From assembly GCA_029979005.1 (NCBI GenBank), contig JAPOIJ010000018.1:1-44915 (forward strand): a DNA stretch of 44,915 bases, read 5' to 3'. This DNA is from Planctomycetota bacterium. GTDB taxonomy: Bacteria > Planctomycetota > Planctomycetia > Pirellulales > Pirellulaceae. Below the pieces are notes generated by a model that worked only from the letters and a program-made list of their open reading frames with translations, was not told where the DNA came from and ran no database searches. The first letter of the stretch is position 1. The number at the start of each line of letters is the position of its first letter. Shown in pieces: positions 1 through 44,915 of this stretch. A program made the translations under genes and the position numbers.

Positions 1-241
1 GGGTGAAGACGATGGCTAATATTGACAGGCGTGCAGTTGGCATCGGTTCAGTCTTTCTTTAATCAGAATTGCTGTAGTTCAGGTGCGAGCAGGGTAACGG
101 GGAAGCTTGCATGAGCACGGTCTTTCAGATGCGCCGTGTCGTTGAGTTAATGAAATAAAAGAGTGAATTATTTATTACAGCGGTTCGATTGAAGACCGCG
201 GAGGATTGCGGATTACTAAGCTGATTAACGCAAAACAACTC

Positions 242-1045
242 TTAAGTTGTTTGCCCTAATTGAATTGGGGGGCGAAAGACCGAACCTGATTGGATGCGAT
301 ATTTGTGAGGCGTTACGCCGACGTGTTTGTGAAAATGCTGAGTGAATGCGCTTTGGTCACAGAACCCAACATCCATCGCAATTTCCAGAATTGACTTTTG
401 ACTGTTGAGAAGTGCCTCGCAGGCCGACTGAATTCTCGTCTTAATTAAGAACTGTTGAGCGTTGATTCCAAAGACACTGATGAATCTTCGGTTAAGTTGC
501 CTTGGAGAAATATTTGATAGTGCTGCCAGGTCGGGAACTTTTATCTTCTGGGCGTAATTCTCCCGAATGTAATCGACCGCTTCTACGACTTCGAGATACG
601 GGACGACTGATTTTTTATTGTTCTCATAACTCTGCACCGTCCCCATGACGCCGATGATACTTCCGTTAGCTCCATAAACCGGGTGTTTCTGGGTGACGAA
701 CATGTCGAGGAGGCGCTGTTCGTTGTACCAGAGTTCGAGATGGTTAATGAGTGGTGTCCCAGTTGAGATGACTTTTTGATCGTCCAGCACAAAACGATCG
801 GCAACATGCTTTGGAAAGTGATCGTAATCCGTGGTGCCGACAAGGGCATCCTGATTTTCTAAGCCAAGTCGTGCCAGCAAAGACTGGCTACCAAAGATCA
901 TTCGGCTTTCGGCATCCTTAACGAAAAAATAGATCCCGGGAATGTTGTCAAAGAGTAAATGAAACTGATGCAGCAGCCCCATTTTTTTAATGAACGACGA
1001 GCGGATTTTTGATCGATCTACTTCCGTTGAATTTGTGTTTGGCAT
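242..1045 (-). CDS. PAS-domain AraC-family transcriptional regulator
   Basis: One-component regulator of about 267 residues. The N-terminal part (roughly residues 30-145) reads as a PAS sensor domain, with the phrases GIYFFVKD and GSIIGVMGT typical of PAS cores. The C-terminal ~100 residues are an AraC-type double helix-turn-helix, with a first helix near SNISPRQLNRRF and a second near IAMDVGFCDQSAFTQHFHKHVG. It should bind DNA through the C-terminus and sense a small ligand or redox state through PAS. The frame opens at a TTG at 1057, but I prefer the ATG at 1045. Neither start has a clear ribosome-binding site. It stands alone and its target is not evident. The nearest candidate is its own promoter, or the patatin gene upstream on the same strand. 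Confidence 0.85.
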   Translation of the reverse strand: MPNTNSTEVDRSKIRSSFIKKMGLLHQFHLLFDNIPGIYFFVKDAESRMIFGSQSLLARLGLENQDALVGTTDYDHFPKHVADRFVLDDQKVISTGTPLINHLELWYNEQRLLDMFVTQKHPVYGANGSIIGVMGTVQSYENNKKSVVPYLEVVEAVDYIRENYAQKIKVPDLAALSNISPRQLNRRFISVFGINAQQFLIKTRIQSACEALLNSQKSILEIAMDVGFCDQSAFTQHFHKHVGVTPHKYRIQSGSVFRPPIQLGQTT

Positions 1046-1266
1046 GGGTTTGATCAATCGAAAAATATATTGTGGTCTTAGCTAACTTTGACATCCCGAA
1101 AGGTTGGGATTCAGCACTTTAGCCATAGAATTATTAGAAGAGTTAAACGTCTCGAGGACGAGTGTTTTGGGCGATAATTGCGAGTCCGAGCAAGAGATGT
1201 ATTCGCGTTGTAACGAATTTTTCGGCTAGACAAGTAGACGTGTTGTTAATCCTCCACCGGGACGTG

Positions 1267-3132
1267 TTACTTGAAGAGTTGCGGGTCAATTGAACTAAGT
1301 ATTTCTTTCAATTTTGGAATCAATTCACGCGTTTTGGTTTTGCCAATTTCCGCCATTTCGTCAGCGCGAGTAAACTCAGTAATTCCAAATTCGGAAAGGT
1401 CAGGTTGGATCACAAAGTCTGCAGGCGCAACGCCTACGGAATTCATGTTGACGTTTTGGACTACGTAGGTCCTTAAGATGGTACTGATTGCCGAGGCACG
1501 CTTCATTTGGTGAGTCGGGGTCGCTGCATGGTTGGATGCAAATTCTTCCTTGATATTTGCAGTTACGCTGGCCGCGATGACAAAATTACAGCCATTTTTG
1601 ACCAAGGTATCAGCTGGGACATTGTTTACGATTCCCCCATCGACCAGTGCCTGGCCATTGCGATTTATCGGCCGTGAGAGTACCGGCAAGTTGATGCTTT
1701 CGGTAATCGCATGAACGGCATCGCCATCACTACGAATGATGGGCCGGCCACTAATGAGGTCGACGGTGACCGATTGAACGGGAATGGTCAATTGTTCCAG
1801 TCGACTGTGCTTGAGGTATTTACGAAGCATGGAATCAAAGTGACCTAGCCTGTATTTCCACAGTAGGTACCAGTAACCTCCATTGGGGAGGATTCTAAAT
1901 ATCCATGGCGGCTTTAAATCTTCGATAAATCGTTTGACGTTATCATCGGGTTCCATTCCTGAGCAGTAGAGGACGCCGGTCATCGCACCCACGCTCGTCC
2001 CTGCAATCATATCGATCACGATGCCATTCTCTTCTAAGACTTTGAGAATGCCGAGGTGAGCCATGCCTCTGGCTGCCCCACCGCCAAGTGCGAGTCCAAT
2101 CCGGACGCCTCGTAGTTGATGAATGACCCTTTCGAAACCGTGGTTCAAGCCGAGGCTTTGTTTTGCGGGAGGTGTTTCGAAAGAAAGTTTGAAATTTCTT
2201 CTTGCCGGTTCATTCAATTCAGGAGCAAGAGGTGGGGTGCGGCAGTCTCCGGGCAGAACCCAGACAATATTGACTTTGTTCGCCCACCCCGAAACCGTTT
2301 TTAAAATATTTTGGAACGCCGAAACAGATTGCTCCCAGTTTTCCACCGTTACACACCAGAGTATTTTGTCTGCAAATTCCAGGGTAGCCGCCAACGACAG
2401 CGCGGTATTGTTGTTATTGAGGTCAAAGATTAGTCGGTCTGCTCCTGACCACTCTGTCAGTTTTTGCTGAATCGCTTTTAAATCTACAGTTCCTTCAGCC
2501 TTGGCAGAGATTGGGAAATCAGGAATGCCTTCGGTTGTTTTCCAATGCGGGTCATCGGTCATCACACGGGGTTGTTCTTCGAGTTCGCTCAGGCGATCTA
2601 CGAGCCGTTGTGTAAAGATGCGAGTGTCCGGCGACTGATGGAGGACCATTACGTTTTTGGGTACTTGGTGTTCCCGTCCATTCATTGCCAATTTAAGCAC
2701 CGTTTTGGCAAGCATGCTGGCAAAGTTGTGTTGAAACTTGGGGTGTTTTTTGTTCAGGCTCAGGCATGTGCGGTAGTCAATCCTGAGCATGGTAGATGGT
2801 TCTTCGGCCACTAATTCCATCGGCGCTGGTTCCCCGATTGCCGCGGCAAGTGCTCCGAATTGTTCACCTGAGACTTGGAAACGAGTGGCAATCACGCGTC
2901 CCTGGATATCATACAGCGTTTGCCGCATTCTTCCGTGGATCATCAAATAGACCGAGTGAAACGCCTGATTAACTTGGTGGGGTGTCACTCCCGGATCGCA
3001 GTGAATGACTTCACACTGGTTTGCAATTTCGGTAATCAGTTCATCGCTCAAATTCTTGGAGCAGGGGTGACGTTTAAGAAGTAAGAATTTGTCATCAGTC
3101 AATGAACGGTACTCCCAGGTTAGGTTTTTCAA
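1267..3132 (-). CDS. Patatin-like phospholipase with N-terminal cyclic-nucleotide-binding domain (NTE family)
   Basis: 621 residues, start TTG at 3132, no good upstream ATG. Residues ~15-140 resemble a cNMP-binding/Crp-like beta-roll. Residues ~155-300 are a less recognisable alpha/beta region, and ~343-615 are a patatin domain. The oxyanion glycines (LGGGAARG, 349-356), the nucleophile elbow GTSVG (Ser380) and the catalytic Asp in DGG (498-500) are all visible, so the Ser-Asp dyad is intact. The architecture matches bacterial relatives of neuropathy target esterase, which hydrolyse lysophospholipids or related lipids and are regulated by their N-terminal domain. No transmembrane segment is obvious. 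It is divergent from the hydrolase gene at 3317, across 184 bp. Confidence 0.9.
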   Translation of the reverse strand: MKNLTWEYRSLTDDKFLLLKRHPCSKNLSDELITEIANQCEVIHCDPGVTPHQVNQAFHSVYLMIHGRMRQTLYDIQGRVIATRFQVSGEQFGALAAAIGEPAPMELVAEEPSTMLRIDYRTCLSLNKKHPKFQHNFASMLAKTVLKLAMNGREHQVPKNVMVLHQSPDTRIFTQRLVDRLSELEEQPRVMTDDPHWKTTEGIPDFPISAKAEGTVDLKAIQQKLTEWSGADRLIFDLNNNNTALSLAATLEFADKILWCVTVENWEQSVSAFQNILKTVSGWANKVNIVWVLPGDCRTPPLAPELNEPARRNFKLSFETPPAKQSLGLNHGFERVIHQLRGVRIGLALGGGAARGMAHLGILKVLEENGIVIDMIAGTSVGAMTGVLYCSGMEPDDNVKRFIEDLKPPWIFRILPNGGYWYLLWKYRLGHFDSMLRKYLKHSRLEQLTIPVQSVTVDLISGRPIIRSDGDAVHAITESINLPVLSRPINRNGQALVDGGIVNNVPADTLVKNGCNFVIAASVTANIKEEFASNHAATPTHQMKRASAISTILRTYVVQNVNMNSVGVAPADFVIQPDLSEFGITEFTRADEMAEIGKTKTRELIPKLKEILSSIDPQLFK

Positions 3133-3230
3133 TCGGCAGACACACTTAGACGGATGGTACTACAAGATCGCTTAAGATGGTCGGATCGGTTCTTATTCGC
3201 TTAATTATTGCAAAACGAACTACTGTAGGT

Positions 3231-3260
3231 TTGACGTTTAATTACTGAAAAGTCTACAGT
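3231..3260 (+). promoter_or_regulatory. Candidate sigma70-like promoter
   Basis: TTGACG (3231-3236) and TACAGT (3255-3260) are separated by 18 bp and lie about 57 bp upstream of the preferred start of the hydrolase gene. The -10 element overlaps one arm of a 7-bp inverted repeat, ACTGTAG (3222-3228) and CTACAGT (3254-3260), so a repressor could act here. Planctomycete promoters are poorly characterised and the match is imperfect. Confidence 0.3.
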
Positions 3261-3316
3261 GATTTTGTTATTTATTGGATTGGGTGAGTACATTATTTCA
3301 AATTGACTTTCTGAGA

Positions 3317-5005
3317 ATGTCTATGCGTCTGAAGCAGAGAATCACGAAACTGAAAAATTCAATTTCCCGGCGTTCTAAATTCATGCGGGTTTTGATGTGG
3401 ATGCTGTTCATGCTGGCGACGATCGCGTTAGTGATTTTAATCGTCGAGTGTTTTCGGTTTGCCGGTACGATGACTGATCAGGGGTTAGCCTTGCGTTTCG
3501 GGCGAATTGTTTTTTTGGTTGGTTTAAATGTGCTGTTAACAGCGGCAGTTGCCGTTGTTTTATTGTTGGTGGTTTGGGTCAGAACGGCGAAGTCTCTGCC
3601 GGAACTCAAGGGTTGGCACGTCGAAAAGCCAGAGTCTGAGTTTTGCTCAGCGGATGCGGTCGAAGGATTTAGCTTGGAGGATTATCTCGCTCAAGAGCAG
3701 CGAGTTTTCGATGAACTGGCCGCTTTGATCGATAATCGGTGGGAGTCCGAAGTCAATGGCGTCTTTAGCCGCTACCGTCGAGATTCGGTTTGTAATCCAG
3801 AAACGGTAGTTGATCGAAATTGGAATCGAACAAGGGTTTTAGAGGCTGAGGATCCGATCGGTGGAGTCTTGCTGATTCATGGATTGAGCGATTCACCGTA
3901 TTCTCTCCGTGAAATTGGTTTGCGGCTGCATCGAGAGGGGTACACCGTCGTCTGGTTGAGAATGCCTGGCCATGGCACTTGTCCCTGCGCATTGGCCAAT
4001 GTGGAATGGCCGGACTGGACAGCTGCCGTGCAAGTTGCCGTTGGTGGGTTAAAGAAGAAATTACCTGCGGGGAAACCGCTCGTGCTCGCCGGTTATTCAA
4101 ATGGCGGGGCTTTGGCAATGAATTACGCGCTCGCAGCAATCGCTGATTCTACGCTCTCAAAAATTCAAGCTATCCTATTGTTTTCTCCAATGATTGGTAT
4201 CAATCCTCTAGCCCGTCTCTTTCGGATTCATCATACGGTCGCTTTGGTCTCTCGAACGATCAAGGCGTTATGGTCCAATGTAGATGCTGAGGTCGATCCG
4301 TTTAAATACAGTTCATGGCCCACTAACGCGAGTATTCAGGCATGGGACATGACACAGGAGGTCGAGCGACAGCTAGCCTTACTGGAAAAACAGGGGCGTC
4401 TGGATGAGATTCCTCCGGTTCTGGCAATGCAGTCGGTAGTCGACTCAACGGTTAGGGTGCCAAAACTGATTTCCTCGCTGTTTGCAAGGTTGCAAAACAA
4501 AACAAGTGAATTGTTTTTGTTCGACATCGATCGATTCGATCGAATTGCAAATCTTTTTAACCTGTCATTCGAAGACAATGTCTTTCCCAATTTGGAGGGC
4601 GGGGATTTATCTTATCAGTTGACGATCCTGCGAAACGCGAGATTGGATACACGAAAGGTTGCCTTGGAGTCCCGTGTGGGAAGCCAATCTTTTGAGGAAG
4701 TTCTTGATTTGGAATGGCCGGAGGGTATTGTTTCTCTATCGCACATTGCCGTTCCGTTTTCAGCCAGTGACCGATTGTACGGTAATCGAGCGGCAACGTC
4801 GGATACTGGAATTAATTTTGGCTCAATCAGCCTCCGTGGTGAATCGAGTGCGTTGCTGCTGTCCGACGCGCTCTTTGTTCGGTGCCGATATAATCCATTT
4901 TACGAATTGATGGAAAATCGGATGATCAACTGGTTAAACCGCGCGGTCAATCCGGCGACTGCCCCATCTTGCGACAGCCAACGCGTTGAATCATTCGACC
5001 GTTGA
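3317..5005 (+). CDS. Membrane-anchored alpha/beta hydrolase
   Basis: About 562 residues from the ATG at 3317; the frame also opens at TTG 3275. Two hydrophobic segments occur near the N-terminus (VLMWMLFMLATIALVILIV and IVFLVGLNVLLTAAVAVVLL), so the catalytic part is tethered to the membrane. The hydrolase core follows, with an oxyanion HG in LLIHGLSDSP and the nucleophile elbow GYSNGG (Ser about residue 261). A candidate acid is the Asp in VVDSTV and a candidate histidine lies in LSHIAVPFS. The lid between the elbow and the acid is longer than in monoacylglycerol lipases, and the C-terminal half is poorly recognisable. It is a probable carboxylesterase or lipase; the substrate is unknown. 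It is first in a row of three co-directional hydrolase genes. Confidence 0.75.
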   Translation: MSMRLKQRITKLKNSISRRSKFMRVLMWMLFMLATIALVILIVECFRFAGTMTDQGLALRFGRIVFLVGLNVLLTAAVAVVLLLVVWVRTAKSLPELKGWHVEKPESEFCSADAVEGFSLEDYLAQEQRVFDELAALIDNRWESEVNGVFSRYRRDSVCNPETVVDRNWNRTRVLEAEDPIGGVLLIHGLSDSPYSLREIGLRLHREGYTVVWLRMPGHGTCPCALANVEWPDWTAAVQVAVGGLKKKLPAGKPLVLAGYSNGGALAMNYALAAIADSTLSKIQAILLFSPMIGINPLARLFRIHHTVALVSRTIKALWSNVDAEVDPFKYSSWPTNASIQAWDMTQEVERQLALLEKQGRLDEIPPVLAMQSVVDSTVRVPKLISSLFARLQNKTSELFLFDIDRFDRIANLFNLSFEDNVFPNLEGGDLSYQLTILRNARLDTRKVALESRVGSQSFEEVLDLEWPEGIVSLSHIAVPFSASDRLYGNRAATSDTGINFGSISLRGESSALLLSDALFVRCRYNPFYELMENRMINWLNRAVNPATAPSCDSQRVESFDR

Positions 5006-5099
5006 TGTGCCAGAGGGATTGATGGTGATGCTGAATTGAATCCCCTACAATACACCTGAAAATATCGATTCGAAGTTAGTCTATCGTGAGAGTGGAAAC

Positions 5100-7145
5100 G
5101 TGAACAAGTTGAACTGCATTAAGATTTTAATCCGATTGTCGAGTGTTGTTTTTGCGCTTTGTCTATTAACCACGTTGGTCTGGGGACAACGAAGTTCGAC
5201 GGTGATGCCGGGAGTAGTTACCAACGTTCAGTGGAATAAAGATTCGGTAGATTATTCGTCGGCCGGAAAACGTTATCGATTCGAATTTGCAACGAACAAG
5301 AAGTCCGAAATTGATGCTCCCAAGCAATCCAGGGAAGAGTCCTCAGTACCTCGGTTTCGACGCCAGGGGGCAAGCACGGGAAAGTACATTGGGCGTCCGT
5401 TACGAGGAAGGCAGTACACGGATGTTGAGTCGCCAAATGGAATTTGGCGAGCGAAATATAGGGACTGGAATTTAGTTCTGGAGAATTTAAAAACAAAAGA
5501 AGTAATTAAGGTTACAACCGACGGAAATGAAGACGTTCATTATGGAACCGCGAGCTGGGTTTATGGCGAAGAGCTGGGCCAAAATAAAGCCATGTGGTGG
5601 ACGCCGGATTCCAGCAAGATTATCTACTATAAATTTGATGACACCCTCGTGAAAAAGTTCTTTTTACTTCGAGGGTGGTCAGAAATTAACACGTCACTCT
5701 ACCCTGAGTACTATGCAAAAGCGGGTTCGAAGAATCCGATTGCTGAGCTGTTTGTTTACGATTTAAAATCGAAGGAAACGACGAGAATTGACATCGGTGG
5801 TTCGGGGGATGAGTACATTTACGGGCTTCGTGTGTCTCCGTTAGGTGACCGGTTCCTTCTCAATTGGACTGACCGGTTGCAGCAGCATCTGAAAGTAATG
5901 ACCATCGATCTCGAGTCAGGGAAATGCAAAGTAATTGTTGAAGAGCGACAAAAAACGTGGCAGGAAAATTCTCCAAGAATGCGGTTTTTAAAAGACCAGA
6001 AACGTTTTTTGTGGCCAACCGATAAGACTGGTTTTACCCATTACGAGGTCAGAGATCTGGAAGGAAATGTTTTTCAAACCGTTACTCAAGGCGATTTTCA
6101 AATTAGCGCTTTGGAGGTTTTTGAGGACGAAAATCTCGTTAGTTTTGTGGCTAACAGTTCGAGTGTAAATCCTTATTACCTGCAGTATCACTTAGTCTCG
6201 CTCGATGGAAAGCAGCAGCGACGGGTAACGACGTTAGATTACCATCATTCGAATTTTCGACTTTCCCCAGATCGTAAATGGCTAATTGCGCAATACGAGT
6301 CCGTCAATCGTCCACCCTCGACGGCGTTGTATCGAACTGATGGAAAATTCGTAACCAATCTGGCAGAACAAAGTCCATCTGAGGCGGCGAATCTGGCTGA
6401 GATGTTCAAGTTCCGATCGAATGATGATCAGTTCGATATTTATGGAATCCTTTATAAACCAACTGATTTTGATCCCGCGAAAAGCTACCCCGTCATTAAT
6501 GCATTGTATGGCGGACCGGGGTCTCGAGAAATAAGCCCGCGGTACGTATCGCGTCCACGCAGAGAGTGCGATCAGGGCTACTTGGTGGTAAAGGTGAACA
6601 ATCGCGGGACGGGCGGGCGCGGAAAAGCATTTTTGGGTGCCGCGTATTTGAAACTCGGTGATGTCGACATTCAGGACCATGCTGACGCAATTCGAATGTT
6701 GCGCAAACGTTCCTATGTGGACGGTGATCGTGTTGGTATCGTGGGGCATTCCTACGGCGGATTCATGGCGGCGATGGGGATTTTTAAGCACCCCGACGTA
6801 TATGCAGCAGCCGTGGATCGGGCCGGGCCGACGGATTGGAGGAACTACGATACGATTTACACAGAGCGGTACATGAGCACGCCGCAACTAAACCCGGATG
6901 GCTACAAGACGGGAGCTGCGATGACTCACGTGAAAAACCTGAAGGGCAAGATTTTGATTATGCATGGAATGGTCGACGATAATGTGCATCCCAATAATGC
7001 GTTTCAGTTAATTGATGCGCTGGATCGAGCGGGGCTAGCTTACGAAAGTCGGTTTTGGCCAAACGGAGGGCACGGTTTGGGCCGTGGCGTCGATGTGACA
7101 CAGAGTGAATTTTTCAAGAGAACATTGCGGCCTGAAACTAAGTAG
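5100..7145 (+). CDS. Secreted prolyl oligopeptidase / dipeptidyl-peptidase IV-like serine peptidase (S9 family)
   Basis: 681 residues, GTG start at 5100. An N-terminal signal peptide ends near LVWGQR. Residues ~90-430 form the DPP-IV N-terminal beta-propeller, with characteristic phrases such as WWTPDSSKIIYYKFDD. Residues ~440-680 form the alpha/beta hydrolase. The catalytic triad is visible: Ser551 in GHSYGG, Asp626 or Asp627 in GMVDDNVH, and His658 in GGHGLG. Family members remove dipeptides or cleave short peptides. Export here suggests periplasmic peptide scavenging. It is shorter than eukaryotic DPP-IV (about 760), because the N-terminal part is reduced. No sign of truncation. Confidence 0.9.
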   Translation: MNKLNCIKILIRLSSVVFALCLLTTLVWGQRSSTVMPGVVTNVQWNKDSVDYSSAGKRYRFEFATNKKSEIDAPKQSREESSVPRFRRQGASTGKYIGRPLRGRQYTDVESPNGIWRAKYRDWNLVLENLKTKEVIKVTTDGNEDVHYGTASWVYGEELGQNKAMWWTPDSSKIIYYKFDDTLVKKFFLLRGWSEINTSLYPEYYAKAGSKNPIAELFVYDLKSKETTRIDIGGSGDEYIYGLRVSPLGDRFLLNWTDRLQQHLKVMTIDLESGKCKVIVEERQKTWQENSPRMRFLKDQKRFLWPTDKTGFTHYEVRDLEGNVFQTVTQGDFQISALEVFEDENLVSFVANSSSVNPYYLQYHLVSLDGKQQRRVTTLDYHHSNFRLSPDRKWLIAQYESVNRPPSTALYRTDGKFVTNLAEQSPSEAANLAEMFKFRSNDDQFDIYGILYKPTDFDPAKSYPVINALYGGPGSREISPRYVSRPRRECDQGYLVVKVNNRGTGGRGKAFLGAAYLKLGDVDIQDHADAIRMLRKRSYVDGDRVGIVGHSYGGFMAAMGIFKHPDVYAAAVDRAGPTDWRNYDTIYTERYMSTPQLNPDGYKTGAAMTHVKNLKGKILIMHGMVDDNVHPNNAFQLIDALDRAGLAYESRFWPNGGHGLGRGVDVTQSEFFKRTLRPETK

Positions 7146-7263
7146 TTTTCTGGTTGGAGTTGGTCGGGCCGACAGAGGTGTCGTGCGGAGTTGATTTGAC
7201 AAACTTTCGATGGTTTGAATTACTCTCGTTGCATTTTTGCTCATGGAAGCAGGTTAGAGTTTT

Positions 7264-8910
7264 ATGAAATCTTGGTTTCTACGTTATTTTGATTCATTCT
7301 CTTTCGTCGGTCTGGTTTTCGCGATTTTATTTTTTTCCGCGTCAGTCACCCCTTCCCTGTTGCCTCGTAATTTCCTTTTCCAAGGTTTGTTGTCGGGCTT
7401 TGCGTTGGCTGCGGGTTATGGAGTTGGCGTCGGCTTTTTAAACCTCTATCTATTCCTGGAATTGCCTAAACCCTCCGAAAAGTTGGAGTGTAATTCCAAA
7501 CGAGTAACTTCGGTTGTGGTCGCCGTTGTTTTCGTTGTTTACCTTAGGCAGATGACCTTTTGGCAAAACTCCATTCGCGAATTGATGGAAATGCCGCCGT
7601 TGGAGTCCGCCCATCCCTATACAACGGCAGTTATTGCCGTGTTCTCTGCTTGTTGTTTGATCGCGATTGTTCGTTGGCTGGGGTGGAGTTGTCGGTATGC
7701 CTCGCGTCAACTGAATCGGTTTCTTCCCCGCCGTGTTGCAACAACGCTTGGAGTGACGGTGACCGGTCTGTTGGCAATTTTTATTGCCAACGGTGTCGTC
7801 GCACGAGGTCTAATGAGCGCTGCCGATTCGTTTTTTGCAAAGGCGGATGCTTTGATTGATGAGGGAGTGGCGCAGCCGAAAATGACCATTGCGTCGGGTA
7901 GTCCCGAGTCTTTGATCGAATGGGATTCGATAGGTCGCCGCGGGAAGAACTTTATAGTAGACGGACCGCAGGAATCAGATTTGACAAAGTTTTGGGGGCG
8001 GGAGTGTTTACAGCCTCTACGTGTCTACGTTGGTTTGCGTTCTCGAGATACTATTGAAGCAAGGGCAAAGTTGGCTTTGCAAGAATTGATCCGTGTTGAC
8101 GGTTTTAAGCGGTCGACATTAATCGTGGCGACGCCAACAGGAACAGGCTGGTTGGATCCGGCGGCCGTGGATTCGATCGAGTATTTACAGGGCGGAGATA
8201 CGGCGATCGTCAGTATGCAATATAGTTATCTTCCAAGTTGGTTGACGATTATTGTCGATCCAACCCGTTCGATCGTGGCATCTCAGGTTCTCTTTGATGA
8301 AATCTACGACTATTGGCTTACGCTTCCCGCAGACGCACGTCCAAAGTTATATTTGTTCGGTTTGAGTTTAGGCGCGTTCGGATCTGAGGTGTCTGCTGAT
8401 TTGTACAAGATATTTGACGATCCAATTCAAGGTGCGGTGTGGAGCGGACCTCCCTTTCCGAGTACGCAGTGGCAGGAGTTGACCCGCGAACGGAATCTCG
8501 ATTCTCCCGCTTGGTTACCACGCTTTCGCAATGGATCCATGGTGCGGTTTACTTCGCAGAAAAATACACTTGAATCAGGACAGCCTTGGGGAGCGATGCG
8601 AAACGTATACGTGCAATATGCAAGTGACCCAATGGTCTTTTTCTCACCCAATTTAGCGTTTCAAAAACCAGCATGGCTTAAGGGGCAGCGAGGTCCCGAT
8701 GTTTCACCTCATTTGAAATGGTATCCAGTTGTTACGTTTTTGCAAATCGCCTTCGACCTGCCAATGGCGACGAGTGTGCCTAACGGTTACGGGCATAACT
8801 ACTCACCATCGAGCTATATAGATGCCTGGATTGCGGTGACGAACTCTGAGAATCTACCGCGGGAATTGGTCGATCGATTGAAAAAGAAAATGTACGTGCC
8901 GCCATTCTAA
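7264..8910 (+). CDS. Membrane alpha/beta hydrolase of the Abhydrolase_9 type
   Basis: 548 residues, ATG start. The N-terminal ~190 residues contain several hydrophobic helices (starting FVGLVFAILFFSASVTPSLLP, then LLSGFALAAGYGVGVGFL and others), as in the Abhydrolase_9_N domain. The C-terminal part matches the Abhydrolase_9 catalytic domain. It has RVYVGLRS, then a stretch on cleavage-type phrases VATPTGTGWLDP, then MQYSYLPSWLT, and the nucleophile elbow GLSLGAFG with Ser368. The family is known mainly from sequence, and its physiological substrate is not established. A perfect TTGACA occurs at 7196-7201, but its -10 partner is poor. Third in the hydrolase row; 118 bp separate it from the peptidase gene. 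Confidence 0.85.
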   Translation: MKSWFLRYFDSFSFVGLVFAILFFSASVTPSLLPRNFLFQGLLSGFALAAGYGVGVGFLNLYLFLELPKPSEKLECNSKRVTSVVVAVVFVVYLRQMTFWQNSIRELMEMPPLESAHPYTTAVIAVFSACCLIAIVRWLGWSCRYASRQLNRFLPRRVATTLGVTVTGLLAIFIANGVVARGLMSAADSFFAKADALIDEGVAQPKMTIASGSPESLIEWDSIGRRGKNFIVDGPQESDLTKFWGRECLQPLRVYVGLRSRDTIEARAKLALQELIRVDGFKRSTLIVATPTGTGWLDPAAVDSIEYLQGGDTAIVSMQYSYLPSWLTIIVDPTRSIVASQVLFDEIYDYWLTLPADARPKLYLFGLSLGAFGSEVSADLYKIFDDPIQGAVWSGPPFPSTQWQELTRERNLDSPAWLPRFRNGSMVRFTSQKNTLESGQPWGAMRNVYVQYASDPMVFFSPNLAFQKPAWLKGQRGPDVSPHLKWYPVVTFLQIAFDLPMATSVPNGYGHNYSPSSYIDAWIAVTNSENLPRELVDRLKKKMYVPPF

Positions 8911-8938
8911 ACGTGTCCGAAATTCAGCCAGTTGAAAA

Positions 8939-10000
8939 TTAGGGGATGCGATACTCCGCCGGCATTTTTGGCATGACTCCCAGTTTTTCGTAATTGAACC
9001 CGCTGGCCAGCGGAGCGTAGGGGGTAACATAACTGACATCGGACTGCGAGGGGATTTGGTCTTCCAGTTGGGTGCACCAGTAACAGGCGTTGACGATGCA
9101 TCGCCTGAATCCTTCGTTCTCGAAGTCTTTCCCGCTGCCCATGGTTGAGTGAAATACTCTCGCTAATTTGCCGCCGCTGGTTTTCCAAGGCTTGATCCAG
9201 ATGACGGGAAGTGGGATTTTTTTCGGGTTAGATTCTCCTCCCTGTTCACGCCCGATAAGCGGTTGCCCATTGACAAGCGCTGTGCAGTCGCGGGGCAGTT
9301 CTCCATTTTCTGGAAAGGTTCTGTACACATCAGACGGTCCCCAAATATTAGCAACGCCCCTCAAAATCGGATGGTCTTTCATTGTTTCTACGATATCACC
9401 GCGGGTGGAGTCGCGATGCCAATTGCCGTGATGGCCTCGGAAAGTACCTCCGAGAACCTGTTCGCCAAATTGAATTTGTTTGCCATCAATTTTATAGGGC
9501 AGTCGACCGCGGAATCCATGATTTGCTGTTCTGAGGCCGATCATGGGTCGACCGGAATCAATATAGGAGACGATCTGTTTTTGTTGCTCCAGCGGAAGTG
9601 TTAGAAGCCGAGTAAAAAAGATCACAAGATCCGCTTCTTTCAGTTGGTCGAGTCCGGGAATGTTGTGGGGTTGGAATTCATTTTCCTTTCCCTTTTCAGG
9701 ATATACGGGCATCGTTGGGTCTACCTGGCCTTTTGAATTGACTGCAAAGAGGACGGTGCAATCGAATCCGTGACGCGTTGAAAGAATTTTGGCCAGCATC
9801 GGCATCGACTGCTCACTGCGGTATTCCTGTTCAGCCGCGATCAGGACAATTCTTTTCCCGTTGTTTTTTGCGGCCGGCGATTGGAATCTTAGTCCGACGG
9901 AAGAATTGCTGGGTTGGGTTTGTGCGACAGCAGTCTGGATTAGCATTCCAGTAATCAAAGCGCAAGTAGTCTGAAGTAGTAGGTTGAATTTCGAGTGCAT
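8939..10000 (-). CDS. Secreted ThuA-domain protein
   Basis: 353 residues, with a signal peptide ending around TAVAQTQ. Residues ~48-300 fit the ThuA fold, a class I glutamine-amidotransferase-like Rossmann fold. Recognisable phrases are KRIVLIAAEQEYRSEQ, ADLVIFFTRLLTLP, and RPMIGLRTANHGF. In planctomycetes such proteins are common and often sit near carbohydrate genes; the name comes from trehalose utilisation, but an activity is rarely shown. It converges with the Abhydrolase_9 gene, with 28 bp between stops. There is no catalytic Cys-His pair that I can assign confidently. Confidence 0.85.
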   Translation of the reverse strand: MHSKFNLLLQTTCALITGMLIQTAVAQTQPSNSSVGLRFQSPAAKNNGKRIVLIAAEQEYRSEQSMPMLAKILSTRHGFDCTVLFAVNSKGQVDPTMPVYPEKGKENEFQPHNIPGLDQLKEADLVIFFTRLLTLPLEQQKQIVSYIDSGRPMIGLRTANHGFRGRLPYKIDGKQIQFGEQVLGGTFRGHHGNWHRDSTRGDIVETMKDHPILRGVANIWGPSDVYRTFPENGELPRDCTALVNGQPLIGREQGGESNPKKIPLPVIWIKPWKTSGGKLARVFHSTMGSGKDFENEGFRRCIVNACYWCTQLEDQIPSQSDVSYVTPYAPLASGFNYEKLGVMPKMPAEYRIP

Positions 10001-10200
10001 GGAGTAGCCTATTAGGTTTTAGAGGAAGCCCGTGGTCCAGTTCAGGTGGCTATTGGTTTCCTGTTGTTTGTGCTGGTTGAGGATACCGTATGTTGCTTTG
10101 GGAATCCACGCTTGGCTTGTATCCAAATTGATGACCAGTTTTGTCGCAGACGCAGTCAAAGCGAATGCGAATTGGCACCCAATTTAAATCACTTCGTATT

Positions 10201-10226
10201 CTGCGTTTAATCCCTGCGTTTAATCC
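10201..10226. repeat. Perfect 13-bp tandem duplication
   Basis: CTGCGTTTAATCC occurs twice, head to tail, without mismatch (10201-10213 and 10214-10226). It lies mid-way between the divergent ThuA and methyltransferase genes. It could be a simple replication slip or a doubled binding site. Confidence 0.9.
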
Positions 10227-10332
10227 AATCTGAAAATTAAGCTGATTCGACTTCGTAGAATTGGGTACGTCTGAGGCAATCACAGGGCAATTCGACATGT
10301 TCAGTTTTGGGGAGTGCGGTTTTCAGACGGGT

Positions 10333-10349
10333 ATTCGAGGGACTCGAAT
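10333..10349. promoter_or_regulatory. Inverted repeat upstream of the methyltransferase gene
   Basis: ATTCGAG, a 3-bp spacer, then CTCGAAT, a perfect 7-bp dyad. It lies about 78 bp upstream of the methyltransferase start, a position that would suit an operator. There is no neighbouring regulator gene to assign it to. Confidence 0.35.
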
Positions 10350-10417
10350 TCTCACGAATAAGTTGATAGATTGAATGCGGACAGGTTAGCCGTAGTGGAT
10401 TGACTCGTTAAAAAAAT

Positions 10418-10422
10418 GGAGG
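10418..10422 (+). promoter_or_regulatory. Ribosome-binding site that decides the methyltransferase start
   Basis: A perfect GGAGG lies 5 nt before an in-frame TTG at 10428. The ATG at 10416 overlaps this GGAGG and has only an A-run upstream, so TTG 10428 is the more likely start. Confidence 0.6.
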
Positions 10423-10427
10423 ATTCG

Positions 10428-12179
10428 TTGGCCGCAACATTAGCAAAATTCTTAGGTAAAATTCACCAAGGTGACTGTGTTGCTGGGCTTAAAAAAGTTC
10501 CTTCCGGGTCGGTTGATTTAGCCTTTGCCGATCCTCCGTTTAACATCGGATTTAAATACGATCAATATGATGATCAACTGGGCGATGATCAGTACCTTGC
10601 ATGGTCGCGTGAGTGGATGGCTGAGTTGCATCGTGTGTTGAAAAGTGACGGGACATTCTGGCTGGCTATCGGAGATGAGTACGCTGCTGAATTAAAGATT
10701 GAGGCACAGGATTTAGGGTTTCACTGTCGCAGTTGGGTTATCTGGTATTACACATTTGGTGTTAATTGCAAAAAGAAATTTACACGTTCACACGCGCATA
10801 TATTTCATTTTGTCAAAGATCCAAAAAACTTCTTATTCAATCACGATGATATGGACTTGCGAGTCCCATCTGCTCGCAGGCTTGTCTACAACGATGCGCG
10901 GGCGAACCCTAATGGGCGCATGCCGGATGATACCTGGATCCTCAGGCCACAAGAGCTAGTTGACGGTTTTCAGGCGGACGAAGACACTTGGTACTTTCCA
11001 AGAGTTGCCGGTACGTTTAAAGAGCGGGCTGGGTTTCATGGCTGTCAAATGCCTGAACAGTTGTTGGGCAGGATCATTCGCTCAAGTTCCAATCGAAAAG
11101 ATGTTGTCATCGATCCATTTTCGGGGAGTTCGACAACACTCGCCGTCGCTAAGAAATTAGGGCGTGAGTATTTTGGGTTTGAATTGTCAAAAGATTATGT
11201 TCGTCTTGGAATGGAGCGCCTCGATAGGATTTCCACTGGCGATCGGCTAAATGGCAGTGAAGAACCGAGCATGAGCGAATATGCCAAACGAGATGCTCGA
11301 AAAGCAAAGGGAGTCGAAAAAGTACAGCGTGCTCTCTTTGCAGATGATGCAGACATTCATGAATCACTCGTTTCTGAAATCGCTCAGATCATAGAGGCTT
11401 TTTCGAAAACAAACCGTGGATATTCGGTTGATCGTTTGATTGCAGATCCCATTCTGAATGAAGATTTTCAGTTGGCCTGTGACCGGCTCTCGATACCTGG
11501 AACTCCAGCAGAGCGAAACCGTTTTTTGTTCCGCATCAGAAAGGCGGGGAAATTAAAAGCGGCTTCCGTTGATACGACGTTGAGAACAAAAATTGGCTGG
11601 AGAGAAGTGAGTCCATTTTTGTTTGCCAGTGAAATCGCTTGGCGTCAGATTGTCAATAAATATTGCATGAGCCTCGATGAGATTTTTTGTGACCCTAGAA
11701 TCGCCACGCAGTTTGATGCGATCGCCGCGGGGTTTGCCCCCGGATATCAGCCCCTCGATTATCGCTGGGCAGCTTTGAAACTGCGCAAAGAGGGGAGTAA
11801 TGCAAAGCACCGCGCGACATTGCGAACCCCAAAACAGTTCGGGATCTCAGGGTTAAGCAAGAAAAAGTTAAAATCAGCACAAGGAGAATTAGTCTCTGAA
11901 TTAGATTTAGACAAGATTCCTGAAGGACCTGGCGTTTATGTGATTCGTGAACCTGGGGGAGACGCGCTTTATGCTGGTGAAACGAGCCAGCTTGCTGCTC
12001 GGATTGCAACCACTTTTAGTGAGGCAGGCCCCCGCGAGATGTGGTTGAAACAGTTTTCCGACCTGGAATTATTAGTTCAGCCCGTTTCGACGGTAACGGA
12101 CCATCGTTTTGCTAGACAGAGTGTGCTGTTGAAATGGCACCGGCCCTCTTGGAACACCGTTAAGGAACTTGCCGGTTGA
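10428..12179 (+). CDS. Beta-class DNA methyltransferase fused to a GIY-YIG-like domain
   Basis: 583 residues from TTG 10428. Residue numbers here count from ATG 10416. Motif IV DPPF (39-42) comes before the SAM-binding motif DPFSGSST (around 235), the order of beta-class N6-adenine/N4-cytosine methyltransferases such as CcrM. Residues ~290-490 are unassigned. The C-terminus reads as a GIY-YIG domain: GVY with Tyr508, YAG with Tyr519, Arg529 in QLAARI, and HRPSWN ending in Asn580. The spacings Tyr519-Arg529 (10) and 568-580 (12) equal those I recall for UvrC-type domains. The metal-binding Glu expected at 568 is Gln, so the nuclease may be inactive or altered. No separate restriction endonuclease or specificity gene is nearby. 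It may be an orphan methyltransferase, or a one-polypeptide restriction-modification relic. Galactokinase follows 48 bp later. Confidence 0.85.
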   Translation: MAATLAKFLGKIHQGDCVAGLKKVPSGSVDLAFADPPFNIGFKYDQYDDQLGDDQYLAWSREWMAELHRVLKSDGTFWLAIGDEYAAELKIEAQDLGFHCRSWVIWYYTFGVNCKKKFTRSHAHIFHFVKDPKNFLFNHDDMDLRVPSARRLVYNDARANPNGRMPDDTWILRPQELVDGFQADEDTWYFPRVAGTFKERAGFHGCQMPEQLLGRIIRSSSNRKDVVIDPFSGSSTTLAVAKKLGREYFGFELSKDYVRLGMERLDRISTGDRLNGSEEPSMSEYAKRDARKAKGVEKVQRALFADDADIHESLVSEIAQIIEAFSKTNRGYSVDRLIADPILNEDFQLACDRLSIPGTPAERNRFLFRIRKAGKLKAASVDTTLRTKIGWREVSPFLFASEIAWRQIVNKYCMSLDEIFCDPRIATQFDAIAAGFAPGYQPLDYRWAALKLRKEGSNAKHRATLRTPKQFGISGLSKKKLKSAQGELVSELDLDKIPEGPGVYVIREPGGDALYAGETSQLAARIATTFSEAGPREMWLKQFSDLELLVQPVSTVTDHRFARQSVLLKWHRPSWNTVKELAG

Positions 12180-12227
12180 AAAAATTGTGTTGCTCGAGTC
12201 TACGTTTTTTGTTTCCGAATCTTACTT

Positions 12228-13454
12228 ATGATTTTGCCGATGACCGCAGATTCTCCAGATGAGGGCCTTGTCGCTTGCGGGCGAGATGCGGTGATCTCGA
12301 AGTTTAAAAAACGCTTCAATTGCCATCCCGATTTTGTTTCCGTCGCACCGGGGCGAGTCAATTTGATCGGGGGGCATGTCGATTACAATGCAGGTTTGGT
12401 TTTGCCGGTGGCAGTCGACCGCCATACGTTTGTTGCAGGTGCTAAAAACGATGAAGCGGGTGTCCTCGCGGTTCACAGTATTCGCGAAAATGAGTCCTTT
12501 GTCATCGACTTAGCTTGTCCGGTGGTTCCAGCCCAACCGAACTGGACGAATTATGTGCGAGGAGTTGTGCATGGCTTTTTAACCCGCGGAATTGAATTGC
12601 CAGGGCTGAAGATTTTGATTGACTCCACCATCCCCAGCGGTTCAGGGCTATCCAGTAGCGCTTCATTAGAAGTCGCGACTGCGGGTATTCTGGAACTGGC
12701 AGGCGGTGTGGCGCTGGAGGGAAATGAGAAGCCGCGATTGTGTCAATTAGCGGAGCATCAATTTGCCAATGTTCCCTGTGGCATTATGGATCAATTCACC
12801 GTTACTTTTGCTCAACGCGGGTGTATGATGTTGCTCGATTGCCAGAATGAGTCGATTGAGCATGTCCCCTTTAATCATGACCAGCTTGCCGTAGCAGTAA
12901 TTAATACCCATGTACGGCATGAATTGTCCGAGGGGGAATATGCTATTCGTCGCCAACGTTGCGAAACAGTTTCGAAAACACTGGGACTTGAAAGTTTACG
13001 GGATCTTACGTGGAGCATGCTTGATCGCGTTTCAGATCAATTGGATGATCTGTGTGTTTCTTGTGCGGAGCATGTATTGCGAGAAAACGAGCGTACCCTC
13101 GCATTCGTCCAGTCCATGAAAAATGAAGACTGGGCACAAGCCGGTGAAATGTTATACCAAAGTCACACTTCGTTGTGTGAGAAGTTTCAGGTGAGTTGTG
13201 CTGAGTTGGATGAGTTAGTTGGATCCGCCCGCAAGCTTGGCCGCGAGGGAGGCGTATTGGGGGCCCGGATGACGGGTGCTGGCTTTGGTGGATCGGTAAT
13301 CGTGTTGGTCGAGCGCGAAAAAGCGTCTGATGTAGTTTCTAGGATTGTAGAAAAATACAATGAAATCGGGGCGACGCTATCGAGACCGCGGGCGAGTGGG
13401 TTTATCGCGGAGCCTACTGGAGGAGCGCAGGTTATGAAGTTCGATACTGACTGA
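12228..13454 (+). CDS. galK: Galactokinase-like GHMP kinase
   Basis: 408 residues; ATG at 12228 or 12240, neither with a good ribosome-binding site. All three GHMP motifs are present: the sugar-binding signature GRVNLIGGHVDYN near residue 42, the ATP loop SGSGLSSSAS, and the C-terminal GARMTGAGFGGS. The catalytic Asp is Asp188 in GIMDQF. The family phosphorylates galactose at C1 for the Leloir pathway. The usual signature is GEHxDY, but here it is GGHVDY, so the sugar-contacting Glu is Gly49. The substrate could therefore differ from galactose. No galT, galE or transporter gene is adjacent. Confidence 0.85.
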   Translation: MILPMTADSPDEGLVACGRDAVISKFKKRFNCHPDFVSVAPGRVNLIGGHVDYNAGLVLPVAVDRHTFVAGAKNDEAGVLAVHSIRENESFVIDLACPVVPAQPNWTNYVRGVVHGFLTRGIELPGLKILIDSTIPSGSGLSSSASLEVATAGILELAGGVALEGNEKPRLCQLAEHQFANVPCGIMDQFTVTFAQRGCMMLLDCQNESIEHVPFNHDQLAVAVINTHVRHELSEGEYAIRRQRCETVSKTLGLESLRDLTWSMLDRVSDQLDDLCVSCAEHVLRENERTLAFVQSMKNEDWAQAGEMLYQSHTSLCEKFQVSCAELDELVGSARKLGREGGVLGARMTGAGFGGSVIVLVEREKASDVVSRIVEKYNEIGATLSRPRASGFIAEPTGGAQVMKFDTD

Positions 13455-13577
13455 GCTTTTTCTTTTTTCAAACCTTCGCAACTCGGCTCTGGTTTCGTTA
13501 GAATTCAGGGGAGCTCGGGGATCGGAGTTCCTTAAGCGATCTTATTGGTTTCAAGGGTTGGTTTGGCTATTGTCTGT

Positions 13578-13582
13578 AGGAG
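13578..13582 (+). promoter_or_regulatory. Ribosome-binding site fixing the start of the Vps10/BNR gene
   Basis: AGGAG lies 6 nt before the ATG at 13589. An in-frame TTG at 13583 abuts the site directly and cannot be used, so the protein starts MTRFSLV. Confidence 0.65.
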
Positions 13583-13588
13583 TTGTTA

Positions 13589-15970
13589 ATGACACGGTTC
13601 TCTTTAGTTTTGATCGTCTGCTGTGTGCTGGGGATGCCCGCTGTTATTTCAACGCAGGCGCAAGAATACACCTCGGCTGAGGATCGTTTGGCTTGGTATG
13701 AGAAACATACCGAGATGAAAGCTAACTCGCCATATAAAGATTTAAGATGGCAATTCTTAGGGCCGACGAATATTAGCGGTCGCGTTACCGATGTTGCAGT
13801 AACAACTCCAAGGTTCAAAACCTATTCCATTTATGCTGCCACTGCTTCGGGAGGCGTGTGGAAAACCGAAAATGAAGGAACCACGTGGAAGCCTGTATTT
13901 GAGCATGGTGTCTCCACGTCCGTTGGCGATGTGACCATTGCGCCTTCGAATCAGGACATCGTCTGGATCGGATTGGGGGAAGCAAATGTCTTTCGATCTT
14001 CGATGGCGGGTGCCGGTGTTTATAAGTCAACGGATGCGGGACAGACCTGGAAACACATGGGCTTGGCAACGGCTCATACCATTCCCCGGATCGTGGTTCA
14101 TCCGACCAATCCGGACATCGTCTACGTCGCCGACTCGGGACATGAATGGACCGAAAATCCCGAACGCGGTCTTTATAAAACTGTCAACGGTGGCGAAACC
14201 TGGGAGAAGGTTTTAGAGATCGATGAGCAAACGGGTGTGATTGATTTGATGATGGATCCAAGGGACTCAGAGACACTTTATGCGGCGACTTGGCAGCGAA
14301 CGAGAAAACGTTGGAATGATCCTCGCAACGAAGATCACTTCACGGGTAGCGGCATCCACAAGACAACCGATGGAGGAAAGACATGGCAACCGATCAATCA
14401 GGGATTGCCGGTGGCTAAGTTTCGCGGCCGGATTGGGATTGATTTGTGTCTGACACAACCCGACGTGTTGTATGCGTTTGTCGATAATTATGATTTGTCA
14501 GAAAAACAGCCCAAGGGTGATTCGTTTGATTCGTACGGGCGACCGCGTACGAAGACAATTAAGGGTGCGGAAGTTTATCGCTCGGATGATGCTGGAAAAA
14601 ATTGGCGAAAAGTAAGCCAGTCGAATGATTATATGCGGGGCTTAAGTTCCACTTACGGTTGGGTTTTCGGCCAAATACGAGTTGATCCAAATGATCCAGA
14701 GACGATTTATGTAATGGGATTAGCGCTCAACGTTTCCAATGATGGTGGAAAGACCTTCCGCCGGCTACGAGGGATGCATGGTGATCATCACGCCCTGTGG
14801 ATTAATCCGGAAGACTCAAACTATTTGATTAACGGCAACGACGGCGGCATCAATATGTCTTATGACGCTGGAAAAAACTGGAGGTTGTTTACTAAACAGA
14901 TACCGGCTGTCCAGTTTTTCAATGTCATGCACGATATGGATTCTCCGTTTCATGTTTACGGATCGATTCAAGACCATGGTAGTATGCGAGGCGTCGTCAA
15001 TATCCGTGAAAATCGCGATGGCAGTCGTTCGATGCGACCAGTTGAGTGGGAGTGGGCTCCGGGAGGAGAAGGAAGCAGTCATGCGATTGATCCGACGGAT
15101 GCCAATACTGTCTACTCAGCGGGATTCTATGGTCAAATATCTCGAACGGAATTAGATCAGGGGATGCGTGGAAAACGGCTTTTGCCTCCTTTAGAAAAAG
15201 GTGCCGACCCGATCCGCGGGCAGTGGATTGCTCCGTTTATTCTTTCGCCACACAACCCACGTGTGCTCTATCACGGAATGAACTTTCTCTATCGGTCTAT
15301 GAATCGCGGCGATGATCTTCAAAAAATCAGCCCTGATTTGACGAACAACAACATTGAGGAAATCGGTGATATTTCTTATCAGACCATTTCCAGTATTTCT
15401 GAGTCTCCGTTTAAGTTTGGAGTGCTCTACGTTGGGACGGATGACGGAAACGTATACATGAGTCCTGACAGTGGCGGGCAGTGGGTCAAGAAAGACAAGG
15501 GGATCGCCGCAGATCGTTGGATCTCCCAAATCGTTGCCTCTCAACATCGCGACGGGACGGTCTTTATGTCGCAAAATGGAAAACGAAATGACGATATGAA
15601 GCCTTACTTATGGAAGTCAGATGATTCAGGGAATACCTGGAAAAGTATCGTGGCGAACATTCCCTCCGGTCCAATTAATGTCATTCGAGAAGATCCGAAA
15701 AATAAAGATGTGCTCTATGTCGGCACGGACTTAGGGGTCTATGTTTCCACCGATGGAGGGGCGGAGTGGCACGTTTTGGCCAATCAACTGCCGACGACGT
15801 TTGTCTCTGACTTAGTCATCCACCCTCGTGATGACATTATGGTCATTTCAACGCATGGCCGTGGAATGTGGGCAATGGATGTTCGCAGTATTCAGGATCC
15901 AGAAGGAAAGATGCAAAGAGAGCCCGCCGAAACGGTTCCCAATCAACGACGACGGCGAAGTGGTTTTTAA
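13589..15970 (+). CDS. Secreted Vps10/sortilin-like BNR-repeat (GH74-like) protein
   Basis: 793 residues with a signal peptide ending near STQAQE. The body is a run of beta-propeller repeats with Asp-box/BNR signatures such as STDAGQTW, TVNGGETW, TTDGGKTW, SDDAGKNW, SNDGGKTF, SPDSGGQW, SDDSGNTW and STDGGAEW. This fits a double seven-bladed propeller like sortilin/Vps10 proteins or GH74 xyloglucanases. Bacterial homologues are often labelled glycosyl hydrolase, but I see no assignable catalytic acids, so an enzymatic role is unproven; it may bind glycans or proteins instead. The sulfatase gene begins 38 bp after its stop, which suggests co-transcription. Confidence 0.85.
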   Translation: MTRFSLVLIVCCVLGMPAVISTQAQEYTSAEDRLAWYEKHTEMKANSPYKDLRWQFLGPTNISGRVTDVAVTTPRFKTYSIYAATASGGVWKTENEGTTWKPVFEHGVSTSVGDVTIAPSNQDIVWIGLGEANVFRSSMAGAGVYKSTDAGQTWKHMGLATAHTIPRIVVHPTNPDIVYVADSGHEWTENPERGLYKTVNGGETWEKVLEIDEQTGVIDLMMDPRDSETLYAATWQRTRKRWNDPRNEDHFTGSGIHKTTDGGKTWQPINQGLPVAKFRGRIGIDLCLTQPDVLYAFVDNYDLSEKQPKGDSFDSYGRPRTKTIKGAEVYRSDDAGKNWRKVSQSNDYMRGLSSTYGWVFGQIRVDPNDPETIYVMGLALNVSNDGGKTFRRLRGMHGDHHALWINPEDSNYLINGNDGGINMSYDAGKNWRLFTKQIPAVQFFNVMHDMDSPFHVYGSIQDHGSMRGVVNIRENRDGSRSMRPVEWEWAPGGEGSSHAIDPTDANTVYSAGFYGQISRTELDQGMRGKRLLPPLEKGADPIRGQWIAPFILSPHNPRVLYHGMNFLYRSMNRGDDLQKISPDLTNNNIEEIGDISYQTISSISESPFKFGVLYVGTDDGNVYMSPDSGGQWVKKDKGIAADRWISQIVASQHRDGTVFMSQNGKRNDDMKPYLWKSDDSGNTWKSIVANIPSGPINVIREDPKNKDVLYVGTDLGVYVSTDGGAEWHVLANQLPTTFVSDLVIHPRDDIMVISTHGRGMWAMDVRSIQDPEGKMQREPAETVPNQRRRRSGF

Positions 15971-16008
15971 GGTTGAATTAACTTGTTCCAAAAGATGGTG
16001 ACTGCAAA

Positions 16009-17523
16009 ATGAATTTTTCTTCACTGGGGCGTAAGTCCGTATTAACCTTGATTTTTCTATTGGCACCCGGTTTGGCGGTAATCGTTGATCCTTGTAAAGC
16101 GGATGGTTTGAAAGGGAAGCGACCTAATATCATTCTGGTGATGACGGATGATCAGGGGATGGGAGATCTTTCCTGCATGGGGAATAAGGTTTTAAGAACT
16201 CCCAATCTGGATCGACTGCATGCGATGTCAACGCGCTTTACAGACTTCCATGTGAGTCCAACCTGTGCTCCGTCTCGTTCATCAATTTTTAGCGGTCGTC
16301 ACGAATTTCGAAATGGTGTAACTCATACCATTAAAGAGCGTGAACGAATGGCGTTAAGCACTACGACTTTCCCTGAGTTGTTGAACCAGGCAGGTTATTC
16401 GACAGGGATTTTCGGCAAGTGGCATCTCGGGGACGAGGAGCCTTATCAACCCGGGAATCGCGGCTTTAGTGAGGTCTTTATCCACGGAGCAGGTGGGATT
16501 GGGCAGGCTTTCCCTGGGAGTTGCGCTGACTATCCCCCCAATCGTGAGAAAGAAGGGCGTTACTTTGACAATGTCATCAGACACAACGATACGTTAGTGA
16601 AAACGAGCGGGTTTTGCACGGATGTCTTTTTTCAAGCTGCGTTGGGATGGACGAAAGCACAGCACGATGCTGGCCGACCATTTTTTACTTACATCACTAC
16701 CAATGCACCTCACGGTCCGATGTTGGCGCCTGAAAAAAATAAACAACGGTTTTTAGATTTGGGGTGGGATGAAAATACAGCGGGCCGTTACGGGATGATC
16801 GAGAACATTGATGAAAATATGGGAACGCTGATTCAAAAAATGGATGATTGGAATCTGTGGGACAATACGCTGTTGATTTTTATGACGGACAATGGGCAGG
16901 CGGGAAAAAGAGGAAAGCTAAACGGTAAAGCGACGCCAATATTTACTGCAGGTTTCAAGTCGGGAAAGGGGTCGGCCTATGAGGGGGGCACCCACGTTCC
17001 TGCTTTTTGGTGTTGGAAAGGTGTTATCGGTGCCGGAGTAGATACTCCTGCGCTTGCGGCTCATATCGATATGTATCAAACGTTTTGCGAGTTGGCAGGA
17101 GTTGATATTCCGGATACCGTTCAGTCGCTCGATGGGCGGTCGCTTGTTCCAATTTTGGAAAATACTGAAGTGGATTGGCCGGACAGAGAGTTGTTTGTTC
17201 ATGTTGGCCGTTGGGAAAAAGGGGCAGACCCAAATTTAAGTAAGTTTAAAAAATGTGCTGTGCGGACGGCGAGATGGCGATGGGTTGCTAATAAGGAGTT
17301 GTACGACATATCGGTTGACCCATTCGAAAAGACTAATGTTGCGGATGATCATCCAGAAGTCGTAGCACGCCTTCGAAAAGCTTACGATCAGTGGTGGGAG
17401 GAATCACTTCCATTGATGGTCAACGAAAATGTTCCTTACGCCAAGACGCACCCCGCAACTGAAATGTATGAAGCGCAGCTAAAAGAAAGCGGAATCCCTG
17501 ACTGGGTTGTTCCAGAATTCTAA
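16009..17523 (+). CDS. Sulfatase, formylglycine type (CAPSR)
   Basis: 504 residues, with a signal peptide ending near CKADG. The alkaline-phosphatase-like fold starts at NIILVMTDDQGMGDLS, which carries the metal-binding Asp pair. The active-site motif CAPSR has Cys86, the residue converted to formylglycine in the canonical C-x-P-S-R motif. GKWHLG and FMTDNG are further family hallmarks. It would hydrolyse sulfate esters, probably of a sulfated polysaccharide, in the periplasm. It needs a formylglycine-generating enzyme, and none is encoded in this window. It is adjacent to the Vps10/BNR gene and likely transcribed with it. Confidence 0.93.
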   Translation: MNFSSLGRKSVLTLIFLLAPGLAVIVDPCKADGLKGKRPNIILVMTDDQGMGDLSCMGNKVLRTPNLDRLHAMSTRFTDFHVSPTCAPSRSSIFSGRHEFRNGVTHTIKERERMALSTTTFPELLNQAGYSTGIFGKWHLGDEEPYQPGNRGFSEVFIHGAGGIGQAFPGSCADYPPNREKEGRYFDNVIRHNDTLVKTSGFCTDVFFQAALGWTKAQHDAGRPFFTYITTNAPHGPMLAPEKNKQRFLDLGWDENTAGRYGMIENIDENMGTLIQKMDDWNLWDNTLLIFMTDNGQAGKRGKLNGKATPIFTAGFKSGKGSAYEGGTHVPAFWCWKGVIGAGVDTPALAAHIDMYQTFCELAGVDIPDTVQSLDGRSLVPILENTEVDWPDRELFVHVGRWEKGADPNLSKFKKCAVRTARWRWVANKELYDISVDPFEKTNVADDHPEVVARLRKAYDQWWEESLPLMVNENVPYAKTHPATEMYEAQLKESGIPDWVVPEF

Positions 17524-17777
17524 TTGTTGCTTTGGGGCTAATTTATTTTTCAGTTTGGAATGCCAGCCCTTGGTTTTTTGCTGCCCCTTCCTCCGCTCTA
17601 ATTGCGCGGGCTGAAATGCCGAAATTTACGGGTTTTTCTGGGTTTGCTGCCCCCTTCTGATTCCTCTATTATCCCGCATTCGAAATGGTCGGAATTAGGA
17701 TTCCGACTCATGCATGGTTGGGATCGCGATTAGCTTGGCTTTAGCGGGCTGGTTAATTGGATTTCCCGGCCGAGATT

Positions 17778-17782
17778 GGAGG
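17778..17782 (+). promoter_or_regulatory. Ribosome-binding site supporting a GTG start for the DUF900 gene
   Basis: GGAGG within a purine-rich run lies 9 nt before the GTG at 17792. The longer frame opens at ATG 17714, which has no such site. The GTG start also places a lipoprotein signal at the N-terminus. Confidence 0.55.
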
Positions 17783-17791
17783 AGAGAGATA

Positions 17792-19108
17792 GTGTCAGGA
17801 TGGAATCTATATTTTAGGAACACGATCTTCGCGGCATTGAGACTGACGCTTTTGATTTCAGTTTTTGCCGTCGTTGGGTGTATGACAGCCAGTCGTCCAT
17901 CGCGGGAGTTGATGCCTACGCCACTTGCACTTTCATTAGGGCTTTCGCATCCGGGAAGCAGTTGCCTCGATTCGTTGACTGAGTCTTTGGTTCCAGTATT
18001 TGTCATCAGTGGTCGCAATGTAGAGTCTGATTCCGGGCAATTAGATCCATTTGGGAGCAAGCGGAGCCATACACCGACTTTAGGAATTGCAAAGGTGCAA
18101 ATCGGAAAAGGGCTAACCAAGGATGAATTGTATGAAGAGACCATCAAGGCCTGTAATCGGAAAAAGGCGATGGTTGAATTTGAAAGAATTGATCTGAGTG
18201 AAACACCTATCAAAATAGACCCATGGCATGTGAAAGACGATCTGGTCAGGCATCGGGAGAATCCCTGGGTGCAGGCCCTTAACCGGCAGTTAAGTGAGAG
18301 TGAGCAACGCAACGTTTGTATTTTTGTTCATGGGTACAACACGAGTTTCATCGATAACACTCTATTGGCTGCAGAGATTTTTCATTACTCCGGCCGGCAA
18401 GGCGCGATGATTTCTTTTGAGTGGCCTTCCGAGTCCAGCGTGCTTGGTTATTTGGCGGATAAGGGAAACGCCACGTTTAGTACTCGTCATTTCCGTCGAT
18501 TGATTACAAATCTGGCAAAAGAGTGTGATATTGATTCGATTACCATCATCGGGCACAGCGCCGGAACGCCGATCGTGGTCAACGCTATGCGAGAGCTTCG
18601 ACTGTTGGAAAATGACTTAACGCCCGAGCAGGTGCAGGAAAAATATCAAATCGATCGAGTTGTATTGGCTGCTCCTGATATGGATCTTATGGCCTTTGTG
18701 AATGCGATTCATGACCGCTTCTTTGAGCTTGCTAATGGAGTGGCGGTTTATGCTTCGCCCAACGATAAGGCTTTGGGGCTGTCGCAATTGCTGTACAGTG
18801 AAAAGCGGCTGGGCCGATCGGTGGGGGGGCTTGAGGAGTGGGAGCGTCAGGTTTTGATGAAAGTGAAGAGTATCGAGATGATCGATGCTTCACGGATGGA
18901 TAAGGACGCCAATAGTTTCCTCGGTCATAGTTATTTTCACCGAGATCCCTGGGTTAGTTCTGACATTGGCTCGTTCATGCTTGGCCTTTCTCCCGAGCAA
19001 AGAAAACTGGTGCGGGAAGATGACAATGTATTTTGGACATTTCCGGAGGACTATCCTGACCGGCTTTTGAAGGAACTTCCCGAGGTGGTTTCGACGGCGA
19101 AAAATTGA
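17792..19108 (+). CDS. DUF900 alpha/beta hydrolase lipoprotein
   Basis: About 438 residues from GTG 17792. The N-terminus is a hydrophobic helix ending in VVGC, a lipobox, so the mature protein should be lipid-anchored. The hydrolase core shows IFVHGYNTSF, then FEWPSESSVLGYL and the nucleophile elbow GHSAG (Ser about 256), the hallmarks of DUF900 (PF05990). A later Asp in VLAAPDMD and a His near FLGHSYFH could complete the triad. The substrate is unknown. It is followed 135 bp later by the PQQ/LamG gene. Confidence 0.85.
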   Translation: MSGWNLYFRNTIFAALRLTLLISVFAVVGCMTASRPSRELMPTPLALSLGLSHPGSSCLDSLTESLVPVFVISGRNVESDSGQLDPFGSKRSHTPTLGIAKVQIGKGLTKDELYEETIKACNRKKAMVEFERIDLSETPIKIDPWHVKDDLVRHRENPWVQALNRQLSESEQRNVCIFVHGYNTSFIDNTLLAAEIFHYSGRQGAMISFEWPSESSVLGYLADKGNATFSTRHFRRLITNLAKECDIDSITIIGHSAGTPIVVNAMRELRLLENDLTPEQVQEKYQIDRVVLAAPDMDLMAFVNAIHDRFFELANGVAVYASPNDKALGLSQLLYSEKRLGRSVGGLEEWERQVLMKVKSIEMIDASRMDKDANSFLGHSYFHRDPWVSSDIGSFMLGLSPEQRKLVREDDNVFWTFPEDYPDRLLKELPEVVSTAKN

Positions 19109-19243
19109 TGGTTGCTTGAAATTCGTTTCAAAATTCCCTTGGAACTCAAGTATTCTGTCGCGGAATGTAAAATTGTTTAATTGAGTGAATGATTTATGAA
19201 GCGCCACGCATTAAGATTGGGTTAAACCACTTAAGGGCGAACC

Positions 19244-22200
19244 ATGAAATACATTCTGTTTGTTATCGCGTTTTTTCTTTATCCCTGTTTGGGCGTGGCC
19301 CAACAGTGGCATACCTTTCGTGCTGATAATGCGAGATCCGGTAGCACCGACGTTGCATTCAAGGCGGAATGTTTGGAATTAAGTTGGCAGTGGAAATCTC
19401 CGTCTGCTCCAACACCGGCCTGGGATGGTCCCGCTCGATGGGATGCCTTCAGTCAGATTCGCGACTTACCAGCGATGCGTCAGTATGACGCTTGTTTTCA
19501 TCCGGTAAGCGATGGCGAAACGCTTTTTTTTGGTTCATCCAGTCAGGATTTATTACGAGCGGTTGATCTTTCCAACGGAGATTTAAAGTGGACTTTTGTC
19601 GCGGGTGGTCCGATTCGCCTGGCTCCAACCATCGACGAGGAACGGATTTTATTTGGAAGTGATGACGGTTACGTCTACTGTCTGAACCGGAACTCGGGAA
19701 AACTAATTTGGAAATTCAATCCTTCGATGCATCTAGGCGATGAGCAGCGGCGGTTGATTAACAATGATCGTTTGATCAGTTATTTCCCCATTCGAACCGG
19801 AATTGTCGTTCGCGATAAGGTCGCTTATTTCGGTGCATCATTGCTGCCGTGGCGAGACTCATTTATTTGTGCTGTCGATTTGGCAACAGGAAAAATTCAG
19901 AATCCAGATAAACACTATGTAGTGCCCCATGCCAAATCAACTCTCGAGGGGAATTTATTAGTAGCCGAAGGAAGATTGATTGTGCCTCAGGGGCGCGTGG
20001 CTCCACGGTTGTTTGAAAGAGCCAGTGGCAAGGATCTTGGGACACTGCCGGGCGGTGGGGGTGTGACGATTGTGATTACCGATACCGGTAAAATTGTGCG
20101 CACGGAAGGGGGGCGTGCTTCCCGTCCCGGGCAAGTGGGCGTATTCGAAGGAAAAGAAAGAGTCGCGTCTTTTCCAAGAGGGCGGTCGATTGTTGTTGCT
20201 GGAGATGACTTTTATGTAATTGATGGACAAAAGTTATTCGCCGCAGCCCGGATGACGAATGAATTGAAGTGGTCATGTGAGGTCGATGAGCCATTGGAGT
20301 TGGTGATGGCAGGAAACACGCTGTTTGTGGGTGGGCGTGATCATGTGACGGCGGTTGGCGCGAGTAATGGCGAAGTGCTCTGGTCATCTCCGACCGATGG
20401 CCGGGTATTCGGGATGGCGTTGGCAGGTGGGAGATTGATTGCCTCGACAGATGCCGGCGCGATACATGTCTTCGCTCAAACCGCCGATCCCAAAGTTCAT
20501 AAACCATCGGCGGTTGAACCAGTTGCAGATTCGCCTCCCGTGAGTCCCGTTCGTGATAAGAATTTACTCCATCGCTGGGTATTCCATCGATCGGCAATGT
20601 CCAAGCGAAATGGCTCACCTGTCGCAACCGAATCGATTAATCAGGCAGTGGTGAAAGATCAAGTATCTAACGTCCCTTTAAATCTCGACGGTAGCGGGCG
20701 CATCATTTCTATTCCCGGGACTGATCGGTTGGAAGCGACTGAAATGGATGGCGGTAGGTTCCTCATCGATGAAGAAAATGCTGCCAATTTACCAACAGAA
20801 TCGATTGCCATTGAGGCTTGGGTTCGTGTGGATCAAAAGCAGCAATGGGGCGGTATTGCTGGATGTATTCAAGATGACGGGGCGACCGAACACGGTTGGT
20901 TATTGGGTTACAATGATGACCATTTTTGTTTGGCAATCGCCGGTGGCGGGAACGGTCTGACTTACCTTAAATCGCCGCGCACTTTTACATTAAAATCGTG
21001 GAATCATGTTGTGGGAACCTACAACGGTCGCGAGATGAGATTGTATGTCAACGGATCGCTTGCCGCTTCAAGTGACTTAGAAAAAGGTGCCATCAGTTAC
21101 GCCCAGAAACGATACTTTTCGGTCGGAGTTTATCGAGATGCAAATGAGTCGTTTCCACTAAAGGGGGCGCTGCACGAAGTCCGCATCTACTCTACCGCCA
21201 TTGATGGACCCGCGGTTGCTCGCAGGTTTGAATCTGCTCAGGCGGATTTTCCGGACGAAGTTATACCGGATTTGAAGCTCCCCCAATTTATCTCTTACGG
21301 TCCCTATGTTCGATACGTCGCTCCAAGAGAGGTGGAAATTTCTTATGGGACGGATCAGGAGTGTCCAACTGTCGTTGACTTGATAACCGGAGATGGGGTC
21401 AAACGAATGGGTTCCCGCGAGTTGACCCAAACTCATAAAACGCGTTTCAGGGATTTGCCATATCGTCGCGTTTTACAGTATCAGATCCGAACCGGTGACA
21501 ATGAAGACGCCGAAGTGTCCGAGAGTTTTTCACTGGATACGCATTTCGATTGGACAGCAGATGATCGTCAGAAACCATCGGATTGGTCCGCAAATTTGAT
21601 TGCAGAAAGTCCTAACCCCCGAGGCCTTGCATTTGTTATTGGAAGCAAGAACCTGGAGAGAGCAAAAAAGCTCTCGGCTGAGAGTCAATTTAACGTCGTG
21701 TTGATCGCTGATAACGAACGCGATGCAATCGTTATTCGGCGGCAACTGGTTGAAGATACCGATGTGGTCTACGGCGATAGCTTAAGTGTTTCTGATATGC
21801 CAATTCAGTATTTACCTGCTGCGAGTGCGTCGGTGGTTATCGGAGATCCCAAGAGTGAGCAAATGCGTCGCTTGGTTCGTCCTCAAGGCGGCGTCTTTCA
21901 TGATGGTGAACGAGTCGCATGGAAGCGGAGTGCGTTGAAGGGATCTGGCGTTTGGAGTCATATGTACGGCCAGGCAGACAACAGTGCCTTTGGTGGTGAA
22001 GAACTGTCAAATGCCTCAGATCGGGCGGACTTGGTGACTCAATGGATTGGCCGCCCAGGACCTCGTTATCAAACAGATCGCCAGAATCGCAAGCCTGCTC
22101 CGCTGGCGGCGGGCGGTCGATTGTTCCTTCAGGGACAACAGCGAATGATCGCTCTCGACAGTTACAGCGGTGTCGTGTTGTGGAGCGTCGAATCTCCATC

Positions 22201-23290
22201 GGTGATGCGTTGGAATGTTCCTCATGACTGTTCGAATTGGTGTGCGGACGAAAATGGCGTTTTTGTTGCCAGCGAAAATCAGGCTTGGTTTGTCGACGGA
22301 AAAACGGGAAAGGTCGCTCGTCGATTCAACCTCCCAAGCCATTCGAGTCAAGGAGATGTAGCGTCAACGGATCGATCTTGGGGGTTCATTAGTCGCTATA
22401 AAGATCAATTGATTGGTACCGAAGTCAAGTCTTCTGCGATTTACAAAAAATGGTGGGGCAGCAGTCAGTGGTTTGACTCAACCGGTGGCGCGGACACCCA
22501 TGTCGTCGCGGGTGATTGTCTTTTTTCAATGGCTCCAGCTAACGGGGAATTGCAATGGGAATACAAGGGCCTCGTTTTGCATCCGACAATTACAATTATG
22601 GACGACCGAATTTTCTTCGTGGAAGATAAAACTCCAGCTCACATCGCATCGGACGAACGCAGGATTTCCCTCGATCATTCCCAGTCCTATGAATTGGTGT
22701 GCCTTGATGCTGTTGACGGTCAAGTTCAATGGAGGCAACCTCTTGAGCCGTTCGCAGGTCATTTGGCAAGCTTCTACCTCGCAGGCGGAGGAGATGAAGA
22801 CAATCGCTGTCTCGTGACGGTGGCTTCTGAATCAACGAAAAAACAGTTTTCCGTAGCGGCGTTTGATCGCGATAATGGGCAGAAAAAATGGAGCAAGGCA
22901 GTTGTCTGGGAATCCAACCACCATGGGAAACATATCTCGCGGCCTGCTATTCAGGGTGAATTGATGTATCTTCGTCCTGAGGTACTTTCTTTGTCCGACG
23001 GTGCAACCATTCAACGCGGCTTTCCAGGTGGGCATGGGTGCGCCAGCTATACCCTTACGACAAATGGTATGTTCTCGCGGTTAGGTGAAACGACTTGGTG
23101 GGACGTGCGAACTCAAAAGGTAAATCGGTTTGACCGAATCCGGACTGATTGCTGGATTAGTGTGGTGCCTGCTCAAGGAATGTTGCTTTCGGCCGAAGGT
23201 GGAGGAGGTTGTTCGTGTGGATCTTGGCTCGAAACATCTCTTGGTTTTTTGCCGCGAAGTGTTGATGAGAGCCTGCCCGAACAAGAATGA
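19244..23290 (+). CDS. Giant secreted PQQ-propeller / LamG protein with embedded methyltransferase-like region
   Basis: 1348 residues, ATG start preceded by AAGG; signal peptide ends near GVAQQ. Residues ~20-430 are PQQ-type propeller repeats with phrases like LSNGDLKWTF, NSGKLIWKF and SNGEVLWSS. Residues ~440-662 contain a LamG/concanavalin-like domain (AWVRVDQ, SWNHVVGTYNG, MRLYVNG). Residues ~790-892 look like a decayed class I methyltransferase fold: a hydrophobic strand GLAFVIGS, a strand FNVVLIADN, and VRPQGGVF at the position of the usual LRPGG. A second propeller half spans ~945-1220, and a Cys-rich patch GGGCSCGSW lies near 1320. Such chimeras are, to my knowledge, planctomycete-typical and functionally unknown. 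It overlaps the next gene by ATGA. Confidence 0.85.
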   Translation: MKYILFVIAFFLYPCLGVAQQWHTFRADNARSGSTDVAFKAECLELSWQWKSPSAPTPAWDGPARWDAFSQIRDLPAMRQYDACFHPVSDGETLFFGSSSQDLLRAVDLSNGDLKWTFVAGGPIRLAPTIDEERILFGSDDGYVYCLNRNSGKLIWKFNPSMHLGDEQRRLINNDRLISYFPIRTGIVVRDKVAYFGASLLPWRDSFICAVDLATGKIQNPDKHYVVPHAKSTLEGNLLVAEGRLIVPQGRVAPRLFERASGKDLGTLPGGGGVTIVITDTGKIVRTEGGRASRPGQVGVFEGKERVASFPRGRSIVVAGDDFYVIDGQKLFAAARMTNELKWSCEVDEPLELVMAGNTLFVGGRDHVTAVGASNGEVLWSSPTDGRVFGMALAGGRLIASTDAGAIHVFAQTADPKVHKPSAVEPVADSPPVSPVRDKNLLHRWVFHRSAMSKRNGSPVATESINQAVVKDQVSNVPLNLDGSGRIISIPGTDRLEATEMDGGRFLIDEENAANLPTESIAIEAWVRVDQKQQWGGIAGCIQDDGATEHGWLLGYNDDHFCLAIAGGGNGLTYLKSPRTFTLKSWNHVVGTYNGREMRLYVNGSLAASSDLEKGAISYAQKRYFSVGVYRDANESFPLKGALHEVRIYSTAIDGPAVARRFESAQADFPDEVIPDLKLPQFISYGPYVRYVAPREVEISYGTDQECPTVVDLITGDGVKRMGSRELTQTHKTRFRDLPYRRVLQYQIRTGDNEDAEVSESFSLDTHFDWTADDRQKPSDWSANLIAESPNPRGLAFVIGSKNLERAKKLSAESQFNVVLIADNERDAIVIRRQLVEDTDVVYGDSLSVSDMPIQYLPAASASVVIGDPKSEQMRRLVRPQGGVFHDGERVAWKRSALKGSGVWSHMYGQADNSAFGGEELSNASDRADLVTQWIGRPGPRYQTDRQNRKPAPLAAGGRLFLQGQQRMIALDSYSGVVLWSVESPSVMRWNVPHDCSNWCADENGVFVASENQAWFVDGKTGKVARRFNLPSHSSQGDVASTDRSWGFISRYKDQLIGTEVKSSAIYKKWWGSSQWFDSTGGADTHVVAGDCLFSMAPANGELQWEYKGLVLHPTITIMDDRIFFVEDKTPAHIASDERRISLDHSQSYELVCLDAVDGQVQWRQPLEPFAGHLASFYLAGGGDEDNRCLVTVASESTKKQFSVAAFDRDNGQKKWSKAVVWESNHHGKHISRPAIQGELMYLRPEVLSLSDGATIQRGFPGGHGCASYTLTTNGMFSRLGETTWWDVRTQKVNRFDRIRTDCWISVVPAQGMLLSAEGGGGCSCGSWLETSLGFLPRSVDESLPEQE

Positions 23291-24645
23291 TTGTAGATGT
23301 TGTCATGAACGCGAACCTAATTTCTAAAATCGATCGGCTGTCCTTCGGGGTAGAGGTGCAGAGTAATTTAATTTCACGACGTTTAAGATTGATTTTTCTG
23401 GTGAGCATTGCATTGGGGGTATGCCCTCACCTGACCAGTTTGGGGATTGCAGAAGAATTAACCCGTTGTAAATACAGCGTGAGAGATGTTGCTTTTGTTA
23501 ATGTGCATGGGAAATCATGGCAATTGCGGTTGGTAAAGCCTCCCGGGATTTCGTCCGAGAGTTTTGAGACTTGGAACTTAGCGTTGCGGAATCAGTTATC
23601 GGATTCGAATATCGCGTATGCTTGGCATGATTCGGAATCAGATATCGGGAAACAAATTCGGCGGTCGAACCCTAATGCTGATCAGCTGCCTCTCATGGAT
23701 TTGGTTCGTTTAGGTGTCCCCGAAAATCCAGTGGCAGTACCTTCCACGATAAAACTGGAGGAGGGGCTGAGATTGTTGTCGCAATCTCCTGCACGGAATG
23801 AGATTTTTTCGAAAGTGGTCGATGATCTGTGCGTTTTCCTACTTGTTGAGTCTGGAGACAAATCCAAGGATGCTGCCGCCAAGTCAGAATTGATGGCGGC
23901 AGTAAAACGAGTCAATGATCAAATGTGGACACTTGAAAAACCGACTGATTCCGGACCTTCCCTTGTTGTTGTGCCAAAGTCACGTCGTTTAGAAGAGAAG
24001 TGGCTGCTCTCATCGCTTGGGATTGCGGACGATTCGCAACCAGCCGTTGCGGTAATTTACGGACAGGGACGTTTGTTAGGAGGGGTGCTTTTTGGCGATG
24101 AGATAACCGTTGACTCAATTGTCACCAGGGCCAGTATTTGCGGGCAAGATTGCGAATGCTCATTAAATCGAAACTGGCTCTATGGCGTTCAGATTTTGCA
24201 CCGATGGGATAAGACGCTAGAGCGGAGATCGGAAGAGAGTCTCGATTTTGATCCCAATTCCGCTTTTGTGATTGCCGAGGTAGCTCAAATTTTGCAGAAG
24301 AACGCAGGGCAGATAACTCAGGCTCCCCCGGTGATGCTTGGCGGAGGTTTGGTGATCCACGATCTTACGGATTTGAATCCTGACAGTAATTTGGAAATCG
24401 ATGAGACAGAATCAAATTCAGCAAAAGTGCCGGGAACAGAAGAGACCATGGTGGTTGAGAAAGCCGGTGAAGAGGATTTTAGCGCCGATGCTCGAGTGAA
24501 AAAAACGAATAACTTGAGTGAGGCGTTAGAGGCAAGTCATCAGGCAGGAAGACAGAAACCGTTATTTGAAATGCCTTGGGCAATTTTGATTTTCTTTTCG
24601 GGGCTTGTTATGACCGGTGTATTCTGGCTGTTGTCACGAACTTAA
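23287..24645 (+). CDS. Membrane-anchored protein of unknown function
   Basis: 452 residues. I do not recognise the family. The ATG overlaps the stop of the PQQ/LamG gene (ATGA), which points to translational coupling; a second ATG at 23305 is possible. A hydrophobic segment RRLRLIFLVSIALGVCP near residues 32-48 is a signal or anchor. A C-terminal transmembrane helix (PWAILIFFSGLVMTGVFWLL) is followed by a very short tail. Between them is an exported alpha/beta-like region with a Cys cluster CGQDCECSLNRNWLYG around residues 281-296, and a mostly acidic linker near the end. The topology suggests a periplasmic domain held at the inner membrane, perhaps working with the PQQ/LamG protein. Confidence 0.75.
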   Translation: MIVDVVMNANLISKIDRLSFGVEVQSNLISRRLRLIFLVSIALGVCPHLTSLGIAEELTRCKYSVRDVAFVNVHGKSWQLRLVKPPGISSESFETWNLALRNQLSDSNIAYAWHDSESDIGKQIRRSNPNADQLPLMDLVRLGVPENPVAVPSTIKLEEGLRLLSQSPARNEIFSKVVDDLCVFLLVESGDKSKDAAAKSELMAAVKRVNDQMWTLEKPTDSGPSLVVVPKSRRLEEKWLLSSLGIADDSQPAVAVIYGQGRLLGGVLFGDEITVDSIVTRASICGQDCECSLNRNWLYGVQILHRWDKTLERRSEESLDFDPNSAFVIAEVAQILQKNAGQITQAPPVMLGGGLVIHDLTDLNPDSNLEIDETESNSAKVPGTEETMVVEKAGEEDFSADARVKKTNNLSEALEASHQAGRQKPLFEMPWAILIFFSGLVMTGVFWLLSRT

Positions 24646-26102
24646 TGTGGCGATCGCCGTGTCCGCCACAATACTGGAAAGGCACATAAGGTCAAGATTG
24701 CCATGCTGGAGGGCTCGGGCACGCTAACAATAATATTTTTTCCCTCAGAGCCAAGTGAGATATTCTGGCGATAAGATCTACCCTGATAGTCGACCGTAAT
24801 TTCGTAGTCGCCAAGAAATCCGCGGGTACCAAACTTGCCATCAAGGTTGGAAAATCCATTTTCTTCGGTCCACCACTGATTGAAAACGAGATCGAGATAT
24901 TCGTCACCATTAAGGTTAGGGTTGAAATCGATATCGAATAAAGCTGCCTCCGCGTGATTAATTTTTCCTTCCCAAAATCCCCAGAGAATGAAAGCTTCGA
25001 CAGATTCGTGAGCAAAAATTGCCGTCATGTAATCACGGGTATAGTCAGCTTGGAGTTCTTTATTTGTTGTGTTGTAGTCGAATTCAGTGATATGAACGGG
25101 AAGGTCATAATTGGCGGCAAACTCATCAAGTAGTTCCCATACCTTCGTTGGGCTCGTTGGTAGTCGGTTTGTTTCATTGAAATGAGATTGAAATCCGAGC
25201 CCGTCCATGGGGGTATTGGCATCTGTAAGTTCGGAGAGGACGGTGCGAAAATTATTTCGGATGTTGCTATTGAGATTATCGCCGCCAGCCAAGATGCCAA
25301 AGTCATTTAAGAACATACTCGCGTTATTATCGACTGCCTGAGCAGCTTCAAACCAACGCTTGCGGATGTCGGTTCGGCTTGTGATTGCAGGTTGTCCCTG
25401 TGGGGTGAAACCGATCAGTTTATCTTCGATATCGAATGATGTGCGAGGCTCATTTAACATGTCCCACGAAAACACTTTGCCTTTAACGGCGGACCCAATA
25501 TCCGCGATATGGTTGAACGACAGGTCGTAAAGGTCTTGAAGGTTTTGCTGGCTTGGGTTGCTGATATCCAGGATCTCCCTGACCGAGTCTGGTACACTTT
25601 GGTATCGAGGCCACATCATGGCATGACCGCGAACATCAATTTCACGATCACCCAGCCAATCGAGTCCGGCTTGAGTCACTGATTGATCGAAGCTATTCCC
25701 CCAGGCACCGTCCCAGGCTCGCCATTTTAAATGGTTTTCGAGAGTTGTAGCATTGAAAATCTCGGGAACTTTAGCTGCGTAGCCTGCGTTGTACTGGCTT
25801 TGAGATTCGAGAAAGTACCTTGGGTCAACAGCCGACCCAAATTTAAAAGCGTGTTTCTTCATCTGGATAGAAACAGCAGCATTCTCGATTTTATTACCAT
25901 CAAGATCCTGTACTGTAACCTCCAAATCGGCTTTTCGATTTTGATCAATTTTTTGTGCTGCCGTCGCACGCCACGGGGCGTCGTCACCGCGGCCAGAATA
26001 CTGAGCATGCAATTGCACGGAAAACAGAATCCAGATCACAAAGGTTGCCGAAAAAAACAAGGGCCAGTTGTCAGCTCGTTGATAATTTAATGGAGTTTTC
26101 AT
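24642..26102 (-). CDS. Secreted GH10 endo-beta-1,4-xylanase with PEP-CTERM sorting signal
   Basis: 486 residues, with a signal/anchor helix at the N-terminus (FFSATFVIWILFSVQLHAQ). Residues ~58-85 look like a small beta domain, and ~85-410 are a GH10 barrel. The acid/base Glu218 sits in WDMLNEP and the nucleophile Glu340 in HITEFD. Other GH10 hallmarks are RGHAMMWP and GLGFQSHF. The C-terminus has VPEP (461-464), a hydrophobic stretch and a basic tail RTRR, which is a PEP-CTERM sorting signal recognised by exosortase; no exosortase is in the window. It should cleave xylan or related chains at the cell surface. Its stop shares the palindrome TTAA with the stop of the convergent upstream gene. 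Confidence 0.93.
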   Translation of the reverse strand: MKTPLNYQRADNWPLFFSATFVIWILFSVQLHAQYSGRGDDAPWRATAAQKIDQNRKADLEVTVQDLDGNKIENAAVSIQMKKHAFKFGSAVDPRYFLESQSQYNAGYAAKVPEIFNATTLENHLKWRAWDGAWGNSFDQSVTQAGLDWLGDREIDVRGHAMMWPRYQSVPDSVREILDISNPSQQNLQDLYDLSFNHIADIGSAVKGKVFSWDMLNEPRTSFDIEDKLIGFTPQGQPAITSRTDIRKRWFEAAQAVDNNASMFLNDFGILAGGDNLNSNIRNNFRTVLSELTDANTPMDGLGFQSHFNETNRLPTSPTKVWELLDEFAANYDLPVHITEFDYNTTNKELQADYTRDYMTAIFAHESVEAFILWGFWEGKINHAEAALFDIDFNPNLNGDEYLDLVFNQWWTEENGFSNLDGKFGTRGFLGDYEITVDYQGRSYRQNISLGSEGKNIIVSVPEPSSMAILTLCAFPVLWRTRRSPH

Positions 26103-26367
26103 CGGCTTGATTTCGCACGTTGCGTTAAAGAAGGGTAAACTGATGGGATTCGAAGCGTTTACTATAGCCTAAAGAAATCCAAAATTAAGCCCTGACTTTG
26201 CGCTCGCCCGGTCGCAATTAAGTTGACTTGCATTCTCTGGAATTCGAGTGTGCTAGTCTCGAAAAAAAATGGATTAAAACTAGAATAAGGCGGCTTGAGT
26301 TTTTCAGTAGTCAACCGGCGAAGTTTGAAGCGTTTGCAGTTAATTTACGTTTGGAATTACAGAATCC

Positions 26368-27543
26368 ATGAATCCGTTTTATTTAGCCTTTCGAGAATTG
26401 CACTTTCGTTGGAAAAGCGGTTTGGTTTTTGTTTTAGTGGTGGCATCCGTGACGGGCGTCCTTGCTTATTTTTCAGTCAACGACGTCAGCTTTCAAAAAG
26501 AGATTGGGCGAAATGTCCGCGATATTGGTTCCAACGTTGTTATTTTACCAGCGGAGGTTGATCAGTACGCCTATCATCTAGAAGGTGGTTATTCGGAAAG
26601 TACCATGGATTCGAATTTGGTTTCGAAGTTGATCGAACATCGTGCTTCGTTAAACCATTTGATTCCAATGCTTGAGCGGCGAGTAATGTGCTCAACTGGC
26701 GATCGGCAGTCGGTGGGTCGAGTCGTTGGGCTGTCCGCATCGATTGCGATGCCGGATCGCCCCAAAGCTCCAATGCAAAGATCGATCCCAGTTGGTGAGC
26801 TTCAGCTTGGAAGTGAACTTGCAAGGGAGCTTGGTGTTGATCGTGATGCAAAAGCACAAGTGACGATTGCGGGAGAGGTGTTTAAGGTCCAACGTGTCAA
26901 TCGGTCTTCCGGGACATGGCAAGATGCGGCTGCCTTTATTGATTTGGAGTCCGCCCAGAAGATTTTTAATTTACCCGAACGCATTAGTCGCATTGAGGCG
27001 ATCGAATGCACGAGCGAGCAGTGTGAAGCGTCTGGATTGCAATCTTCGGTGATCTTAAACAATGAGATAGAGAAGATAACAGATAAGGCTTCTTTTCTTC
27101 GGAAAGAGGAGATGGCGGAAGCACGGCTCAGTGTGCGTTCGGTAAGCCGTGAGAATTTTATGGTGTTGCAAAATGTGCTTTGGGTGTTTTTAGGTTTTAC
27201 CGTGCTGGGGTTAGCGATTTTGAATTCGTTAAGTCGGAAGTCAGAGATTGGAGTTTTACAGGCTGTTGGGTACGGGCGATACCGAATCGTTGCTCTATTT
27301 TTGGTGCGGTCGCTTTTGCTCGCGGGGCTCGGAGCCGCGGTAGGCATCACGGTTGGGATGCTGGTCTCTATAAACCAGGCGAATGAACTGTTTGTGATGA
27401 CTGGAAAAAAGACTGCACTTGATTGGTCAGCGGCAATGACGATTGGATGCGTTGCGTTTTTACTTGCGGTTTTAGGAGGCTGTGTGCCGGCTTTGTGGGC
27501 GGCAGGAGAGAACCCGGCTGACTTAATTGGGAGGGACTCCTGA
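26368..27543 (+). CDS. FtsX/MacB-type ABC transporter permease
   Basis: 391 residues. One N-terminal transmembrane helix (GLVFVLVVASVTGVLAYF) is followed by a ~230-residue extracytoplasmic MacB_PCD-like region. Three C-terminal helices (near 268-288, 308-332 and 352-380) then match the FtsX domain. This is the LolC/MacB/FtsX topology, used for lipoprotein release, efflux or mechanotransmission rather than import. It opens a probable seven-gene operon. Its stop overlaps the start of the ATPase gene by one base (TGATG). Pairing it with a molybdate-type importer is unusual. Confidence 0.88.
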   Translation: MNPFYLAFRELHFRWKSGLVFVLVVASVTGVLAYFSVNDVSFQKEIGRNVRDIGSNVVILPAEVDQYAYHLEGGYSESTMDSNLVSKLIEHRASLNHLIPMLERRVMCSTGDRQSVGRVVGLSASIAMPDRPKAPMQRSIPVGELQLGSELARELGVDRDAKAQVTIAGEVFKVQRVNRSSGTWQDAAAFIDLESAQKIFNLPERISRIEAIECTSEQCEASGLQSSVILNNEIEKITDKASFLRKEEMAEARLSVRSVSRENFMVLQNVLWVFLGFTVLGLAILNSLSRKSEIGVLQAVGYGRYRIVALFLVRSLLLAGLGAAVGITVGMLVSINQANELFVMTGKKTALDWSAAMTIGCVAFLLAVLGGCVPALWAAGENPADLIGRDS

Positions 27544-28214
27544 TGGATAACCAGTCATCTTTGCTGGTGGTCAATGAACTTGAGCACGTGTTTTCGAATC
27601 GCGGCCAAAATGTTCATGTATTCGAAAAGTGCAGTTTTGAGGTTGCCCCTTCTCAGTTTGTGGCCGTTCAAGGATCGAGTGGAAGTGGGAAAACCACATT
27701 GCTGCTCGCTTGTGGAGGGATGCTCGCCCCGAGTTCAGGCGAGATTCATTTTCAGGGGAATAATTTATTTAAGCTGCCATTGGCTCGCCGAACCAAGATA
27801 AGATCTGCTTCGATCGGCTATTTATTCCAGACGCTGGAACTTGTTCCGTATTTAGATTTGACAGCCAACGTAAAGGTCGGAACCGGGGTCAGCAGCTTCG
27901 TCGCCAATCAGTGGCTTGATCGACTGGGCTTAGGGGATCGCAGTCGCAGTTACCCGGGAGAATTGAGCCATGGTCAGCGTCAACGAGTTGCTTTGGCAAG
28001 GGCGATCGCGCATGAACCGGCATTGGTAATCGCGGATGAGCCCACAGGAAATTTAGACAGTCGCAATTCGGAAATGGTCTTTGGTGTTTTAAAGGAATAC
28101 GCGCAGGATGGCGGTGCCGTTCTTATGGCGACTCACGAGCCACAGCCTGCCACCTTTGCTGATTTTGTGATTGATATTGAAAATCTTGATTTATTGAAAG
28201 CGAGAAATCGTTGA
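27543..28214 (+). CDS. LolD/MacB-type ABC transporter ATPase
   Basis: 223 residues, the normal length of a LolD-like subunit. Visible motifs are Walker A GSSGSGKT (44-51), a Q-loop in YLFQTLELVP, the signature LSHGQRQRVALARA (Gly to His at the third position of LSGGQ), Walker B LVIADEPT, and the H-loop His in MATHEP. It should energise the FtsX-type permease encoded just upstream, with which it overlaps by one base. The next gene's TTG start overlaps its stop (TTGA), so all three are likely translationally coupled. Confidence 0.92.
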   Translation: MDNQSSLLVVNELEHVFSNRGQNVHVFEKCSFEVAPSQFVAVQGSSGSGKTTLLLACGGMLAPSSGEIHFQGNNLFKLPLARRTKIRSASIGYLFQTLELVPYLDLTANVKVGTGVSSFVANQWLDRLGLGDRSRSYPGELSHGQRQRVALARAIAHEPALVIADEPTGNLDSRNSEMVFGVLKEYAQDGGAVLMATHEPQPATFADFVIDIENLDLLKARNR

Positions 28215-29869
28215 AAATTTCATCTTCGAGATTGAGGGAAATGAAATTAGCGAACCGGTGGGGGAAGGTTTCAGGGGTGCTGATCGCATTCATTTCCTCC
28301 GGCCTATTGATACTGATCTTGCTGATGTTTGCCATTCAACTGCGGCCGGATGCGTTGTTTGAGGCAAGTCGTCAAACGGTTCGAATCTACTGCGCAGCCG
28401 GAATTGCAAAACCGGTAGAGGACATCGTGAATGCGTACAACGCACAATACGGAACGGATGTAGAAATCGTCCGCACGGGTGGATCAGGGGAGCTTGCCGG
28501 CCAAGTTACAACCGAGTATGAGACAGAGTTGTCGGGCGGTGCGGATATCTATATTACTGCCGACGACCGACTCTTGGACAAAGCCTACAACTCCGGGGTG
28601 ATTGCCGAACGCTTTCCGGTGGCCGAGCAGCGTCCCGTAATTGCGGTTCCCGTTTCAAGTGAGCTTCCACTCGGTGGTTTAAGTGAGATGTTGTCGAACG
28701 AGGAAGTGAAGTTTGGGATTGCTTCTGAGCGAGCAGCAGTTGGAAAATTGGTTCGAAAGGTAGCTTCCGATTTGCAGCTTCTCGATCAGCTGGAGCAACG
28801 CAAAGCCACTGACGCTGAAAACGTGATGACGCTTGCTCAGGCGTTGGTGGCTGGGAGTCTCGACGCCGCGGTTATTTGGGATACGACTGTAAATCAGTTG
28901 AATCAAGTCGGATCTGAGCCGGTTTTGAAAATCGCTGCCTTGGTTGATGCAAGCGACCAAACGAAAAGTGAAATTGCACTAGGAGTTGTGTCGACGACTC
29001 CATCCCCAACAGCCAGTTTGCAATTCGCGCGGTTTCTAACTGCCAATCAAACTGGGCGACCTGCCTTTGAGAATTATGGATTTTCGTTCTTGCCTGGCGA
29101 TGATTGGGAGCAGGTTCCAGAAATTCATCTTTATTGTGGTTCGATGTTTACGCCGGTGATTGAAACTGCGATTCGAGAATTTGCGACTCGAGAGGGCATT
29201 AATCTTTATCCCCGCTGGGAAGGGTGTGGGAAACTAGTCGCCGCCATGCAAAGCATTCAAGATGAGAATCTCTTTCCGGATGCCTATCTTGCCTGTGATG
29301 AGTCATTTTTAGTTCAGGTTCAGGAATTTTTTTATGATCCCATTGAGTTTAGTCAAAACGAAATTGTTTTGGCGGTAGCTAAGTCGGCACCGTCAACTGT
29401 CCAGAGTCCTCTGGCGTTAGCGAATTCAGATTTGCGAGTTGGTATCTGTGATCCGGAGTTTTCCGCACTTGGCTTTCTTACTCGTGAGATTCTCAGTCGC
29501 AATTGGGAAGCGACTGCTAAACAGGCTGATGGTTCGCGCGGCGAAGAAAATTTGTATCAAGTAATCGAGCGTCAAGCGGTCGTTAAAGCGGACGTGGGAC
29601 CGACGTTGATTAGTCAATTGGTGGCGGGAGGGCTCGATGCTGCTTTTGTTTATCGATCGAATTTAGCTTCAGATCCAAAAACTCTTCAGGCAGTAAACGT
29701 GTATCCAATCGCCGGTGACCAGACTGCCGGAATTGCGACTCAGCCGTGGGCGATTTCTAAGTCGAGTCGCAACCCTGCCTTGATGCAAAGGCTTTATGAA
29801 TGGCTCGATCGTGCCGAGATAAAATCAAACTTAAAGGAAAACGGTTTCCTGGAACGTGCATTGGACTGA
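28211..29869 (+). CDS. Membrane-anchored tandem substrate-binding protein, molybdate/tungstate type
   Basis: 552 residues from TTG 28211; ATG 28241 is an alternative, preceded closely by GAGGG. An N-terminal transmembrane segment (VLIAFISSGLLILILLMFAI) anchors it. Two ModA-like periplasmic-binding modules follow. Module 1 (~57-300) opens with RIYCAAGIAKPVEDI and has GGSGELAGQV. Module 2 (~310-552) opens with HLYCGSMFTPVIE and has GCGKLVAAM. Both keep the order of ModA landmarks (strand, SGxL loop, ADIYIT/DAYLAC strand, late LDAAVIW/LDAAFVY strand). It probably delivers an oxyanion to the ModB/ModC-like pair downstream. Two modules in one chain is uncommon and implies an internal duplication. 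Confidence 0.85.
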   Translation: MKISSSRLREMKLANRWGKVSGVLIAFISSGLLILILLMFAIQLRPDALFEASRQTVRIYCAAGIAKPVEDIVNAYNAQYGTDVEIVRTGGSGELAGQVTTEYETELSGGADIYITADDRLLDKAYNSGVIAERFPVAEQRPVIAVPVSSELPLGGLSEMLSNEEVKFGIASERAAVGKLVRKVASDLQLLDQLEQRKATDAENVMTLAQALVAGSLDAAVIWDTTVNQLNQVGSEPVLKIAALVDASDQTKSEIALGVVSTTPSPTASLQFARFLTANQTGRPAFENYGFSFLPGDDWEQVPEIHLYCGSMFTPVIETAIREFATREGINLYPRWEGCGKLVAAMQSIQDENLFPDAYLACDESFLVQVQEFFYDPIEFSQNEIVLAVAKSAPSTVQSPLALANSDLRVGICDPEFSALGFLTREILSRNWEATAKQADGSRGEENLYQVIERQAVVKADVGPTLISQLVAGGLDAAFVYRSNLASDPKTLQAVNVYPIAGDQTAGIATQPWAISKSSRNPALMQRLYEWLDRAEIKSNLKENGFLERALD

Positions 29870-30066
29870 GTGCTTTCCGTTGCCGAGATCTCTCATGAAG
29901 CTTGTTTTTACGACAGATCTTAATTGACCAAAGGTGATAATTCGGTGAAACTGGTAGAAGTGGTTTGTTGAATGTGTTTTAGCAGTAATGTTTTGATGGT
30001 AGTGGTCTTCGATCGCTCCGTTCGGTTTTCATTGCTCAACGTCATTTTTGGTGCACTTGAAATCCG

Positions 30067-31002
30067 ATGTCAGACAATAACCCAAAATCGATTCGTCAGA
30101 CGCGAACTCAAAGGAATAGTTTGTTCTGGACGACGATGTCGGTTTTTGGAGTTTTCTACCTCGCCCTGATTATTGCTATGCTTGTGGCCGACTTTCAGTT
30201 TGCCAATTGGTCTGATATGTCGAGCTTACTTTCAGATGCGCGTGTGCGATTTTCAATTTGGCTCAGTTTAATTTCTTGCACGATTGCTGCGATCCTATCC
30301 TTGTGGGTAGCGATTCCAACGGGCTTCTTACTGGCGAGATTAGGTTCGGAGTCAATGACGCAGCGGTTAGGGCAGCAGTCTCCCGTTAGGCGTCGTTTAT
30401 TCAATTGGGCTCGCTATTCCATCGATACACTTTTGGATATTCCAATCGTTTTACCTCCCTTGGTAGTTGGGATTAGCTTGCTAGTTTTATTTCAATCTCC
30501 ATTGGGACGGTGGCTTGATCAACGAACCGGCGAGCTGTTTGCATCGCTTGGCTATGCTGGAATTCGAGGGATTACTTATGAGATTCCCGCAGTCATTTTG
30601 GCGCAGTTCACCGTTGCGGCAGCGTTTGCAGTTCGAACGATGCGTAATACATTTGAGCAAATCGACGACCGGCCGGAGCGGGTGGCCATCACCCTTGGCG
30701 CCAGTCACTACCAGGCTTTTTCGATGGTCGCGTTGCCGCAGGCATGGCGCGGCGTCGTGGCGGCATTTACGCTGGCTTGGGCGCGTTCGTTAGGCGAGTT
30801 TGGCCCGATATTGATTTTCGCTGGCACAGCGAGAATGAAGACCGAAGTGCTTTCGACAACGGTGTACTTAAATTTTCAATTTGGAAATCTGAGAGGTGCC
30901 GTTTCGGCATCACTGATTCTCGTCACATTAGCGATTGTTGTTCTTATTTTAACGCGGTTAATTACTCTTGGCGGGAGTTCAAAAAAAGGAGTAATCGTAT
31001 GA
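30067..31002 (+). CDS. ModB/WtpB-like ABC importer permease
   Basis: 311 residues with about six transmembrane helices. The coupling EAA-type loop lies near ITLGASHYQAFSMVALP, and the following AWARSLGEFGPILIFAG is a strong hallmark of molybdate, tungstate and sulfate permeases. It should form the membrane channel with the ModC-like ATPase. A 197-bp gap separates it from the binding-protein gene, so an internal promoter is possible. Its stop overlaps the next start by ATGA. Molybdate versus tungstate cannot be told from sequence alone. Confidence 0.92.
   Translation: MSDNNPKSIRQTRTQRNSLFWTTMSVFGVFYLALIIAMLVADFQFANWSDMSSLLSDARVRFSIWLSLISCTIAAILSLWVAIPTGFLLARLGSESMTQRLGQQSPVRRRLFNWARYSIDTLLDIPIVLPPLVVGISLLVLFQSPLGRWLDQRTGELFASLGYAGIRGITYEIPAVILAQFTVAAAFAVRTMRNTFEQIDDRPERVAITLGASHYQAFSMVALPQAWRGVVAAFTLAWARSLGEFGPILIFAGTARMKTEVLSTTVYLNFQFGNLRGAVSASLILVTLAIVVLILTRLITLGGSSKKGVIV
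30986..30991 (+). promoter_or_regulatory. Ribosome-binding site fixing the ModC-like start
   Basis: AAGGAG lies inside the end of the ModB-like gene, 7 nt before the ATG at 30999. The reading frame extends upstream to 30744, but that part overlaps ModB coding sequence and is not a plausible start. Confidence 0.8.
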
Positions 31003-31670
31003 TCTCAGTTCAGCAATTACTTCTCCGCCAAGGTGATTTCGAGTTGAGTCAAGTCAGTTTTGAAATCCCTCTTCATGCTTATGCGATTTTAATGGGCGCG
31101 ACGGGCAGTGGTAAGACAACATTGCTGGAGTCAATTTGTGGCCTGAGGAGGATTTCAGGCGGAAAAATTTTTCTCGATGGCGATGAGATTACACGAACCC
31201 CTCCGGCGCAGCGGCAAATTGGTTACGTGCCGCAGGATTCTTCTTTATTTCCGACAATGAAAGTGCATCGACAAATTGCCTTTGGAATGGAAGTCCGTGG
31301 GTTCAGCCAAGCTGAACGAAGTCAGCGAGTCGAAGAACTTGCTTCGAGCCTAGATATTACTGAAATTCTGGATCGTTACCCACGTGGACTTTCAGGTGGT
31401 GAGAAACAGAGAGTTGCACTTGCTCGTGCCTTATCGTTTCGGCCCCGGTTGCTGTGTCTCGATGAACCACTGAGTGCATTAGATGGTGAGACTCGAAGTA
31501 ATTTGACGAAGCTATTGAAAAAAATTCAGCAATCAGAATCGGTTACTGTCCTGCACATCACACATAATGTCGAAGAGGGAGTGGAGCTGGGAACCGTCCA
31601 TTTTCGATTAGAAAAAGGTGAGGTGCGGGCGGTTGCTTGTAAGGATTCAGGTGATAAGAATACAGCGTGA
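30999..31670 (+). CDS. ModC-like ABC importer ATPase without TOBE domain
   Basis: 223 residues from ATG 30999, chosen because of the ribosome-binding site and the ATGA overlap with the permease gene. Walker A GATGSGKT (33-40), signature LSGGEKQRVALARA (near 131), Walker B LLCLDEP (near 152-158) and the switch His in HITHNVEE are intact. It ends right after the nucleotide-binding domain, so the C-terminal TOBE domain that binds oxyanions in classical ModC is absent. The short form is seen in some Wtp/Tup-type systems, so substrate feedback through TOBE is not expected. Confidence 0.92.
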   Translation: MISVQQLLLRQGDFELSQVSFEIPLHAYAILMGATGSGKTTLLESICGLRRISGGKIFLDGDEITRTPPAQRQIGYVPQDSSLFPTMKVHRQIAFGMEVRGFSQAERSQRVEELASSLDITEILDRYPRGLSGGEKQRVALARALSFRPRLLCLDEPLSALDGETRSNLTKLLKKIQQSESVTVLHITHNVEEGVELGTVHFRLEKGEVRAVACKDSGDKNTA

Positions 31671-31722
31671 ACTTCTAGGAAAGACACGCACCTCGAGAGC
31701 AGTTGCATCCCCCACTGGTTAA

Positions 31723-32493
31723 ATGATGGAAAACGAAATTCCGAAAAGTCCCGCGGCACCACTGACTGAGGTTGAGCGGGCAACCTATCAATGGCAAATT
31801 TGGACGGATGGCTTTGGTGAAGAAGGTCAGCGCCGATTGAAGAACAGCACTGTTTTGATTTCACGTTGTGGCGGCCTAGGTAGTGTGGTCGCGTATGAAT
31901 TGGCGGCGGCAGGGGTAGGAAGGCTGATTATCGCTCATGCAGGTAATGTGAAGCATTCCGATTTAAATCGTCAATTACTAATGACTTATGACTGGCTTGG
32001 TAAGCCACGGATTGAGACGATCGAGCGTCGACTGAAGGAGTTGAACCCTCGGCTTGAAATTGTTCCATTGGCTGCGAACCTAGATGATGAGCTGGCGGAA
32101 AAATGGGTACCAGAAGCGGATTTGTGTGTTGGTGCTGCGCCCATGTTTCAAGAACGATTCGCAATGAATGATGCTTGCGTTCGCCATGTAAAACCGCATG
32201 TAAATTGTGCGATGTATGACACCTCCGCGACCATCACTACGTTTCCGGCCGGGGGAAAGCCATGCTTGCGATGTTTGACGCCTGAGGTTCCGGAGCACTG
32301 GAAACGGGAATTCCCGGTATTCGGGGCGACTTCCGGTACGGTCGCGTGTATGGGGGCCTTGGAAGCCATCAAAGTGTTGGCCGGTTTTGGTGAGACGCTA
32401 GAAAAACGTGTGCTTCATTTTGACTTGCGACAAATGGCATTTCACGAGGTTACCCTCAACCCTCGCGAAGACTGCAAAATTTGCGGGAAATAG
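31723..32493 (+). CDS. MoeB/ThiF/HesA-family E1-like protein with degenerate active site
   Basis: 256 residues. The fold is clear along its length, from the N-terminal helix through AGVGRL, SDLNRQLL, ALEAIKVLAGFGE to the zinc cysteines C181/C184 (CLRC) and C251/C254 (CKIC). Canonical members adenylate the C-terminus of MoaD/ThiS. Aligned by eye to E. coli MoeB, key residues differ. The arginine of RYNRQI is Trp24, the first Gly of GxGGLG is Arg48, the acidic pair in LLDFD is His72/Gly74, and the catalytic Asp of DCTDN is Pro140. Arg83 and Lys94 are kept. Adenylation is therefore doubtful, and a scaffold or carrier role is more likely. It lies 52 bp after the ModC-like gene. Confidence 0.88.
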   Translation: MMENEIPKSPAAPLTEVERATYQWQIWTDGFGEEGQRRLKNSTVLISRCGGLGSVVAYELAAAGVGRLIIAHAGNVKHSDLNRQLLMTYDWLGKPRIETIERRLKELNPRLEIVPLAANLDDELAEKWVPEADLCVGAAPMFQERFAMNDACVRHVKPHVNCAMYDTSATITTFPAGGKPCLRCLTPEVPEHWKREFPVFGATSGTVACMGALEAIKVLAGFGETLEKRVLHFDLRQMAFHEVTLNPREDCKICGK

Positions 32494-32605
32494 TAATTGC
32501 AGCATCGGTCGCGTGCGAGTTGTTTGCCAATTTGACTATTCTTCTTTGGCGAAGATTGACTCGAAGAAAATCCAAGCAACAATCAAATTGAGTATTAAAG
32601 AATTT

Positions 32606-33307
32606 ATGGGTTTTAGTATGTCAAAATATTGCACTTTGTTGTTTATCGTCAGCCTTTGCGTTGGTTGCTTTCCAACTAAAAAAGAAGAAGTGGTTGAGCC
32701 GGTGACGCTTCCTACGGTGAATTGGGAAGAGGGTAAGACTTCCGTTGAAAACGCAGCAACCGAAGGGGAGTATCGGGTTAAGTTTGAAACCACTGCGGGC
32801 GATTTTGTCCTCTTGGTTCATCGAGATTGGGCACCGCTTGGAGCAGAACGCTTACACGCGTTGGTAGAAAGTAAGTTTTACGACGGTGTTGCTTTTCATC
32901 AGGTGAATCCCGGTATGATTCAATTTGGAATTAGCGGTGATCCCAAAGCGACCACATATTGGGACAAGCCAATTGTTGATGAGCCGGCGAAAGAGAGTAA
33001 TTATGCTGCGGTGGTGTCATTCGCAAAAAAAGGTGAGAACTCGAGAAGGACGCAACTTTGTCTGAGTCTCGTCCAAAATTCCTATATGGACGGAGAAGGT
33101 TATTCTCCTCTGGCTGAAGTTGAAAGCGGTTGGGAAGTTGTCAAAAGTATTAATTCAGAGTACGGAATTAATGCGAGTGAAGAAAAAATCAAGCAGCAAG
33201 GGAACGAGTATATATTTAAAAATTTCCCTAATATGGATTACATCATCCAAGCAACCATCGTTGCAAATGAACCCGACTCTGATGAAGAGGCCGGTACACA
33301 AAAATAG
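32606..33307 (+). CDS. Cyclophilin-type peptidyl-prolyl isomerase lipoprotein
   Basis: 233 residues from ATG 32606; ATG 32618 is also possible. The N-terminus LLFIVSLCVGC is a lipoprotein signal, so the protein is lipid-anchored. The cyclophilin domain spans roughly residues 45-220, with FETTAGDFVLLVHRDWAPLG and FYDGVAFHQVNPGMIQFG. The catalytic Arg of the usual FHRV is Gln here, and the usual SQFFI is TQLCLSL, so isomerase activity may be low. The last gene of the operon, it ends inside a terminator stem. The reading frame extends upstream to 32408, but that part overlaps the E1-like gene. Confidence 0.82.
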   Translation: MGFSMSKYCTLLFIVSLCVGCFPTKKEEVVEPVTLPTVNWEEGKTSVENAATEGEYRVKFETTAGDFVLLVHRDWAPLGAERLHALVESKFYDGVAFHQVNPGMIQFGISGDPKATTYWDKPIVDEPAKESNYAAVVSFAKKGENSRRTQLCLSLVQNSYMDGEGYSPLAEVESGWEVVKSINSEYGINASEEKIKQQGNEYIFKNFPNMDYIIQATIVANEPDSDEEAGTQK

Positions 33308-33334
33308 CCGCCATTGAAGGCGGCTATTTGTTTT
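33302..33334. terminator. Bidirectional intrinsic terminator
   Basis: A perfect 11-bp stem (33302-33312 with 33319-33329) closes a 6-nt ATTGAA loop and is followed by GTTTT on the plus strand. On the minus strand the stem runs out into a five-T stretch. It lies between the convergent cyclophilin and sulfatase genes and should terminate both; the TAG stop of the cyclophilin gene is inside the stem. Confidence 0.9.
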
Positions 33335-33373
33335 CCGTACTGCTTGTCCGGAGAGGCAGGTAACTAAACTTAT

Positions 33374-34930
33374 TTACCGACTTCGGCCGTCTGCAATAAT
33401 TTGGTTGAGTTTCGCCTTCATCTTTTTGGCAACTTCCGGATTTTCTTTTAAAACGTTTTCTTTTTCTCCAGGATCTTTTGCAAGGTTAAAGAGCTGGAAT
33501 TCGTCAACGGTCGTATTGGCTAACTTCGCCTCGACGACGACATTTCTCGCTCGTTTTTTGCCGTGCCGCTGAAGTTTCCAGTCTCCCATTCTGAGACCGT
33601 AAGAACCGGTTGTTCCGTTGTCTTGCTGGACGAGATGGTCACGACCGGATGCTCCCGGTTTTCCCAAAAGGGCATCAATGACGTTATGGCTGTCAACGCA
33701 ATCTTTATCGTCGACTTTCTGACCGGCTAAAGCAGCGAGGCTGCTTGGAAGGTCAATGGTACATACCATTTCATCGCTGACCCCCGGTTTAATACGCGTG
33801 GGCCAGCGTGTAATAAACGGGGTACGGGTGCCTCCTTCATAGATGCTGTACTTTCCTCCGGTAAAAGGACCACCGGCGCGGTGTTTGCCAATTTTCTCAA
33901 TCGCTCCGTCTACATATCCATCATCCAATACTGGTCCATTGTCAGAACAGAATACGACGAGTGTTTTATCGGTAAGTTTCAGCCGATCAAGCGTCTTCAT
34001 GATTTCACCAACGCACCAATCGAGCTGGATAATCGCATCTCCCCGAAATCCAAGATCCGTTTTTCCTTGAAATCTCTCATGTGGAATTCGTGGAACATGA
34101 ATATCGTGTGAGGAAAAGAAAAGAAAGAAGGGATTATCTTTGTTGGCCTCCATGAATTCATTGGACTTTTCAACCCATTTGTCGGCGAGATCTTCATCTC
34201 GAAAACGAGCGGCGTGTCCGCCTGTATAAAAGCCAATTCGGCTAATGCCGTTATGAATGGTGGAATTATGGCCGTGTGACCAATCCATTTTTAATGAGCT
34301 TCGATGAGTGATTCCCGTTGGATGGTCTTCACTTGGTTTTTTCTTTCCGACCCAAAGTGGATCTTTGGGGTCAAGATTGAGTACACGATGGTCCTCTACG
34401 TAAACCTGCGGAACACGATCATTCGTGGTTGGAAGTAAAAAGCAGTGATCGAATCCAATTTCGAGCGGGCCTGGGTTTAGCTCACCGTTCCAATCCGGAC
34501 CGCCAGGATCTGATTTCGTGGCTTCTTTTCCCAATCCCAAATGCCACTTGCCGATAACCGCAGTTTCATAGCCTGCTTTTTGCAAAAGAGACGCTACGGT
34601 TACGACGCCAGGTTTAATGATAGCCGGGGCACTCGGTGGCGCAATTCCAGTCCGTTTCGCGCGGAACGCATAATTGCCGGTCAGCATTGAGTAACGCGTA
34701 GGCGTACAAGTCGAAGCCGAGCAATAGCCGCTGGTAAATCGCTGACCTTCAGCAGCAAGGCGGTCAATATTAGGAGTTTCTAGTTCAGTGGCGCCATAGC
34801 AGGAGACATCACCGTATCCCAGGTCATCCGCCATGATCACAATCACGTTCGGTTTGTCTTGGGCGAAGAGTGTCGAAGCCAGCAGAGTGAGGCAGGAAAA
34901 TAAAAAACAGCGAAGGTGGTGTTGAGGCAT
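33374..34930 (-). CDS. Sulfatase, formylglycine type (CTPTR)
   Basis: 518 residues, signal peptide ending near LASTLFAQD. The fold starts at NVIVIMADDLGYGDVS with the metal-binding Asp pair. The active-site motif is CTPTR with Cys75; Thr replaces the more common Ser, a variant often seen in planctomycete sulfatases. GKWHLGLG and FCSDNGPV follow. It should act on an extracellular or periplasmic sulfate ester and needs formylglycine maturation. It is a different subfamily from the sulfatase at 16009, as the motif and the mid-region differ. It converges on the Mod-type operon at the shared terminator, and there is no co-directional partner within 97 bp upstream that clearly shares its job. Confidence 0.93.
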   Translation of the reverse strand: MPQHHLRCFLFSCLTLLASTLFAQDKPNVIVIMADDLGYGDVSCYGATELETPNIDRLAAEGQRFTSGYCSASTCTPTRYSMLTGNYAFRAKRTGIAPPSAPAIIKPGVVTVASLLQKAGYETAVIGKWHLGLGKEATKSDPGGPDWNGELNPGPLEIGFDHCFLLPTTNDRVPQVYVEDHRVLNLDPKDPLWVGKKKPSEDHPTGITHRSSLKMDWSHGHNSTIHNGISRIGFYTGGHAARFRDEDLADKWVEKSNEFMEANKDNPFFLFFSSHDIHVPRIPHERFQGKTDLGFRGDAIIQLDWCVGEIMKTLDRLKLTDKTLVVFCSDNGPVLDDGYVDGAIEKIGKHRAGGPFTGGKYSIYEGGTRTPFITRWPTRIKPGVSDEMVCTIDLPSSLAALAGQKVDDKDCVDSHNVIDALLGKPGASGRDHLVQQDNGTTGSYGLRMGDWKLQRHGKKRARNVVVEAKLANTTVDEFQLFNLAKDPGEKENVLKENPEVAKKMKAKLNQIIADGRSR

Positions 34931-35027
34931 GTCTTGGCGTCCGTTAATCGAGAAGTCTTAAACTCGTAACCTTAAGTTTATCCAATTTAAGGTGCCTTGA
35001 GGGGGACGGGATTGAAAAAAAACTAAT

Positions 35028-36587
35028 TTATCTACCGACGTTTATCCGTAACAGCCAATTCAGGATTTTCTGATTCATTGGCGTTAGTTTTGTCTTGTTA
35101 TATTGGTCACCAAGTTTCCGAATTGCATCCGCGTAAGTTGGATAGGGGTGAATGGTTGCCCCGATTTTAGAAAGTCCAATTTTACTGGTGATCGCAATGG
35201 TAACCTCGGAAATTAAGTCGCCGGCATGGTCTGCGACAATGGTAGCTCCGACAATTTGGTCGGTGCCTTTTCGCGTGTGGACTTTAACAAAGCCTTCTTG
35301 AGTTGATTCGAGGATAGCACGGTCGAGATGTTCAAATGACTGAGTGAAGGTGTCAATCTTAATTGATTGCTCTTGCGCTTCTTGAGGGTAAAGACCGACG
35401 TGAGCAATCTCTGGGGATGTGTAGGTTGCCCGTGGGATTAGCAGTTGGCTTGCTTTCTTCCGGCCAATTGGTCCGATTGCAAACAGAGCATTTTGAATTA
35501 CGATCCGCGCCTGGAAGTCAGCAGCATGCGTAAATTTATACTTAGAACATATATCTCCAGCAGCAAAGATTTTTGGGTTGCTGGTTTGCATTGAATCATT
35601 AACGACAATGCCCTGATCGTTATATTTGACCTTAGCTGATTCAAGGTTTAGGTTCTCAAGATTGGGTGTTCGCCCTACCGCGATTAAAAGTTGGTCAACG
35701 GTGGTTTCGAATGGAGTGGCATTGTCACTCTTGAGTCCGCGCACCAGAATTCCGTTTTCTGTTTTTTCGAGGGTTAGGTTATTCGATTTGAGGAATAAGC
35801 TAATTTTCTCTTTTTCAAATTGGTCTTGCAGGACCCTTGCTGCATCCGGCTCCTCTCGACTGAGGATATTGGGTCCTCGTTCAAAGAGCGATACCCGACT
35901 GCCGAATCTTGCAAAGCACTGGGCGATTTCGCAACCGATTGGCCCTCCGCCAATGACGCCAAATCGTGGTGGTAATTCGGTCAGGGAGAATAAAGTTTCG
36001 TTGGTTAAGAAGTCAACCTGATCGAGCCCCGGGATCTCCGGAATTTTAGCTCGAGCTCCCGACGCGATCACTGCCTTTTTAAATTTTAATTGTGTTGGTG
36101 ATTCGCTGGTTGATTGAATCGAGATCGTTTGATCGTCGACAAAACTCCCTTGTCCAAAAAAAACATCAACCCCCAACTCCGCGAATCGTTTTGCTGAATC
36201 TACGGGGCTAATTTGAGAACGCTGTCGTCGCATTCTCTCCATGACCTCTGAAAAGTCGATGTCGGGGTTGCCGGCATTGGCAAAGCCCATTTTTTTAGCT
36301 CGCTGGCCAATGGCTGCAAGGCGTGCTGCTGCAATCAGACTTTTAGATGGAACGCATCCGACATTGAGGCAATCGCCTCCCATTAACTCGCGTTCAATCA
36401 ATGCAACACGCGCTCCGAGGCCTGCCGCCGCCGCCGCGGTTACAAGTCCGGCAGTACCCGCACCAATTATTACCAAATGGTAGTTAGAAGCGGGCGACGG
36501 GTTCTTCCAATCGGGAGGATGTACATTTGATTCGAGGTGCCGATTGTGTTCGTCGAAAGGAATTAATTGCGGAAGTTGATTGACCAT
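35028..36587 (-). CDS. Pyridine nucleotide-disulfide oxidoreductase (class I, MerA/Lpd-like)
   Basis: 519 residues, ATG start preceded by AAGG. Residues ~1-35 are an unrelated extension. The FAD-binding motif GAGTAG (42-47) and the redox disulfide GGDCLNVGC with Cys73 and Cys78 are clear. The NAD(P) motif GGGPIGCE, AAGDIC and the C-terminal HPYPTYADAI with His480 complete the family pattern. Homologues are often called mercuric reductase, but there is no HMA domain and no C-terminal Cys pair, so mercury reduction is not supported. It is more likely a general flavin disulfide reductase. Next to the sulfatase, with 97 bp between. Confidence 0.9.
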   Translation of the reverse strand: MVNQLPQLIPFDEHNRHLESNVHPPDWKNPSPASNYHLVIIGAGTAGLVTAAAAAGLGARVALIERELMGGDCLNVGCVPSKSLIAAARLAAIGQRAKKMGFANAGNPDIDFSEVMERMRRQRSQISPVDSAKRFAELGVDVFFGQGSFVDDQTISIQSTSESPTQLKFKKAVIASGARAKIPEIPGLDQVDFLTNETLFSLTELPPRFGVIGGGPIGCEIAQCFARFGSRVSLFERGPNILSREEPDAARVLQDQFEKEKISLFLKSNNLTLEKTENGILVRGLKSDNATPFETTVDQLLIAVGRTPNLENLNLESAKVKYNDQGIVVNDSMQTSNPKIFAAGDICSKYKFTHAADFQARIVIQNALFAIGPIGRKKASQLLIPRATYTSPEIAHVGLYPQEAQEQSIKIDTFTQSFEHLDRAILESTQEGFVKVHTRKGTDQIVGATIVADHAGDLISEVTIAITSKIGLSKIGATIHPYPTYADAIRKLGDQYNKTKLTPMNQKILNWLLRINVGR

Positions 36588-36812
36588 GAATTAACCTTAG
36601 AAAGTGGGCAGACATGTAGTCTAACGAGTTTTGAAGAGACTCCACAGGACTGGCCGGAGCGAGGCGACTGGGCGAACTAGATGACCGGGGCTGGTCTTTG
36701 GGTTGGACTGTTCGGAACCTGATTAGAAAACTAAAATAATCAATTCAAATGATGGAAACCAAGATTTTATCGTGGTCTAACTCCAGTTTGCTTCGTTATT
36801 GATTTGTGCAAG

Positions 36813-38141
36813 ATGATTGAAAAACAAGAATTGCCACGCCAGATTGGCGCTGTCGGCGCCGTTATGTTGGGGCTGGGATCCATTTTAGGGACAGGTGTGT
36901 TTGTCAGCATCGGTATTGCAAGTGGCGTTTGCGGAGTGAATATAATTTGGGCGATCTTCATTGCTGGCGGAGTTGCTATCTGCAATGGTCTGAGTAGCGC
37001 TCAATTAGCCGCCGTTCACCCAGTGAGTGGTGGAACTTATGAGTACGGTTATCGCTGGCTTTCCCCTTCTATGGGGTTTGCTGCTGGTTGGTTGTTTCTT
37101 TGTGCAAAATCAGCTTCGGCAGCGACTGCAGCCTTAGGCTTGTCTGGTTATCTAGCTTCCCTGAGAGGCCATTCGGTGAATCAAGCCGAAGGACTGGCTT
37201 ACACTGGCAGCGTTTTCGGAGGGCTCCTCATTCTCGCCGGCATCACGGTAATAGTGATAATGGGGATTCGCCGCACGGCCAGAATTAACACAGTGATCGT
37301 CTGTCTCACTCTTGTTTCATTGATGGTTCTAGTTGTGGCTGGATTTTGGGTTAAGGGGGACATGAGTTTCGTGCCGACATCGGGATCGGTTGGGCTCTTT
37401 CCATCGGGAGCGGAAGACGATTCGTGGTATTCGTTGCTGTCCGCTGCGGCACTTATGTTCGTTGCTTATACAGGTTATGGACGGATTGCGACGATGGGAG
37501 AAGAGGTGGTTGATCCTCGCAGAATTATACCACGGGCTATGATCATCACTCTTGTAATTGCGATGTTGGTTTATGTTCTTGTTGCCTGGGTCGGCATTGC
37601 GACCGTTGGGGCTGTCGAGCTGAGTGAGGCGACCGGGAAATGGGCAGCACCTCTTTTCAGGGTAGCTGAGTCGACGGGGATGTCATGGGTCGTTGCATTA
37701 GTGAGTGTCGGTGGGATTACGGCTATGCTTGGCGTAATGTTAAACCTTGTCCTTGGGTTGTCTCGTGTTGTTCTCGCGATGGCTCGCCGATCTGATTTGC
37801 CAACTTCGCTCGCGTTAATTAATCATCGTGGAGTGCCGCTACGGGCGGCCTTGACAGTTACTGCGGTGATCGCCGCCCTCATTTTTATTGGTGACGTTAA
37901 ATTGGCGTGGTCATTCAGTGCGACGACGGTTTTGATTTACTACGCGCTGACCAATTTGTGCGCTATCCGCGTTGACTCTGCCGAGCGAATTTTTCCGGTG
38001 GGATTTGCCTGGTTGGGCTTGGCGGGATGTTGCGGATTGGTTTTGTTTATCCCTTGGGAAATGCTCGTTGCCGTCGCGGGCTTAATTGGTTTGGGGATGT
38101 TATTACGGTGGTTGAAGCAATCAATCGTTTGCAAATCTTAG
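36813..38141 (+). CDS. APC-family amino acid permease
   Basis: 442 residues from ATG 36813; a TTG at 36804 also opens the frame. About 12 hydrophobic helices span the protein. The first carries the APC hallmark LGSILGTGVFVSIG, the unwound substrate-binding segment. VHPVSGGTYEYGYRWLSP and the GYGRIATMGEEVVDPRR region in helix 6 are also typical. It should be a cation- or substrate-coupled amino acid or amine transporter in the inner membrane. The substrate is not predictable. It stands alone, divergent from the flavin reductase gene and convergent with the DinB gene. Confidence 0.9.
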   Translation: MIEKQELPRQIGAVGAVMLGLGSILGTGVFVSIGIASGVCGVNIIWAIFIAGGVAICNGLSSAQLAAVHPVSGGTYEYGYRWLSPSMGFAAGWLFLCAKSASAATAALGLSGYLASLRGHSVNQAEGLAYTGSVFGGLLILAGITVIVIMGIRRTARINTVIVCLTLVSLMVLVVAGFWVKGDMSFVPTSGSVGLFPSGAEDDSWYSLLSAAALMFVAYTGYGRIATMGEEVVDPRRIIPRAMIITLVIAMLVYVLVAWVGIATVGAVELSEATGKWAAPLFRVAESTGMSWVVALVSVGGITAMLGVMLNLVLGLSRVVLAMARRSDLPTSLALINHRGVPLRAALTVTAVIAALIFIGDVKLAWSFSATTVLIYYALTNLCAIRVDSAERIFPVGFAWLGLAGCCGLVLFIPWEMLVAVAGLIGLGMLLRWLKQSIVCKS

Positions 38142-38180
38142 GCTGGGCGCAGCTGGCGACAAAAATTAGCTCGTTCAATT

Positions 38181-38702
38181 TTAAGCGTTGATTCGCTTTT
38201 TGATAATTTCCAGATGGTAGCGTACATGTCCAGCTAGAATAAACAGATTGGCTCTCGCTGAGACGGGGTTGTCAGAGGCGATACCCATATTGGTCATCGA
38301 GGCCGTCGGCAAGCGATCACACAGCAGACTGTTGGCCATCCGCAAATGTTCGAATTCTTCGAGCAGATGGGGCATGGGAATGGTCGAGTAGTCGATAGCT
38401 GCCACATACTTGTTTTGGTCAATTCCGGGAATTGGTGTTGGGTCACCAACTGCAATTCGATTTAAGCGATGGCTGAAAATTCTTTCGCAATCTATTAGGT
38501 GACCGACTACCTGCTTGAGAGTCCAAGTGTAGGGTTCGTGTAGGCAATTGACTTCTGCGTCTGAGAGAGGGTTGAGTAGTTTTCTCAATTCGACCGGTTG
38601 GTCAGTAAATTCGACCGGTAATTTTTCAGGATCAACAAGTGAGATGTATTTCCCATAAAATTGATGATACTCACCAAGTGGGGGGGCTGAATTGAATTTC
38701 AT
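38181..38702 (-). CDS. DinB-like four-helix metalloprotein
   Basis: About 173 residues from ATG 38702; the frame opens further upstream at 38780, but the extra 26 residues do not resemble the family. The start LGEYHQFYGKYISLV and the metal-site helix TLKQVVGHLIDCERIFSHRL are typical of planctomycete DinB_2 proteins. The C-terminal HVRYHLEII supplies two more histidines. The DinB fold is related to bacillithiol/mycothiol transferases, but functions of most members are unknown. It is downstream of the IclR gene on the same strand with 150 bp between. Confidence 0.85.
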   Translation of the reverse strand: MKFNSAPPLGEYHQFYGKYISLVDPEKLPVEFTDQPVELRKLLNPLSDAEVNCLHEPYTWTLKQVVGHLIDCERIFSHRLNRIAVGDPTPIPGIDQNKYVAAIDYSTIPMPHLLEEFEHLRMANSLLCDRLPTASMTNMGIASDNPVSARANLFILAGHVRYHLEIIKKRINA

Positions 38703-38852
38703 TAATAAATCCACAAAATAGATTTGCGAGACCGCAAGCAAATGTTGTTTGTTTGGCGCATAGATTTGAGTCAAGCGCATCGAGGTTGAGAATCTAGACT
38801 AGAGGGAAGGCAATTGCGTGAATCGCGGTCACTCAATGAAAGCTTCCCGCAA

Positions 38853-39767
38853 TTATTTGACTTGAGCACAACCTAGTTTTTGCATGATTCGGTCTCGACA
38901 CTCTAGAAGCGGTTCCAAATATTCATCGCGGTCTGCTTTGAGGCGATAGATCGGTACGCTAATGCTAACTCCAGCGGCTGGTTGACCGTTGCGATCAAAA
39001 ATACAAGTTGCAAAACACTGGATTTCAAGATCGCTTTCCTGGTGAGAAGTTGCATAGCCATTTTTGCGGATTTTTTCAAATTCGGCGAGTAAATCATTGC
39101 GGTCGGTGATCGTGAAATCAGTCAGCCTCCGCATGTCCATTGAATCAACGACACGCACTCGCTCTTCTTCTGACAAAAACGCAATGAGGCATTTACCAAC
39201 GGCACTTGCATGACAGGGAACACGTGCCCCGACTGTCGAGGCAATTCGCACTGCATGGGGTGTGTCTTTTTTGTAGATGTAAACGAGGTCGTTGCTGCTT
39301 CGAATTGCGAGATGCACCGTTTCCTGCGTTTGAGCACTTAACAAGCTCATCTCGGGTGCAGCAATTTTTGCCAAATCATTTTGAGCCAGTGCACGCCCTG
39401 CTAACTGAAGCGTTCGCGCACCAACGGCGTAAGTTTTATTGGGTCGGAGCTCAACCATATCCTCAGCCGCGAGTGCTTTTAAGAGTCGATGCAGTGTGGG
39501 GCGAGGCAAATTGCTTTGTCGAACCAGCATTGAAATGGATGGAGGTTGTTCGGAGTCCGCAATCATCTGCAAATTCGCAATGCTTTTTGAAAAAGCCGCT
39601 GCGCCTTTGACTGCGTTGGTTGCCAGGCTGGTTTTACGAGGTTCGATGGTCACATTGGTTACGCTGTCGTCGGTAGAGTTTGTTCCTCCACTGGCTTCCG
39701 GATTGTCTAGGAATTGACTTGTAACTTTAGTTGGGGCGGTCTCTTTGACTTGTGATGATTGGCTCAT
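38853..39767 (-). CDS. IclR-family transcriptional regulator
   Basis: 304 residues; ATG at 39767 has a good site GAGGTGA (39772-39778). The first ~55 residues are a Ser/Thr-rich, low-complexity extension. Residues ~60-115 are the winged helix-turn-helix (SISMLVRQSNLPRPTLHRLLKAL). Residues ~125-300 are the effector domain, with TVGARVPCHASAVGKCLIAFL and CFATCIFDRNGQPAAGVSIS, the classical IclR landmarks. It controls a metabolic operon that is not obvious here. The perfect inverted repeat at 39859-39888, 92 bp upstream of its start, is a candidate operator. Confidence 0.92.
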   Translation of the reverse strand: MSQSSQVKETAPTKVTSQFLDNPEASGGTNSTDDSVTNVTIEPRKTSLATNAVKGAAAFSKSIANLQMIADSEQPPSISMLVRQSNLPRPTLHRLLKALAAEDMVELRPNKTYAVGARTLQLAGRALAQNDLAKIAAPEMSLLSAQTQETVHLAIRSSNDLVYIYKKDTPHAVRIASTVGARVPCHASAVGKCLIAFLSEEERVRVVDSMDMRRLTDFTITDRNDLLAEFEKIRKNGYATSHQESDLEIQCFATCIFDRNGQPAAGVSISVPIYRLKADRDEYLEPLLECRDRIMQKLGCAQVK

Positions 39768-39824
39768 AATTTCACCTCACGAATGTTTAATGAAAGATTT
39801 TGGAACTTTATAAGGAGAAGAGTT

Positions 39825-39842
39825 GTGATTCAACGGGGGTAA
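39825..39842 (+). CDS. Possible five-codon leader ORF
   Basis: GTG ATT CAA CGG GGG TAA (MIQRG), with a perfect AAGGAG (39812-39817) 7 nt upstream. It is followed by a small stem (39835-39842 with 39848-39855, one G-T pair) and then the strong hairpin at 39859-39888. This is a leader-like arrangement for the M1 peptidase gene, but it could be chance. Confidence 0.2.
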   Translation: MIQRG

Positions 39843-39858
39843 TCAGTTTACCTCCCTG

Positions 39859-39888
39859 CCACCATTTGAACAACAGTTCAAATGGTGG
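39859..39888. promoter_or_regulatory. Perfect 13-bp inverted repeat (IclR operator or attenuator-like hairpin)
   Basis: CCACCATTTGAAC and GTTCAAATGGTGG flank a 4-nt AACA spacer with no mismatch. It is followed by AGTTTTTCGATTTTT on the plus strand, which resembles an intrinsic terminator. No plus-strand gene ends upstream of it, so termination of a coding operon is not its role. Between the IclR gene and the M1 peptidase gene it could be an operator (IclR proteins bind palindromes) or a transcription attenuator before the peptidase. Confidence 0.7.
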
Positions 39889-40049
39889 AGTTTTTCGATT
39901 TTTGTACGATTCGGTGGTTGCGGGCCTAATTTGGTCAGGATTTTGGTTAGCAATCGGAGAGATGTTGATTTGCGGGGAGGGATATCAAGGGGGCGGCGTT
40001 ACAATTGGGGCATTAATGAACTTGGATTTATACGGACGGATAGGTGGCC

Positions 40050-41711
40050 ATGCGCGCTTGTAGATTGTTGTTTTTGATGCTGTTTCTAAATTCGATTTCT
40101 TGGGGAGCGTTTGCACAGACCGATACGGGAGTGACTGAACAGCGAGCCGTCGAGCTCCGCGGAACGGTAACTGCCGAACGGGCGTGGTGGGACCTACGAC
40201 GTTATGACTTGAAAATAAAAGTTGATCCTGAAGCAAAAACGATCGAAGGTACGAATGAAATTACATTTGTCCCTGTGAGTCCGGGCAGGCGGCTTCAAAT
40301 TGATTTGCAGGCGCCCCTGAAGATCGAGTGGGTCAAAACGGGTGAAAAGGTCCTAGACTTTGTTCAAGAGGGCAATGCGTATTTCGTTGAATTCGAGAAA
40401 GAATTGACTGTCGGTAAAGCTAGTTCAGTTGTTGTTAAATACAGTGGTCAACCAATCGTCGCTAAAAATCCTCCATGGAGTGGAGGTGTGTCTTGGCAGA
40501 AAGATGAAAAAGGAAATCACTTTATTGCAACGTCCTGTCAGGGAATTGGAGCGAGCGTTTGGTGGCCGAATAAAGACCATGGATATGACGAGCCCGATCA
40601 GGGAATGTCAATTCAGATAACTGTTCCCGAGAATTTAGTTGCAGTTTCAAACGGCCGTCTTAAGGAAAGGTCACACAATCAAACGAGCAAGACGCGGACT
40701 TTTTTGTGGGAAGTCACCAATCCGATTAATAACTATGGCGTTAATATGAACATTGGAAACTACGTCAATTTCTCAGAAACTTTTTCGGGTGAAGGGGGAG
40801 ATTTAGATGTTGATTACTGGGTTCTCGATCATCAACGCGAGACTGCCAAAAAACACTTTAAGGAAGCGCCGAGGACCTTGCGAGCTTTCGAACACTGGTT
40901 TGGGCAGTACCCATTTTATGAAGACAGCTACAAATTAGTTGTTGTTCCTTATTTAGGTATGGAACATCAGAGTTCAGTAACCTACGGCAACGGATTCAAA
41001 AATGGTTATCGCGGTCGAGACCTTAGCGCGACTGGCGTTGGCTTAAAATTTGATTTTATTATTGTCCATGAGTCAGGGCATGAGTGGTTCGGTAACAACA
41101 TCTCGATGAAGGATGCTGCAGACATGTGGATCCATGAGAGTTTCACAAACTATTCGGAGAATTTATTTGTCGAATATCACTTTACTGAAAAAGAAGCTCA
41201 AGACTACGTTATCGGTTGTCGAAAATTGGTCAGAAATGACTCGCCAATTATTGGTGAGTACGACGTGAATGGCCGCGGTTCGTCTGGGGATATGTACTAC
41301 AAGGGTGGTAATATGCTGCATTCGATCCGGCACACTATCGATGACGACAAAAAGTGGCGCAGTATCCTGCGAGGGCTGAACAAGAAATTTTGGCATCAAA
41401 CCGTGGGAACCCGGGAAATTGAGTCGTACATTAGTAAGGAATCCGGGATTGATTTTGGCTTGTTTTTCGATCAGTACTTAAGAACTACCCAAATACCAGT
41501 GTTGGAGTATCAGATCGATGGAAATCGACTTGAGTATCAGTATCAAAACGTCGTTCCAGGTTACGCTTATCCCGTTAGAGTTCGGATAAACGGAGAGATT
41601 GTCTCATTAAAGCCAACCGAGGAAATGCAAGAAATACGGCGAGACGAACCAATTAAGACGTTCGTTGTTGATCGAAACTTTTTCGTCAATTCCAAACCGC
41701 GAGGGGAGTAA
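40050..41711 (+). CDS. Secreted M1-family metallopeptidase
   Basis: 553 residues from ATG 40050; GTG 40044 is the frame start. A signal peptide ends near WGAFAQ. Residues ~40-235 form the aminopeptidase-N beta domain. In the catalytic domain the zinc motif HESGH (342-346, counted from GTG) is followed 18 residues later by Glu365, giving HExxH-x18-E. The usual substrate-binding GAMEN is replaced by GMEH. A C-terminal ~70-residue beta segment ends the chain, which is short for the family (~550 against ~850), because the helical C-domain is absent. It should be a periplasmic aminopeptidase. Possibly controlled by the IclR gene, its divergent neighbour. Confidence 0.9.
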   Translation: MRACRLLFLMLFLNSISWGAFAQTDTGVTEQRAVELRGTVTAERAWWDLRRYDLKIKVDPEAKTIEGTNEITFVPVSPGRRLQIDLQAPLKIEWVKTGEKVLDFVQEGNAYFVEFEKELTVGKASSVVVKYSGQPIVAKNPPWSGGVSWQKDEKGNHFIATSCQGIGASVWWPNKDHGYDEPDQGMSIQITVPENLVAVSNGRLKERSHNQTSKTRTFLWEVTNPINNYGVNMNIGNYVNFSETFSGEGGDLDVDYWVLDHQRETAKKHFKEAPRTLRAFEHWFGQYPFYEDSYKLVVVPYLGMEHQSSVTYGNGFKNGYRGRDLSATGVGLKFDFIIVHESGHEWFGNNISMKDAADMWIHESFTNYSENLFVEYHFTEKEAQDYVIGCRKLVRNDSPIIGEYDVNGRGSSGDMYYKGGNMLHSIRHTIDDDKKWRSILRGLNKKFWHQTVGTREIESYISKESGIDFGLFFDQYLRTTQIPVLEYQIDGNRLEYQYQNVVPGYAYPVRVRINGEIVSLKPTEEMQEIRRDEPIKTFVVDRNFFVNSKPRGE

Positions 41712-41759
41712 GGCTTCCTAGTACATTGTGGAGTTTAGCCGGAATCAGCCGCGACAATG

Positions 41760-41987
41760 CTAATTAAGAGAGGCAATCAAAGAAGAGTTGACACTTTTAC
41801 TTTGAGAACTAGCAAAGTCATGGGCGGTCAGCTCATACAAATCGCCAACTTCGCAGTAGTCCGGCTGTAGTGTAAATTCTACAAATTGTTCGGTTTCCTT
41901 GCCGTTAAGCATCAACTCAAACACTACGTTAACGAGAAAACTTCCATCGGAAGTCTGTTCGATTCGTCTGCATATCAGTTGAAGCAT
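41760..41987 (-). CDS. Small hypothetical protein
   Basis: 75 residues from ATG 41987, with GGAG (41997-42000 on the complement) 9 nt upstream. The family is not known to me. The sequence alternates hydrophobic and polar residues in its first half, in a beta-rich manner (MLQLICRRIEQ, FLVNVVFELM), and ends in a Ser-rich tail. No signal or membrane segment. It converges with the M1 peptidase gene across 48 bp. The coding-like start site is the main support, so a chance frame remains possible. Confidence 0.5.
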   Translation of the reverse strand: MLQLICRRIEQTSDGSFLVNVVFELMLNGKETEQFVEFTLQPDYCEVGDLYELTAHDFASSQSKSVNSSLIASLN

Positions 41988-42475
41988 GGAAGGGATCTCC
42001 GTTAGCAAGTGGTAGGAGCAGGGTGCGGTTCTTAGATTGCTGCAGTCGTCCGTTTCCTCAGAGTGAAGTACTCAATCTAAGGAGGCTGAGACACCGAAAA
42101 GACTCAGAGTTCTCGTCGTCATTTTCGTGCCAGAAGTACAACTAAAAAACCGTTTGACAGTCAATAATGCAACTAAATTGCAAAAGGGTCAAGGAATTGT
42201 TTCAGACTTAAACCGATTGTTACGGTTCGATACATTGCTGGGGATAGCTCCCTTCAGGACGTTCATTCCTTGGGTGGGCTAACCGCGCTGGTTTTCGCAA
42301 AAAAAATATTGAGTTAGGCTTAAGTAGGTTTGGTCAGCGATGAGTTTCCCTGTAAATTCTCGCGTGAAAAAGAAAGTGATTACCGAACGACCGAATTAGA
42401 GACTTCCGGATTTGCCCTTGCAGTTACCTCAGCAAGTGGGGAAAGGGGAAGGAATTTCGTTCCCCCTGAAACACG
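41988..42475. other. Intergenic region between the small protein and the DUF3050 gene
   Basis: 488 bp with no convincing gene. It includes TTGACAGTCAA (an 11-bp dyad that contains a TTGACA-like hexamer) near 42154, with no good -10 partner at the normal distance. I see no terminator hairpin or tRNA. Short plus-strand frames near 42412 have no ribosome-binding site. Confidence 0.5.
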
Positions 42476-43288
42476 CTAGGTTTGTAATCTCAGGGATGCC
42501 TGACGTAAACCACTTGTTTTTAATTGCTGATGCATCCCATCCCACAAGCAGAGCCGCGCCTGCAATGCGTCCTTTGCTGCCAGCTCAGCGAGGTGCCAAT
42601 TGACCGAACTGTTTCCGCAAAGTGATTCAATCATTCGTTCGGCCATCGGGCCGTGTTCTTCGGAATCCAGTTCGATGTGACGATTCAAGTAGTAGCGAAA
42701 GTTATCGAGTTTTCCATGATTTTGTAAGTTTAATTGATCGACAATTCTCTCGAAAATTGCCGGTAGCAAGTCCTCTCTACCGAATGTGAAAGCCGCGGCA
42801 ATACGAACTGTTTGATTCGATTCGATTGTCGAAAATGTACTAGCTACAAATGTTTGCACCGGTAAAGGAGCATTGATTCGTCGCAGTGCTTCGCTTACAG
42901 CGACCCCTTCGCGAAGGAAGTTCAAAAAATCAGTGATTGACGAAACACTTGCCCCGCAGTCGGTCATCGACTGTAAGTACATTTCAAAGTGACTGCTGAA
43001 TGCTCCATCACTTCTTTGGTCGCTCTCTTCACCAAGGACGATCTCATTGATCAAACGCGTTGCTACTTTGTTTTCTGATGGCAGCCACGGTATTGCTGAC
43101 CCAGTGAGTTGCTGCTGAAGGCTTTTCAGCAAAGACATAAAATCCCAAACGGCAAAGACGTGATGTTCCATGAAGATCTGAAGGTCACGAAGTGTGTTGA
43201 TATCTTCATAAATTGCATGGTTGATCAAGGCTGTTCGCTGTACCTTTAGGTTCGCATTGATCTGCGCGATTTTGCTGCCGGTTGTCAT
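42476..43288 (-). CDS. DUF3050 protein, heme-oxygenase-like fold
   Basis: 270 residues. The opening MEHHVFAVWDFMSLLKSLQ region (near 39-57) is the clearest DUF3050 (PF11251) hallmark. Potential metal ligands are His42 or His43, a Glu in VLGEES, His in SSHFEMYL and the two His/Glu in NRHIELDSEEHG near the end, the pattern of a four-helix diiron centre. By fold this resembles the heme-oxygenase-like diiron oxidases, but no activity is established. It is divergent from the ICMT-like gene, across 176 bp, so a shared role is possible but unproven. Confidence 0.82.
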   Translation of the reverse strand: MTTGSKIAQINANLKVQRTALINHAIYEDINTLRDLQIFMEHHVFAVWDFMSLLKSLQQQLTGSAIPWLPSENKVATRLINEIVLGEESDQRSDGAFSSHFEMYLQSMTDCGASVSSITDFLNFLREGVAVSEALRRINAPLPVQTFVASTFSTIESNQTVRIAAAFTFGREDLLPAIFERIVDQLNLQNHGKLDNFRYYLNRHIELDSEEHGPMAERMIESLCGNSSVNWHLAELAAKDALQARLCLWDGMHQQLKTSGLRQASLRLQT

Positions 43289-43452
43289 TTGGAACTACTG
43301 TCAAGCTGTTTCTGATACTCTTGCGGTGAACCGAATATTTCTGGTGATTGTTAACTTATTTCTGCGGGATCGCGAAAGCACCCTAAAACCGATTTTTTAA
43401 TAATTTTGAAGACAAATCCCCCTGTTTGGGCGGTTCTGACGGGTCGTTGGCG

Positions 43453-43458
43453 AAGGAG
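43453..43458 (+). promoter_or_regulatory. Ribosome-binding site fixing the ICMT-like start
   Basis: AAGGAG lies 6 nt before the in-frame TTG at 43465. The frame opens earlier at 43426 with another TTG lacking such a site. Confidence 0.6.
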
Positions 43459-43464
43459 AGAGCG

Positions 43465-44109
43465 TTGCAGATCGATAAGTTCGAAATTGGATATTTTAAC
43501 GGCTGGCTTGTAGTGATCTATATCCTTCTTGTCAGCGTTTTTCTATTGGGCATTCTAAGGCCGCGACGAAAGGTTGAATGGAAGTCAGCTGGCGTTGCCC
43601 AGGCTTGGGTAATGGCGCTCTACGCAGAGATGTATGGCGTACCTCTTACTGCTTATTTTGTTATGGCGTGGGTCGGGCGGACGCAGGCAGATGCCGAAAA
43701 TCATTTCAATGGCCATCTCTGGCCAATTATTTTTTCTGTTCCCGAAGCTTATCTACGTCCAACGCAGATTTGGTTGACCTTCATCGGGCAACTGTTGATT
43801 GTTTCTGGTGGTTTGTTAGCAGTCATTGGCTGGCGGGAAATACATCGTGCGGTTGCATCAAATTCGTTAGCCCAAACTGGACTCTATCGCTTTATCCGCC
43901 ATCCGCAGTACACCGGTTTTTATTTATTTCTTATTGGCAGTGTAATAAACTGGCCAACTTTGCTTACGTTTTTTACCCTTCCAGTTTTGTGTTGGGTGTA
44001 TCGTCGGTTGGCGATTGCGGAGGAGCAGGACGCGTTAGAGACGTTTGGAACGGATTACCAGAAGTATATGCAAAGAACCGGTCGGTTCGTTCCGAAGTTT
44101 TTTGGCTAA
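43465..44109 (+). CDS. ICMT/PEMT-like membrane methyltransferase
   Basis: 214 residues from TTG 43465. Five or so hydrophobic helices are visible, the first at WLVVIYILLVSVFLLGIL. The C-terminal ICMT/PEMT catalytic pattern is clear: GLYRFIRHPQYTGFYLFLIG, then a double helix and EEQDALETFGTDYQKYMQRTGRFVP, which match the SAM-binding HPxYxG and the E-x2-L-x2-xFGxxYxxY motifs. Substrates of bacterial members include thiols, isoprenoid or lipid groups; here the substrate is unknown. It is upstream of the cupin gene by about 250 bp. Confidence 0.88.
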   Translation: MQIDKFEIGYFNGWLVVIYILLVSVFLLGILRPRRKVEWKSAGVAQAWVMALYAEMYGVPLTAYFVMAWVGRTQADAENHFNGHLWPIIFSVPEAYLRPTQIWLTFIGQLLIVSGGLLAVIGWREIHRAVASNSLAQTGLYRFIRHPQYTGFYLFLIGSVINWPTLLTFFTLPVLCWVYRRLAIAEEQDALETFGTDYQKYMQRTGRFVPKFFG

Positions 44110-44358
44110 CGAATCGAACCTTGTCTAATTCTTAGCGAAGTATGCAATGGTTGGTGAGATAAGCGATTCTTTCCAACCGTCGAGTTCTTGATTTTCATTC
44201 GAAGACGCGAGTGAAGGTGCCAAGTTAGACTGGGCGGAGTAAAATCGTTGAACATCGCATTCGAAAAATTGTACGTTCGAGTGGATGTTAGAACGTGGAT
44301 TCATTTCTTGCGATTGGTTCTTCCTGCCAAAATGGTTTAATTAAAGAGTTGGAATTCG

Positions 44359-44802
44359 ATGAAATATTTTATGGTTTTTGTTCTTGCTTGTCTGGTTGTC
44401 GGACACCATGACGAGCATGAGGTTCACAACAAAGATATTAGAATTGAGGAGTTGGCCAAATCGACTAAGAGTTGGAATGGTAAGTTGCTTCCCTCTTATC
44501 CGAAGGGACAACCCGAGGTCACAATTCTAAAAATAACTGTTCCGCCAAAAACAAAATTAGCGATGCATCGTCATCCCTATATCAATGCAGGCGTATTGCT
44601 TAAGGGCGAGTTAACGGTGGTCACAGATGATCATCGTCAATTGAAAATAAAGGCGGGGGACTCCATTGTGGAAATCGTAAACCAATTGCATTTTGGCGAA
44701 AATGCAACTGACGAACCGGCAGAGATCATTGTGTTTTACGCTGGTGTCCAAGGCAGGCCGGTGACTGTTAAAGAGGGGGCAGCCAAAACCGACGACAAAT
44801 GA
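44359..44802 (+). CDS. Small exported cupin-domain protein
   Basis: 147 residues. A short hydrophobic N-terminus (MKYFMVFVLACLVVG) may be a signal peptide, immediately followed by a His-rich patch HHDEHEVH. Residues ~50-130 form one cupin beta-barrel. Motif 1 is MHRHPYINAGVLLKGELTVV, with two His and a Glu. Motif 2 includes AGDSIVEIVNQLHFGEN, with the third His. The residues suit a metal site, but the function is unknown. Confidence 0.85.
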   Translation: MKYFMVFVLACLVVGHHDEHEVHNKDIRIEELAKSTKSWNGKLLPSYPKGQPEVTILKITVPPKTKLAMHRHPYINAGVLLKGELTVVTDDHRQLKIKAGDSIVEIVNQLHFGENATDEPAEIIVFYAGVQGRPVTVKEGAAKTDDK

Positions 44803-44915
44803 CGGAGTCCCAGGAAGTTTAATTCTGCCCGACCGTCGGAAAATTGTCCTCAGTTCTTTCTGTTGGATCGCCACTTTGCCACTGTTCCTCGTTTTGAATT
44901 GCAGCGGGAATCAAA

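Follow-up and report, generated by a model that had tools for sequence, protein, structure and literature searches.

The window analysed here is a stretch of 44,915 nucleotides, contig JAPOIJ010000018.1 of the Planctomycetota assembly GCA_029979005.1. It carries on the forward strand a gene whose 587-aa product joins a DNA methyltransferase, a linker, a helical-repeat domain and a GIY-YIG domain that lacks the metal-binding glutamate; we refer to the last two domains together as the module. Upstream, on the opposite strand, lies a gene for a ThuA protein and downstream one for a galactokinase-type kinase, and no nuclease was found among the five flanking ORFs scanned. The nearest named contigs belong to Mariniblastus sp. 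and other Pirellulaceae; judging by these names, the host, a marine planctomycete, is one of the Pirellulales, from the genus Mariniblastus or close to it. The features of the locus are as follows.

10416..12179, + strand: whole gene (ORF, 587 aa), methyltransferase, linker, repeat domain and disarmed GIY-YIG domain
10512..11210, + strand: N6_N4_Mtase domain, beta-class, residues 33-265 (Pfam 1.2e-52; Foldseek)
10530..10541, + strand: motif IV DPPF, residues 39-42 (sequence)
11112..11132, + strand: motif I DPFSGSS, residues 233-239 (sequence)
11325..11339, + strand: QRALF, residues 304-308, putative sliding-clamp-binding motif (conservation in same-genus linkers)
11382..11825, + strand: all-helical repeat domain, residues 323-470 (pLDDT ~86-98 in the module model, 88-97 in the full model)
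11418..11561, + strand: repeat 1, residues 335-382 (HHalign against repeat 2)
11664..11807, + strand: repeat 2, residues 417-464 (HHalign against repeat 1)
11904..12176, + strand: predicted GIY-YIG fold, residues 497-587 (Z 8.4 to UvrC 1yd6, Z 6.6 to R.Eco29kI E142Q 3mx4)
12000..12002, + strand: Arg529, catalytic arginine position kept (R in 80/98 fused copies)
12012..12014, + strand: Thr533, in place of His (free copies) or Tyr (UvrC-type; family tally)
12117..12119, + strand: Gln568, in place of the metal-binding Glu (family tally)
12153..12155, + strand: Asn580, kept (N in 94/98 fused copies)

The N-terminal half had been described as a beta-class DNA methyltransferase, and this description holds. 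Pfam N6_N4_Mtase matches the 587-aa ORF with 179.5 bits against a cut-off of 26.7, and motif IV (DPPF) precedes motif I (FSGS), both intact, which is the order of beta-class N6-adenine/N4-cytosine DNA methyltransferases. The nearest solved folds found by Foldseek are CcrM 6pbd, MboIIA 1g60 and M.BceJIV 8urk; the NCBIfam PRK11524 and CcrM models also match the protein, yet under their cut-offs. The full-length AF2 model, built from 38 sequences, reached a mean pLDDT of 80.3 and a pTM of 0.51, so the mutual placing of the domains is unsure. Since the best 50 matches of the whole-protein Foldseek search were methyltransferases, the C-terminal module was modelled separately (pLDDT 93.5, pTM 0.90).

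A close homologue of the methyltransferase (core METHYLTRANSFERASE) occurs in 174/196 genomes of the order at E<=1e-60, including 148 of the 159 good ones, as a single match in 170 genomes and with a second match in four. Outside the order it thins out to 21/199 genomes of the phylum sample. A cognate restriction gene, by which a type II restriction-modification system is defined, was not among the five flanking ORFs scanned, and the assembled genome gave no other copy of the module. Order-wide, mostly single-copy and without a restriction partner, the enzyme is a solitary core methyltransferase. CcrM is a solitary regulatory methyltransferase, near-universal and mostly single-copy within an order. 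The window protein resembles it both in this distribution and in its beta-class fold, with M.BceJIV and MboIIA as further structural neighbours; unlike CcrM, it bears a helical-repeat domain and a disarmed GIY-YIG domain.

Judged by Pfam alone, the GIY-YIG domain would have been missed, since the PF01541 search that the preliminary description had proposed returned 13.3 bits, below the cut-off of 22.6 (E 0.1). The UvrC and DEDD-exonuclease NCBIfam models gave partial matches (best E 6e-7), all under their whole-protein cut-offs, and the sequence of the UvrC crystal structure 1yd6 matched at E 4.6e-4. The overlay on the UvrC N-domain, also proposed there, came out in favour of the fold: the predicted module structure aligns with 1yd6 at Z 8.4 and rmsd 2.7 over 83 residues. 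On the strength of the fold and of the family evidence given below, we overruled the rejection by Pfam; profile, sequence and fold matches together place the GIY-YIG domain at about residues 496-582. The PF01541 cut-off was passed by all five free-standing module proteins scanned (23.9-32.3 bits) and by none of the five scanned that are fused to HicB or HsdS. A search of BFVD gave weak matches alone (E 0.009 or worse), and PHROGs gave no convincing match.

The region of about residues 290-490 had been said to match nothing. This is right as far as Pfam is concerned, as no Pfam family covers the middle domain in the proteins scanned, but the region is made up of a linker and an all-helical domain of tandem repeats. 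In a single HHalign comparison the two repeats matched each other with a probability of 95% and E 2.4e-8, and both share a motif that reads roughly S-x-D-x-hh-x-DP ... L-R-K. Comparison of the module model with the PDB gave no trustworthy match for the repeat domain, the best being partial helical matches at Z 5.1. The domain travels with the GIY-YIG domain in both fused and free copies. The full module was found in 7/294 genomes of the phylum sample, all from the class of the window; the other matches listed for this sample start no earlier than position 115 of 250 and span the GIY-YIG part, in the manner of UvrC-type proteins. Among the named contigs with the module is one (L168) titled Phycisphaerae. 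Within the order, 56/196 genomes have a match that takes in the middle domain, according to a manual reading of the listed matches.

The two tyrosines, the arginine and the asparagine of the GIY-YIG domain (Tyr508, Tyr519, Arg529 and Asn580) were all found as the preliminary description had numbered them, and so was Gln568, where the metal-binding Glu would be expected; the protein thus lacks the residue by which an active GIY-YIG nuclease is recognized. A tally of this position over homologues with the same fusion, which had likewise been proposed, shows that the substitution is a trait of the whole family. Among 98 methyltransferase-fused copies, position 568 is Q in 48, K in 25, R in 14, W in four, A in two and I, M, Y or H in one each, with one copy unaligned (L175). 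Glu is found there in 0/98 fused copies, in 29/29 free-standing copies and in 25/25 UvrC-type controls. As many rows of the tally are close relatives, it is worth adding that in a set thinned at 70% identity Glu occurs in 0/72 fused against 25/25 free copies. At position 533, His is present in 28/29 free and 24/98 fused copies, and Tyr in 25/25 UvrC-type proteins. The window domain shares with the UvrC N-terminal domain the fold, the spacing, the two Tyr, the Arg and the Asn, while UvrC-type domains, unlike the window protein, keep Glu and Tyr (25/25) and carry no methyltransferase.

The tally comprised all fetched loci, made unique by sequence, with five of the 98 fused ORFs cut at the end of the sequence available for their locus, and the UvrC-type controls were aligned with the same model as the module copies. 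Left out were six contig-edge fragments (none with Glu, one too short to reach the position), six rows fused to HicB or grouping with such fusions (four Leu, two Glu) and one copy, with Ala, from a fusion to a type I specificity subunit. Seven fused rows from the search for UvrC controls, five of which had already been counted, likewise lack Glu (Q in six, K in one). This tally replaces an earlier one made with a narrower profile (Glu in 0/77 fused, five unaligned; 26/37 unfused, three unaligned, the others L, K, Q and R), because there the free copies were mixed with contig-edge fragments and with HicB- and HsdS-fused copies, and some rows were misplaced. On an unrooted tree of the module in the thinned set, computed with the Glu column excluded, the Glu and non-Glu states are separated by two changes and the fused and not fused states by one. 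Such a topology may indicate one main loss of Glu that has been kept since; that the non-Glu state arose by loss, we infer from UvrC. Overall, the view that the domain is a disarmed nuclease, and that this trait is conserved throughout the family, is strongly supported.

The module also occurs in other company. L085, L100, L107 and L120 carry it behind a ribbon-helix-helix domain of HicB/Arc type (HicB E 5e-10 to 8e-9), and L103 and L104 group with these four on the tree; across the six, Glu is replaced by Leu in four and kept in two. In L111 (811-3294, + strand; G117:C1:4965500-4971500), the fusion partner of the module is a type I restriction specificity subunit (Methylase_S 2.1e-31) and Ala stands in place of Glu; this ORF lies directly downstream of an EcoEI_R_C (HsdR-type) ORF. 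A further ORF, L128 (1519-3963, + strand; G011:C151), combines a glycosyl hydrolase 16 domain with a Glu-bearing module and may be either a real fusion or a two-frame read-through.

The disarmed domain is under purifying selection. Among close relatives, dN/dS amounted to 0.02-0.07 for the methyltransferase and 0.02-0.05 for the middle domain, and for the GIY part to 0.025-0.092 in eight of the nine computable pairs and 0.217 in one; these values come from ten pairs that share sequences between them, one without a GIY value, and are unsure in the several pairs where dS exceeds 1. The two linkers were looser (up to 0.44). The preliminary description had suggested a decayed nuclease that may guide DNA binding: the loss of the catalytic residue stands and the binding is plausible, while the word decayed is misleading for a domain under such selection. 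We also considered simple decay, and thought it unlikely given the low dN/dS and the Asn kept in 94/98 fused copies.

A restriction partner had been reported missing. This is true of the window assembly (92.5% complete, 322 contigs), in which no other copy of the module was found, but not of the family. Context, meaning at least 700 downstream bases or a twin, was available for 90 of the 98 fused relatives, and in nine of these the next gene on the same strand is a second copy of the module, against 0/53 for unfused genes, a chosen set in which at most nine are distant outgroup rows. All nine second copies bear Glu. In six pairs the stop of the first gene shares four bases with a possible start of the second (ATG in five cases, TTG in the sixth), and in the remaining three that start lies at -1, -8 or +7; L086 is a tenth candidate pair, cut by a contig edge. 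The other free Glu-bearing copies (19/29) are not beside a fused gene. Distances among the nine fused modules correlate with those among their twins (Mantel r 0.73, permutation p 0.0004), and the correlation between twins and methyltransferase domains is weak (r 0.32, p 0.08). Mean identity across the nine pairs is 51% for the twins and 35% for the fused copies, and fused copies resemble their own twins no more than those of other pairs. In all probability, then, the two genes have long stood together and were for the most part inherited jointly, rather than having arisen by a fresh duplication. On the methyltransferase tree, paired loci are scattered (eight rows, eight changes), a pattern in keeping with repeated losses of the nuclease gene, with repeated gain as an alternative.

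PF01541 matches four places in the window genome at E<=1: two above the cut-off (C184 and C30), the window gene and a weak stretch in C81. The C184 and C30 proteins have the full catalytic set; that of C30 (G000:C30:32455-32670, L236) lies in a 420-aa frame. Among 19 ORFs scanned beside pairs and free copies, the neighbours were metabolic, repeat or family-less, with the exception of one beside the HsdS fusion, and judging by these ORFs the module loci are not a defence island. A Glu-bearing module protein (L089) had no match in phage records and one weak match, of the GIY-YIG part alone, in plasmids. Two IMG/VR contigs contain the module; by manual reading, one of them has a methyltransferase on the same frame and an adjoining sulfatase-like ORF, and is thus probably chromosomal DNA.

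Fused and unfused forms interleave on the methyltransferase tree, with at least 12 changes of module presence, which means that the module is either dispensable or was gained repeatedly. In unfused homologues the place of the module is taken by a short tail rich in Lys and Arg (46 tails; median 26 aa, 30% K+R, 8% D+E). One methyltransferase homologue without the module (L210, 2737-4716, + strand; G033) carries a 369-aa Lys-rich tail resembling HC2/histone H1. Both kinds of tail look as though such proteins needed some DNA-binding extension.

The linker of the window protein contains a putative clamp-binding motif, QRALF, and residues 298-306, which overlap it, have a pLDDT below 50. A comparison of 18 fused proteins from the same genus shows L307 in all 18 and F308 in 17, the rest of the linker mostly varying; in five more from this genus the linker is short and the motif absent. 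The counterparts in relatives read QLNLF and QMSLL, as in E. coli UmuC and MutS, and QKQLF. The beta-clamp consensus is given as QL[S/D]LF, positions 1, 4 and 5 mattering most (PMC3919608).

Judged by the sequence, then, the family combines intact methyltransferase motifs, a predicted GIY-YIG fold, no Glu in any fused copy examined, purifying selection on the module and Glu-bearing copies elsewhere, some of them encoded by a coupled next gene. On balance, we lean towards a core solitary methyltransferase whose module comes from a nuclease, lacks Glu and has been kept as a non-cutting appendage for DNA binding or target positioning. The ancestor would have been a modification-restriction-like gene pair, and this origin beside a Glu-bearing copy is supported by the nine relatives. 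A cutting domain on a housekeeping methyltransferase would have been harmful or useless, leading to the disarming of the module; still gripping DNA, it might raise affinity or select sites, and the nuclease gene would then have been lost in most lineages, that of the window included. DNA binding is the best inference for the present role of the disarmed module. According to PMC1952068, the E142A mutation of R.Eco29kI abolishes cutting and nicking with DNA binding fairly robust (Kd of 45 nM against 16 nM for the wild type); in a better-fitting cooperative model the values are 970 for E142A against 299, 3100 for N154L and 14285 for H108F, so that N154 matters for binding and H108F mattered most. 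The structural match is moderate (module model 158-272 against Eco29kI 18-156, Z 6.6), and its aligned ranges would put Gln568 opposite E142; Asn580, kept in 94/98 fused copies, is the match of N154. What has been lost and what retained thus resembles a state in which cutting is gone and binding remains. Against a binding role speak the GIY part of the window protein, which is not basic (10 K/R, 12 D/E), and Thr533 at the His position, which is non-His in 74/98 fused copies. The at least 12 changes of module presence count against an appendage, and the ancestry from a pair has against it the small number of loci (nine), the weak correlation of twins with methyltransferase domains and the 19/29 free copies located elsewhere.

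Several other explanations deserve to be weighed against this one. It is possible, if tentative, that the main task of the methyltransferase is maintenance coupled to replication, with QxxLF-type motifs in its linker or tail tethering it to the DnaN sliding clamp and the module secondary; such a reading is compatible with the others. The conserved QRALF and its counterparts argue for it, and so does the excess of Q..[LM][FLP] over 500 shuffles, both in unfused tails (12/50; shuffled mean 0.54, max 4) and in fused linkers (20/91; shuffled mean 1.7, max 7), counts that are inflated by relatedness. On the other hand, 38/50 tails and 71/91 linkers lack a match, the five same-genus short-linker proteins among them, many matches come from one genus and hence are not independent, and the motif, a short one, had been spotted before it was tested. 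We hold as equally tentative a composite scenario in which the family stems from a two-gene restriction-modification system with a DNA-recognition module (helical repeat plus GIY-YIG) shared by both genes, disarmed on the methyltransferase and live in a translationally coupled nuclease, the methyltransferase later becoming solitary and possibly clamp-coupled. Somewhat more doubtful is the idea that the disarmed module serves for pairing, docking to the nuclease of the next gene as a mixed dimer or for delivery to unmethylated sites, the two genes forming one restriction-modification unit. The nine adjacent pairs with their Glu-bearing second genes, the stop/start overlap in 6/9 and the correlated module distances are what one would expect of it, and R.Eco29kI is described as binding cooperatively, with n about 2 (PMC1952068). 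However, no partner stands beside the fused gene in 81/90 loci with context, the assembled part of the window genome contains no second module, and identity within pairs is not above that across pairs.

A functionless relic, carried along dead by the methyltransferase, seems very unlikely to us: forms with and without the module do interleave, and in the nine pairs the fused modules are less alike than their live partners, but dN/dS is low across the whole module, the Asn is kept and the model is well ordered. We would give still a little less credence to a module still able to cut or nick DNA through a metal bound by a different residue. The Tyr, Tyr, Arg and Asn positions are mostly kept and Glu522 (GET) is common (74/98 fused copies); yet E522 also occurs in 15/29 copies with the normal Glu and is therefore no obvious replacement, the Glu position holds K, R or W in 43/98, and position 533 is mostly non-His. 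With the catalytic Glu absent throughout the fused set, the earlier suggestion of a regulated one-protein system is unsupported. A single-chain restriction-modification enzyme of type IIC/IIG was thought unlikely as well, the nuclease Glu being missing.

In the open-access PMC literature searched, we found no prior description of a fusion of methyltransferase and module, nor a two-gene restriction-modification architecture with a shared recognition module. The engineered RM.Eco29kI fusion described in PMC3039593 likewise has GIY-YIG and methyltransferase in one chain, and the inactive R.Eco29kI E142Q (3mx4) bears the same kind of change as Gln568. Unlike the Eco29kI fusion, the window protein is without the catalytic Glu, has the methyltransferase before the module and includes the additional helical-repeat domain; the likeness of its module to R.Eco29kI is one of fold alone (Z 6.6). 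The Lactobacillales fusion of an SLX1-like GIY-YIG domain with a COG4123 methyltransferase also has the methyltransferase at the N-terminus, and, by the description given in PMC1564403, is set apart by another methyltransferase family and another branch of GIY-YIG. The DnmA-YeeB-YeeC cluster of Bacillus subtilis offers a further likeness: as described in PMC9973331, it is conserved and comprises a DNA methyltransferase and a T5orf172/GIY-YIG gene, though these are separate genes with a helicase between them.

What does this family tell us, then? It brings to light a helical-repeat domain without a Pfam family, and it offers for testing a probable example of a pseudo-nuclease retained because it binds, altered at the same residue as in the hand-made mutation of R.Eco29kI. 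If the clamp motif holds true, bacteria would have here a parallel to DNMT1 and PCNA as described in PMC9690074. Finally, the forms seen today may represent a natural series leading from a gene pair to a housekeeping epigenetic enzyme: a methyltransferase with a Glu-bearing nuclease partner, one standing alone with a disarmed module, and one standing alone with no module.
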